Shown here one piece after another: positions 1 to 64,000 of a DNA stretch of 64,000 nucleotides. The DNA comes from Enchytraeus crypticus (Eukaryota; Annelida; Clitellata; Enchytraeida; Enchytraeidae), in the NCBI GenBank assembly GCA_905160935.1, contig CAJHZI010000203.1, positions 640,001-704,000 on the forward strand, written 5' to 3'. The stretch's first letter is position 1. Each line of letters begins with the position of its first letter. The notes under the pieces were generated by a model. That model was not told the origin of the DNA, made no database searches, and saw only the letters and a list, made by a program, of their open reading frames with translations. The position numbers and the translations under genes are program-made.

Positions 1-420
1 ATACTGTCAAAGGCTTTTGAATAATCAGGGTATACAGAGTCAACTTGATGGCCGTATCTTAATTTTGTAGCAAAAGAGTTGAAATAACGTAACAATTTGG
101 AGTGTGTAGATCTTTTAGGTAAGAAGTCGTATTGTTTAGAGTGAAGAAACTTAATTGAAGTGAGATAAGCAAGAAATTGATCTTTAATGATCCTTTCCAA
201 AAGCTTACAGATATCTGATAGTGGTAAGTGATATAGAGCGGTAGTTATTAAGGTAAATCTTATTTTCTAGTTTAAAATAGGCATAACAATGGGGCGTTTA
301 AAGTCAAAGAAATTTCACCATAATTTAAGGATATATTGTATAGCATAGAGAGAGGTTTAGAAATTACGTACCTAAGCTTTTTAAGAGAAGAAGGAGGTAG
401 ACTCTCAGCACCAGGGTAGC
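1..420 (-). pseudogene. Non-LTR retrotransposon reverse transcriptase fragment
   Basis: Read on the minus strand, the first 420 bases give a broken CR1/Jockey-type reverse transcriptase. A 'LxxICKLLERIIKDQ'-like helix is followed by 'FLPKRSTHS' and a 'DYSKAFDSI' motif at the very edge of the window (the first catalytic aspartate region). Stops and frame changes interrupt it, for example around 255-290. It is a dead 5'/3'-truncated copy that continues beyond the left edge. It is a different family from the RTE-type LINE at 6.8 kb. Family placement rests on motif recognition only. Confidence 0.6.
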
Positions 421-580
421 CATTATTATTTAATTTACTAATGCTATTAGTACAGAGAATTCAGAAATAATAATATGATGAACTGATACCATCAGAAAAC
501 TATCAGAAATAATACCGACTTAAACCAAATTCACTTCAACTATCTTTAAGGCCGACTAATTGTTATTTTTTCACTAACAG

Positions 581-3423
581 AGAAAATGACTGCAGAAGTG
601 AAAGAGACTGCAATGAGAAGTGAAGGAGAAATAAACTGGAAGAAAATGAGGAAGTCTTCTACGTCACAAATAAAACTGGGTCTTTTGATTGGTATCACAT
701 ATATGAGTCTGCTGGCCTTTCCCAATGGCAGTCCACATGGATTGTGGTGCGGAATCCTGGTCAGTTTGTTGTTATTATAGAGATCAATTAATTAAACTGC
801 TATCTCTCTAAGTGTAGGATATTGACTTGATAGATGAGCACTGAACAATTACACTTAGTTAATTACACTTAGTAATTTTACACAATGTTTAGCACTTCGT
901 AAATTTTATATTACCCTGGTGGCAGCTGTTGTATGCATTCGACTCCCAGAGTTCTGTTCTTCACTAGTTAGAAAATATCACGTAGAGTTGTAGCTCTCTC
1001 TAAATAGAACTTAGAAATCGGCTATCAAAATTTTCCTCGAGATAATTCCTTATTTGGTTATCTGATGCATATCTGTTCCCATCTACCCCTTTCATTATCC
1101 ATTCCATGGAATGTCTTCATCTGCTTTTGTTAATCTTTTGTCAGTTAGGACATGGCTGGAGCCAGTGGCGACGTCTGTAAGAGAGCCTACTCGACCGCGG
1201 ATCAGTATGTGCGGAGTTCAAATCTTAGACACTCTCGTCACTGACGTCGCTTTCGAGTGACGAAACTGACGTTAACTTTAGCTTCATTAGCTTTTTGAAC
1301 CAGAATCTGACCTGCAATGGAAGAAGGAAAGAAAAAGGCCTTGCGAAAGAAGTTGTGATGCTGGATAATTGATAACAGATTTATATGTTGGTTGAAATGG
1401 TTGATATTAAGAGAAAGTCAGATGATGGAAGTGTGTACAGGAGTTATATGAAATAGATCTGCCAATAGGCAGTGTACTAAAGAGAGACAGCTGCAAAAAT
1501 ATAAATAATTGATAAATATCGTAAGGCATAGAAAGAAGAACTGGATGGTTCATATACTGAGAGGGAATTTTAGTTCCGTAAAAGAGATAATTAAGGTAAT
1601 TAATGTGAATTTTATATTTAATTAGTATCTTTAATGTGAATTGTAGATTTAATTAATGTCTTTAATGTGAATTTTATATTCGTCAAATAAAAGTGAGGGG
1701 ATTACTCATACAATGATAACAATACACTTGCATTCGTACAGAAACTGACAGGATAAACTGAAATACGTGCTTTAAAACGTCAACAACTGTGATCGAAAAG
1801 AGGGGGATTTAGCGGAGGGGATTTAGCGCACTCAGTTGAGCTGCGCGTCAGTTGAAAGAAGTAAAGCCACGCTGCACGCGGTTAGTAAATTGTGGGCGAC
1901 CACTTTGGAAGACCGCGTGTAGACAGCTTTGAAAGTAAACAATCCCCAGGGTGTTGGAGGTTATTCTTAAATCCGCGCCGGCTGCTATTGGAGCGCCAAC
2001 AAAAGGCAACGATTACTAATAACCATGAAAAGGAATGGAGGAAATACTGAAAACTACAGAAACAGAAACTTAAGAAAGGAAACATTGTAAACACATGCGG
2101 TATATCATGTGTGTAACTATACGGAATAAATGAAAAATAAAAATAAAAAAGAATATCACAAGCTACATTATCCTATATAACAGTTACAGAGATATATTTA
2201 CATTTTAATCAAGTAATGAAGGTTATTCAGGTAAGTGGCCCGTCACTGACATCGTTTTTGAGTGAGGAAACTGGCTTTAACATTAGCTTTACCAGCTTTT
2301 AATTGAAGGAAGAATGGAAGGAAAAAGGCTAAGGGAGCGTATGATTTGATAATTAATTGAATTCGTTTATCGGTACGAAGAGAAAAGCAAGGGAGAGAAA
2401 CATTAAGAGGAGATATATACAATGGACTTGCCAATAGACAGTGCACTAGAAGAAATGTAATATATTTAAGTGCCTATATAATACATTTCTTTGATTTTTT
2501 AGCTGCTACTTTGCGGAATGGTTGGAACTTTCATCTCAAGAAAAACTTCAAGGATATTGGTATATGAAACAGTGTCTCTCTCTTTCTCTCTCTTTCTCCC
2601 TCTCTTTCTTTCTCTCTCTCGCCCGCTTCTTTTTTCTCTCTCTCTTTCTCTCTTTCTCCCCTTCCCTCTCTCCCTATATCTTATCGCGCATTCATATTAC
2701 GTGAATTTTGTGTATAGTTTGTATTGAATAACTCCTCAATTTGAAGTCAATATTTGGTATGTAGGTTACGTATGCTTCTATATGCATGTGAAATACGGAC
2801 CTGAAGGAAGGAGGATCAGGAAAGTTGACATTTTGGAACTGTGGATATGGAGATCGAAGGACGGAAAGGAATAGCTGGACCCCTAAAATACCAATGATGA
2901 CGTCCTGTAGAGTGTTGGCAGAGATAGACGTTGAATTAAGAAATATGAAGAACCTGTTAGGAAACATTCTACCGAATGATAGTTGACTGACTGGAGTAAG
3001 ACATCGCGCAAGTGGCGACGATTTTAAAGATTTTGGACCTCGGATCAGTATGTGCGGGGCTCAAATCCTGGGCTCGCCCGACACTGACATCGCTTTCGAT
3101 TGAGGAAACTAACGTTAATATTAGATTTTTAGTTTTACTAAAATAAGTCATAATAGGATGATTGAAAGTAAAGATAAGCGGAGGTAGACAGGAACGACAG
3201 TTGGGGTAGAGATCCATGGCAACTTGGATGTATATATATAAAGCTTTTTAGCTTTATATATATATATATACATATAAAAACGAATGGATAAACTTCAAAA
3301 GTCTAAGGACAGGAGAATGTCTATTCTAATTCCGACCCTGGTTGAACTAGGATTTAAGGGAAGATGATGACGATGATGATGATGATTATATATATATATA
3401 TACTGTATATATATACATATATA

Positions 3424-3464
<41 letters not shown>

Positions 3465-5293
3465 CAATATATGTATAGGCCCCTACATTGAAATTATTCA
3501 ACCTATTGAGATATCCATATGTATTAATTTTTGAATTGTTCTAATCACATTCTTTAACTGACTGCAGCTGATGTCGCACATGATACTTTGCATGGTCTCG
3601 ATGATATATTGCCCTCTGCTGACGGCTTCATCAGCTTTTTCAGCCAATTCGACGCGGAAGGTAAGATAATGTCTACCATGAACCTTTCATGTTTTATATT
3701 GAACTAAATTACATTTGGTAAATTATTGCTTCAAGGAAAAGGTTATTATGTTAGGTAACAGAATATCCAATCTTTCGATCATATTTCGTCGCAATATTTA
3801 TTGGTCTCTTTAAGAACAAAATAAAAATGCAAAACGAATCTACTTCTCCTTCTAGTGTACTTCCTAACGCTAGGTTCATGATATCTTCCAACCAATTGTA
3901 TCCTCAACCATTATTTTAATCCCCATATATGAATTTAACATCAGTCCATCCAAAATCCAAAATCTTGGTCTGCTTCTCTTTTCCCTTGGAAAGTTAGATG
4001 CAGACCAATGACACAGAATATTCAAAGATTAGATAAACATTTTATGTAAGGGTGAAAAGTTAGATTGAGGAGAGAATTGGTTGAAAGAGTTATATGCAAT
4101 GGACCTGCCGTTAGACAGTGTAAACACATCAGAGTCTGAATAATATACCTAATAAACACAAACATGAATTGTGAATTATGCACTTGTTTAAATTGCGTCT
4201 CTGTACTTTTCGTATTTCAGACATTCTTACAGGACAATGAACTGGAATCTAAATCCTTACTGGTACATTGAACACACTGCTTACAATTCATTTACATGCA
4301 TAAATGCAGCTTATAGTTTAAATCTTCCCATAAATGAGAATTCCGGGATCTGCTAATAAATTTAGTATAAATTAGGTCTATTATTAAATCTCGCGAGACA
4401 TTTGCCAATAGATACAAAAATGTAACTATTTCTGTGAATATCAAGAAGGGAACTGCATTTCTGGTCCAAAAATATCACTCTCTTTCTTTTAGTGCATTGC
4501 CCACTGGCAGGTTCATGGTAGGCCATATATAGCGATTCCACTCTTCTCTGTCTTCCGCTTTCCTTTTCATTTCCACATATGAGTGGGTCTTTAAATCATC
4601 TAACATACCTAATCTAGGTCTGCCTCTGCCTCTTTTCCCTTCCATTCTACCTTCTATGACCTCTATTAATAGACCTTCCCCCGCTTAGAATGTGTCCTAT
4701 CCAATAATCCAACTCTTCCTCTTATTTCTAAATACTATTTCTTAATACAATATCACTAAGTCTTTAAATTAATGCAGATTTCTATCCTTCAAAGGACGCC
4801 TCTACCATTGCCTTGTGACGAGGAACCGGAAATTAAATTTTAATTGATTGAATGATTGAACCATAGCATATGCTATATATGAACATCGAGCTGTCATGAG
4901 TGAAATCATTTTGCTGGTAAAGTAAAATTTACAACTTAATTTAATGAAAGCAATTTGAGTCGATTTTATCGATTCGGTACGGCCTACATGGTTACGGTCT
5001 TTAATATTTTTGTCGTTAATTTTTCGATATCAGGTAAATCAATCTTTGATCGATTTACCTGATATCGAAAAATTAACGACAAATCGATCAAAGATCGATT
5101 TACCTGATATCGAAAAATAAAATCCATTGAATTAAATGTACATGTAGTCTATTAATGTAGTATGGGATAAGTACTGGAATGGGTAAATCAATCTTTGATC
5201 GATTTACCCATTCCAGTACTTATTACATATTACATTAATAGACTACATGGCCATGTAATTCATTGGATTCAGAATAGCGCCCGCCCAGTTATC

Positions 5294-5358
<65 letters not shown>

Positions 5359-5443
5359 ACCTTTTGTTCTGACAAAGGGTAGATGCATGGTACTTTTTCA
5401 CACTCATAGCCTGCGTAAATGGTCCATTAAGAGCTCTCTTCGC

Positions 5444-5505
<62 letters not shown>

Positions 5506-8500
5506 TTATTTATTTATTTATTTATTACAATTATGCATAAATAGAAATAAGTGAACCCATTCACAATGGGTTATGCCTTATTCGCACCATATGAAGCCTA
5601 TCACTAGAGTAACAATATGGCTTCTGAAGTGGTTTCCAGTTGCCTTCCGCATCTCTAACTTAGTTGCCTCTAACGATATTGCAGCTAAAGATTGGTTTAT
5701 TATTCAGTGTCCCGGTTACAATACGGAAACATCCAGTTATATCAGTTAGTTGAATATATGAATGAGTATTATTATGAGTAACGTAGTATAAGTAAACTGA
5801 TTGTGAGATTCCAATAAACCTTTGTCTTTTTAATAGCTTCTTGGAAGCAACACAGTACACATTTAATTTGTATTCTATTCTGTGTTTTTAGAAAGTTCTT
5901 CAATTCATGCTTCTACTACTGATGACAATGTTTGGAATGGTGAGCGTTGCACAAACCACAGTATTAATATCTCACTCATCTGCGACACTCTTTGGGCATT
6001 CACTCTGCCAAAACGCGGTAAATAAATAGTAATAAAATAAATAATAAAGGCTTTAAGTAGGTTTCCTTATACAACCATGATGGGACGTCCCCAGCACATG
6101 TCAATTCAACTCGATTCATTCCAAAGCGATATGAAAAAAGATGTGCTGAGGGGAAAGAAAAGATCCTAAACGATGCCAGTCCGGTGATAAAAAAAACAGT
6201 CAGGCTAGATGAAAAAAGTCTATATTGGGAAAAGATGTGTCTTCAACCTACAACGGAAAGTGGAAGTAGTAGAACATGAGCGAAGATCAGGAAGCAGAGA
6301 GTTCCCAACAGTAGAAGCGGAGAAAGAAAATGAATGTCTACCTAAGGAAGTGAGAATATTAGGAATTTGGAGTAGTTTGTTATCGGAAGAACGAAGCTTA
6401 CGAAAAGGTTGATATTGTAATATGAGATCTCCTTGTTTCTTTATGTCTTAACAGCGCAGTTGTTAGAGAGTCAGATAAGGTTATGAAGTTTTTAATGACA
6501 AATCCTGAGGTGAATTGTACTCCCGTGGGTTCGACTCCTGACCGCGTTGATTCGAGAGTAGGATTTAAGAGAGTCAAAAGACTGGTTAAACTGAAAGTTG
6601 AATAAATTGACTAATAGTTTCAACATAAGATATCAAAGCGATAGATATCAACATGATTGGTAATTCACGTTAATCGTATTCTACTTTTAGTTTAATTACA
6701 ACTTATTACATAGAAATAAGCACGGTTGCAATTCGCAAATCAACTTCCTTGGTTAACGTGAGGATACGTAGAGTTTCATTTTATGGATCGACATAGACAG
6801 GTTTAAATAGGAAATGGAATCAAAAGTGCCCCACAGTTATACCAAGAGGACATTCCATGCTCCCTAAAAGGATAAGCGTGGGCACATGGAATGTGAGAAC
6901 AATGGGTGAAAGGGGAAAGTTAGGAAATGTGAAGAGGGAAATGAAAAGAGGGAAAATATATGTCCTACGGATGAGTGAAGTAAGGTGGTTGGGAACTGGA
7001 GATTTTTTAAGTGATGGGTACATGGTTGTATACTCCGGAGGAGATAAAAGGGAGAAGGGCGTGGCTATGATATTGGATAGAAATATAAGTGAACGAGTAA
7101 CAAAGGTTCTCCAGTGCAGTGACAGACTGATGTTAGTGCGGATCAAAGCAGATCCAGTAGATTTGGTGTTTATCCAAATCCACACGCCTACATCAGCCTC
7201 AGAGGATGGGGAAATTGAAGCGATGTACGAAACAATAGAAGGAATGATTAAAGGAGAAAAGGCCACAGATCAAGTGATAGTTTTGGGGGATTGGAACGCG
7301 GTGGTGGGTGAAGGGAGAGATGGAAATGAAGTTGGGGAATATGGTCTAGGAAAAAGAAATGAGAGAGGACAGAAATTGGTTGACTTTTGCAATAGAATGC
7401 GATTAGTGGTGACCAGTACTTGGCTCGAACATGAGAAGAGAAGGCGTTACACGTGGAAGAAACCAGGAAGCACAGGAAACGAGAGAAGATACCAGATAGC
7501 CTACATTCTGATTAAGCAACAGTTCAGGACTAGTATGAAGAATTCAAGAGCCTATCCAGGAGCCGATGTTAATTCAGACCACAATCTAGTAATGGCAAAA
7601 GTAGGGTTTCAGATGAAGAAAATACTTAAGAAGAAAAGCAGTAAGAGATGGAATTTGAACGGATTGAACAAGAAAAGAAGTCAGTTTCAGGAAGTAGTTG
7701 AAAGAGAAGTTAAGGAAATGAAGGACTAAGAAAGAACAGGGGTAAATGAAAGATGGTGTCAGCTAAACGAGGCTATTATAATAGGTACAAAAGAAGTTTA
7801 TGGCTTTTGTAAAGCTAACAAAGCTAAGAAATCCTTGGATCACAAGCGAGATGCTAGACAAAATGGATGAAAGGAGGAAATGGAAAAGTATTGACACCAA
7901 TCACAGCCGAAGGAAATATAAAAGCTTAAACAATGAACTTATAAGAATTACAAACAAAGCAAAAGATCACTGGTGGAGTAAAAAGTGTGATGATTTAGCA
8001 TAATATGATAAAAGAGGGAGATTTGATCTAGTATACCTGGAATTCAGGGTATTAACAAGAACCGATACGAAAAGAAAGGAGACGCAAACAACATTAGTAT
8101 AATGGGTAACGATGGAGAATTGAAGACCGAGCCGGTAGAAGTAAAAGAAAGATTGAGAGAATATGTAGAAGAATTATATGATAAGGCTGGGAAACCAGTT
8201 CAAGAGGATTTTAAAATAGAAGAAGAGAATATCATAGAAAACGATAAAAGGGGCCCTGATTTAATGAAGGAGGAAATTTATTCTGCAATTATCAGTATGA
8301 AGAAAGGGAAAGCAGTAGGAATAAATGAAATCCCAGCGGAATTCTTGAAAATGTTGGAAGGAGAAACACTCAGTAAGTTAATGGAGGTATGTATGGAAGT
8401 GTATAGTACAGGTATTTGGCCAGACGACTTCACCAAGTCAGTGAAGATCCCAATCCCCAAAAAAGCCCATGCTGTGGAGTGTTCGGATTACAGAACAGTC

Positions 8501-9792
8501 AGTTTAATACCTCATGCATCGAAGATCTTATTAAAAGATAGTAAATAATCGCATTCAGTCGAAAGCAGAGATGATACTGAGCAAGACAATTTGGTTTTAG
8601 GAAAGGATGCGGCACAAGAGAAGCAATAGGGGTAATGCGGGTTCTTTGCGAAAGAAGCTTAGAATATGGAAATGACGTTTTTGTATGCTTTGTAGACATC
8701 GAGAAGGCCTTTGACAGGATTGATTGGATAACGATGTTGTATATCTTAAAAAGTATAGGAATTGACTGCAGAGATAGAAGACTAATTTTGAACTTGTACA
8801 TGAATCAAAGAGAAGTTATCAAAATACAAGAAGAATACTCAGAAGAAAGCAAAAAAGGACGTGGAGTAAGACAAGGTTGTAGCATTTCGCCGCTGCTGTT
8901 TAACATTTACTCAGAGGCAATGATGTAGGAAGCCATGGAAGACATGGAAGAAGAAATAAAAGTAGGAGGGAAATTGTTACAAGATGTACGATTTGCAGAT
9001 GACCAAGGAATGGTAGCGGGTAGCGAGATTGGACTGCAGAAGATAATGGATAGGCTGTATGAAACGGCATTGAGATATGGCATGAAGATTAATATAAAAA
9101 AAGACCAAGGTTATGAGAGTGTCCAATAATGACACTCTCATGGTTGAGAGGATTAGTTGGACTAAAAAGGTTACAAATGAGGAAGTTCTAGAGAGAGTTG
9201 GCACAGATAGACAGTTGATAAATGTATTAAGAAATAGGAAGGAGAGTTGGATAAGATACATTCTAAGGGGGGAAGGTCTACTAAAAGAGGTCATAGAAGG
9301 TAAAATGGAAGGAAAAAGAGGCAGGGGCAGGCCGAGATCAGGTATGTTAGATGATTTAAAGACCCACTCATATGTGGAAATGAAGAGGAAGGCGGAAGAC
9401 AGTGGAGAAGAAAGAGTGGAGGCGTTATATACCATGGACCTGCCAGTAGGCAGTGCACTAAGAGAGAGAGAGAGAGGAATCAAAAGAGCGGTTATGCTTC
9501 GGCCTGGCCTCATGGAGTGTATATACACAAATGGGTTTTCATGCGATCCTCTGGAAGAGGAAAACTCAGACTGCTATTAAAGCGGTCTCAAGCACGCGAC
9601 CACTCGTTCAAGAGGCGAGCGTTCTCTCACTGCGCCCCAAAGCGTTCCTAACCTGTCCATAGAGACTTAGCTAACGTTTTCTTTTTCTTTCAGAAGGATC
9701 ATCAGGAAGATGGAGTATCACCAGAGAGTCACGTGGTCCAGGTGGAACAAGCTGCGGCCCTGCCCATCAAATCTCTACCAGTGGATGTATAG
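581..9792 (+). CDS. Multipass membrane protein, unrecognised, five coding exons
   Basis: Five exons join in one frame: 581-759, 3568-3660, 4221-4262, 5892-6017 and 9694-9792 (stop TAG at 9790). Each inner boundary has a usable AG/GT (for example ttttttcactaacag|, cgtatttcag|, ctttttctttcag|, aag|gtaaga), and every junction after exon 1 is phase 0. From the first ATG (586) the product is 177 residues: a basic/acidic N-terminus, a hydrophobic segment at about 31-45, a second at about 51-78, an NST glycosylation sequon at 85-87, a third at about 105-130, and a hydrophilic 32-residue tail. That suggests a three- or four-pass membrane protein. The GLWCGIL motif before the second segment is loosely like CD20/MS4A-type tetraspans, but this is weak. 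Exon 1 begins after an acceptor with two extra bases, so 5' exons (coding or UTR) lie left of the window, or ATG 586 is the start. Exon 4 has a second in-frame donor at 5939/5940 (atg|gtgagc) that would shorten the third hydrophobic segment. Function unknown. Confidence 0.6.
1145..1300 (+). repeat. SINE family S4 copy
   Basis: Begins with 'gtggcgacgtctgtaagag', has a box-B-like 'gagttcaaatc', and ends in the S4 core 'gtcactgacgtcgctttcg' followed by 'gttaactttagctt'. The same block recurs at 2225-2305, 2995-3140, 23150-23215 and 26690-26805. The head looks tRNA-derived, but no cloverleaf was verified. Confidence 0.6.
1855..2090 (+). repeat. Interspersed repeat S6
   Basis: The stretch containing 'aaatccgcgccggctg' and 'aaaggcaacgattactaat' recurs in reverse complement at 24270-24425 and in part at 49566-49640. 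Copies are about 80% alike by eye. No coding potential or terminal structure was recognised, so the class is unknown. Confidence 0.6.
2225..2450 (+). repeat. S4 core joined to an RTE LINE 3' tail
   Basis: The S4 core (2235-2300) runs directly into the RTE-LINE 3' tail, recognisable by 'gaaggaagaatggaagg' and 'caatagacagtgcacta'. This is either a composite element or nested insertions. Confidence 0.5.
2572..2680 (+). repeat. CT-rich simple repeat
   Basis: Imperfect (CT)n with TTTC interruptions. Open frames across it are low-complexity Leu/Ser/Phe runs and are not genes. Confidence 0.8.
2758..2960 (+). pseudogene. RTE-type LINE C-terminal fragment
   Basis: Plus-strand translation gives a degenerate 'LLYACEIRT..RKED' block. 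This corresponds to the conserved 'LLYGCE.WTL' region downstream of the reverse transcriptase in RTE-like LINEs. Multiple stops. Confidence 0.45.
2995..3140 (+). repeat. SINE family S4 copy
   Basis: Carries 'gcaagtggcgacgat', 'cggatcagtatgtgcgg', 'ggctcaaatcctgggctc' and then 'gacatcgctttcgattg', matching the copy at 1145-1300 in the same order. Confidence 0.6.
3230..3470 (+). repeat. AT dinucleotide tracts and a short S3 SINE tail
   Basis: Several (AT)n runs (3235-3262, 3389-3462) flank an S3 tail (about 3300-3390: 'ccgaccctggttgaac', then a GATGATGATG run). The AT run follows directly on the GAT tail. Confidence 0.7.
4485..4745 (-). repeat. RTE LINE 3' end, reverse orientation
   Basis: Reverse complement of the 3' end of the 6.8-9.5 kb RTE element. 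The minus strand reads as the conserved C-terminal block '..[26 protein letters not shown]', followed by the 'actaaaagaaagagag' tail. Lies in intron 3 of the multipass gene. Confidence 0.7.
4785..4850 (+). repeat. CR1/L2 LINE 3'-tail fragment
   Basis: 'ggacgcctctaccattgcc' and 'gacgaggaaccggaaatta' match the last bases of the CR1/L2-type copy at about 38465-38530, followed by a degenerate ATTGA tail. Confidence 0.5.
5012..5250. repeat. Two nested perfect palindromes with the same 11-nt loop
   Basis: Palindrome 1 (5012-5080) has 29-bp perfect arms around the loop aatctttgatc. A third half-copy follows at 5085-5118. Palindrome 2 (5170-5220) has 20-bp perfect arms around the identical loop, and an outer arm pair of about 19 bp (about 5143-5161 with about 5230-5248) extends it. 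The shared loop and 'gatttacc' stem ends point to a foldback element or a palindrome that grew by templated repair. Confidence 0.8.
5283..5525 (+). repeat. Compound microsatellites (CT)n(CA)n and (CT)n(TA)n(TTTA)n
   Basis: (CT)~21 followed by (CA)~8 at 5300-5357. A second compound tract runs from about 5440 with CT, then TA, then TTTA units. The Leu/Ser and Tyr/Ile open frame across it is an artefact. Confidence 0.85.
5555..5660 (-). repeat. SINE family S2 fragment, reverse orientation
   Basis: 'caatatggcttctgaagtg' and 'gtttccagttgcc' are the reverse complement of the S2 block 'ggaaaccacctcagaagcc'. Confidence 0.5.
6065..6200 (-). repeat. SINE family S5 copy, reverse orientation
   Basis: 'gggacgtccccagcacatg', 'gatgtgctgaggggaaag' and 'gccagtccggtgat' match the copies at 32020-32205 and 38555-38765 in order. 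Lies at the start of the last intron of the multipass gene. Confidence 0.6.
6452..6680 (+). repeat. SINE family S1 copy (tRNA-derived type)
   Basis: An A-box-like start, then 'tgacaaatcctgaggtgaa', a box-B-like 'gggttcgactcctg', 'ccgcgttgattcgagagta' and the tail 'gatagatatcaaca'. The best copy is 22686-22905. Confidence 0.6.
6820..9480 (+). pseudogene. RTE-type non-LTR retrotransposon, nearly full length, inactivated
   Basis: Frame 6857-7729 (290 aa) is an AP-type endonuclease with the block order GTWNVRTM, SEVRW, GDWNAVVG and NSDHNLV. The 'QIDYIL' block is altered to 'QIAYIL', and the usual Tyr in 'VYAPTS' is His ('IHTPTS'). Reverse transcriptase pieces follow in shifting frames: 8102-8548 ('KKGKAVGINEIPAEF'), 8635-8928 ('DIEKAFDRIDW', 'GVRQGCSISPLLFN'), 8935-9129 ('VRFADDQGMVAGS', catalytic ADD kept), and a C-terminal block 9113-9580 ('[17 protein letters not shown]'). 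The last bases are 'ctgccagtaggcagtgcac' plus (GA)n. Stops at about 7728, 8003, 8548 and 8928 make it non-functional. Assignment to RTE (the group whose endonuclease was co-opted in ruminant CFDP2) is from motif style. Confidence 0.85.
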
Positions 9793-9839
9793 TATGGGTG
9801 GACTGAGAGACCAACAGAAGCTTGATATACTGTAGACAC

Positions 9840-10080
9840 TACCAGGGGCGTAGCCAGGATTTTGTCATGGGGGATTTGTCAAAATGGGGACGGAAACTGG
9901 AATCATTGTTATGAGATGGAGGAACCACGCGTAAACCGAAAGAACGGGGTCAAGGGACATAATTTTATATCCCCCGGGGGGTCCAGGGCGGAGTTGGTAG
10001 AGAGTCTGGGAACTTCTCCCAGCTGAAGGACTTTTTTGTAAATAATGTCTGCAATATGATAGCATTTGATAGCATACGGA
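9840..10080. repeat. G-rich MITE-like fragment
   Basis: 'ccaggggcgtagccaggat' followed by GGGGGA, then 'tatcccccggggggtccag'. This is the style of short non-autonomous DNA elements common in invertebrates. The 'ggcgta(g/a)cca' end also appears at 10740 and, inverted, at 11280-11330. No target-site duplication was established. Confidence 0.4.
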
Positions 10081-10129
10081 ACTGTAAAAAGTCATTCTAT
10101 AGGAGTTATTGCATTTTCTGTAGATATAA

Positions 10130-10337
10130 GCCTACAAAACGCAACGGGAAACCACCTCAGAAGCCATATTTTCCCAAGCTATAGGCTACATAAGGTATAG
10201 ATAAGGCATAGACTTTGTGAAGGGATTAACTAGTTGATCTAAGGCGTGCTCTTATGGAGCGAGAAAGCAGACTTTGATTATGAATATGTACCTTGAACCA
10301 GCCAATTGGCAGTGCACTGAAGAGAGAGAGAGAGATA
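10130..10337 (+). repeat. SINE family S2 copy with RTE-like 3' tail
   Basis: 'gaaaccacctcagaagcca', 'ccaagctataggctac', 'aaggcatagactttgtgaa', 'gagcgagaaagcagacttt', then 'ccaattggcagtgcactga' and (GA)n. The last part matches the 3' end of the RTE LINE at 9440-9475, which suggests this SINE borrows that LINE's machinery. Confidence 0.75.
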
Positions 10338-10724
10338 GCCTACATATTCCACAATAGTTTGTCTTATACAAATTATAGACACATGTCCGTCATAACCTTT
10401 CGGCGTTCAATGCAGGATTACGTTGAACGGTTTTCAGTGCAGGATTTTTGTTTTAGTTATTCAATTCTCGTCCTTTATTTGAAAAGCAATAAGATATACG
10501 CTTTTTTATAAATAAACATACATTTAACCTAATACCAATACACCATTTCCTCAGCTTGAAATCATCCATCTAACACAACCATGTCGCACTTTGCCAAGAC
10601 TCTAGATCAAGCTGATTTCTGAATTTCGGATCATAAATTGATCCGAAGGACTGAATATTTCGAAGTATACATGAGTATGAGTATTTAAGAGTGAATGTTG
10701 ATTGACACTTGAACTGTTGATTTG

Positions 10725-11340
10725 TCTGCTTTCACCATTGGCGTAACCACCGGGGCGACAGGGGGAACACGTCCCCTCCAGAATTTAGAGTGGGGGGGAC
10801 ATGCATGCAAATGTCCCCCCCAGAATTTTAGCTCAAATATGTATAGTTTATGTAAGAAATTTAATATATATATATATACTTTATGTAAAAATATAAATAC
10901 TTTATGTAGGCCCTAGTTATATTTTAAATATACATGTATATACTTTATGTAAAAATTACCCTATATTGAAGAACAGTTAAATTTATTCAATAATTTTAAT
11001 CTTCCATTATACAGGGCCTCTAGTATACCAAATATGGACCCATATTTGGGCCCATATTTGGTATACTAGAATTTTTCTTAATTTCGTAGAACTTAGTTTC
11101 ACTAGCTCAATTTTTTTCAAATATGGGCCCATATGGACCGGACCCATATTTCCCTTGCCCCCCCCCCCTAACCACTGCTCTTACATACATATTTACACAT
11201 AGAAATTGCCAGAAAAACAATGAAAATCTAGTTGAAATTTTTTTCGCCGGGCCTAAGGGGGGCAGCCCCCACCTATGGATACGCCACTGATTGTGTCCCC
11301 CCCAGATTTTCGGTCGTGGTTACGCCCATGGTTTTCACAA
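10725..11340. repeat. Foldback/MITE-like element with inverted 'ggcgtaaccac' ends
   Basis: It starts with 'ccattggcgtaaccaccgg' plus a G-run/C-run block (about 10790-10822), and ends with 'tcccccccagattttcgg' plus 'gtggttacgcccatgg', the reverse complement of the start. A further near-perfect 22-bp-arm hairpin (11020-11069, centred on 'atttgggcccatatt', one mismatch) and a C-run (11157-11168) lie inside. 'ggatacgccactgat' at 11278 may be the end of a nested relative. No coding sequence. Confidence 0.55.
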
Positions 11341-12546
11341 TTGTCTGTCGTTGTTTGAAGATTTTAAATAAACATATATAGCCTACAACCTACCTATAGG
11401 CAGTCGTTGACTCTAATTGTATTGTTGTTGTTGTTGCACAAGAGAGAAAAAGATGAAATCTTCATCAAATCAATGGTGGGGAATTTATCTCCCATATCAC
11501 AACTCCTCCCCCTCAATTCGTTGTCTTTGACGACTGTCATATTAGCCTATTACCAACTTCAGTAGAACCAATACCTCATATCCCCTCCTTAAGAAGACAT
11601 CCATTTATACAATTAACATTTTTATTTAACTAATAGGTGTATTCCATTTTATTTTAACCCCCCTTGGCAACGGCCATGTTGTTAACCTTTAACCTGTATT
11701 GCGTCATACTGTATCATCATACAGTTCTATTCCCTATATACTACAATATCACAGAAGCTCTCGAATTCCCATCAAATCGTTATTTCGTACATACTTAGAC
11801 TTATTGATTACAGTTAATTAATTCGATTTAGTCATGGCAGGTTGTACTGACGATGTCGACTTTTAATAAAATTTCGGTCATAGTCATAAACTTAGCTAAA
11901 ACTGAGCTTAACCTCGACACATTCGTGAAAACTTAAAATACTCTTTATTAAAAGAACAAAATTACTATTTTCACTTGAATTTTTAATATTTGTTCCATTT
12001 TTTAAATTTATTTATTTATATTACATTTTACCCTTCAAAAGGTGGCGAAAGAGATTGTGTTTATTAAAACTCATGAGGGATTTACCCCCAAATACCCCAC
12101 CCTCTGGCTATACCCATGGACACACCAACTATAAATCTAAAGGAGCAACTTCTCATGCATAATTCAATTAAAAATGTAGATCAACAACAGCGTGATTATA
12201 CTGTAGGAATGTTATTTAATAAAAATTAAAAGATTACTTGTGGAAAATAACAAATATGCTAGAATCGTTAGTATCAGACTTGTTATTTCAAATTACGCCT
12301 TCATAATTTTCGAAATTATCATATTTTTTAAATCGTAATGTCATATTTATGATGATAACGAATATTGATGACAAATTTGTCGACAATAACGTTGCTAACT
12401 TTGGCCAATAAAAATTTCGATTTAAAATCTATTTTCTTTTGCCTATAGCTATAAGACGTCGAATTTGGTACGGTCAGATAAATTAATGAATAAAACTGTT
12501 TGGTCAGAGGAAATTTACCCTAGAAGCAGCAACCCCTACCATTCGC
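11341..12546. other. No recognisable feature; 3' flank of the DUF4291 gene
   Basis: AT-rich sequence with a MITE-like scrap ('tttacccccaaataccccac', about 12070-12130). For the minus-strand gene ending at 12547, a possible poly(A) signal on that strand (AATAAA, read as TTTATT) lies near 12003-12016. No other gene seen. Confidence 0.4.
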
Positions 12547-12975
12547 TTATTTGCGTTCAATTGTTTCCGCTTCTACCATGACAGCTGTTTCAGCTACTGT
12601 CTCGGCAGCTGAAACATCCACAGCTGCTGCAGCTTCTCTGCTGCATTCAAACACAGTTTCTACCGGCACTGTTAGTCCAACGTACGGAGATTGACTAAAT
12701 TGAGCTTGTTCTCTCACAAAGTCCGTAATATCGTTCACGCTAACGATGAATTCCCTGGAAAATCTTTCCAAAATGTGTCCCCGCAGTCCCAACTGGATCG
12801 CCCGCCTATCCGGTACTTTATTCCCGCCCGGAGTGTGGTCCGGGTCCCACTGGAGCCGCACCAGCGAATCTGGAGCCGTCGTCGAAGCGTTCCGGAGAAT
12901 TTCGTCGAATCCACTCAACGTGATCCTGCAGGTTGATGTAAAAACAACTCAGTTACAATTTCGTAACTGAGTTAA

Positions 12976-13008
<33 letters not shown>

Positions 13009-13903
13009 AATTAATTAATTAATTAACTCAGTTACTAAGATTAATAAATTAATTAATTAATTAACTAACTAACTAATTAATTAATTAATTATTTAACTAA
13101 TTAATTAATTAATTATTTAATTAATTAATTAATTAATTAATTAATTAACTCAGTTACTAATATTACTTAATCAATTAATTAATTAATTAATTAATTAATT
13201 AATTAATTATTTCATTAATTAATTATTTCATTAATTAACTCAGTTACTAAGATTAATTAATTAATTAATTAATTAATTTATTTATTTATTAAATAAGTAA
13301 TTATTTATTTATTTATTTATTTATTTAATTGATTAATTAGTAATTAGTTAACTCAGTTACTAGGATTAATTAATTAATTAATTAATTAATTATTTAGCAG
13401 CGAAGTCAGCGTGCTGTTATCTTAAAAAAGTCTTTAGTAGAGCAATATGAACAGTAATTATTATTATTATTAATAACTAAAACTTATATAGCAATGTCAT
13501 AGCCGAACTCGGTCTTCGAGACTACTTTACGGCAAGAGTTCAATCACTCCCTGGCACTCAGTCCAAAGATTGTTTTATATTAATTAAAATCCCACCTGAT
13601 GGCGAGAATTCTTTCCTGATTCTTCTTGCTGGCCCAGCCGCTCCGGTACATCATCCACAGGAAGTTGGTTTTGATCCATGACATCCTCGTGGAACTGTAT
13701 CCAGCAGCCGCTACGTCCTGGTGATGAAAGTTTCCACGTCCGGTGGCAGCTTCGGCTATCTTCTGATTGAATGCCTGATAGACAACGATGGAATGATGAT
13801 CATAGTTGGCAATTATATGACGACCTGATTTGGGCCACTGTTTCACTTGATCGATATAAGAAATTGTGTCAAATGGTAACGCTGCCATCGTCACCATGTA
13901 CAT
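12547..13903 (-). CDS. DUF4291 family protein, two exons
   Basis: Exon 1 is 13903-13596 and exon 2 is 12925-12547 (minus strand). The donor is ATCAG|GTGGG and the acceptor ACCTGCAG|GATCACG. Joining them is in frame and gives 'ILAIRITLSGFDEIL', exactly the transition expected for DUF4291. The 228-residue product, starting at the first ATG, carries the family signature blocks: VVYQAFNQKIAEAA (about 41-54), SSTRMSWIKTNFLWMMYRSGW (about 70-90, the hallmark block), QERILAIRI (about 95-103), RLQWDPDHTPGG (about 125-136), RRAIQLGLRG (about 142-151) and DITDFV (about 167-172). Family length is about 200 residues. An Ala/Glu-rich C-terminal tail extends the domain. DUF4291 is mainly known from bacteria and fungi, with scattered animal occurrences, and has no established biochemical function that I can cite. 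The spliceosomal intron argues against contamination. Confidence 0.85.
12971..13395. repeat. TTAA-rich satellite in the DUF4291 intron
   Basis: Runs of (TTAA)n/(AATA)n are punctuated by 'aactcagttactaa' at about 13024, 13146, 13231 and 13349. The first copy (12947-12958) is paired with an inverted copy at 12962-12970, about 20 bases from the splice acceptor. It occupies most of the 670-bp intron. Confidence 0.8.
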
Positions 13904-14504
13904 GTGATGTCTTTAAACTGTTAAATATGAATTCAATTTGAGTTAATTACGATTGAAATATATTTATAAGTACTTTTATCTGTATTTCTATTCTATTTCT
14001 CTGGTCTCATTCTAATTTCTATTGTTAACACTCTTGATATTAATGTTGCTACTGCTGTTGTTGTCGTCGATATCATTATCAATTTATCATTTTAAATTTA
14101 TCATTATAATTGCCTGTACTATCATAATCTGATTATTATTATTGGGCCTATTATTGTCACCAACATCAATAATTCATCATCATCGATCATCTCCATCATT
14201 ATGACTATCCTCGCTGCTGATAATTAAGAAATAGGGCCTACATGACACAATATGACGATAGCACAGAAATATATTATATATAGGCCTATATATTTTCTAG
14301 TCATTATGTTTCAGAATTGAAAGGTTTCAGAATAGTTAAATTATAACTACAGTCAGGAGCGACTCCGCCATATAAGCGATGAAGCAGTGTGGGAAGGGAA
14401 GGTTGGGGTAACCGGAAAGTCAAACTAGTGGTGGTACTTTACTATGTTGCGTTTTGCGTCATAGGCCAACGGGAGAAGACGCCCGCGACTACGGTAAATT
14501 GCTC
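13904..14504. other. Upstream of DUF4291: no feature recognised
   Basis: AT-rich non-coding DNA with imperfect ATT/ATC runs (14030-14220). This should hold the DUF4291 promoter, but no clear TATA or initiator was identified. Confidence 0.35.
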
Positions 14505-14860
14505 GCACAAACGTTTAGTCTATGTCTATTAAACGTTTAGTCTATGTCTATTAAACGTTTAGTCTATGTCTATTAAACGTTTAGTCTATGTCTATTAAAC
14601 GTTTAGTCTATGTCTCTATTAAACGTTTAGTCTATGTCTATTAAACGTTTAGTCTATGTCTCTATTAAACGTTTAGTCTATGTCTATTAAACGTTTAGTC
14701 TATGTCTCTATTAAACGTTTAGTCTATGTCTATTAAACGTTTAGTCTATGTCTATTAAACGTTTAGTCTATGTTAAACGTTTAGTCTATGTCTCTATTAA
14801 ACGTTTAGTCTATGTCTATTAAACGTTTAGTCTATGTCTATTAAACGTTTAGTCTATGCA
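14505..14860. repeat. Minisatellite, 22/24-bp unit, about 16 copies
   Basis: The unit 'aaacgtttagtctatg' is followed by 'tctatt' (22 bp) or 'tctctatt' (24 bp). About 16 nearly identical copies are present, one shortened near 14770. The two unit lengths partly alternate, a small higher-order pattern. The low divergence implies recent expansion. Confidence 0.9.
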
Positions 14861-15179
14861 CATAAAATATTTCTATCTGCACTAGATGTTACTATACTCA
14901 CAAAATTATTTACTGACCTTAAATTAACTATAAAATACTTGGTCACTGTATTACGCAGTCTTGTACGTTATATGCCTTTAAGTGTAAATTATTTGGTTAT
15001 TACATTGCAGAGTAGTAGTAGTCATATTGCGCAAAGCAATGTCACGTTAGGCAATACATGTTTAATTTTACTACTGTAGTAAGCTTACACTAGTGGCCTA
15101 CATGATTTAACATGATTGCGCAACACTATAGACCGGAAAAGAATACGTTAAAATGATGTTGAAGTTAAAGTGGATTTTT

Positions 15180-15290
15180 CGAGCTGTGTCCCTGCAGGGA
15201 ACTAAATAATAGACCAACGGTATACTACAAGTGTCATTAGTGATGACTGAGCAAGAACTAGGCAGACAAATGGAAACCACCTCTGAAATC
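15180..15290 (+). repeat. SINE family S2, 5' part
   Basis: 'aatagaccaacggtatac' is the head shared by S2 and S3, followed by 'ggaaaccacctctgaaatc' from S2. The rest of the element is missing, and a CT tract begins at about 15328. Confidence 0.5.
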
Positions 15291-15327
15291 ATTAAAAAAA
15301 ATTCACTCAAGGAAATCTTTCTCGAAT

Positions 15328-15400
15328 TCTCTCTTTTGCTCTCTCTTTCTCCTACTCTTCATACTCTGTCTCAGAACTCTCTGTCTCTCAGTCTCTCTTT

Positions 15401-15495
<95 letters not shown>

Positions 15496-15554
15496 TTTTC
15501 TTTTTTTTCTCTGTCTCTCTCTTTCTCTGTCTCTCTCTCTTCCTCTCTCTCTCT
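15328..15554 (+). repeat. CT/CTGT/TTTC low-complexity tract
   Basis: About 225 bp of pyrimidine repeats with a (CTGT)n block near 15400-15430. Open frames on both strands (Leu/Ser or Arg/Glu repeats) are artefacts. Confidence 0.85.
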
Positions 15555-15724
15555 GATTAAGTGAAAAACGATAAATATGAACATGCGCGATCTTAAATTA
15601 TTTACAAGATATGCATATTAGATATTATTATAAACCAGCCAATCGAGTACTTTTCAAATTTGTTAGTTTCACTTTCATTTTTACAATACACTTGTTTTTG
15701 TTCCCCAACTTTTTGTAATAATAT

Positions 15725-15870
15725 TAACAACAATTAGAGTGCTAATGTCATCAATGACAACATCGAGCACTATTGAGACAAAATCAAGCCTGCGAGCAAA
15801 AGAAAGGTACAAAAACGGTGCAAATTCCAAAATCCAGAAATTCAGTCCAAAGTAAAAGGAGTTGCATTAT
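15725..15870 (-). repeat. CR1/L2-like LINE 3' end, reverse orientation
   Basis: 'aacaattagagtgctaatg', 'gacaacatcgagcac' and 'ttgagacaaaatcaagcc' are the reverse complement of the 3' UTR of the element ending at 58145. It is a second truncated copy just 3' of the longer one at 16.5-18.1 kb. Confidence 0.7.
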
Positions 15871-16534
15871 TTAAAGCACTATTTGGAGCCTATTTTGATA
15901 TTTTACTTAGATGTTTGACTTCATATCAATAGTTCTCGGCGGAAATGTTACTGTTTGAATGACTACATTTAATTTCGAAAGGTAATATACATCTAAAATA
16001 ATATTTCCCTGCAGTTGTTGTCGTCGTCAGATAGAGTTTCTACTGTTCTATAATATTGGGAGCTTGAGCTTTCTATAATTAAAATTTGTTATCTGAACGA
16101 TTAAACAACACCATAATTTCAATGTTAAAAAAATGTTTTTATTATTATTATTTTCTCTTAGAGATTTTAACAGGCGATTTTATTTTAATTTTAAATTTAA
16201 GAAGCTTGATGCATTTACTTTGGATGTTACAGAAATAGGTAGAATTACGCGTGCTTAGCGCTTGAAGAAAATGTCGTTGTTTAATAGCGAGTTGTCTATT
16301 AAGCATCGGGGAATGAAAAGTAAATAAAAACATTTAGGGTGTGTGTAGGGTGTTGCTAAAAAAGGCATTTAATTGGTAGCAATTTGAAACATTTTCTGGC
16401 GATACTGCCATTAATGACAATATCCAACTTCAAGAAGCCAAACTATTGCATTCTTATAGGATTTTATTCAACTTTAGCATGTGAGAAAAAATTATAAATT
16501 GAATATTCAGTGGACCGGTAAATGGTAAATTGCA

Positions 16535-18096
16535 TAATAACAATAATAACAACAATTAGAGTGCTACAGTCATCAATGACAACATCGAGCACATTTGAGA
16601 CAAAATCAAGCCGGCGAGCAAAAAAGAAGGTTCAAAAACGGTGCAAATTCCAAAATCCAGAAATTCAGTCCAAAGTAAAGGGAGTTAAAGAAAAGGTGGT
16701 TAAGGCGTAGGTCGCTGCTCATGGACACTGGATGGAAAAGAGAGATGGAAAAGATAGGTCTTCAACTGCTTATGGAACTGCTCATAGGAAAGCAAAGGCT
16801 GATGTGATTCAAATGAAGATTTCCAAAGATTGGATGGAAGAGAATTCCAGATCTGAGGTGCAGCATGCTGGAAAGGACGATTAGATAGCTTAGAGCGTGA
16901 AGGTAAGCTCGGTCTCACAAGAGTAATTAACTTAGAAGACCGAGTAATAGGAGGCTGCATCACTTTAATCAAGTGAGACATACAAGTTTGTCCAGGGATG
17001 GCGATGGACTTATAGGTTAACGAAGCTGTTTTGTAAATGATACGCTCTTTAATCTTTAGCCAGTGCAAAGACTCCAAAATAGGCGTAACCTGTGAGTACT
17101 TGGAACTACAAAAAATTGCTCGCGTAAGAGAATTCTGAACAAACTGCAACCGATCAATCTTACAGCCAGGGAGATTTAAAAACATGGAACTGCAGTAGTC
17201 CAACTTCGATTACACAAGAGCAGCTGCAATTGTAGCAGTGTCCAGTTGTCTCACGTGACAAATATGGACGTATTCGACGAAGATCACGGATATGGAAGAA
17301 ACATGTTTGTGAAGTTTTAGTTATGTGTTCGTGGAAGGTTAGGTGTTTATCAAGGATAACACCGAGATTTCTCACAGAAGAAACAGGTGATATTTTAATA
17401 CCCGAAGATAACGAAAAAGTTTTCCCATTCAGCTTCAGAAGCTGTTGAGGTGTCCCGACCAACAGTCTTAGATGGATTAAGTGCCAAGAAATTAGCAGAC
17501 ATCCAAGAGGAGATAGACTGAAACTTTGTGCAGGAGGGTTTCAGCATTAGAATAGGAGTTAGGGGTGAAACAAGTGTACATTTGAGTGTCATCAGCATAT
17601 AGTTCATGATCAAGAGAATGAGAAGAGATTAGAGGAGATTAGAGTGCTTAGGGATGTTGTATAGAGGTTAAAGAGGATAGGACCAAGAACGAAGCCTTGA
17701 GGCACACCATACTTTAAGTGAGAAGGTGAAGAGATGTACTCCATCACTTTCACACTAAAGGAACGATCCGTCAGATAGGAGGAAAACCAATCAAGAACAA
17801 TTCCACGAACACCAAACCAGGAAGAAAGACGTTCCAGAAGAATATTGTGATCAATGGTGTCAAAAGCGGCCGAAAGATCAAGCATACATAATCCAGTTAA
17901 GCGTTGTGTGCACATGGCATTAACAATAGAATTGCACACTGATAGAAGCACCGTTTCAGTTGAACGATGCTTAGTATAAGCAGCTTGATGCTTATTAAAT
18001 AGATCATTGTAAGAGAGATGAGTTGAAAGCCTCTGAAGAACAATTCTTTCAGTGAGCTTAGATATGTATGACAGATTAGATATAGGCCTGTAATTG
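16535..18096 (-). pseudogene. CR1/L2-like non-LTR retrotransposon, 5'-truncated
   Basis: On the minus strand, reverse transcriptase begins at 'NYRPISNLSYISKLTERI' (about 18096), continues through 'LDLSAAFDTIDHNILLERL' and 'YGVPQGFVLGPILFNLY' (17610-18113), then a frame change, 'PVSSVRNLGVILDKHLTF' (17160-17462), 'CKIDRLQFVQNSLTRAIF' and the C-terminal block (16700-17203). It ends in a 3' UTR with 'ctctaattgttgttatt' at about 16535. The sister copy at 56.3-58.15 kb is about 90-95% alike by eye. 5' truncation is typical of target-primed reverse transcription. Frame breaks near 17200, 17460 and 17610 make it inactive. Clade (CR1/L2 group) is inferred from motif style. Confidence 0.85.
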
Positions 18097-18109
18097 CATA
18101 AGCAATAAA

Positions 18110-18310
18110 GCAAAGACCTCTCTGCATTTGAAATACTATATAGATATTTATGCAGGGTTGGATTTGTAAACGTTTTACAAGGGAGGCTTTAGGGGATCGA
18201 AGATTTGCTAGAGCTCTGTTGTAGTGGAGGGGTGGGGTTGTTATAACTTTAGTTTGTCGGTGGGGGGGCACACATCTGCCAAGGAGGCAGCCCCCGTAAC
18301 CCCCAGCAAA
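18110..18310. repeat. G-rich MITE-like fragment
   Basis: 'ggggttgttataactttag', 'gtgggggggcacac' and 'ggcagcccccgtaaccccc' resemble the G-rich ends at 10.7-11.3 kb. Overlapping open frames are not genes. Confidence 0.4.
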
Positions 18311-18859
18311 TACGACCATGTTTATTGGTATGGGATTTGAATCAAGCTTACAATTGGAATTTGTGATGGAATTAGGGTTTTGGTCCTGTGATTTTTGAGT
18401 CTAATGATGAGTTACTTTAAAGTGAGTTTGTTAATTAATATCATTGATCAATTGCCTAATAAAGTCTAACTTTCAATACCTGTAAATTAAGAAAATCATT
18501 TTATTGAATGAGAAAATAAAATGACCTTAAGTATCATAGAAAATCATTTCTGTATAATTAATACTTAGTCTTTAAATATACCAATAAGTTAAACTGATAA
18601 ACAGGATGTCATAGGTTTGAACTCAGCCTTTAACAGTATCCTTGTTATGTAGAAATAGGAGATAAATTTAAGTTTTTATCCCGCTTGCGATATCAAAGGA
18701 ACTAAAGAAAGATGATTTAGATTTTTAGCCCAAATTCAAATATCGATGATGAGTTAATGTAATATTTAGATTAAACATCGTTGGATCCTTTGTTGAGGTT
18801 TTGCTTAAACTCGCTGCACTACAGATGGCATACTTTCTCTATTTTAAGGAATTTAGTAT

Positions 18860-19062
18860 CACACTGAGGAAGGCAATGGAAGACCACCTCAGTAGCCATA
18901 CTTTTCCCAAACTATAGGCTACATAAGGTATGGATAAGGCATAGACTTTTTGAAAGGATTGACTTGTTGATCTAAGGAGTGCTCTTATGGAGCGAAAACG
19001 CAGACTTTGAGTATGAATATATACCTTGAACCTGCAAAGAAGTGCTCTGAAGAGAGAGTATC
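18860..19062 (+). repeat. SINE family S2 copy
   Basis: 'aaggcaatggaagaccacc', 'aactataggctacataagg', 'ttggcatag'-like region, 'gagcgaaaacgcagacttt' and 'ccttgaacctgcaaagaag', ending 'gctctgaagagagag'. Same order as at 10130-10337. Confidence 0.7.
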
Positions 19063-19204
19063 ACTCAATTCAAGCTCTTTATTTAGTTTCGCATAAAAGA
19101 GGTGCCATATTTAGTATCAAACAATTGAGGCTATATACTCAGTATAATGCAATTGAAGCCCTTCTACAATGTTAGTAGAAACCAGTTGCTTAGTTTTGTG
19201 ATTG

Positions 19205-19325
19205 TTTAACAGTTTAAACTAATTATAACAATAATATATATTTATAACAATTAATTAAATTGTTATATTTATAACAATTAATTAAATTGTTATATTTATA
19301 ACAATTTAACTGATTATTATTTGAT
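19205..19325. repeat. Tandem inverted AT-rich repeat
   Basis: 'tataacaattaattaaatt' paired with its reverse complement 'aatttaattaattgttata' occurs about 2.5 times in tandem, forming self-complementary units 345 bases upstream of the ZDHHC start. Confidence 0.6.
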
Positions 19326-19669
19326 TGATTACAACAGTTTAAATATAAATTTAAATGATAAATATTTTATGAGGCACTATTAAACAATACTAATTGTCAT
19401 ATGTAAAGAATTCAATGTTAGATGTATGGATTATATACAAAAGTCATTGTGTTTCAGAATTACATAGCAACAATTCTATAAATTTCTGATCTGAAAACTA
19501 TAAATTAAACTGGTTGACTAACTAATCATGATCATATGAACTATTTGTTATTAAATCATTCTTCTACTTGGAATACTCTTAAAGATTCTACTGCGAATCT
19601 CTGTACAATACTATTCAGGATATTGTTTACTATTTATTCTTTAAACCACATTAATTAATAGTCCCAAAC

Positions 19670-20530
19670 ATGTTCAAGTTACCGTCAAAGATTCAACTCG
19701 TTTCCGGCTTTGCTGTGGGCTACGTTCATTTGTTTGTCTTTTCTATACCCATCATTGCCTACGTTCTTCTAATCCCAACCGTCTATGCCGACTCGCCAAC
19801 CATGTATTGCATAGCAGCCGTTTTAACGGCATATATGGTTCTCAATGTAGCCGCCAACTACTACCTCATGAAATCTCGGCCAAGTTACGTTTACAGTGAT
19901 CGAGGAAACACTAAGGAGGAAAGAAATAACCGATACGTCTACGTGAATGACGATGGTTCTTCTGATGAGCGTCTACACTGTATGATCTGTGATATTGAAG
20001 TTACGCCACGAACGTACCACTGCGCCATCTGTAATCATTGCATCATCCTGCGGGATCACCATTGTTTCTTCGCTGCCACCTGCATCGGAGGAACAAATCG
20101 AACGTATTTTGTCAGATTCCTCCTTCACGCCGCTCTAGCATCTGCCTATGCTGCATACGGGTTTTTCCAAACGAGTCTTATACTATACCCGGTGGATTCT
20201 TATCTCACAATGTTCATACCTGTATCGCTGTTGAAGTGGTTCTACGATGAAATAAACGAATGGAGTCTAGTTCTGTACGCTCTTCTCTACATGTGCACGT
20301 TAACTTGCATTGCGACAACCTTTCTCTTTCTCTACCAGGTGTTCATGTTGGTTCAGGGAAAGGTGAGCTATGAGTTTCAGAAGCAGCGGGTGTGGTGGAG
20401 TGCAGAAGGATGGAAGAAAGGAGAGCTGGATCCTTATTTGAGTCTGGCGTCAGTAATTCCACTGGATTTATTCTCTGCCAAGACGAAAGCGGAAATGATG
20501 CAAGATTGTTTGTCAGATAAATTAATTTAG
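19670..20530 (+). CDS. DHHC-type palmitoyltransferase, ZDHHC22/24-like, intronless
   Basis: A single 286-residue frame with no splice sites needed. Two hydrophobic helices (about 16-40 and 43-67) precede a cysteine-rich DHHC domain (about 102-153): C104-C107, 'TYHCAICNHC' (115-124), 'RDHHC' (128-132, catalytic DHHC at 129-132) and C138. Two more membrane stretches follow at about 146-172 and 197-229. The DHHC domain between TM2 and TM3 of a four-pass protein is the family layout. The enzyme transfers palmitate from palmitoyl-CoA to protein cysteines, usually at ER/Golgi membranes. 'DHHCFF..TCIG' and 'VQGKVSYEFQK' near the last helix resemble ZDHHC22 (about 260 residues) more than the main ZDHHC groups. 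A clear TTxE motif is not seen. The start at 19670 is the first ATG and places TM1 normally. Exact orthology (22 versus 24) is not settled. Confidence 0.92.
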   Translation: MFKLPSKIQLVSGFAVGYVHLFVFSIPIIAYVLLIPTVYADSPTMYCIAAVLTAYMVLNVAANYYLMKSRPSYVYSDRGNTKEERNNRYVYVNDDGSSDERLHCMICDIEVTPRTYHCAICNHCIILRDHHCFFAATCIGGTNRTYFVRFLLHAALASAYAAYGFFQTSLILYPVDSYLTMFIPVSLLKWFYDEINEWSLVLYALLYMCTLTCIATTFLFLYQVFMLVQGKVSYEFQKQRVWWSAEGWKKGELDPYLSLASVIPLDLFSAKTKAEMMQDCLSDKLI

Positions 20531-20605
20531 AGTAAAAATGATGTGTGGTCATTTGTCTAATTAATCTACTTGTAGTATATAATTTAATATGAAACAAATG
20601 GAAAT

Positions 20606-20745
20606 GTCTCAAATAGGGGTTTGATTATGGATGATATGATGTGGGACATAGAGGATTTGAGACAGTCTATTCGTATCCTGACCCAAGTTCTACTGGGATT
20701 CAAGGGATGATGATGATGATAATAATGGTGATGATGAGTATATAT
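20606..20745 (+). repeat. SINE family S3, 3' part with GAT tail
   Basis: 'tgtctcaaataggggtttg', 'gtctattcgtatcctgacc', 'ctactgggattcaaggg' and (GAT)n. Lies in the 3' flank of the ZDHHC gene. Confidence 0.7.
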
Positions 20746-20904
20746 TATGAATCGATCCTGTGCTGTTTACTGAATCTATTGAACCCTGCACGTGTTTTTA
20801 CGTATCGATTTATGTATATACAGTGGATCTAAGGAGCAGATACAGAGAAAGGCCATGAACACCAGAATGAGACAATGAGTCTCTCTCAGTAACTGATACC
20901 ATAT

Positions 20905-21110
20905 TGAATGTCTCAATAGTACAGTGGGTAGAGGCGCAGGTAACATCATGAAATTGTACATGAGAGATCCTGAGGTGAAATAAGCTCTCGTGGGTGCGAT
21001 TCTTGGCTGTGCTGATCTGATGGTAGAATCTCGGACATTTACTGGACTAGTTATAGGAAAATGGAATAAATTACCTAATGGGTTTAACATGTGGTATTAA
21101 ATGTAATAGA
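20905..21110 (+). repeat. SINE family S1 copy
   Basis: 'gaatgtctcaatagtacag' start, 'gagatcctgaggtgaaa', 'gtgggtgcgattcttgg' (degenerate box B), 'gctgatctgatggtagaat', ending near 'ggtattaaatgtaatagat'. Confidence 0.7.
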
Positions 21111-21429
21111 TTCAAACATACATGTAGTTGATAATTTTGCTATATAATGCCTGTTATCATAAGTATAAATTAATATAAATTAATTTATATTTTGAATTAA
21201 CATTGATTGCTTCATTATTGTACTTTATCCGGTGTTAAGAAAATTTAATTTTTTTATTATGTGCCGTCAGTGTGGATTATACAGGATCATTAATAGGAAT
21301 TTGTGCTTTCTTATTGAGATTGTCATATTACGTAATACTTGAGAGAGGTAGATTGACAGATGGTAATATGTTTTATATTTAATTTGTATGTACTATTGCT
21401 TGTTAATGTCATTTTGTATTTTTTATATC

Positions 21430-22070
21430 TTTCTCGCTCTTAGTGCGCTGCCTATTCGCAGATCCATGGTATATAACTGCTTCACGTATTTGTACTCTCT
21501 GCCTTTCTCATCATATCAGCAGCTATCTTCATATCAATTAATTATCAAATCATGCCAAAGCTCTTTCTTCCTGTAGCCTTTTTTCCTTCCATTCTTCCAT
21601 CAATTACCTCTTTCAGCCAACCATTTTCTCTCAGTATATGATCCATCCGGTTCTTCTTTCTATGCCTGATGATATCTATCAATTGTCAATTTTTGCCGAC
21701 CATATTTAGCACTTCTTCGTTTGTAATTTTGTCAGACCATCTGATCTTCTCCATAGCCACATTTCGAATGCTTCCAGATTCCTGATATCCTCCTTTCTTA
21801 ATGTCCGTATTTCACAACCGTACAGGAGCGTGGTTCACACTAAAGTCTTTACAATCTTTATCTTCGTGATTTTCTTAAAACTTTTTCTTCGTATCTTTCC
21901 CCGTATTGAAGGCCTTTTTTCTTGAGCAATTCTAGATTTGATATCTATTTCACATTTCCCATCTGCTGTTAATGTGTGTCCTAATGAAATTTTATATATC
22001 GGCAATAGAATCATTGATACAGAAGTTATCTTATTTAGGAAGAAAGAGCGTTTGAAACGTAAAACCAATG
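21430..22070 (-). pseudogene. RTE-type LINE fragment, reverse orientation
   Basis: On the minus strand, 21835-22068 reads 'YKISLGHTLTADGKCEIDIKSRI', the block that follows the reverse transcriptase in RTE-like LINEs. Further along come a 'cggttgtgaaatacggac' (LLYGCEIRT-like) block, the 'GRMEGKR'-type region and the 'gcagtgcactaagagcgag' tail at about 21435. Several stops. Confidence 0.65.
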
Positions 22071-22575
22071 CAACTGTAAATTGTAAATCGTAAACTGTAA
22101 ATCGTTTAAAATAGTCATGGCTATGAGAGTTTTAGGCTTTCTATGTGATAATCCAGTGAGATATCATAGTCACATATGCGTTCTGTACTATTATTATACT
22201 ATATTTACTATACTATATTTATATATTGTCTAGAGAACGAGTATACGGAGAGAGATAGAGACAGAGAGAAATTGATCTGACTATTTTGTGTAATGGCATG
22301 GTTTATAAACTAATTTGGATTGTTATTTTAACGGTTGTGTTTTTAACATTTTATGAACAGGTTATTTACTTGGTTATTCTCTGCTCTAACTGTTAGGATA
22401 TCAAAGATTTTTATCGGTAGAATCTATTTTAAATTGTGAAAGTGTATGATTACTGCTAGTAACTCTCAGACGCCTGTATGTCGCTCATGTTCTACTCTAC
22501 TAGTATTTTTTAAACTTTTTTTTAAAAAATACAATAAAATTTTTATGTATTAAACACGTCTTTTCCCATCATAAG

Positions 22576-22685
22576 TTTATGCTGGGAAAAATTATTCAAA
22601 AAAAAATCCAAAAGAAACCATCGTAACTTATCTTGGCTTTGTGATTGGGATTCTTGTTGGACTGCTTTTTTATCACCTAACCTAA
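22576..22685 (+). CDS. Possible orphan terminal exon with C-terminal membrane helix
   Basis: After a good acceptor (cttttcccatcataag|) an open frame of 35 codons ends in TAA at 22683. It encodes a Lys/Asn-rich stretch, then a strongly hydrophobic helix rich in Leu/Ile/Val/Gly ('VTYLGFVIGILVGLLFYH') and a two-residue tail. That would suit the last exon of a single-pass or tail-anchored protein. No partner exon upstream was recognised, and an S1 SINE begins immediately after. It may be chance. Confidence 0.25.
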
Positions 22686-22905
22686 TATAGAATGTCTCAA
22701 TAGCGTAGGGGTAACGTCATGAAGTTTTGAATGACAGATCCTGAGGTGAATTGAACCCTAGTGGGTTCGAATCCCAGCCGCGCTGATCTGAGAGTAAAAT
22801 CTCCAACTTTCACTGGACTGGTTATATGGAAAATTGAATAAATTCCGAACGGTTTAAGCAGGTGGTGTTAAAAGTGATAGATATCGATATATTTTGATCA
22901 TTTAT
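22686..22905 (+). repeat. SINE family S1, best copy (tRNA-derived type)
   Basis: 'agaatgtctcaatagcgta', A-box-like 'tagcgtaggggtaacg', 'gacagatcctgaggtgaat', an intact box B 'gggttcgaatccc', 'gccgcgctgatctgagagt', 'actggactggttatatgga' and the tail 'gtgatagatatcgatatat'. Internal A and B boxes suggest RNA polymerase III transcription. Other copies: 6452, 20905, 24055 (plus strand); 28745, 35325 (minus strand). Confidence 0.8.
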
Positions 22906-23149
22906 CTATAATACTTCTTTTTTTTACTTTATACCAAACCGACGCCGTTTCGTATCGCTTTGCATTCTTATCAGAACTATGTTTTTTCAATTCGTTTGAG
23001 TAAACTGATTTGCATTTTGTAGTGACATATGATGAGGGGACGCCCCTAACTTCATCCTTGTATTAGGAAATGAACGTTAAACCTTAATTTATAATATTGA
23101 TATTATTATTACTACTATTGTTATGATTATAACAATAATAATAATACTA

Positions 23150-23212
23150 TATGTCCCGTCACTGACATCACTTTCGAGTGAGGAAACTGACGTTAACCTT
23201 AGCTTTACCAGC

Positions 23213-23249
<37 letters not shown>

Positions 23250-23250
23250 G
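23150..23250 (+). repeat. S4 core plus (ATT)n
   Basis: 'cgtcactgacatcactttc', 'gaggaaactgacgttaacc' and 'agctttaccagctttt', followed directly by about 11 ATT units. Confidence 0.7.
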
Positions 23251-23504
23251 AGATATTCAAGTGTCTCGGCTCTGTTGCTTATAACACAGACGCGTCTATT
23301 AATTAAAACCACAAGTTCAACTCTCAGTTGTTGCCATTGTTAAGTTGCAGCCTCGAGCAAGCTGCTCATCAGTGCCGAATTACTAAGAGCAATCAGTGTG
23401 CATTTTCTGTTTCACGCAATAGTGAAATATGAAGTTATGTATGTAGTATGTTTAACGTCCTGCTCGGAAGCGCTGAAGCTTTCTGTTCAAGACGAAGTAT
23501 GCAG

Positions 23505-23795
23505 TACATAGTGAGGTTACCGTGTTGTGTCCGGGCCACTGAAGAATAGATCGACCGTAAAGTAAACGTGTAGTAGGAGGCGATTAAGCAAGAACAGAGG
23601 AAGGCAAAGGAAACCACCTCAGAAGCAGTGTGTTTCCAAACCTTAGGCTAAGAAGGTATGGATAAGATGTAGCCTTTACGAAGATATTAACTTATTCATA
23701 GATGGATCCTTTGCTCTATATGGCTCGTGAAAGCAGACTATGATTATGATCAATTACCTTGGACCAGCCACTTGATAGGACACTTGAGAGAGCTA
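23505..23795 (+). repeat. SINE family S2, longest copy
   Basis: Head 'gtgtccgggccactgaag' and 'aatagatcgaccgt', middle 'ggaaaccacctcagaagca', 'ccttaggctaagaaggta' and 'cgtgaaagcagactatg', tail 'ccagccacttgataggac' and 'acttgagagagc'. It shows that S2 and S3 share a 5' head. Confidence 0.75.
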
Positions 23796-23901
23796 AAGGT
23801 TTCTAGTAGGTGCCAAAATTATAAAATTAAATTCAGCCTTTTTCACCAGATGTGTTGACTAATCTGCTCAGATTCTATTGGTAATAAAAGAACTATTATC
23901 T

Positions 23902-23931
23902 ACAATACTATAGAATATTCTATAGTATTGT
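23902..23931. repeat. Perfect 30-bp palindrome
   Basis: A 15-bp half-site beginning 'acaatactatagaat' followed by its exact reverse complement, with no spacer. AT-rich; could extrude as a cruciform. Confidence 0.8.
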
Positions 23932-24054
23932 ATTATTTTTAATTGTTGTTTTTGCATAGTATTATCACATCTTGCGGTAGTTTATCACATCTTGTGGTAG
24001 TTTATGACTTATAGAATAATGTTTATTTATGTGTTTGAACTATTTTGGTAGGGA

Positions 24055-24215
24055 AGTTGTAAGTTCGTCATGTTAATGTCATGGAATTTTAATGGCTGTT
24101 CCTGCGGTCCTGGGATCAATTCCAGGTAAAGAGAGTAAAATCTCTGACATGCGGAGAACTGCTAATATGGATCATGGACTAAACTGCCTACTTGCCAAAC
24201 ATTTAGTATTAAATA
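24055..24215 (+). repeat. SINE family S1, degenerate copy
   Basis: 'gtcatgttaatgtcatgg', 'gcggtcctgggatcaattc', 'agagtaaaatctctgacat' and 'ggactaaactgcctact' follow the S1 order with many differences. Confidence 0.4.
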
Positions 24216-24269
24216 ATTGTTTTTATTATTTTTTTATTTGGTCGTAAAGTTACACACATGACATATCGC

Positions 24270-24425
24270 ATGTGCTACATAGTTTCCTTTCTTAGTTTCT
24301 GTTCTTATAGTTTTCGTTATTTCTTCCATTCCTCTCCTTGGTTATTAGTAATCGTTGCCTTTTGTTGGCGCATCAATTACAGCCGGCGCGGATTTAAGAA
24401 TAACCTTCCATCGCCCTCGGGATTT
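24270..24425 (-). repeat. Interspersed repeat S6, reverse orientation
   Basis: Reverse complement of 1855-2090: 'attagtaatcgttgccttt', 'cagccggcgcggattta' and 'gaataacctt' are shared. The open frame through it is a repeat artefact. Confidence 0.6.
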
Positions 24426-24429
24426 TTTC

Positions 24430-26425
24430 TTTCAAATCTGTCCTCTGTACAATTATAATTATAATATATATACTCTTTCGTATTGTTATTTGTGTATCTA
24501 ACTACATGCACGTCTTATTATTGTATAATATGTGCTGAGATGAACAAATAAACGATATGAAACTGTATAAAGTGATAGATATCATCATAGATGATCATTC
24601 ACAGGGCTCGGAGTTGTCATAGGTCAGTCAACAAATGATGGATATCCCCTTGGGCCCATGGAAGGTTAATCTTGTATCGGAGCTTGCTGCCGATTGGCGC
24701 TATCAATTGCAAAGGTATGATTAACCATGGAAAGGATTAATAATAATCTGCCAGGAACCTTTAAAGCGGTCTCGAAGACCCGACACCGGCCATGGAACCG
24801 CTATAGAAATTGTCGGAGGTTATAATTATTATTATTATTATTATAGACAGCAGTAGAACTCTTATGCTGTGAGTTGATGCATTGTTCATTATAATGTGTG
24901 TTTTTACAACTAAAACTGAAATAGACTTATTTATCTATACAGTGTCCTGATGAAATTTGTCTTCCATTTAACGTTAATGACGCCGCTCTTGACTGAAACA
25001 ATAATAATGATAAGATCTGTTTTAATGTCTTAATCTTCGATAGTCGGATAAATTATATTTATTAGTAGTTATTGGGGTTGTATCATTAAATTGCAGTAGG
25101 GTCTATCTTGTTTACACTGTTTGCTGTGTTTATTTATTCTGTTTTGTTCCGCATAATCAATTACTGTCTTTTTTCCACTATATCGTGATTAACATCATCT
25201 GCTTAGAGAAGAAAATAGCTTAAATCGATTTGAAAATCATAATTTGAGGACCTCCTATTCGTATGTCTACATTGTTTGCATTTTCTTATATGCCGTTGCT
25301 TTTAACAAATGTGTTTGGAAGTGATTTATGCGTATATATATTCGGATTCTATATACTTAATCTCGTTTAGATCATTTATATGATATAGTATCACGTACTG
25401 TGCTTATTATAGGCTATTACATAACTAGACCAATATTTATTTCATTGCTTTGATAACCCGGTACCAATTCATTGCCATGACAACCCAATACTAACTTGAT
25501 ATGGCAGACCTATACTTACTCAATTGGCCATGTTTACGTTAATAAAGACGATTTTCAATTTAAGCGATTTGAGGAGGCTTTGATTCAAATCCCATCTAGT
25601 CTACTGTGTCAAATTGCTTCGTTTTGCGGATGCCAATATATTAAACTGATATGCTGGTTAAGGTGTAGAGCATGATAGTGAATGTGGTAACCCCGTATAC
25701 TTTGCGCTTCCGAACTTATCTGCCGCCTAGGATTACAATCTAAACTAATGTTTGAGATGGTCTTCAACGTTTGACTACGGTATATAAAATTAAATTTAAA
25801 TAAAGGAAGTAAAGGTGATATACTTAATAAATTAAAGCTGCTTATTCGTATTGTCACTCCATGATTAATCTTGGATCTAGATTGCGCCGTACATTTATGC
25901 GCAGACTTGACAATAATTTTTCGTCGTTCTAGAATTTATGTGTTTTATGTGTTTCTGACTAGTACGTCAGAGATTTGAACCCAGGTCTTACTAACCCATA
26001 CACCGTTCAGTCGATTGATCAAGCAATTTCTAAACATGACACGTCTTAATTCTGTATGGTTGTAAGTTCATATTACTGTAATTATTTATTTAATCGTCTA
26101 GTGTCTTAAATAGGAAAATTTATGGAATAAAAATGAGATTGATGTGTGTTGTTGAATTGCAAGGGATATAAGACCACTGCCTGCTATGTAGATCATTAGA
26201 GACTGAGGCTGGTGAACTCTCCAAGCTCCTGAAATTAATATAAAACAATATAGATATTATTAATGCTGTATTTACTAGATAGAATTGAATAAAATTCTAT
26301 ATTTTATATATAATTTTTGTAAAATGTGAAAAAGAAATGTGTACAATTTCAAAATGTGGTGTTTTGTTTTTGTTTACTCCGCCATACAGATAATATTCTA
26401 ACCCGTAGGCCTATTGTGGCAGAGT
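24430..26425. other. About 2 kb with no gene recognised
   Basis: AT-rich sequence. A tRNA-like box B ('gggttcaaatctc', minus strand, about 25972-25984) hints at an old SINE. A phase-0 stretch after 'tttatctatacag' (24958-25010) reads CPDEICLPF.. to a stop but has no partner. The 3' exons of the minus-strand Ig gene should lie in this region or nearby and were not found. Confidence 0.4.
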
Positions 26426-26429
26426 TGCT

Positions 26430-26620
26430 GAAGATCCAAACGAAAGGACAATCAGTAGGTAGTATTGGTAAGGGCATTCAGAAACGGCATTCGGTTAGTG
26501 AGGGCCTAGGCTCCAGAAATTGCTACAAAATTTTCTATAACTAATAGAAAAGTTTCTATTCGTATCCCGACCCTAGTTAAATTGGGATTCAAGGGAAGAT
26601 GATGATAACAATGATGATAT
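26430..26620 (+). repeat. SINE family S3 copy
   Basis: 'gggcattcagaaacggcat', 'ctaggctccagaaattgc', 'tattcgtatcccgacccta', 'attgggattcaagggaag' and a GATGAT tail. Confidence 0.7.
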
Positions 26621-26689
26621 AGAAGATATTCTGTACAACTTTCATATAATCATGCTTGACCGCTCCCCCTATGAACTTACAAACAAGTT

Positions 26690-26805
26690 TGAATTGAACC
26701 GGTAACATCTTGGACTGCGGATCGGTTATGTGGAGTTAAAATCCCGTGCTCACCAATCACTGATATGCTTCCAAGATATGAAATTGACTTTAACTTTGCA
26801 GTAGC
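26690..26805 (+). repeat. SINE family S4 copy, degenerate
   Basis: 'cttggactgcggatcgg', 'tggagttaaaatcccgtgc', 'caatcactgatatgcttcc' follow the S4 order. Confidence 0.5.
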
Positions 26806-27114
26806 ATTAGTTGAAGTATTGATAATGTAACATAATTTAGCCCACAATTTGTACAGTCACTAGCTCGATTCTATTTATTTGCTCGAAAATGGGTATCAGT
26901 CGAAAATCTAAACTAAATATTCTAGCAATGACGCCGAAAACTTAGCCACTAATATTGATCAAGAAAAGGACAGAAGATGTTACCAAGGACTTCCACCAGG
27001 TTGCCTCGGTTTCGACTCAGTGGCAGAATAGTTATAAATAAATAAACTTTGAATATACAATTTGCCATATCAATAAGTAAACTTTGAATATATGCCTACC
27101 ATTTAACAATAGAG

Positions 27115-27115
27115 A

Positions 27116-27150
<35 letters not shown>

Positions 27151-27397
27151 GCGTAGGCTACCTTGAGAGAGGCGGAGAGATAAACAGATAGATATAAGGA
27201 GAGATAGAGACAAGACTAGGGTAGTGATATAGAGAGAGCTAACTGGAGGGGGGGGGGTCAATTGGGGGCCTTATTTATTTATATGGGCAATTTGTTGAAA
27301 GTTGATGGGTCAGAGCACCGAATTTAAGGCCCCTGCCCCCCCCCCCCCCCCAAGTCCATTACATGGGGGAGCTCTAGGTTTAGAGTGAGATGGACAC

Positions 27398-27428
<31 letters not shown>

Positions 27429-27650
27429 GAAAAAAATGGAGGGAAAGAGATGGAGAGAGAGAAAGAGATGGAGAGAGAGATAGAGCGAGAGAGATGGAGA
27501 GAAAGAGAGAGAGAGAGAGATAGTGAGAGAGAGATGGATAGAGAGAGAGAGAAAGAGAGAGAGAGAAAGAGAGAGAGAGAAAGATAGAGAGAGAGAAGAT
27601 GGGAAGAGAGAGAGAGAGAGAGAAAGATAGAGAGAGAGACATACATTCGG
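27115..27650. repeat. Purine-rich (GA)n region beside Ig-gene exon 6
   Basis: (GA)n runs at 27117-27148 and 27398-27645, a G-run (27247-27257) and a C-run (about 27337-27351). The donor end of Ig exon 6 (read on plus as 'taccttgagagag' at 27654) has a look-alike at 27162-27174 on the far side. Long Arg/Glu and Leu/Ser frames are artefacts. Confidence 0.8.
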
Positions 27651-27656
27651 ACGTAC

Positions 27657-30600
27657 CTTGAGAGAGAGGAGCAGGTGTAATATATAGAGGAGGGGAGGAA
27701 GGTTTGGGCCTCTCAGCCAGTGTAAAGCTGGTCACTGTGGTTCCCACGTCATTGACGACGGTAAGACTGTAGTTACCAAAACTCTCACTCGTCACCTTCT
27801 TTATCGTCATCGACACATCGCTTGAGTCTGCCAATATCGCCTGTATGTAAAACACTCACTTATAAAGAATTAATAAATAGTTTTCTTTCTAAATTATAAA
27901 TAATTGCAAATACAAGAGTGAAAACTTCATGTTTACTGGAAATTAAAACTCCGCAGTAATGTGTTATGGACGTTAAACGTAGTAGTGACGTCATGTGAAT
28001 ACGTGTCGTCAACTTTTTAGATTGACAGATTGTAAATATATTGAAATTAACAACTAAAGTATCTTTAGGTTGCACGTGCAGGTTGCGCGCCTTTTTCGTC
28101 ACATACAGTTTCACATTTAAGATATTAAGGATGGTACAATTAGAATTAAATAAATGTGTTTGTCGAAAGTTTGAAATGCAGAGGTTGTAATAAGTAAAAA
28201 TAACAAGAGCAAATAGCCTAGTTGTCACAAATTCTCTTTCTTTTAATATAATACAGGGCCGTCCCCCCTTTTGCCTATGACGTAACACGCAACCTAGTTT
28301 GATTTTTAGGTACCCCCGGAGAATTTCGTGACGTAAACTGCGTCATCGCTTATATGAGGAAGACTCCTCTGATATCATAAGGATAATTCATTCAGGAATA
28401 CATGCACAGGGGGCTAGAGACCCTGTAACACTGTGACCATGTGATCCGTAACCCTGTGACCCTTTGACCCTGTGACCTTCTGATCCTGTGACCATGTAAC
28501 CTTGTGACCCTGTGACCCTGTGACCATGTGACCCTATGACCCTGTGACCATGTGACCTTGTGATCATGTGACCTTGTGATCATGTGATCCTGTGACCCTG
28601 TGACCATGTCACCCTGTGACCCTGTAACCATGTGACCCTGTGACCTTGTGACCCTCATCAGAGTGTTCTTACTAGCGCGAAAGATGACTTTAAGGAGGAA
28701 TATGCAAAAAAGTAAACATGCATTAAAGTGCATTAAATGATCAACTATGTCGATATCTATCACTTTTAATACCACATGTTTATACCGTTAGGCAATTTAG
28801 TTCATTTTCCGTATAACCAGTCCAGTGAATGTCCGAGATTTTACTCTCAGATCAGCGCGGCTGGGATTCGAACCCACGAAAAATCAACTAATATTGTACC
28901 TTGAACCTGCAGCGCTGGGCAGAACACTAAGGGATAGGAGAGATAATTGAATATTTTCTAGTATATTTAGGAGTTGTCAATTTAAATGCGTCACGAAATT
29001 CTCCGGGGAGTACCTGAAAAGCAAAATTTATCAAATATTTTTAAATATTTAATAAATTACTTCTCACTAGGAGAGAGAAATGGATATTTTCAACCTTTGA
29101 GACAATGACAAAGTTTCCATCCTTGCTGAGGTCTCTACTCTGTTCTTGGCTATATCGCCACGTCACTAGGCCGCTGGGATTGGCTCTCACTGAGCAGTCG
29201 AATGTGACGTCACGATCTTCGCGTGACGTCACTATGACGTAACGGGAGCAGACTATTATAGGAATATCTGAAAATAGTTGAAATTTAGCGGTACTTTATT
29301 CTTAGAAAGACGATGTTCGTAGGGACGGATACGAATTTTATGATTGAACTTACACTTACCGTTCAGAGACAGCCATATATCATATATCGCTATGACATTG
29401 CACATGTGCAACATGTATACTCGGCTTTCAACTTATTTGAACGTTTCTCTAATGACTTCTATCAAACTAACTAATTGATTGATTTTTCAATAGGTTCTGG
29501 AGCGGATCCAGAGGGTGGGGGCAGGGGCACGCCCCCCTTAGGCCCTCCAGTAAATTGTTTAGTTAACTATGTTTTCATTGTGATCATGGCTATTTGTAGG
29601 AGGAGAAATGTAGGCCTATATAAGAGCAGTGGTCATCAAAAGCCAAGCTTAACATTTAGAGAGAGAGAGAGAGAGAGAGAGCGGAGGAGGAGAAGGAGGA
29701 GGAGGAATGCTTACACATAATCATAAGATGAGCAGAAACAATGACAGGATCGTAGGCTTTCCTCATGGCCACGCATTTCAAAGTCTTTCCGTTAAAGTTA
29801 GGCTTAGGTTTGTCTGTCACAAGCACCGCCTTCGTAAAGCTGCTATTGGCTGACAGACCTGACTCAAGACTCATTACTGTCTGCCTATTGGTCAGTTCAA
29901 ACAACTGCATCGCATCCTCTCCACCAATAGTAATCTCGAGTTCAGTGTGCGTAGATGTTTTATTGGCTGTTGCCATACACCCCACTCCCAGTGGGAGTGT
30001 CTCTTCCAACATGATGTCATCTCCGTCCCTGACCTTGTGCTCCGTGCCATCAGAAGATATGTGTATTATATAGAGATCTGTCACTGGCACTGAAAACATT
30101 CATCATCATCATCAACTTCCCTTAAATCCCAGTTTAGCCAGGGTCGGGATACGAATAGACTTTCTTTTATCCATTCGTTTAGGTTTTGTGGCAATTACTG
30201 GAGCCTAGGCGCTCACCAACCGAATGCCCTTTCTGACGTTGGTATGAATCTTAGTGCTTTAGTCGCCTTCTACGACACGTGCAGTCACCGGTTGGTCAAA
30301 TTTTTCAAACGATCCAGACACAACACGGGAAAACAATGGCACTGAAAACATTATAAATGTTTATTGGTAAATAATAATAATAATAATAATAATTCTTGGA
30401 CAGAGGCCAAGAATTTGGGCTTCAGTTGAATCATACCAAGTGCGAAGTCATATCATCAGTTTGCAAATCTCCGGACAACTCAGTTTTGTCATCCTTTGTG
30501 CCAATGGGCCTATCCCATAGTACTCTACTCGGCGCGCCACTCTCTGGAGAAGAAGCTACTACTACCGCTTTATCTAGTCGCTTGGAGGTTCTCAAACGTT

Positions 30601-33339
30601 CAGCATCGAGCTTGAACTCGCTAGCCGCTCATGATGTTTTGACAATCCTTCGCTTTTCATTAAGTGCACCTAAACTTATGCACATTCTGCGCTCTAGTCC
30701 GAGCTTCTCTAATCCGCGGCTTTTAGACTACGACGAGGCTCTTAGGCAATGCTTGTGCGCCGTTATCAACGCAGATTTGTCTGATTTGCAGTGGCAGCAA
30801 GCCAGTTTACCGGTGAGCAAAGGTGGTCTTGGAATTCGTCTTGTTTCCCATATCGCGCCTTCAGCCTTCTTGGCATCAGCGATGGGAACGAGGCAGTTGC
30901 AAGACGCCATCCTTCATAAGTGCTCCCTTTCTGCCGATAGATCCATTGACGTTGCGTTGTCAGTTTGGTCCAAAAGCCTCACCTCCAGTGCTCCACCTTC
31001 TACCTCAGTCAGTAACCAGAAATCATGGGACCGTCTTATAGTGGATCGGATTTATACCAGTCTGTTAGAATCCCAGTCCAATGCAGTAGACAGAGCACGA
31101 CTCCTAGCTGTATCAATCAAAAGAAGCAGCGACTGGCTTCACACTCTCCCTGTTGCTTCTTGTGGGCTTCTTTTAGACAATGAGGCTATTCGAGTAGCCG
31201 TTAGTTTCCGTTTAGGGGCGAAAACTTGCGAGCCTCATATGTGCCCCTGCGGTTATGAAGTCGACGCTTTAGGTCTCCACGGCCTCTCCTGCAAACGAAG
31301 CTCAGGTAGAATGTCTCGCCATCACAATTTAAATGACTTAATATGGCGAGTACTTTCAAGAGCAGGCATCCCTTCCTCTAAGGAACCAAGTGGGTTGTCC
31401 AGATCAGACGGCAAGCGTCCGGACGGCATGACTTTAGTGCCCTGGTGCAACCGTAAGTGTGCCGTATGGGACATCACGGTCATTGACAAACTCCTACCTT
31501 AATACGACTTCAGTCACAGCCGGTGGAGCTGCTGTTCATGCCGCCTCTAGGAAGTTGGATAAATACCGTGATCTGTCCTTAGGATATGAAGTTGTTCCGG
31601 TGGCCATTGAAACCATGGGCCCGATGAATCCCGAAGGAGCTGACTTTATTAATGGCATAGGCAGACTTATTGCAGAGCAAACCGGCGATAAGCGAGAGAC
31701 TTCTTTTCTTTGGCAAAGGCTTTCCATGACTTTGCAAAGATTTAATGCAGTCTGCTTCAATAATTCTTTTAAGCCGTTTGATGACCTCGAGTAGCCGGGC
31801 GGCGATTCAGCACGTATTGCTTGAATCGTTTTTATCAAACCCCAGGTTCTTTACACCGGGATAAATAATTTAAAATAAAAAATAAAGAAATAAAAATTAA
31901 ATTAAATTTTAAAAAAATAATAATAATAGTAATAATAAGAACCCCAAGTTCTTTACACCGGGGTAAAAATTTAAAAAAATATATATATTTAATTAACAAT
32001 TTAAATAATAATAATAGAGGTTTAACGTCCGTTTCCTCATCTAAGGATGATTTCAGGGACGTCCCCACAGCACACATCACTAGAGATCAATTCACCCAGA
32101 CCAATCTGCAAAAGGAAATGTGCTGAGGAGAAGTAAGGTCCCAAAAGAAAGCCAGTCCGGTGATCGAAAATGGTCAGGGTAGATTGATTTTGTCTTCGGC
32201 GGGTAAAGGTAAGTCTAATGATGGTGATATTTATATTTTAAGCTACATGTGTGATTGTTTCGACTATTTCCTTGGATTATAATGATCAATATTGTTGCGC
32301 ATACGATTCGTAAAAAGTGATGCAGTCGTGTTAAAAGTTTTGTGAAAATGATAAATATTTTTGGTCCTCCTCGCTTATTTTCATATTAGTCTACATAAGC
32401 CCAAATGCCCAATAAGCCTACCCAAATGGCGGCGAAGCCCATTGGGCAGGGCGCGAGTTTCCCTCTAAGTCAGGGGCGTCTCCCCCTTTTGGCCTATGAT
32501 TCAAAACTTAACTTAGTGTGGGCACCATACAATAGTAGGGCCCGCTCTAAGTTTAATTTTCAGGTGCCCCCGGAGAAATTCTTCGCACAAATATACGTCA
32601 TCGCTTGTACAGTGGAGACGCCCCTGACCAGCTTACGTTTTGATCCCTATGTGCAAACCATATAGCGATAGCTTGCTGATTGACCCACAACGTTTAGAGT
32701 CAGAAAAGAAATTGAAAACAATTTGCTTGTGTTCTTACGAAAATGCCGTGCAATATATGATCATCTACATGTACTCAACTCATAGTGGAAGTAGAAAATA
32801 CCAAATAAAACTAAATTAAGGCTAGCTAGCCAAAATTGCCTGGTGACCATGAAATGCAATAAAGAAAGTGGGCAAGCACTTGCCATGTCATTGCCAACCC
32901 ATTTGCAAGGAATTTCCGCCGCCTATGCGTATCCATACATTTTCAAAGATAGCAAGGACGATGACTTATCTTTTCTAAGAAAATCCAGCTAAGCTTATTT
33001 TACAAAATAAACTTAACTCGCTGATTAATTTTCTACTTAAGATTGCTCTTAGAGAATGATTTGAGACTACACTGTAGTATGAAGAAATTCTTTTAATGCT
33101 TGGGCTATTATTTTCTAATTTAATCTTTTAATGCGTTGGTGACTACTTTCTATTGTAATTTAAGTGATTGGTATCTTTTTCCTACCGAGCACGTTGATAT
33201 TTATGACGGCCAAATCATCGTCATCGTCCGATAGTCTGTAGCAATATAGCAAGCCACTGTCTTCTCCCTGTATGTCTACATCAATCAATCAATCAATCAA
33301 TCAATATAGCAATCCACTGTCTTCTCCTTGTATGTCTAC

Positions 33340-33370
<31 letters not shown>

Positions 33371-33906
33371 TAGCAATCCACTGTCTTCTCCCTGTATGTC
33401 TACATCAATCAATCACTCAATCAATAAATCAATCAATCAATCAATATAGCAATCCACTGTCTTCTCCCTGAATGTCTACATGAATCAATCAATCAATAAA
33501 TCACCAAATGGAGCTACGAAGCTGTGTGAGAATAATTAAATGTGTACATTTTCGGAGGCACTGACTATAGTGGCTGAATTAATTATTTTAAATTTTGATT
33601 TATTCTATCATCGATATATAAATAGATATTGTGACTGAATGTTTGGTTTATTTAACTATTAAATTTTATTGAAAGCTCGAATAGAATAAAAAATGATTGA
33701 ATGACACTTTCCTAAACTTTATTATAATTAATACTATAATTTAAAAGTTGTCACACTGGCATTAAATTACTATTAAATATTGAGATTCAGAGTTGCCACG
33801 TAGGTATAATTCTTGCCTGTAATAGTAAAAGTCTGTGATACCACTGCCACTTTTCTTGCCGGTAAACTAAAATTTAGCGTTATCACTCAATAACAGTGAT
33901 ATTACT

Positions 33907-33941
<35 letters not shown>

Positions 33942-36396
33942 TCACTGTCTACTGGCAGATCCATGGTATATAACGCCTTCACTCTTCTCTGTCTTCTGCT
34001 TTCCTCTTCATGTACTTAAATGAATGGATCTTTGAATCATCTAACATACCTAATCTCGGCCTGTCCCTGCCTCTACTTCTTTCCATTCTACCTCCTGTGA
34101 CCTCTTTTAATAGACCTTCCCCCCTTAGAATGTGTCCTATCCATCTCTTCTTCATATATCTTAATACATTTATCAACTGTCAATCGGTACCAGCTCTCTC
34201 AAGAACTTCCTCATTTGTAACCTTTTGAGTCCAGCTAATCCTCTACATTCTTCTCCAAATCCACATTTCCAATGACTCTGATGTCCTAATATCTTCCTTC
34301 CTTAAGATCCATGTTCTATTTCTTATCTATAACACTAAATGTCAGCGTTACCACTTACCAGTAATACTAAGACTCAGCGTTGCCACTTACCAGTAATGCT
34401 AAGACTCGGTGTTGCCACTTACCAGTAATACAAAGACTCAGTGTTACCACTTACCAGTAATACTAAGACTCAGCGTTGCCACTTACCAGTAATACAAAGA
34501 CTCAGTGTTATCACTTACCAGTAATACTAAGACTCAGTGTTGCCACGCTGTTGTTTCGCACCACATAGTCTAACCGGTACCTCTTTATTCTACTGTACGG
34601 TGGCTTTAGATTGTAATTATCAGCGACGGTCCTAGTCACAGATCCCTGCACGTGGACGACCCTGACAAGCGTGAACGTGTCTGCCTCATACACAGTGCAC
34701 GAGATGTTTAAGGTCTCACCCTGCCGCACTGCTGTGTTCACGTGATTCCATGAAGCCATGGGGTACTGTAGGCTGCTGCAGTCCGCTGTACCAGCTACAA
34801 CATATAGCAGCTACAACATATACCAGCTACAACATATACCAGCTACAACATATACCAGCTACAACATATACCAGCTACAACATATACCAGCTACAACATA
34901 TACCATCTACAACCTATACCAGCTACAACATATACCAGCTACAACATATACCAACTACAACATATACCAGCTACAACATATACCAGCTACAACATATACC
35001 AGCTACAACATATACCATCTACAACCTATACCAGCTACAACATATACCAGCTACAACTATACCAGCTACAACAACATATACCAGCTACAACATATACCAG
35101 CTACAACATATACCAGATACAACATATACCATCTACAACCTATACCAGCTACAACATATACCAGCTACAACATATACCAGCTACAATATATACCAGATAC
35201 AACATATACCAACTACAACATATACCAGCTACAACATATACCAGCTACACCATATACCAGCTACAACATATACCTGCTACAACAAACAGGTACCATGGTA
35301 AAGTAAACACGCACCATAGTGAAATGATCAACTATGTTGATATCTATCACTTTAATACCACATATTTAAACCGTTAGGCAATTTAGTCCATTTTAGGTGT
35401 AACCAGTCCATTGAATGTCCGAGGTTTTACTCTCAGATCAGCGCGGCTTGGATTCGAACGCACGAGAGTTCAATTCACCTCAGGATCTGTCGTTTAAAAC
35501 TTTATGACGTTACCTCTACGCTACTAAGACATTCTCTATATTGTGAGAACATGTAATAGCGCTTCTGAGATAGTGTTAAAATTGAGGTAAACATGTATGT
35601 TAGTTAAATTTCAGTGAAGAGGGAGGTCAGATTAGTTAGATTAGCAGAGTATTAATTTTAGATGCTTTACACACATTGTATTTTCAATTAATGCATTACA
35701 TAATACTTTATGTATACGTTACAAATTACATTACCTATGTTTTATTATATGTAAACCGGTTGGATGGCCGAATGGTTAGCAACGTTTTCTAAGAAGCAAA
35801 AGACCATCGGTTGGAATCCAGCCTGTCTCTTACAGTAGGCCTATCTTTTGTGATGTGAAACAAGACGATAAACTAACCTTTATTTACTTATGTCACGTTA
35901 TGTGACAGTCACTCAGAGTCAGTCATTAGATGTATCAGTTGTATTAAATAGACCCGTTTATATTCGTCTAGGCTCTTAAAGTCCATCACAGTGTCAATTA
36001 GGATAAAAACCAGGTATTGCTGGCTTGACATGTCGCAGCATCATTTTACGTTAGAGCTTTATTTGAAAAAGATACGCATCATTTGTGACGAGTCGCTTAG
36101 CAGTTAAGAAGTTATTGCGTAGAACAAGTCACTTCCCCCAGCTAAACCCCTCATAATATTATTATGACGATTGTGGTTGTCAACTTGTCACAGTTGCTTT
36201 ACCGCAGTATTTTCCATTCTTAAGACATATTAGCAGGGAATCTGGAGTCTGGAGTTACAGATTTATTATCTCTCTCCCTCTCGCTCTCTCTGCAATTTAA
36301 ATATCTCGCTTTCTCTATTCTGTCTCTTTCTCTCTCTCTCTCTCTCTTTCTCGATCTCTCTATAATCTATATTTCTCTTTTTCTCTCTATTCTTTA

Positions 36397-36429
<33 letters not shown>

Positions 36430-36520
36430 TTCAATATATAAATCTCTCTATTTATTACTCACTTTTATCTCTCTAGATATCTCTTAATTCACTCTCGCTC
36501 TCTCTCTCTCTATCTCTCTG

Positions 36521-36554
<34 letters not shown>

Positions 36555-39500
36555 GCTCTGCAGATCGATTATCTCATACTCAGACTCATTCCCTATAGTA
36601 CGTGAGCTGATCTGATCGTTTTCACTGAGTCTATAGCGAAACACTGAGCGTCATACACATCTGTGTATGACTGTGTTTCTCTGTGGTTGAGGGTTGTCTC
36701 CCACCAGAACAATTCAGTACACGAATATCATAAATGTATTAAGAAATAGGAAGAAGATATGGATAGGACACATTCTAAGGGGGAAGGTCTTTTAGAAGAG
36801 GTCATAGAAGGTAGAATGGAAGGAAAAAGAGGCAGGGGCAGGCCGAGATTAGGTATGTTAGATGATTTAAAGACCCACTCATATGTGAAAATGAAGAGGA
36901 AGGCGGACGACAGAGAAGAGTGGAGGCGTTATGTACCATGGACCTGCCAGTAGGCAGTGCACTAAGAGAGAGAGAGATATGTACATACCATCATCATCAT
37001 CATCATCGTTATCATCATCATCATCATTATCATCATCGTCGCTATCGTCATCATCATCATCATCATCATCACCATCATCATCACCACCACCACCATCATC
37101 TTGATCAACATCATCATCATCACTATCATCGTCATCATCATACATAACCTCTTCCTCTGTGTACGAGGGCTATCTCTCACCAGAACAATTCAGTACCCGT
37201 ACATGTATATGTACATATAGCAATAATAATTCTGAATAGCAATAGCGTATACAGATTGATAGCTGAATTGGTAGCACGATTGCGTGTTAACAAGAGGTCA
37301 CTAAAGCGAAATCTCACCACACTGTCTCTGACTGTAGGGCCTATATGTACGCACAGATAGTGACTTCAAATTTACAGCTGTATTACGTTTTCCAAATTCT
37401 CCTATTTTCTTCTCGTTATACTCCCCATTCATCGAAAAATGGTATGATTCTTTGAATTAATGATCAGTCCTCTGACCCCGAATCAATTCCAAGTTCTATT
37501 TACTAGAAATTCTAATCGTCAGATTTTAATTGACTTAAAGATTCTCATATCTATGGCCTGAAACGAGGCCTGATCGGATAGGTTTCCTTCTGCGCTTCAG
37601 TATGTAAGGGATTAAATCGTACTAAGAATAAAAATAATATAAATAATAATAATAGTAATGATATCATAATGATGATGATGATAATAATAATAATTATAGT
37701 AATAGTAATAATAATAATACCCACAGATTCTGCACGTAACCTTGGTGTAATTTTTGATTCAAATCTAAACTTTAAAACTCATAATTCAGTAGTCTGTCTT
37801 TCTTCCTTTTTCCATATCCGTCAATTACGTCAAATTCATAAGTCCCTTGATAATAATTCCGCCACTGTATTAGCTAATGCGCTTGTCCATTCTAAACTTG
37901 ACTACTGTAACTCCCGGCTGAATGATCTCTCAAAGACCTCTCTATTTTGTCTCCAACACGTTCTAAATTCTCTTTCTCTAGTCGTCTTTAATGTAAAAAT
38001 ACTCAAATCCCACACCTCTTCTATTCTTAAGAAACTGCACTAGCTACCAGCCTCCGAACGTATAAAATTTCAGATAGCTTCCTTGACCTTCAAAATTTTA
38101 AGTTATGGTAAACCATCCTATCTGTCTGATCTTTTATCCATCTATCAACCTTCTCGTAGTCTTCGTTCCTCTAATAAAAACCATCTCACTGTACCAAATA
38201 TTAAATCTGCCATGGGCAGACGCTCCTTCATGTTTTCTGCTCGGACAATATGGAACTCTCGGCCACAAGACCTTCGATCTTGTAATTGTATTGGTACTTT
38301 CCTTGGCAAGCTAAAAACCCATCTCTTTCCGCCATAGGTCTAAATTATGACCCGCTTTCCTTGGATCTTGGACTTGCACTGGTTTGATCTCGCTTTCTCT
38401 TGTGGTCTCCGTGTACTCAGTCGTCATCGTGTGGTGCTTTGCCGCCTGTTTTTGTATTGTCCGAAAGAGACGTCCCTGACATTGCCTTATGGCGAGGAAC
38501 CGGACGTTAAATTCTTCTCGATTGATTGGTTGATTAATAATAATAATAATAATAATAATGCAGGTTTTACGTCCGTTTTCCTTTCTCATCCAAGGATGAT
38601 GTCAGGGACGTCCCCACAGCACACATCACTACAGATCAATTCACCCAGACCACTCTACAAAAGAAATGTGCCTTAATTACTTCTCCTCCAGAAATAATTA
38701 AGGCCATAAATGAAAACTGTTCCGGTGATCAAAAATGGTCAGGATAGGTAGAGTAGGTCTACGGTGGGAAAAGAACCTAAATTAAGAGGAATTGAGGTGA
38801 ACTTTTCGATGAGGTGATTTTTAAAGATGAAACTTTTATAAAAACTCTACTTCATCATTGCGCATGATGTTTTTCTGCAGTTAAATGTAGCTGATAAACA
38901 TTAAGTATTGAGTAAACTAACAAAGTGTCAGAGCAACGGGCATATTTAACGGATTTTCAAACTTCATTTTCAGTTAATAACTGATTCATTACGCTTGATT
39001 GTTTGATTGATTAACTGCATTTGACTATTTGGAAATGGACGTCTCAAATAGGGGATTGGCTGGTGGTGTGGGGTAGGACAGAGAGGATCTGAGACAGTCT
39101 ATTTGTGTCCCGACCCTGGTTGAACTGGGATTCAAAGGAAGATGATGATGATGATGTTTGCTTGATCTACTGATTTACTCTTTACAGCTTGCTTTATTGA
39201 ATTACAAATTTCTTTCTTATTAAGTGATAAATTCGTTATGATTATTTTTACATCTTCTTACAGATTTAAATATTAAATAATTCTTTAATTGAGAATAATT
39301 ATGATATCCCGTTTTTGCTTCAATTCAACTCGCCTCTCGCCAATATCATATCAGATATTCCTGGAAGAAAATGGATCTTGATTTATCATCCCTGAAGCCT
39401 GGATTATATCTATCAAAAACAGTCTTCCTTCTTTATATGCTCATCATGGCACCCCTCCTTCTTCATTTCTTTCTCTCCTCGTAGCCTCTTAATCTCTCTC

Positions 39501-41184
39501 TCTCCCCTTCGCTTTCTCTTTTTTCTTTCTTTCGTTTTTTTCTATCATTTTGTCTTTCTTTCCTTCCTTCCTTCCTTATTTATTTAGTTAGTTAGTTAGA
39601 CAGTTTGTTATTTATTTATTTCTTTCTTTGTCTCTTTCTTTATTTCATTCTTTCACTGTTTATTTTTTTATTTTCTTTCTGTATATTCTGTATTCTCTGC
39701 TTAAATTATCTTCAATCTCATTACATTTCCATCTTCAAAAAATTATGTATAGAATTATCTCAGTGGTTTTGATTTCACAATTCAATCGCTGATCTACATA
39801 AAATTAATCCGTTGTAACACTTCCTGGAATTAATGTATTTTTTAAAAATTATTTACATGTACACATACTACCAAATAGTGAATTAATTATGCACTGTTAT
39901 TTTGCATTCATCAATCAGACTTGCGCTTATCGTACAAGTTTAGAAATTAAGTTAACTCCTATTACTGCCATAGATGTAGTCATTTCATTACATTTATTAT
40001 AATAAATTAATTAAAAATTAATTTATTAAAATATAGAATTTGAAATTTCGTATAATATTATAATATATCACAACATTTCATTGCTATTGTATTGTATATG
40101 ATTATTTTATATTACTGTTACTGTAGATTTCAGAATTCTGTAGTGATATGCCAAATGGCAGATCCAAGACACATATTCATACTCAGAGTCTGCCTTCATG
40201 CTTTATGGTACTTCGTAGGTCAACCCCTGCACTAAAGACTATGCCTTGTCTAAAATGTACATTAGGCAGCCAATAACTTGGGAAAATATTACTTCTGAAG
40301 TGGTTTTCTGTTGCTTTTCTCAGTGTTTGCCTTGTCGCCTCGATCGACGCGTGCAGTTAACGGTTGGCCTATTCTTCATTGTCCTGGACATAACACGAGA
40401 AATTAATACCATGCACTGTTATTGTTTTGTATTGTCTTGTATTATTATATTGCGTTATGTATAATGATCTTAAATCATACTATTTCATTACTATTTTACT
40501 ACTGGGTTATCAGATATTAAAATTATATATAATATTACTGTACATTTTATAGTATTTCTGTATATTTTATTACTGTAAATTTTTATATTAGTCCTTTGTC
40601 ATTAGTAGTCTTTTCTTTTGAAAGGATGTGGTTGTCGGTGTTTAGAAATATCAATCTGATTCTGTGAACATCATGCGATGGAAAGTGTGTGCGTATCAGA
40701 GATAATAAGCAAGTGTGAAGAGAAGGAAATTCGCTGATTGGAATAAATAGAGACATGCCGTGCATCATTAACGTGGCTATGAAGAAGCTGGAGAGATGTA
40801 TTGCTTTATTCTACTTCAATCCAATATTGGGCAGATTCGATTCAAGTCAGTAGTGGAAAAGCTGAATGCCACTTAAGCAGATTTAGAACTCATGATCTTG
40901 TAATTTATTGTAATTTCGTTTATTTTACAGCACAACAGTACGTGCTTAAACATGCAACAAATTGCTGCACTGTACAAGAGTATAGGACAATATGCTGTAC
41001 TGTAAAACAGCACAGGACAATATGCTGCACTGTACAACAGCACAGGACAATATGCTGTACTGTACAACAGCACAGATTTGGATTAATGCTTTGGTTAACT
41101 GCATAGTTCTGAAAGAAGACTTAGACTAACTATATGTAGACACTATAATAGTGGAAATTCCATTTGGCTGACTACTCAAGAGAG

Positions 41185-41240
<56 letters not shown>

Positions 41241-42960
41241 GGAGAATGCGAAAGAAATAAAGAGCTAGAGGTAGCCCATATGTAGATGAGACAATAAATG
41301 GATACAAATTTTAAAATATCTTACGCTAGCTGTAGTTTAATGTAGCTAATATTACTTTCAACGATGAAGTGCCTGTAACGCTGAAAACGTTCTTTAGAAC
41401 TTTTTTCGTACGATACAATAAAGATCTTTTGAAGTAGCGATCAAGACTTTTCTGCCCATTCATCTTAACGTACAATTACATTCACTACAGAGTTAGCCAT
41501 ACACCACCAGATACCAATACTACTGTAGTAGTGAATTTTACTTAAGGCTACTAACTTCAATGGAATTCTATTTAAACGCCAATTTAAAGTCTTTTCATAC
41601 ATCTCTATGATATTTTACTGCAACGTTTAATTTAAATTCAAAATTATTGTTAACCGGCAGCTGCAGGCATTGAAAGAGACTGTCAAAGCAGTTATGCTGG
41701 CATATAGAGGCGAAACATTTGTCAGTGAATTTGTCATTGCAGATGTAGCTATAAAGATAGCCTATGCTATAAACTTAATTCAAACTGTATGAGAATGCCA
41801 CGATAACACACTCAGTTGCCTAACTTCTACTATTAAAAGAGCAGCTTCATACAACAGCAACAACAATTAGAGTGCTACTGTCTTTGATGACAACATCGAG
41901 GCTCGAGTAGTATGGACTTAAATCCCAACCGACAAATAAACAGGAAAATCACAATTATTATATATTCGTTTATTACATGAAATCTGACATACCACAGAAA
42001 ACGTAAACACACACAAATGGCAATATAGAAAGTAATAAACATAAGCAGACATTGTTTCAAAGCTGGATTGAATGGCCGATTGAATAGCATACCTGCTCGA
42101 TAAGTAATATATCAATAGGCCATCAGTACAAATCCTAGCCAGACCATCTACGGAAGTATCCCTTGTGATACATATACCAGGTGTCCAATAAAGTAAGCTT
42201 TATAAAAAATTATTTTCATAGCTTCATTGGCGCTTGGAACCCCCATTAAACCCATTAAATATCCTCATGATCTTTACTAAATTTTTGAAGCTTCAGGAGC
42301 AGGATTATCTGCGTATATTTTGAAAATTTGGTGAAAATATATTCACTAGTAACGAAATTACAGCGTTCTACGACAATACTGCTAATATCAATTATGACAA
42401 TTAGGCATTTCGAAAGGTCAGTCGTTCCTTTTTAAGAAACTAACGACCCTGAAGAGGATCGTTTACTGATATGGTAGAGTATAAGTCTACACTACCTTTT
42501 TAGATGCTTTAATAAAAGATGTTTAAAATTTGTTTTTCGGTTAAAATTATAGTAAGAATTTTGAAGAACATTTTCGGTACTTTTGTTTAAGTAAGCCTTT
42601 TTATAATTGATTTTAACACTTTTCCTATAAAAAGCTATATCTTTTGTTACAACTTCATATATTTTCACGAAATTTTCATATTACGTTCGTAAGGTCCTCA
42701 TCTAGAAGCTCTGCAAATTTTGTGCAAATATTTTGCGTTTTGTGGAACTTTTAAGACTTTTGATAAAATATGCCTTGCTAAAATTGATTTTAGCACCTTT
42801 TCTTTGAAATGTTAAATATTATAATGGTAAAGTTAACGTTGATCAACTTACCAGAAAAGATGGATAACGCGAGACCTATAATCCATAGAAACACGATTAA
42901 TCCGCTCACAGATCCGTTTCGTATCCGTAGACCTGGTTGTATCATCGCATTAGTAAACAT
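27657..42960 (-). CDS. Immunoglobulin-superfamily cell-surface or secreted protein, six exons found, 3' end missing
   Basis: Minus-strand exons: E1 42960-42852, E2 34785-34519, E3 33263-33186, E4 30089-29715, E5 29267-29068, E6 27840-27657. Junctions are phase 1 except E5/E6 (phase 0), and all join in frame, giving 404 residues so far. E1 encodes a signal peptide (hydrophobic '[15 protein letters not shown]'). Ig1 spans E2-E3: first Cys in 'GETLNISC', closing motif 'EDSGLLYCY'. Ig2 is E4 ('LGVGCMATA' to 'KTLKCVAM'). Ig3 is split between E5 ('DVTFDCSV', 'GLVTWRY') and E6, where the closing motif '[14 protein letters not shown]' has Leu in place of the second Cys. E6 ends in a Pro/Ser-rich linker and a donor (CAAG|GTACGT), so at least one more exon, probably membrane/cytoplasmic, is required and was not found. 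The E3 acceptor is GGGAG|AA; the nearby CAG is out of frame. Likely an adhesion or receptor protein. Not matched to a named family. Confidence 0.72.
28250..28350. repeat. MITE copy related to 32470-32640
   Basis: 'cagggccgtccccccttt', 'tgcctatgacgtaac', 'ttttaggtacccccggaga' and 'tgcgtcatcgctt' line up with the element at 32470. A further inverted scrap ('cacgaaattctccgggga') lies at 28990-29010. Confidence 0.6.
28430..28660. repeat. Minisatellite with about 10-bp 'tgaccctgtg' unit
   Basis: About 23 copies of a 9-10-bp unit varying between gaccctgt, gaccatgt and gaccttgt, in an intron of the Ig gene. The minus-strand frame of HMVTGSQG-like repeats is an artefact. Confidence 0.85.
28745..28890 (-). 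repeat. SINE family S1, reverse orientation
   Basis: 'gatatctatcacttttaat', 'ataaccagtccagtgaatg', 'actctcagatcagcgcggc' and 'gggattcgaacccac' are the reverse complement of the S1 tail and box B. The head is missing. Confidence 0.75.
29490..29710. repeat. G-rich MITE-like scrap and (GA)n/(GGA)n beside Ig exon 4
   Basis: 'ggtgggggcaggggcacg' with C-run at 29500-29545, then (GA)~12 and GGA units at 29658-29706, ending nine bases from the donor of exon E4 (29715). Confidence 0.6.
30085..30352 (-). mobile_element. SINE S3 insertion with 16-bp target-site duplication at a splice acceptor
   Basis: The duplicated target is 'tggcactgaaaacatt' at 30085-30100 and 30337-30352. The element between (30101-30336) is an S3 SINE in reverse orientation: head side 'gtgcagtcaccggttggtc', middle 'gcgctcaccaaccgaatgc', then 'gggtcgggatacgaataga' and the ATC/GAT tail next to the exon. 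The duplication includes the exon E4 acceptor (TTTTCAG|TGCC on minus), so there are now two copies of it, and the copy in use has SINE tail as its upstream intron sequence. Confidence 0.85.
30390..31798 (+). pseudogene. R2-superfamily (restriction-like endonuclease) LINE, 3' half, frameshifted
   Basis: Frame 30396-31502 covers the end of the reverse transcriptase ('[12 protein letters not shown]'), a connector ('[19 protein letters not shown]', 'APSAFLASA'), a Cys/His knuckle ('[17 protein letters not shown]'), and an endonuclease-like block '[11 protein letters not shown]' followed by 'VWDITVID', matching the PD..D pattern of R2-type endonucleases. A frameshift near 31490 moves to 31459-31794, which ends '[17 protein letters not shown]'. 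The 5' side stops at a (TAA)n run. It sits in an intron of the Ig gene on the opposite strand. Clade beyond 'R2-like' is not resolved. Confidence 0.7.
31830..32015. repeat. AT-rich flank with repeated 'gttctttacaccggg'
   Basis: The phrase 'gttctttacaccggg' occurs at about 31847 and 31949, each followed by A-rich filler. It looks like a duplicated 3' end of the R2-like element. Confidence 0.5.
32020..32205 (-). repeat. SINE family S5, reverse orientation
   Basis: 'ggtttaacgtccgtttcct', 'ggatgatttcagggacgtc', 'cccacagcacacatcacta', 'gaaatgtgctgaggagaag' and 'gccagtccggtgatcgaaa'. The 3' end equals that of the CR1/L2 copy at 38465-38530. Confidence 0.75.
32470..32640. repeat. Short MITE with inverted terminal repeats
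   Basis: Starts 'gtcaggggcgtctcccc' and ends 'ggagacgcccctgac', perfect inverted repeats of about 15 bp, about 165 bp in all. The related copy at 28250 has lost its second end. Non-coding. Confidence 0.7.
33240..33500 (-). repeat. Tandem repeat copied from the acceptor of Ig exon 3
   Basis: About four copies of a 60-75-bp unit. On the minus strand each reads (TTGA)n, 'TGTAGACATACAGGGAG', 'AAGACAGTGGATTGCTATA'. The copy nearest the exon is the real acceptor and the first 20 or so bases of E3 (encoding EDSGLLY). The others repeat intron end, splice site and exon start, with (TCAA)n spacers of different length. Confidence 0.85.
33905..34335 (-). repeat. RTE LINE 3' end with (CT)n, reverse orientation
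   Basis: The minus strand reads '[19 protein letters not shown]', '[14 protein letters not shown]' and ends 'gatctgccagtagacagtg' plus (GA)n (CT on plus at 33908-33938). It interrupts a decaying array of the 32-bp repeat (copies on both sides, 33790-33905 and 34340 on). Confidence 0.75.
34353..34545 (-). repeat. 32-bp tandem repeat copied from the donor of Ig exon 2
   Basis: Six copies at exact 32-bp spacing, each with 'acttacc' (34353, 34385, 34417, 34449, 34481, 34513). On the minus strand that is a consensus donor GGTAAGT, preceded by 'AGTCTTAGTATTACT', the codons for the last Ig1 strand (SLSIT). The copy at 34513 is the exon's own donor; five more lie downstream in the intron. Degenerate relatives extend to about 33790. 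Confidence 0.92.
34786..35290. repeat. 16-bp minisatellite abutting the acceptor of Ig exon 2
   Basis: About 30 copies of 'ataccagctacaacat' with few variants, running up to the exon E2 acceptor (minus: GTAGCTGGTACAG|CGGAC). The Tyr/Gln/Thr-rich frames through it are artefacts. Low divergence suggests recent expansion. Confidence 0.9.
35325..35545 (-). repeat. SINE family S1, reverse orientation, full length
   Basis: 'gatatctatcactttaata', 'cagatcagcgcggcttgg', 'attcgaacgcacgagag', 'cacctcaggatctgtcg' and 'acgttacctctacgctact' follow the S1 order reversed, including the A-box end. Confidence 0.8.
35755..35850 (+). repeat. tRNA-like SINE head
   Basis: 'ggatggccgaatggttagc' resembles a tRNA A box (Ser/Leu type) and 'atcggttggaatccagcc' a B box about 35 bases later. 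A weaker relative lies at 42065-42160. Acceptor stem pairing is poor, so this is more likely a SINE or pseudo-tRNA than a working tRNA gene. Confidence 0.4.
36270..36560 (+). repeat. CT-rich tract
   Basis: About 290 bp of (CT)n broken by AT-rich words such as 'tatatttctc' and 'cgatctctc'. Confidence 0.85.
36725..37145 (+). repeat. RTE LINE 3' end with GA tail, then (CAT)n/(ACC)n
   Basis: 36725-36960 translates as '[11 protein letters not shown]', '[17 protein letters not shown]' and ends 'ctgccagtaggcagtgcac' with (GA)n, nearly identical to 9220-9475. A CAT/CAC-rich trinucleotide tract follows to 37145. His-, Asp- and Met-rich frames are artefacts. Confidence 0.8.
37725..38540 (+). pseudogene. 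CR1/L2-type LINE, C-terminal fragment with 3' end
   Basis: Frames 37669-38043 and 38083-38337 give '[15 protein letters not shown]', '[14 protein letters not shown]', '[15 protein letters not shown]', then after a break '[16 protein letters not shown]' and '[14 protein letters not shown]', the usual end of CR1/L2 reverse transcriptases. The 3' UTR ends 'cgaggaaccggacgttaaa' plus an (ATTG)n/(AAT)n tail, the same end carried by S5 SINEs. A different family from the 16.5 and 56.3 kb copies. Confidence 0.8.
38555..38765 (-). repeat. SINE family S5, reverse orientation
   Basis: 'ttttacgtccgttttcc', 'ggatgatgtcagggacgtc', 'cacagcacacatcactac' and 'ccggtgatcaaaaatgg'. It lies tail-to-tail with the LINE fragment that shares its 3' end, separated only by (AAT)n. 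Confidence 0.75.
39035..39155 (+). repeat. SINE family S3, 3' part
   Basis: 'cgtctcaaataggggattg', 'tgtcccgaccctggttgaa', 'ctgggattcaaaggaagat' and GATGATGATG. Confidence 0.7.
40140..40410 (-). repeat. SINE family S2, reverse orientation
   Basis: Starts at its tail 'tgccaaatggcagatcca', then 'ctcagagtctgccttcatg', 'tacttctgaagtggttttc', ending in the shared head 'gtgcagttaacggttgg' and 'cctattcttcattgtcctg'. Confidence 0.7.
40955..41080. repeat. 30-bp tandem repeat, about four copies
   Basis: Unit contains 'ggacaatatgctg' and 'actgtacaacagcac'. Cys/Tyr-rich frames on both strands come from the repeat. Confidence 0.8.
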
Positions 42961-42989
42961 AGTCAACTGCAGTCTCAAGTATTGTAGCA

Positions 42990-43103
42990 AATAACTAAAT
43001 ATAGAGCTATATATATCTATATATATATTTATATATATATAAGTATATATATATATATATACTCTACTATATATAATTATATATATATATATATATATAT
43101 AAT

Positions 43104-43143
<40 letters not shown>

Positions 43144-43193
43144 CAGTAGATATATATAATTTAATATACATATAGAATTTATATATATATACA

Positions 43194-43278
<85 letters not shown>

Positions 43279-43280
43279 GT
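42990..43280. repeat. AT dinucleotide tract upstream of Ig-gene exon 1
   Basis: About 290 bp of (AT)n with short interruptions, starting about 30 bp upstream of the likely start codon (42960). It probably covers the promoter/5' UTR region, which makes the start site hard to fix. Confidence 0.85.
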
Positions 43281-43624
43281 GTATAGTATGTATTGGAGTA
43301 TGTACTGTATGTACATGTATATGTTAATTTTTTCTGCGGAAATAAATAGAACGTTTCAAATACTAAAACGTAGCTTTCTAATCCTATGACGATATCGGTC
43401 TACGAGCAGAAAGTCATTTTCGTTGTGATGAACTTCTAAATGGACGATACTTTAATTAACTAATGCTAAACTAGGCGTTTCAGACTTTATAATACCAAAA
43501 TATATAAAGTAGTTTTTTTAAATTAGGAGATTTACTAAATGGTCCAACAAATAGTGGAAAATGCTTTAGCATCTTCACTGGAACAGACTCATCCTCGAGG
43601 TCCGTAAATAAAAAATGTCACCTC

Positions 43625-43631
43625 AAAGTAG

Positions 43632-43684
<53 letters not shown>

Positions 43685-43880
43685 GGATTCTGTCATTGCT
43701 AGGTCTATAGAGATAATAATCTGCCTTTGATATCTTGTAAAAGTAAACCGTCGATCAGCTAGAGATGTATGATCGATTGATCAAACTTCTCTTATCACAA
43801 GGCCTTATCTTTCTCAAACTTAATTGGCATAGCTCACCAATATGACTTCTGAGATGGTTCGCCAATGCCTTCCTCAGATT
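43625..43880 (-). repeat. (CT)~27 and an S2 SINE scrap
   Basis: (CT)n at 43632-43683, then 'ccaatatgacttctgagat' and 'ggttcgccaatgccttcct' (reverse S2) at 43830-43878. The frame continuing to 44110 has no recognisable domain. Confidence 0.6.
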
Positions 43881-44514
43881 TATTGCTAATAGCAGTCTAT
43901 GATCCATCTGAATTAACGCAATGTATCAGAAAGACATACGAAAACTTTTATAACGGTGCTCTGCCGGATAGATTGCTCAAGGCAGAAATTACTGAGCGTA
44001 TTCGGCATACAAATAACAAAACCCACCAGCTCGTAATATCACCAGAGTTCCTCCTTTATATAAGAATGAAGTACAGAACTATTACTATTACTAGAACTAT
44101 TATTACATAACTAGTTACTTTAACTACATGTATGTATATACATAGTTAAAGTGAGAACACGTTTGTTTCAACGTTACGTTCAACCGCTTTACTAGTAGTG
44201 CATATACAAAGGCTAAACCAGTGATATAATCACAAGTTGTTCCCAAAGTGTTTCTCGCCATAGTACAGTAAGTCGTTTAAATTGAGATGGCGAGACATTC
44301 TACCTGAGCTGCGTTTGCGTTAATTATTGATATTATTATTGTTAGTATTATTGTTAGTATTATTACTTTTTTTTAATGCCCTGGGCTGTAAAGGGCCCTG
44401 GGCTAAAGAATAAGATAAAAGAGACTTTATTTAATTAAAAGTTTTTAAAAAAGCGATTAAAATAATTCCTCTGCACTCTGGGAAGCCGCTTTAGCCAAAG
44501 TGCCACTGAAGCAG

Positions 44515-44815
44515 AAATATTATTATTATTATTAATGTCATTATTATTATTGCTAATATTAAATATCATTATTATTATTATTGCTACTATAAATATTATT
44601 ATTATTATTATTACAATTATCATTATTATTATTATTATTATTATTATTGCTAGTATAAATATTATTATTATTATTACAATTATCATTATTATTTTTATTA
44701 TTGCTAGTATAAATATTGTTATTATTATTATTACACTTATCATTATTATTATTATTATTATTGCTAGTATAAATATTATTATTATTATTACAATTATCAT
44801 TATTATTATTATTAC
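44515..44815. repeat. ATT-rich higher-order repeat
   Basis: About five copies of a 55-65-bp unit made of (ATT)n plus 'gctagtataaatatt' and 'acaattatcatt'. Ile-rich frames on both strands are artefacts. Confidence 0.85.
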
Positions 44816-45954
44816 CCTAACCAAGAACTCAACCTGCAAGTTACAAGGTCATACGTATAAAATATCTATTCACTGTACTGAACACACTCTAATTCAGGTC
44901 TCTCTTTTATCCTGTATTAGGCTATAGGCTATCACTGACGAACCAGCCTAAAAGCGCCAGTGACGTTTAGTGCTATACTAAGATAGTCTTGGAATGTATA
45001 GACTGTCAAAATACAATGAGCCAGTAGAATTGGCTGTACCCTATTGTGAAAAGTTTTCAAGCTATTGTAGAATTTGTAGCACAAAACCAGGGCTCCACGT
45101 AAAGAACTACATAAGTCTTAGAAATATTTATGGGCCTACGAAACTTTATTTTAAAAAGTAGCAGTCTACATTCGCTACTACATAAATTTTAATAAATCAC
45201 TGAAAGGGTTGGCATTAGATACTATCATTGGACCAATTTAGCTTTTATTTTCACGGTAACGCGATAGTCTTTACAACTGCGATTCAAAAATATTACATCT
45301 ATTGGAGATGTTCACATCGCTCAAGGGAAATAAACCATCTGTTAAATTTTTACAGATTGATTGATTATCAATATTGATCGATATCGATTGATTGAAAACA
45401 GCACACTTCTTACTATCTTTTCAGACCTGTCTGAATTCTTTCTAAAATTGGAACTAAATTTTTTAAATACACTCGCTCGCTCAAGAACGAGAGCGATATT
45501 TCTTTCTAAAACACCGCACTGCTAGGTTTTGTCATTGACGACAGTAGCACTCTAATTGTTGTTTTTGTTACTTTAGCCAGAGAAAATATCAACAAATGTG
45601 AAGAGAAGATATAAAAGTACAAGTGCAATACTTGTTTTTTTACAGTAACAGGGAAATCGTCAATAGAAATATTAGATATATAAGATATAATAATAATACG
45701 TGCAAAACAGAGCCCAAACTGATCACACAATGATCATCTGAAAACCATATACAACAAATCCTGAAGGTGTAGTAGATCAAAAGGCAAGTAACACAGCAGA
45801 TGGTTCACAATAGATAGCAAGAGATCATCCTAAGTCATACAGAACGCGTATAAATAAATAAATCAAATAAAACAAAATAAAATTAAACAAGTCAAATAAA
45901 AAGCACGTACACAAAATATTAAACAATGAATTACTAAAGAAATATTAAACTTAC

Positions 45955-46235
45955 AACATTATCATCATCATCATCTTCCCTTTAATCCCAATTTAACTAG
46001 GGTCGGGATACGAATGGACCTTTTCCACTCCTCTTTGTCACATACCATATCAAACTCTCTTCCATTCGATTTAAAAACTTTTGTGACAATTTCTGGTGAC
46101 TAGGCGCTCACCAACCGAATGCCCTTTCTGACGCTGGTTTGGATCTAGTGCTTTAGTTACCTTCTACGACACGTGCAGTCACCGGTTAGCCTATTTCTCA
46201 AAACAACCCGGACACGACAAGGGGAAAATATTAAA
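45955..46235 (-). repeat. SINE family S3, reverse orientation, full length
   Basis: Tail 'tcatcatcatcttcccttt', 'ctagggtcgggatacgaat', 'ggcgctcaccaaccgaatg', 'cttctacgacacgtgcagt' and head 'caacccggacacgacaagg'. Copies at 30101 and 47145 allow a consensus. Confidence 0.8.
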
Positions 46236-46780
46236 CTTTTAACATCATACTTTAAAATTATATTAAAATTATTATCGCGTTATATCTACAAGAAATATCA
46301 ATATTAAAGGAAAGAGAAATAATGCAATAATTAATAAGTAAGTCAATAAATTCATTTATTACATCAGTAAAGCATTATACATACATATTACTTGTCGTGT
46401 GATGAATCAATAGGAAACTCAATCAACCGATAAGAAAGCAATTAAATAAATAATTAATTAATTAATTAACTAACTAATTAATAGCTTTTAGCGGTAATAT
46501 TTCATCAACGCCGGTTTAAATTAAGATTTTGATTGGAGTATATTTAGCAACTGCCACTTTTAATAAGACTTAAAAGTCAGTGAAAATGAGTTACATGGAC
46601 CAAACTCTTCACACTTCCACATGTCAATATTTCTACTTATCCGTAAATATTTTACGTTTTGAGGAAATATATTTTTGTGTAAGATATTATTAATCTTCGT
46701 AATAAATTGAACGAAACCATTCAACTGAAATTAATTTAATTTTTAAAAAATCATATAAATCTATGCATGCAACAAAACAA

Positions 46781-46905
46781 TTTAACTTGTAAAGATTTCT
46801 CTTACTGATTTTGTTTAAATTAAATTAATTTCAGTTGAACGAAGACATTCAATGAAATTAAGTTAATTTAAGCAAAATCAGTAAGAGAAATCTTTACAAG
46901 TTAAA
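46781..46905. repeat. 125-bp hairpin with 33-bp perfect arms
   Basis: Left arm 46781-46813 (starting 'tttaacttgtaaagatttc') and right arm 46873-46905 are exact reverse complements. The 59-nt centre pairs again imperfectly ('aattaatttcagttga' with 'caatgaaattaagtt'). An outer copy of 'caactgaaattaattta' lies at about 46728. It could be a MITE, a recent palindrome or a small-RNA precursor. Confidence 0.85.
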
Positions 46906-47144
46906 TTATATTGTAGCACGTATAGACAGACATATAGACGGTTTGATGTCAAAGACATTTTTGCGAAGAACTGCATACAAACAGATTCATCAATGCCAGA
47001 CGTAATTCTTCTAGATTTAGATCATAAAAATTGCCTGCACTCAAATTAATTACGGTGCTACTGCTAAATTAACAATATTCGCTAAACACGTATTATTATT
47101 TGAATAAATAAAGTTTTATTAGAATTTCCTTATTTCCACGTCTT

Positions 47145-47415
47145 GTGTCCGGGTTGATTTAATAATAGACCAACTGATGACTGCAAGTGTCGTAGAAGGT
47201 GACTAAAGCACTAAGGTCCATACGAAGGTCAGAAACGGCTTTCGCTTATTGAGTGCATAGGCTGAAGAAATTGCTACAAAATTGTCTAAAACAAATAGAA
47301 CAGATTATAGGGGATTGACGTATACAGTATACGACAGAGAGGATTGGAGAAGGCCTATTCGTATCCAGACCCTAGCTAATCTGGGATTATAGGGAAGATG
47401 ATGATGATGATTATA
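47145..47415 (+). repeat. SINE family S3, full length
   Basis: Head 'cttgtgtccgggttgattt', 'aatagaccaactgatgac', 'gtgtcgtagaaggtgact', middle 'aagaaattgctacaaaatt', 'cctattcgtatccagaccc' and tail (GAT)n. Confidence 0.8.
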
Positions 47416-47854
47416 ATTTCCTTATTGACATTCGCGTAAGCTTTTAATTTGATTACAGCGGAGAGAGTGAGCCTATATAGCTGATAAATACTGTATAGAC
47501 GAGATATATGAAGAAAAGCAGGTCAAGGGCTCGCTCTAAGCAAGATAAGTTAGAGATTAGGTAGAGGAAGCAAATGAGGGAAGAATTGAAATAAAAAAGG
47601 AAGTCAAATAAAAGAAGTAATTGCGGAGAGAGTTGAAGTGAGCACAGTATACAGATAACCGAAACAAGGGATGCAAGAGTTAGACAAGAAATGCTCAGTG
47701 ATTTGAACAGGGCATTTCACATGTCTATCTACATAATTTCACATTGTAACACATTCGTGCAACACGAGCAAGCTGCTCTCTATTTGAAAGTTCCTATAAC
47801 TCGCTAAAAGAGAAAGTTATAGGAACCGTTTGTCGTGGATGACCACTAGGCAGA

Positions 47855-48110
47855 ACATCGATATCGGTATACGGTATATAGAGTCTATAGCGAGACATAG
47901 AAAATCCATCATACAGAAACTACCTCAGAAACCATATTTCCAAGCTATAGGCTACACTAATGTGAGGGCCAGCATAGCCATTTGTGCAGGGACTAACTCA
48001 TTATTAGATGGAGTGGTTTTTATAGAGCGTGAAAGCAGAATTTGAGTAGAGATATGAACCTTGGACCTGCCACTTGGCAGAATATTAGTGCGAGAGAGAG
48101 AGAGAGAAAA
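47855..48110 (+). repeat. SINE family S2 copy
   Basis: 'gaaactacctcagaaacca', 'ccaagctataggctacact', 'agcgtgaaagcagaatttg', 'cttggacctgccacttggc' then (GA)n at 48089-48106. Confidence 0.75.
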
Positions 48111-48599
48111 GTGTGAAAAGAGAGTATAACAGTATACTGACACCTGAAGTTATTGACAAAAGCATAAATTAGGTCGTAACACGAAAGTAATAAAAAACAA
48201 TCAACATCAGTCAATCAATCCGATTATAAACAATCGGTAAATAAAACTGTACAAAACTGAGAACAAAATAGGACACGGGGACTTTTTATAACTAAATTAA
48301 GATCAGATAACTTACCAGATAATCAATGCGCAATAAATAAAAATACATAGAAATAGCAGAACTAGCACTGTAATTGAAAGATAATTAAAATGAGACCGTA
48401 ACACTGAGAAATTTTAGCTAAGCACTGAAATGAAGAATTACAAGACACTGAAATTGAAGCCTCGCCGTTGTAAATAGACAGTACGCAAACAAATTATTTT
48501 AACTGTGCACTACAATAGAGCTTTTTATTCATCACAATGAAATATATTTATACATTACGCTAACATTTTCGCGGTACGCGGTATATGATGCGTTCTTCA

Positions 48600-48612
48600 T
48601 ATATACAGTATA

Positions 48613-48682
<70 letters not shown>

Positions 48683-48697
48683 ATATATAACATATAT

Positions 48698-48787
<90 letters not shown>

Positions 48788-48797
48788 TACATGTATG

Positions 48798-48848
<51 letters not shown>

Positions 48849-48850
48849 CC
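48600..48850. repeat. AT dinucleotide tract
   Basis: About 250 bp of (AT)n with 'catgtatgta' interruptions; Tyr/Ile frames are artefacts. Confidence 0.9.
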
Positions 48851-48879
48851 TACATGTACATAGGCCCTATATATATTTT

Positions 48880-50213
48880 GTTTCACTGAATGACAATAAC
48901 ACAGTGCCTGCCACTAAAGACTATATCAAGAGACGAAAGGACAAATCGAACATCAATTATAATATTGCAATGCCGTAATATTAGTCACTTTCTAATTAAA
49001 TATTTTGATTTTACGAGAAGATAAATGAAAATCATCACAAAACCATTACAAACAACAACAAGTCTATCGACGATGTGTTTCTGATGTCTGCGTCATTAGA
49101 CGAAACTAACGCTAAATTCATAAGTTTGATTGTAACTAAGCATGTCCATCTTAGATAGACATTTAATTACATAGAAGTGCACTTTATAAATCAAATATGC
49201 CAGATGTTAACTTGAGAAAGGCAATGGAATCCGTTGATACAATACAGAATTATCGAAAGCAATAATATTACTAAGAAGTTAAATACAAACAATAAAAAAG
49301 TGTTTTAGCAAGATTGCTGAGTAGTAAGCACGTTTGTTTGTTAAACGTTCCAAAATTCTAAAGGTTCAACAATAAATTTCAGCATCTTTGCGGTACAAAA
49401 CCGATGAAAAGTAAACATTGTTGATAACATATTATAAGGATGGTGCACAACATAGTATATTACAATAACATAACACAAACAGCACAACAACATCAGCATT
49501 AAATAACAGGATACTTTATAAAACAAAAGGCTAAACATCCTACCAAAGTCCATGAATTCATTCAAAGGCAACGATTACTAATAACCATGGAGAGGAAGGA
49601 CGAAATGGGTCTGAAACAAGCATCTGTGCTTCCTGACCCAGAGTGCCGTTATGTTATGTATGTATTTCAGCAAATTTTAAGCAGTATACTGAACTGAAGT
49701 TGTCAATCATTGAAGACTTTTTCCCAAAAGAAATCGTAACAATTGTAACTACACTCGAACGAGTGATCACAGCGAGTATTATCACACTAGTTTCAAGTTC
49801 AATGAGGTCATGGGAGCGCAATCACTGCTTTCTGCTAAAAAATTGTGAAAAATGCCACGAACTTCGTTATTTGAAATGATTTTAAAACAAATCATGCACT
49901 CTTATTTCTCTATTTTCTAACGATAAAAGATAAACCTCCGTTTCCTCACCTAAGCAAGACGCTGTGGACGTCAAAAAATCACCTTTACTAACAACACATT
50001 CACTAGTGATGTCTCTGACATTGCCATAAGACGAGGAACCGGACGTTAAATTCTTATTGATTTATTGGCAAGAATGAAAGTATTAGCGCAATTGCGGCAG
50101 TATGCATACGAAATCGTTTTATAAACATACTTATAGATTGATTAATTAAAACACATTTGACCACATCACATCTCCTAAAGAAATGCTGCAGCTTGAATAA
50201 CAATATTAATAAC

Positions 50214-50246
<33 letters not shown>

Positions 50247-52346
50247 GGTTTAACGTCCGTTTCCTCATCCAGGGATGATGTCAGGGACGTCATCACAATG
50301 TACCATTAGGAACAAATAGTAAAACATGAAAGCCACAGCCGAGGATCTAGATGTGCGAAACGATGCGCCACAGGAATCAGGGGTTAAGGGATTTTTACAA
50401 TAAGACTAAAGTATTATTTTTTAATCAACACGTAATTAAATCAGAACGAAAAATGGATGGAAATGGCAAGTCTATAAAATAAATGGAATAATACGATAAA
50501 TATATTGCACGTTTAGAAACGCTCACATAAAAACACGACTAAGTGAAAAGGAGATAATTATACAGATTTTTATAGTACGTTGATATCATGTCTATATTGA
50601 GATTACGTCTATATATGTCTAAGATATATACTTAATAAACTTTATAAGATATATATGCCTAATCAATAAACGTAATGCTCAGCAATATATTTCTTATATT
50701 GCTGAAAAGGAAATAATTATAATACACTTATATCGTGTCAATATTTGTCTAAGAAATAAACTTTAAATATTTATTTCATGTTTTCTCTTTGACTAAATAT
50801 AGTATACCAATTAATAAAATCTCGACACGTAAAAGCTTTGCATTAATAGTTAAATTAAAAGTATAAACAACACAGACGATTATGCCTTTTAAAACACCAC
50901 TTTAACAACTCTTATAAAGAAATAAAATAGTCTATTTTATATTGTAATTAATTTATAGCACACGATCACAAGTTGCTCCCATGAAGCATCAACTCCTCTA
51001 ATGACTAAGCATTTAATATACCCTCTTTCCCTATTTATTAATTTAGACACAAAATTTAAATTTCTAATCTCAGCCCAGGCTTAGTTAAGTTTGTACTGTT
51101 TAGATAGAGATTATAGAAATACTTTTACAAATATTTAACTAATCTAAAAATCAGTCAATTTTTACTCATTACATACATATCATTTAATCAAGGCAAGATG
51201 ATATAAACAACAATAAAAACGTCGACATGACCCATCAAGTATAATTCCACTTCCTCTGAAGACGTCAATATGCATTAAATATCTTTTGAGAAATTTTTTT
51301 TTCTTTTATACTTAGATTATTTGTATCAAATTTATTTCAACAAGATTCACAGTAAGTTTTGATTATTTGCATTACACATTTTTTTATTAGATTCACATTT
51401 GATATGATTGTTAGAAGCAATATTTGCCATCTATTGGATTCTCATTTGATTTAGATTAGAGGCACAACAAATATTAACCAACCTAAAACACTTTCATCAA
51501 ATCATATTAAAGTTGACGTTGCGGTTAATATCTCAGAAAATTTAAAAGTTAAGCCAAATTAAAATTCTGACAAACAATTCACGTGACGCTGCGAAGTTTG
51601 TGAAATTGTAGTCTAATAAATACAAAATAGCAATTGTCATTCGAGAATTGCTGCATGCTTCTCACACTTTAAAGACAGGAAACTAACGCCAAACACGACT
51701 ATAGCTTATCTCTTTAACAATTCCTCTCGACTGAGCAGAAAAAACTTATAAACGCCAAACACCCTTTATATAATATTATCAGCAAAGAACTATATTAATT
51801 TCTACTTTCCTTTTTAAATTTGGCTAATCTAGATATAAATCACTTCAGTAGCTGTCAGGGTTTAGAGAATACATAATAAGATCTGAGGCGTAGGGCAGTA
51901 GAATACACCTCCATATGAAACTTATTTCAAAGTAAATATATAAAATTATACATCAATATACACGAAAAACATTTTTACAAAATGATGAAGCATATTACAC
52001 TGAAGTAGAGATTGACAGAACTTCTCCATGCAGAAAGAGACAGAGAAACAGACAGAGAGAGAAACAAAGAGAGAGAGAGACAGAAAGGGAGACAGAGACA
52101 GAGATTCAAGAGGTTTCTATATAAATGTACACAAGGTGTAAATGATTAGCTAAAAATACTTTTTCATACGCTGGGACAGACATGCTGTGCAATGGAATAT
52201 GCCTTCTTCTATACGTCTTTAATTCTGAATAGCCCACAAAATAATAACATCAAATATGCACCAACACCGTAACATTATCAGATACTTTTATCCGACTAGA
52301 TCCTAGCTAACCCGACAATTTCCTAACTACTACACAAGTGAAGCTA
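48880..52346. other. 3' flank of TMEM64; no gene recognised
   Basis: AT-rich. Contains an S6 scrap (49566-49640), CR1/L2-S5 tails in both orientations (49925-50060 and 50245-50310) with (AAT)n at 50208-50246, and a GA-rich stretch (52030-52105). TMEM64's 3' UTR should start at 52346 on the minus strand; a candidate AATAAA on that strand lies near 51331-51336. Confidence 0.4.
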
Positions 52347-55323
52347 TCACAGGATTTGAACAGATGACTTTCTGTCTTTAGCCGCTCCATCGGCTATCGT
52401 ATGTCTGCAGCCGCAGTTCAGGAATCTGGAAAGAGAATTAGGAGAAGCTTCAGCTCTTTCCAGGTCGTCCTTGACTTTCATCTCTTCCAAGGTCTTGTTG
52501 AATTCTTCTCTCGCCTTACGCATTGTGAAGATGAAGAGAACGACGGCGATCAGGATCTGAAATAAGAACAAAACAACGGTCAGTGGATCAGTTTTTAATC
52601 TTTTCCATATTCCTCAACTATTTCATTATAAATTTAAAGTAATTTTATTTCAATCTGAAATTTTAGCTTTAGTCTGTGGCATTAATGGTAGCCAGTTTGG
52701 TTTTGTGACTTGGTATACGTCTGTATGATCGGTAGATGTACCTCAATGTAATACAGTGCTCAACTTACCACTGAATAACTGCTGCTGCTGATAGAGTAAG
52801 GTTGACAGAATTTATCACAATAATATATTATATTATTATGATGATAGATTATTATTATAAAAATTACTATTATTATTATTGTTATTATTATTATTGTTAT
52901 TATTATTAATATTAATATTATTATAATTATTGGTATTATTATAATTATTATAGATTTAAAGGCTACTGGATTAAGGTTATGTCTAAAGGTTTACCTGAGC
53001 AGCGAATACAGAGTAAGCGAGAGAGGAGTTGCCGTTGGATGAGATAACTTCCTCCATAGACCTGAGTGTTGAGCCCACATACACGTGCAGACCTTGAGAG
53101 GGTAACATGCCCAAAAACGACGCCAACATATAACGCTGCACCGTTATATCTGCCATCTGTTAACATATAACAATACATCATATAACGCTGCACCATTATA
53201 TCTGCCATCTGTTAACATATAACAATATAACATATAACGCTGCACCGTTATATCTGCCTTTCGTTAATATATAACAGTGCAATATACAGCATTGCACTGT
53301 TATATCTGCCATCCATTAACGTATAACAGTCCATCACAAAGCACTATATTGCAATATATACCTTCTTTAAACATATAACAACACAACTTACAGCCTTGCA
53401 CAAAGCACATTACACCTGCAAACTGTTAACATGCGTGTATAGCAGTACAACATGTAATGCTGCACTGTTATATATGCTATCCGTTAACGTACAATAATAC
53501 TACATGTACAGCTGTACTGTCATATCTACCATTTGTTAATGTCTAACATTGCAACATATAAAGCTGCACTGTTATATCTACCATTTGTTAATGTCTAACA
53601 TTGCAACATATAAAGCTGCTCTGTTATATCTACCGTCTATTAATGTCTAAAACTGAAACAAATAATGATGCATTGGCAGATATAACAGTACAGATGGCAC
53701 TGTTATATTTACAATCTGTTAAACTACGATATATAACACTACTGTTACATTATATCTATTGACATATATCACACATATCTGTCATATGTTAAAATACAAC
53801 AACACAATGTATACTGCTGCACTATTATTTCAGCATTATTTAACATATAACACAAAGATCTGCCATCTGGTAACATACAAAATACAACACAAAATATCTA
53901 GAGCGCAGTACTTAGTGTTCCATCATTAATGAAGAACTCGAGAACTAAACTACGAACAACGAATAGAATTTTGCCTCAATAACAGATTCAAGAATTAATC
54001 TAAATTTCTTTATCGAAGGAGGGAGTAAATCAAGCAGAAATGAATAGGTTAACTCCACTAACATAATAAGTCAAACTGTAAATTTTGTTTCATCTGTTAA
54101 AAGAGTTTGGGAATTAATTTTAATTCAAATTTAAGCTCTAGAAAAGAAGAAGAGAATAAGCATTTCACAAATTCTGAATTAAGAAGGAATGTTACACCTT
54201 TACAGAAATTTTATATAATTTAGAATTAATATAACATAACAATAATATTTTTTAGAAGTACACATAATCAAAATGACTATTCTTACAAACTGACAAATAA
54301 ATGCAGATATATCTGTACTTTTCTTTAATAAGTTTTTCAGTAAAGATGAAAAATAGCAATTTCAGTCATCATCATCTTCCCATGAATCTCAGTTCAACCA
54401 AGGTCGGGATATGAATAGACTTTCTACTGTCCTCTCTGTCCTACACCACACCACCAGCCAATCCCCCATTTGAGACTTTTCCAAACGTATAAATTTTTGC
54501 AGCAATTTCTGGAGCCTAGGTGCTCCAAATTAACAATTCCAGTATAGATGAAATAAAATAGCAATTTCATTCCACAGACAGATTATAGTAAAATAATACA
54601 TACAGCAAAGAGGGCATTCTGGAGTCCAAACGGAATGGGACTCAGTCTAGCTAGCACGATCACCTTCAATCCACTTCCCTGCTCCACCACTCTAACGACA
54701 GATCTCATCGTCTCATTGGCCAGCCATTTCCATATAGAATCTCGCAGAAACCGCTGAATGACGTGATGCGCAATGAATATTCCAATCAAGGCACAGGTGA
54801 CCACAATCACAATCCCAGTTAAAAATCCGTAGAGATAACCGACAGCGATGTTGAGCAGAATGTATCCCCAAGTCATAGGAAATGAGACAGCGGTGAATAG
54901 GACGGAAAAAATCATTAGGCTCGACCAAACATTCGATTGTTCGAGGGACAGAAGAAGTAGCTTGATATAGTCACGCCCGAGGAACAAGAAAAGGCAGACG
55001 ACGGATATGACAAAAATGGTATAGAGAATAATTCTCAAACAGCTGACATCTGGCTTGCTAATGTTACTATCAGAAATGTTGACTGAGCTACAGCTTTGCT
55101 TGATATGTTGATTTTCACTACTTTCCATCACAGACATTTTGACTACAAAGTCTGAATGCCGGACTGGCTCCAATCGTAGAGCGACAGATTGAGGAGAACC
55201 AATGAGTGAAACAGTGCGTCTATGGGACGTGTTATCTCCCAATGTGATCAACTGGGCAGCAGGCATCGAGCTTGGAGAGCTACCCATTCTCTTCAAAAAC
55301 CCACGCTTCCACTGGTCCGACAT
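52347..55323 (-). CDS. TMEM64: TMEM64-like protein (VTT/SNARE-associated domain), three exons, complete
   Basis: Exons on the minus strand: 55323-54604, 53156-52995 and 52556-52347. Both junctions are phase 0, with sites GCT|GTATGT, TTAACAG|ATGGCA, GCTCAG|GTAAAC and TTATTTCAG|ATCCTG. The product is 363 residues, close to vertebrate TMEM64 (about 380). It has a long hydrophilic N-terminus (1-95), TM at about 96-116 and 133-155, the diagnostic 'FTAVSFPMTWGYILLNIA' and 'GYLYGFLTG' (142-170), TM at about 169-187, 'GSGLKVIVLARLSPIPFG' (216-233), 'SFLGMLPSQ' and 'STLRSMEEVI' in exon 2, a final helix 'ILIAVVLFIF' and a charged cytoplasmic tail. VTT proteins sit in ER/Golgi membranes (relatives TMEM41, VMP1 and yeast Tvp38). 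TMEM64 has been linked in vertebrates to SERCA2 calcium handling and Wnt signalling. Start chosen as the first ATG. Confidence 0.93.
52850..52955. repeat. ATT trinucleotide tract in TMEM64 intron 2
   Basis: Imperfect (ATT)n with GTT and AAT interruptions, ending 40 bases from the exon 2 donor. Confidence 0.8.
53156..53900 (-). repeat. Tandem repeat copied from the acceptor of TMEM64 exon 2
   Basis: About 12-14 copies of a unit of roughly 52-60 bp fill intron 1 next to exon 2. On the minus strand the unit reads 'ATATGTTAACAG' (intron end), then 'ATGGCAGATATAACGGTG' and 'CAGCGTTATATG' (start of exon 2). The first duplicate (boundary at 53208) is nearly identical to the exon and keeps a usable AG 52 bases upstream of the real one. 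Copies diverge with distance from the exon. Confidence 0.88.
54364..54520 (-). repeat. SINE family S3, reverse orientation, 3' part
   Basis: 'catcatcatcttcccatga', 'ccaaggtcgggatatgaat', 'ccacaccaccagccaatc' and 'tttctggagcctaggtgct'. Lies in TMEM64 intron 1. Confidence 0.7.
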
Positions 55324-56265
55324 GAATGGTTCATGAGAAGGATATTCATCAGATTACTGGCAAACAAATGAGATGAGTATCCAGAATTACTAGAATTGTT
55401 GTGAAAATTAAACAACTGTGGTAAAAAGTCTTGAGAGTCTAAGACATCTAAATATGACAACAAAATATCCTTAAGATTGTAAGAATTCTTACAATATAGT
55501 TTACCTGCTGTATTTAGACTTAATTCAAGACTAGAAGTTCTTACTCAACCTGTATAGAATTTACGAAACTGATTAAAATTCCAATATAATATTTAATCAT
55601 ATAATATATGTATATAATTGTTAGCACATCATACACAGGTTAGACATTATAAGGAACACATCATCCATGATGATTTCAATCATATTTATTGACAATTATA
55701 TAAGGCGATAAGCAGTTTAGTTAATTGTCCATTAACCAGTCACAATATTTGGAGCACTTAAATGTCTTACACTCCGGTCGATTAAATAACGAAATTTTTA
55801 ACGTACATAATAATTGGTCATTTAAAATTTCGAGACGTTAATACTTAACAGTCTAAACTAATTTTACAAACAAAATAAACTGTAAAATATAAAGATAAAA
55901 TTAGACAAAAACAAAAATATGTTCAAAAGAATATAAATAAACAAACATTCCATCAGCTGATAGTCTACTTTTCATCTTCTTTCTTACATTAGAGTGTCAT
56001 TAAAATATTTCTAAACTGCTGAATAATTAATTTAATTTCCATTAAAATTCTGTAAATGCCAAGCTATACTGCATTTCTTGCGTAATATTTGACTAAGTTC
56101 TATTAAAACAAAATATTGCAAAATGTACGGCTCTGCTAACCAAGCAATAAGGCGATAATTATCGCCTATCGTCATCTATCTATTTAATAATCATTATTAT
56201 TATTATTATAATTATTAGTTAATTATTATCTATCTCTCCAGCTCCTAACCCTACTCCTCATACTC
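55324..56265. other. Upstream flank of TMEM64; no feature recognised
   Basis: AT-rich DNA between the TMEM64 start and a LINE; it should contain the TMEM64 promoter and 5' UTR. A degenerate S1-like stretch ('gtccattaaccagtcac', 'cactccggtcg') lies at about 55690-55785. (ATT)n at about 56190-56220. Confidence 0.35.
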
Positions 56266-56269
56266 CAGT

Positions 56270-56439
56270 AGAGACTCATTCCAAGGATGAGCTTTCTAAT
56301 TTCACTCCAGTTGCAAATGAAGAGATTACCAAATAGTTTTAGACTTTCCAGCCAAATATTGCGACTTGGACCCTATCCCAACCTCTCTCTTAAAGAAATG
56401 CATTCACATACTTGCTCCTGTATTAACATTGATTGTTAA

Positions 56440-56505
<66 letters not shown>

Positions 56506-58150
56506 GGCATATTTCCTTGCGCTTTTAAACTTGCAGTTATTACTCCATTGCTTAAAAAGCCCACACTGGATAAGGAATCATTGTCAAATTACAGGCCTAT
56601 ATCTAATCTGTCATACATATCTAAGCTCACTGAAAGAATTGTTCTTCAGAGGCTTTCTACTCATCTCTCTTACAATGATCTATTTAATAAGCATCAAGCT
56701 GCTTATACTAAGCATCGTTCAACTGAAACGGTGCTTCTATTGGTGTGCAATTCTATTGTTAATGCCATGTGCACACAACGCTTAACTGGATTATGTATGC
56801 TTGATCTTTCGGCCGCTTTTGACACCATTGATCACAATATTCTTCTGGAACGTCTTTCTTCCTGGTTTGGTGTTCGTGGAATTGTTCTTGAGTGGTTTTC
56901 CTCCTATCTGACGGATCGTTCTTTTAGTGTGAAAGTGATGGAGTACATCTCTTCGCCTTCTCACTTAAAGTATGGTGTGCCTCAAGGCTCCGTTCTTGGT
57001 CCTATCCTCTTTAACCTCTATACAACACCCTTAAGCTCACTGATCTCTTCTCATTCTATTGATCAGGAACTATATGCGCTGATGACACTCAAATGTACAC
57101 TTGTTTCACCCCTAACTCCTACTATGATGCTGAACCCCTCCTGCAACAAAGCTTTCAGTCTATACCCTCGTGGATGTCTGCTAATTTTTTGGCACTTAAT
57201 CCATCTAAGACTGAATTCTTATTGGTTGGGACACCTCAACAGCTTTTGAAGCTGAATGGGAAAACTCTTTCGTTATCTTCGGGTATTACAGTATCACCTG
57301 TTTCTTCTGTGAGAAATCTCGGTGTTATCCTTGATAAACACCTAACCTTCCAAGATCACATAACTAAAACTTCACAAGCATTTTTCTTTCATATCCGAGA
57401 TCTTCGTCGAATACGTCCATATTTGTCACGTGAAACAGCTGCTACAATTGGTGCTGCTCTTGTGCAATCGAAATTGGACTACTGCAATTCCCTGTTTTTA
57501 AATCTCCCTGGTTGTGTGATAAATCGATTGCAGTTTGTTCAGAATTCTCTTACGCGAGCAATTTTTTGTAGTTCCAAGTACTCACATATTACGCCCATTT
57601 TAAAGTCTTGGCACTGGCTAAAGATTAAAGAGCGTATCATTTACAAAACAGCTTCGTTAATCTATAAGTCCATCGATCACCATCCCTGGACAAACTTGTA
57701 TGTCTCACTTGGTTAAAGTGATGCAGCCTGCTATTACTCGGTCTTCTAAATTAATTACTCTTGTGAGACCTAGCTTACCTTCGCGCTCTAAGCTATCTAA
57801 TCGTTCTTTCCAGCATGCTGGACCGCAGATCTGAAATTCTCTTCCATCCAATCTTCGGAAATCTTCATTTGAATCACATCAGCCTTTGCTTTCCTATGAG
57901 CAGTTCCATAAGCAGTTGAAGACTTATCTTTTCCATCTCTCTTTTCCATCCAGTGTCCATGAGCAGCGACCTGCGCCTAAACCTCCTTTCCTTTAATTCT
58001 CTTTACTTGGGACTGATTATCTGGATTTTGGAATTTGCACTGTTTTTGGACCTTCTTTTGCTCGCCGGCTTGATTTTGTCTCAATAGTGCTCAATGTTGT
58101 CATTGATGACTGTAGCACGCTATTGTTGTTATCATTATTGTTATTATTGC
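56270..58150 (+). pseudogene. CR1/L2-like LINE with a CT microsatellite grown inside its reverse transcriptase
   Basis: Pieces: 56366-56440 ('MDPIPTSLLKKC', 'LTLIVNLSLS'), a (CT)~31 run at 56438-56503, then 56510-57249 ('NYRPISNLSYISKLTERIV', 'DLSAAFDTIDHNILLERL', 'YGVPQGSVLGPILFNLY'), 57093-57716 ('SKTEFLLVGTPQQLLKL', 'GVILDKHLTFQDH', '[18 protein letters not shown]') and the C-terminal block to about 57995. The YxDD region is shifted out of frame near 57065-57090. The 3' UTR ends at about 58145 with 'gctattgttgttatc' plus ATT repeats. Sister of the minus-strand copy at 16.5-18.1 kb. It separates the TMEM64 and syndecan genes. Confidence 0.88.
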
Positions 58151-58950
58151 AATGTATAAGTCTTGTAGTCACTATGCACCCTTGGACGCCCCTGTAGTAT
58201 GTCTTACTTGATTAAACTTCTGCTACTCGGACTTCTACATTAATTGCTCTTTTCTGACTTAGCTTGGCTCAATGGAAAATAATATGGAAAATATGAAGCT
58301 ATTGGAATAAAAGGATTGTATGCAAAGGTTATTCAGGTCATAATAATTATAAAATTGCATTATTTCAGAAACTATTTCAGTTGCACGCGATGCTAAACTA
58401 CAAAGTTAACATCAGACATTATTTGTCAAAGGAAGCCTTTCCTAGATTATTTCTCTAAAAATTATTTTACCAACCAGAATCTAATTAACAAATGGGCAAG
58501 TGTGATCATTATACAGGGCTTTAAGAATATATAAAATTGTAATTCTGCCGAGAAATTTTTATTCATGACAATTTAAAAATGGAATGAAATATTTAAATTC
58601 TAAATTTCTAATATCTGTATTTAAAATATATTTCTGAGAACGAATAATATAAAATAGTATCAAAGGGGGAGGAAGAAAGTTATGTGAATCTAATATCTCT
58701 TTGATGTTGCTTTGATGTTTTTAAGATCGGAGATTATCACAAATAATTAACAGCTGTGATCCAGGGATTAGAATTATTTCTAATCTGATATAAATTTATT
58801 ATCAATAGAATGCAAAATATATATAAATTTGCAGTTTTTGTAATAGCAAAACGTTGTAAATTTTACAACTGCATAACATCGTCTATTTATAAATCTAAAT
58901 AAAATTAGTATAAGGGCGCGATTTATTGCAGAGGCCTGAAAAATGTTAGC

Positions 58951-58960
58951 TATATAAAAT
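58951..58960 (+). promoter_or_regulatory. Candidate TATA box for syndecan
   Basis: 'tatataaaat' lies 82 bases upstream of the start codon at 59033. A start site about 30 bases downstream would give a 5' UTR of about 50 bases. The region is AT-rich, so this could be chance, and an upstream non-coding exon is equally possible. Confidence 0.25.
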
Positions 58961-59032
58961 AGGCCTACTCTACGTATTTAACTAAAAAATACAGTATAGT
59001 TATGTAAACTGCTAGATTGTGCGCATCACAGA

Positions 59033-61692
59033 ATGCATACATTTTGTAATGAGATTTTCTGTAAAATATTTTTCACCCGTGCCTACTGGATTTGGTGGCT
59101 TGCTGGTCTGGTGTCATCAGTCGTAGCATTGCCGGTAATGATAACTCATGAAAATCTTTCGTATCGGTTATTTTCTATGTAAATTATTATATATCTTGAT
59201 GTTACTATTTGTAGATTTTTTGCATAGAAAAAGGTATGCTACACTTGGCTTTGCTATAGGCTGAAGACGCTATACCGTGCTTAGGCTGAATTAGCACGGT
59301 ATAGTGACTTCAAGCCAAATTTGGTTGTTATATTTTATCTGTCTCTCGTATTTTGCCTAGTGGCAGGTTCAAGGTACTTATTCCTACTAATCCGCTGCTT
59401 TTATGTTTCATAAAGAGCACTCCACTGATCAAGGATTGTGCCCTTCACAAAGGGCTAGATCTTGATGGCACTTTAATGTAACCTATGGCTTGGTTAAGAT
59501 GGTTTCTTATGTGGTTTCACGTTGCATTCCACAGTTCTTGCTAATTTGCCTTTTACGACTTGTGCAGTTTATGATTGGTCTATTCTTAACTTGACTTAAC
59601 TTAATTATACTGGTTCAGGAAGACTTTAAGACTTGTAGCACCAGTCTAGTCATGATGTCCTTATGAGACATAAATTTGTGAAGGGGTAAAATACTAGAAT
59701 TTCATACCTTGACGAGTCAATCCAGCTTAAACAGAGACATGCATAAAAACACGTACCGGACACAACAAGGGATATAAACTTATGTTAATAGATTTATCTG
59801 TAAGGAATTCAACATTTGGTTTCTTCGTCAAAACTCAAAGGGAAAGCTAATTTAAGCGTTGGTTTTCTGCCTCGAACTGTAGCCTGTGATGGTACATGCA
59901 CTGGATATGAACCAAGCACCTACTACAGTCGGAAAACTTTGCCGACATGTTGCTGGCATTGACTGTCAGCGACTTTTGCTATTTACTATGCTTTGCAACA
60001 TCATCCTTCAATGAGGTTACTATCGTTAGACCTTTATTGCAACTCAATTTTTAAAAATATGTAATTCTGAAATATTTGTTATTATTACTAACACAGATGG
60101 TTCCTCTTCATTCACCACCCAGTAACAATTTGAGTCCACCGTTACGAGCAGGTTCTGAGCCAAGCTATTACGAGCTCTACGAAGATTATGAAAGTGATGA
60201 TGATGGAGAAGGATCAGCCAATGGTTTATATTAATTTTTTATATATGGTATAATATAGGGGATATGATATAATATAGGGGATATGACTGATGATATGGTG
60301 TTGGACAGGGAGAACTCGAGAAAGTCTATTTGCATCCCGACCCTGGTTAAACTGGGATTTAAGGGAAGATGATAATGATACATGATGATATGGTATAAAC
60401 CAGTAGCATGTCGGTAAATTATCCAGATGCGGATCGTTAGGTGCTAGATTCAAATACATTGCTAGCTCTGTCACTAGCTTGTTTCGAGACGGTACACTGA
60501 TTTTATCATGGATTTCTACTTTAGTTTTTTGTAAATTAATTAATTAATTAATATCTAAAGTTTAAATAGTAAAATGTTGATATATTTATTAGAACGTTTT
60601 AGCAATGATTTAGTTAGAACAAATTTTTTTTAAGGAATAATTTCTTAAAATTATTAATTATATATATTTCATTGAGTGATTACTAATTAATGGTAATTGA
60701 TGATAATTAACACTATTATGTTCATAGATGACTAATTGATGCGCAGATTGGCCAGCAATTCCTACGTCTAACTCTGCTAGCTCTTGTGCTAATGTTCGTG
60801 CCACGCTAGAAGCACGACACTTAACAGGAGCTTTCATACCAAGGTGCATGGGTGACGGGGAGTACGCACCAGTGCAGTGCGCCAATTCATTGTCATGCTA
60901 CTGCGTTAATCTTGTCGGTCAAGAAATTCCCAACACACGGAAGACTTTGTCTGTTGGAAAGCTTGATCCTGGGTCCTTTGACTGTTCTAAAGTTGGTGAG
61001 TCATAGTTCTCTATTTTCATTTGTAAACACAGGTGACGTGAGCCGTTGCACAGAAGTAAGGCTGATAATTGTAGACCCAAATTTTTAGGCTTTTGTAGAC
61101 TAGGCTTTCGTGGGATAGGCCTTTCAAGATTTGTAAGTTTTCCCATGATTAATGGAAAGAATAATTGTCTTTTCCATAACTTTCTGGAAGAGTTTTCCTG
61201 ATTTTGTTAATATGATGGAAAGGTTGCCAAAGCAAGGTGACTTCGCATCGTACTATTTCAATACTATTTAATCAGTTAGTTTTGGTTAATAAAAGACTAG
61301 AATTATTGATTGAGTAATAATTTATCAGTCTATTTAGTAAGTATTAGCTTGATTGATTTGTTAAAGATCGCACTAAGCCCATCATTCAACTACCTAGTCC
61401 ATCCAATAACTTTCCGCCTGGCAATCAGCTTTCACCTGATTGGTTGGATGTGTCTGACGATGATGACCAATCAAATGATGAGAACGTTCCGCAGACTGGT
61501 GCTAGCAATGGTAAGTCTACGTATTCATTTGTAGTGCAACATAGGTTACGTGTTATTTAATTTAATAATTATATATTGATAGTCCATGGTGTGCATGGTG
61601 CAGCTAAGAGATATAATATATATAATATATATATTATATATATATATTATATATATTATATATATATATAATACATTATCTACATATATATG

Positions 61693-61766
<74 letters not shown>

Positions 61767-63725
61767 GTATACATATAATTTCTAAGAGAATTTTAGATAT
61801 GTAAATGTTATAAGTGAATATTTGTAATTATAATTTAACCCTATTTCTCTCTTCACCTTTAATTCAATATTTAATTTAATACTATTATCAATTTTGAAAA
61901 TTTGGTGTTTTACATATTCAACAAGTTGTAGGCTCTACATGGGCTGAAACCATGATCTCTTCAATCTTTTGGTTTTTATGTGTATCCCAACCAACCAATC
62001 TTATGAATTATCTAATTTCGATTCCAATTTTGTTCAGGAATCAAAATATACGCTTTTTAATTTTAATTAAATAAATTGAATAGTTAAATATAAACAAATA
62101 AGAATAAATAATACAATAAATAAGAATACAATAAATAATAATACAATAAATAAGAATAATAAACATAATTTTTTAATTTTATTACTTTTTAGTTTGCTTT
62201 ACACTTTTGTAGAGGAATTAGTTTTGCAAGCATCGTAATTAAATTAATTCTAACCCTGACCCTAGTTAGAGTGGGATCTACTCATCCTCATCATCAAATG
62301 ATGACGAGGATGAAGTAATTTATTGAATCTTAGTAAAATATTAAATATTAAGTTAAACAGAACATTTTCTTATGCAGATCTTGGACTGTATATTTGAATT
62401 ATTCCTTCTTGATTATTTTTAAAAGATACGACACGGCCCAAAGAAGAGGTGGGAGGTGGAGGAAGTAGGGAGAAGGGAATGCACGAGAGTGAGGAAGCTT
62501 CTGTGTGGCTAAACCTTGTTGCCGATAAGAAAAAACTTTCCAGTTAGTCATTGCAGGCTCTCCTTTATAGTCCTTATATTAACGTGCCTAATTTTCCAAG
62601 CTTAGTGTCAGATTCCTGTCTCAGAATCATATCCTTGTCTGAGAAGGCACTGGAGTTGAACCCTACGCTTACTGATCCACAGTCAGTAGCTTATTAACAG
62701 GCTAATGGATTAGCTAATTAATGTACATTAATTGTCGTGAAATATTGCATATAAATTATATCTATGCACTATATCTATGTATTTGCATGTGACTCGTATG
62801 TTTGAACGATCCTTTTTGGGTGCTTTATTTCCAGTAGTGTTTTTGGGTGCTTTATTTCCAGTAGTGTTTTAATAATTATTCTTATGTCAAAATGTACATA
62901 ATTTAAACATACTCTTAAGCCTATTTTGAAGAAACTTGGTGATGCTAAATGAAATATGTGAATGTTGTTGGAAATTGCTATTAGAAATATCAATTACAGC
63001 CAGAAATCATATACAGAAATCAGACTAGGATATTGTGTCAATTTTGATGTAGCTGATGTATATGTAATATGCTTACGGTAGTTAATTTGTTATAAACCAG
63101 CAGTGGATTGTGATTTCTACTTACGCTATGGAAAATTGATTCATACTCATTCTCAGTAAATTTAATATTGAAAATATTAAAATATTAATATTAAAATTTA
63201 ATATTTAAAATTTTAATAAATTTGAACTTAGTGAAAGAGTAAACTAGTTAACTAAAGGATACTTTATTTGATGAAATGATAAATTGATTATAATTGTCGA
63301 TGAATCGTTTAAAAGTTGCCATTGTGTACAGTGTGCCACTCAGTTTGCTCTGTTGTCTCACCACTCTCAATGAGTTAACCCCTTGTGACCTGTTGAGGCA
63401 AATTTGGGACATAGCATTTGCACGCCAATGTTTTTAAACTGGTTAAATTTATGGCCTTAATTAGCTAATGGTTTTATTAGTCTATTGATTATTCAATTGA
63501 TTGACTGATCGATTGATTATTTGATTGATTGCTGCAGTTGTAGTGTGTGCTACTCTCTTTGCCCTGCTCTTTCTAACTACTCTTCTCGTATTTCTCATAC
63601 TGCGATTGCGCAAGAAGGACGAGGGAAGCTACAGACTCGATGAGCCGAAGGTAGCCAGTTCAACTCAGTCCCGAGCCGGTTCTCATCTCACACCTCTCAA
63701 CCAAGATAAAGAGTTCTTCGCCTAA
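59033..63725 (+). CDS. Sdc: Syndecan with an ectodomain thyroglobulin type-1 domain, five exons
   Basis: Exons: 59033-59134, 60097-60223, 60747-60995, 61367-61510 and 63538-63725. Phases match at each junction (0, then 1, 1, 1), giving 269 residues. Exon 1 is a signal peptide ('WIWWLAGLVSSVVA', residues 18-32). Exon 2 ends in an acidic Tyr-rich stretch ('YELYEDYESDDDGEGS', 55-70 or so). Exon 3 is the thyroglobulin type-1 domain. Exon 4 is Pro/Asn/Asp-rich ('DVSDDDDQSNDEN'). Exon 5 encodes the transmembrane helix (about 208-229) and the syndecan cytoplasmic tail: C1 'RLRKKDEGSYRLDEPK', a variable part, and C2 end 'KEFFA' (usually EFYA, a PDZ-binding end). Syndecans are membrane proteoglycan co-receptors for growth factors and matrix. 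No Ser-Gly attachment dipeptide occurs in this model. A small in-phase exon at 62426-62464 may be missing. Exon 2 donor (AATG|GTTTAT) is weak. Confidence 0.85.
59345..59590 (-). repeat. SINE family S2, reverse orientation, in syndecan intron 1
   Basis: Tail 'ctagtggcaggttcaagg', 'aaagagcactccactgatc', 'aacctatggcttggttaag', 'ttatgtggtttcacgttgc', head 'gtgcagtttatgattggtc'. Confidence 0.7.
60230..60390 (+). repeat. SINE family S3, 3' part, in syndecan intron 2
   Basis: 'gaactcgagaaagtctatt', 'gcatcccgaccctggttaa', 'actgggatttaagggaaga' then 'tgataatgatac'. An S4-like scrap ('gcggatcgttaggtgcta') follows at 60430. Confidence 0.65.
60747..60995 (+). other. Syndecan exon 3: thyroglobulin type-1 domain
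   Basis: A symmetric phase 1-1 exon of 249 bases, with acceptor gatgcgcag|AT and strong donor GTTG|GTGAGT. It encodes 82 residues with six cysteines at protein positions 90, 110, 121, 127, 129 and 156. The pattern is that of thyroglobulin type-1: 'GAFIPRC', 'DGEYAPVQC', 'CYCV' (the CWCV signature with Tyr for Trp), 'GQEIPNT' and a final Cys. Known members include nidogen, testican, IGFBPs, EpCAM/TROP2 and the p41 invariant chain; several inhibit cysteine cathepsins. Frame, phase and strand all place it in the syndecan transcript. Confidence 0.88.
61608..61765. repeat. AT dinucleotide tract in syndecan intron 4
   Basis: About 155 bp of (AT)n with TATAATATA interruptions. Confidence 0.9.
62426..62464 (+). 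other. Candidate extra syndecan micro-exon
   Basis: After 'cttgattatttttaaaag|', very like the exon 4 acceptor, an in-phase stretch (two bases, then ACG ACA CGG..) encodes TRPKEEVGG and could end at g|gtggag (62455) or a|gtaggg (62464), both phase 1. Its charged residues would suit the juxtamembrane position. Not needed for an intact frame and unsupported by any recognised motif. Confidence 0.25.
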
Positions 63726-64000
63726 CACTGGTCGAGCTCAGAACTTGTCTGGTTGGATCCTGAATTTCTTGACATCTTGAGTGGGTGGGATTCTAGTTGT
63801 CGATGATTTGAGTGAGTGGGGTCGACATCTTGAGTTGGTGTCATTTTAATGACTGGCACCTTAGCTGAGTGGATCCATCAATGACTGACATCTTGTATGG
63901 GTGGAGCCTCTGATAAGTGACATCTTGTCTGGGAGGAGCCTCTGATAAATGACATCTTGTCTGTGAGGAGCCTCTGATAAATTACATCTTGTATAGGCGG
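63726..64000 (+). repeat. Syndecan 3' UTR with about 34-bp tandem repeat
   Basis: From about 63770 the phrases 'tgacatcttg' and 'ggaggagcctctgataa' recur at roughly 34-bp spacing, more regular toward the window's end. The repeat and the poly(A) site continue beyond 64000. Confidence 0.7.

What the first reader, a model, noticed from the sequence alone, without database searches (positions are those of the whole stretch)
59033..63725. A syndecan whose ectodomain contains a thyroglobulin type-1 domain
Seen: five exons on one strand join with matching phases. They run from a signal peptide through a six-cysteine thyroglobulin type-1 exon (60747-60995) to an unmistakable syndecan tail (RLRKKDEGSY..EFFA). 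Known: syndecan ectodomains are usually unstructured, and Tg-1 domains occur in other secreted or membrane proteins such as testican, nidogen and EpCAM, some inhibiting cathepsins. Inferred: the symmetric 1-1 exon arrived by exon shuffling and could give this co-receptor protease-inhibitor or ligand-binding activity. I know of no published syndecan like this.
Basis: partly seen in the sequence, partly recalled or inferred. Interest (0 to 1): 0.9.

Follow-up and report, generated by a model that had tools for sequence, protein, structure and literature searches.

The report
Syndecan carrying a thyroglobulin type-1 domain
A soil worm's genome carries syndecan-like cell-surface receptors whose outer part contains a folded cysteine-rich (thyroglobulin type-1) module that elsewhere sometimes blocks proteases, an arrangement we could not find described before.

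Summary
Five exons with GT/AG sites and compatible phases encode 269 residues; Pfam finds Thyroglobulin_1 (E 4.7e-13) and Syndecan (E 3.3e-12). The strongest support is new: 3 of 6 syndecan-tail loci in this genome (window, C376, C436) have a Tg-1 domain upstream on the same strand, with matching phases around it. An HMM found none within about 20 kb upstream of the other three. The mitochondrial contig is 15,205 bp, the length published for the annelid Enchytraeus crypticus.

Corrections: the window copy has no Ser-Gly in its modelled ectodomain, so it may carry no glycosaminoglycan, while partial models of the other five have one or more; its tail also lacks the V-region tyrosine; and the one-exon 1-1 cassette is not universal, since C436 splits the domain.

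Function is inferred: a membrane-tethered Tg-1 module, protease inhibitor or ligand binder, on a syndecan tail. My paper searches, mostly of listings, showed no such syndecan. No RNA and no other animal genome could be examined. A new variant of a known family.

The parts
59033..59134 (+). Exon 1, putative signal peptide (MHTFCNEIF...SSVVALP), ends in phase 0
   Evidence: Open frame and GT donor; hydrophobic stretch read by eye. Least certain exon; C376 has a comparable phase-0 first exon
60097..60223 (+). Exon 2, acidic Tyr/Asp/Glu-rich segment (SYYELYEDYESDDDGEGSAN), phase 0 to 1
   Evidence: an acidic exon with the same phases precedes the Tg-1 unit in C376 and C436
60747..60995 (+). Exon 3, complete six-cysteine thyroglobulin type-1 domain, 249 nt, phase 1-1
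   Evidence: Pfam PF00086 E 4.7e-13; PDB sequence matches to thyroglobulin, saxiphilin (best 2.4e-13) and the p41 invariant-chain fragment 1icf_I (1.8e-7)
61367..61510 (+). Exon 4, juxtamembrane linker (DRTKPIIQ...WLDVSDDDDQSNDENVPQTGASN), phase 1-1
   Evidence: C436 has a juxtamembrane exon of the same phases
63538..63725 (+). Exon 5, transmembrane helix and syndecan cytoplasmic tail (RLRKKDEGSYRLDEPK..DKEFFA, stop)
   Evidence: Pfam PF01034 E 3.3e-12; aligned with five other tails of this genome

Best explanation
A real annelid gene (very probably of Enchytraeus crypticus) encodes a type I membrane protein with the syndecan transmembrane and cytoplasmic module and, in its ectodomain, a complete thyroglobulin type-1 domain between an acidic segment and a juxtamembrane linker. 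It is one of at least three such genes in the genome, beside three syndecan-tail loci in which no Tg-1 was found. Shown by sequence: exon structure, domain content, the paralogues, and no Ser-Gly in this copy's modelled ectodomain. Inferred: the Tg-1 domain works at the cell surface as a membrane-tethered module, most likely a thyropin-like inhibitor of papain-type cysteine proteases in the pericellular space or endosome, while the tail (RLRKKDEGSY, C-terminal FFA) links it to PDZ and cytoskeletal partners as in other syndecans. In C376 and C436 the domain would sit beside potential glycosaminoglycan chains; in the window copy it probably acts without them. I put the architecture at about 0.93 and the protease-inhibitor mechanism, taken alone, at about 0.4; the confidence given is for the whole statement.
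For: Gene model, GT/AG sites and phases; both Pfam domains above cut-off. Two paralogues with both domains, on partial models (C376: Tg_1 8.1e-14, Syndecan 4.9e-8; C436: Syndecan 1.1e-18, Tg_1 8.8e-14) and with the same phases at the flanks of the Tg-1 unit. No Tg-1 hit above 8.3 bits in about 20 kb upstream of the C450, C400 and C184 tails. The window Tg-1 exon matches saxiphilin (2.4e-13 to 1e-12) and the cathepsin-L-inhibiting p41 fragment (1.8e-7), both described as inhibitors in PMC7863939 (passages). EpCAM, a membrane protein, inhibits cathepsin L through its Tg-1 domain and needs surface expression to do so (PMC8114703, abstract).
Against: No transcript seen. A review says inhibition is confirmed for few Tg-1 proteins and calls the repeat 'occasionally employed' as an inhibitor (PMC7863939). 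[quoted passage not shown] The window domain has CYCV instead of CWCV and a longer stretch before its last cysteine than C376 or C393b. Inhibitory loops could not be modelled. The Tg-1 tree does not unite the three copies.
Confidence: 0.5

Rival explanations
1. Same gene and architecture, but the Tg-1 domain is a ligand-binding, dimerising or spacing module and not a protease inhibitor.
For: A review says inhibition has not been demonstrated for nidogen, IGF-binding proteins and TROP2 (PMC7863939). The three syndecan Tg-1 domains differ much between C3 and C4 and before C6. Chains are said to be needed for testican-1 to inhibit cathepsin L (PMC8365427), and the window copy has no Ser-Gly.
Against: The p41 fragment and saxiphilin are among the PDB sequence matches; EpCAM's Tg-1 domain is reported to inhibit cathepsin L (PMC8114703 abstract).
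Confidence: 0.35
2. Exon 3 is an optional cassette; the main mRNA skips it and encodes a plain short syndecan.
For: Exon 3 is symmetric and skipping it keeps the frame; its acceptor and the donor before it score poorly.
Against: Three loci keep an intact six-cysteine Tg-1 unit, and in C436 it needs two exons joined in the right phase.
Confidence: 0.1
3. The Tg-1 exon belongs to another gene, or the locus is a decayed or misassembled copy.
For: No RNA evidence; the C1 region of the C376 tail is degenerate; one donor and one acceptor of the window model score weakly.
Against: Same order, strand and phases on three different contigs; no frame breaks in the window model; exon GC 42-48% against intron GC 28-36%.
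Confidence: 0.05

Closest known systems
Syndecan family (PF01034)
   Same: Transmembrane helix, C1 RLRKKDEGSY, the conserved first V-region Leu, C-terminal hydrophobic-x-Ala end, acidic ectodomain segments
   Different: Folded Tg-1 domain in the ectodomain; C2 is EFFA instead of EFYA; no V-region tyrosine; no Ser-Gly in the window copy; six syndecan-tail loci in one invertebrate genome, whereas PMC1464127 (passages) calls multiple syndecans vertebrate-specific
EpCAM / TROP2
   Same: Single-pass membrane proteins with an extracellular Tg-1 domain; EpCAM's inhibits cathepsin L (PMC8114703 abstract)
   Different: Only a weak sequence match (7pee_A, E 0.084); no syndecan tail; no EpCAM family among Pfam hits
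Testicans (SPOCK)
   Same: Heparan/chondroitin sulfate proteoglycans with a Tg-1 domain (PMC9797564 passage; PMC8365427 passage); testican-1 inhibits cathepsin L
   Different: Secreted, with follistatin and calcium-binding domains; no syndecan tail
CD74 p41 (MHC II invariant chain)
   Same: Membrane protein with one Tg-1 domain; its p41 fragment matches the window exon (1icf_I, E 1.8e-7)
   Different: Type II topology and a different tail (recalled)

Membership tests
Syndecan | Transmembrane helix plus conserved C1 region (KKDEGSY) | tested here: met
   PF01034 E 3.3e-12, RLRKKDEGSY intact
Syndecan | C2 region, almost universally EFYA in Bilateria | tested here: inconclusive
   DKEFFA, one residue off EFYA; other loci end DREFFA, DRDLYA, DQEYFA, NDQEYYA, NGQEFYA. 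PMC1464127 names EYYA and EIYA as exceptions and predicts the variants bind PDZ domains. Binding not tested
Syndecan | V-region tyrosine conserved throughout Bilateria (PMC1464127) | tested here: not met
   No tyrosine between LDEPK and DKEFFA in the window tail; the other five tails have one or more in the V region
Syndecan | Ser-Gly glycosaminoglycan attachment sites in the ectodomain | tested here: not met
   0 Ser-Gly in 207 residues of exons 1-4; partial models of C376, C436, C400, C450, C184 have 3, 3, 7, 3, 1. A scan of the introns found 3 in-phase exon-like pieces, none with Ser-Gly, but its thresholds would have missed one accepted donor and one accepted acceptor
Syndecan | Type I topology with a signal peptide | tested here: inconclusive
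   Hydrophobic exon 1 read by eye; no predictor or N-terminal data
Thyroglobulin type-1 domain | Six cysteines with the QC..CWCV-type core | tested here: met
   PF00086 E 4.7e-13; six cysteines aligned with four other Tg-1 domains of this genome; the core reads CYCV
Thyropin (Tg-1 protease inhibitors) | Inhibits a protease | not testable with these tools
EpCAM/TROP2 family | Homology beyond the Tg-1 domain | tested here: not met
   Pfam at E up to 1 gave four families for the whole protein, none of EpCAM or TROP type; Tg-1 match to 7pee_A only E 0.084

The most novel reading that the evidence does not exclude
Annelids evolved a branch of the syndecan family in which a tethered Tg-1 inhibitor or receptor domain was added, and in the window gene has replaced the glycosaminoglycan chains: a glycan-free syndecan that senses or blocks pericellular cysteine proteases and reports through the KKDEGSY / FFA tail.
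Probability: 0.3. Interest if true: 0.7.

Novelty: new variant of a known kind. Interest (0 to 1): 0.55.

Why it matters
Syndecans are usually described as cores with unstructured, chain-bearing ectodomains (recalled). A branch with a folded, possibly protease-inhibiting module, and one member apparently without chain attachment sites, would separate what the conserved tail does from what the heparan sulfate does, in an animal that is already a laboratory model with a published genome. Six syndecan-tail loci also contradict the 2006 statement that multiple syndecans per genome are vertebrate-specific (PMC1464127, passages read).

Tried and rejected
Stray Tg-1 gene or chance neighbour: rejected because the same order and phases recur at two other loci. 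Universal symmetric cassette: rejected because of the split Tg-1 domain in C436. Single origin of the Tg-1 domain by phylogeny: not supported; the seven-sequence tree, with two partial domains, has low support and does not group the three copies. Hidden Ser-Gly exon: a simple scan found none, but its thresholds (donor 6, pyrimidine 0.5) would have missed one accepted donor (5) and one accepted acceptor (0.41). A juxtamembrane exon in C376 could not be placed (read by eye); my C376 model joins Tg-1 and transmembrane exons directly. The first exon of C436 was not recognised in the listing and was not searched for further. Structural comparison of the Tg-1 loops: not possible. Other annelid or animal genomes: no tool here holds them. 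A sponge or cnidarian origin was considered and dropped after the mitochondrial contig. The sea-anemone matrisome paper PMC12549020 (passages) and PMC9354978 (passages) had no bearing.
Full report
Observation. I place them at 59033-59134, 60097-60223, 60747-60995, 61367-61510 and 63538-63725 (+). All four introns are GT..AG and the phases are 0|0|1|1|1. The spliced frame is 269 residues without an internal stop. Pfam (E up to 1) lists four families: Thyroglobulin_1 (E 4.7e-13, residues 98-143) and Syndecan (E 3.3e-12, residues 208-250), both over their cut-offs, and two below cut-off (Cadherin_C_2 0.16, Gram_pos_anchor 0.25). Exon GC is 42-48%, intron GC 28-36%. Exon 1 is the weakest part of the model.

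Organism. The window lies in contig C121 of a 524,188,772-base, 802-contig assembly. The best COX1 match is on contig C802, which is 15,205 bp. Its open frames of 80 residues or more, which I named by eye except COX1, run cox1-cox2-cox3-nad6-cob-atp6-nad5-nad4L-nad4-(gap of rRNA size)-nad1-nad3-nad2 on one strand. PMC8460440 (abstract and passages) gives the Enchytraeus crypticus mitochondrial genome as 15,205 bp with the Lumbricus gene order, and its nuclear assembly as 525.2 Mbp in 910 scaffolds. The scaffold count differs (910 against 802), so the species is very probable but not proved. Its taxonomy entry is Annelida, Clitellata.

Paralogues. The genome scan with PF01034 gave 10 matches at 9 places, two of them adjacent in C376. 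Six places end in a syndecan-like hydrophobic-x-A tail: C121 (window), C376, C436, C450, C400, C184. C373 and C642 end in EWYV and look to me like neurexin-type tails (the likeness is recalled); C269 was not viewed. The scan with PF00086 gave 8 matches: C393 twice, and C552, C376, C785, C121, C601, C576. C376 has its Tg-1 exon 2.2 kb upstream of its tail exon on the same strand. C436 was not listed by that scan; tblastn (E 0.069) pointed to its first half, and an HMM built from six Tg-1 domains of this genome found both halves. They join in phase 0 just before the third cysteine and give a complete domain. Splice sites in C376 and C436 were chosen by eye. On these partial models Pfam gives C376 Tg_1 8.1e-14 and Syndecan 4.9e-8, and C436 Syndecan 1.1e-18 and Tg_1 8.8e-14 (C436 there without exons 1 and 4). 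Phases: the acidic exon is 0 to 1 in the three genes; the Tg-1 unit is entered and left in phase 1 in the three; the tail exon is entered in phase 1 in the three; a juxtamembrane 1-1 exon is found in the window and C436. In about 20 kb upstream of the C450, C400 and C184 tails the HMM gave nothing above 8.3 bits. For comparison it gave 86.8 and 89.5 to the window and C376, which were among the sequences it was built from, and 18.8 and 17.9 to the two halves in C436, which were not. A Tg-1 domain cut into more pieces could have been missed. So Tg-1 was found at 3 of 6 syndecan-tail loci.

What differs from a textbook syndecan. The modelled window ectodomain (207 residues) has no Ser-Gly dipeptide. 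Partial models of C376, C436, C400, C450 and C184 have 3, 3, 7, 3 and 1; one of the C436 sites lies inside the Tg-1 domain, and whether any carries a chain is unknown. An unseen exon could add one to the window gene; a simple scan of the introns did not find it, though its thresholds would have missed one accepted donor and one accepted acceptor. The C2 end is EFFA, and the V region has no tyrosine although the other five tails have one. PMC1464127 (passages) says C2 is almost universally EFYA in Bilateria with some variants, that a V-region tyrosine is conserved throughout Bilateria, and that multiple syndecans in one genome are vertebrate-specific; this genome does not fit the last statement. 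The C1 region of C376 is degenerate.

What it probably does. Against PDB sequences (E up to 0.1, 13 distinct sequences) the Tg-1 exon matches thyroglobulin, saxiphilin (2.4e-13 to 1e-12), the p41 fragment of the invariant chain (1icf_I, 1.8e-7), a longer invariant-chain construct (2.9e-6) and weakly TROP2 (0.084). PMC7863939 (passages) describes p41 as inhibiting cathepsins L and V in the picomolar range through a three-loop arrangement, lists saxiphilin as an inhibitor of papain and cathepsin L, and stresses that inhibition is confirmed for few Tg-1 proteins. PMC8114703 (abstract) reports that the Tg-1 domain of EpCAM inhibits cathepsin L and that loss of surface expression abolishes this. 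PMC10889554 (abstract and passages) reports that glycosaminoglycans modulate a two-domain tick thyropin. [quoted passage not shown] this is against inhibition by a chain-free window copy and in favour of C376 and C436 being the better candidates. By inference, a Tg-1 module held at the membrane on a syndecan stem would control or sense extracellular or endosomal cysteine proteases, and the signalling half would act through the conserved tail. No step of this mechanism was tested.

Origin. Exon-phase agreement suggests one ancestral Tg-1 syndecan that was duplicated. Against this, a tree of seven Tg-1 domains from this genome, two of them partial, gives the split of the three copies only 2% support and pairs C436 with C552 at 64%. 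The domain is short, so this is weak evidence either way.

Print search. Of 5.39 million open papers, 5 hold both 'syndecan' and 'thyroglobulin type'; by their listings they concern SMOC (two), EpCAM, a cancer gene signature and CCN proteins. Wider searches listed no syndecan with this domain, but I saw only the listed part: 20 of 675, 25 of 170, 14 of 14, 15 of 17 and 15 of 80, as titles and abstract beginnings. Two proteoglycan reviews that hold both words use the domain word for testicans (passages). In PMC8460440 the words syndecan and thyroglobulin do not occur in the main text. Subscription papers and the E. crypticus gene annotation were not searchable.

Verdict. Real, and a new variant of a known family: the architecture is strongly supported by sequence at three loci, the function is open.

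Noticed in passing
L023 reverse complement 7094-7228 (contig C184): A syndecan-tail locus with the canonical EFYA end has an upstream exon-like stretch resembling the first half of an EGF-like domain (TCPDDSDFCKNNGRCTIVGEEKIVFC). Pfam gave no match to this 33-residue piece and I did not find a second half in the stretches viewed.
   Followed up: partly
L025 8662-8937 (contig C376): The start of the transmembrane exon is tandemly duplicated with its acceptor site, two near-identical copies about 96 bases apart; only the second runs on into the tail.
   Followed up: partly
own genome C121, C376, C436, C450, C400, C184: Six syndecan-tail loci in one invertebrate genome, three without a detected Tg-1 domain. 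C450 and C400 have long acidic exons with Ser-Gly and look like ordinary chain-bearing syndecans.
   Followed up: partly
own genome C361, C424, C796, C373, C166: Five short COX1 matches outside the mitochondrial contig; four of them (all but C373) contain TAG or TAA besides TGA, so they look like nuclear copies of mitochondrial DNA.
   Followed up: no
window 54583-55353 (-): Open frame with a VTT domain, Pfam E 2.5e-11.
   Followed up: partly
window 19655-20530 (+): Open frame of 291 codons with a DHHC palmitoyltransferase domain, Pfam E 9.1e-24.
   Followed up: partly
window 56440-57716 (+) and 16700-18188 (-): Two closely similar non-LTR retrotransposon reverse-transcriptase remnants, judged by eye from the open frames.
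   Followed up: no
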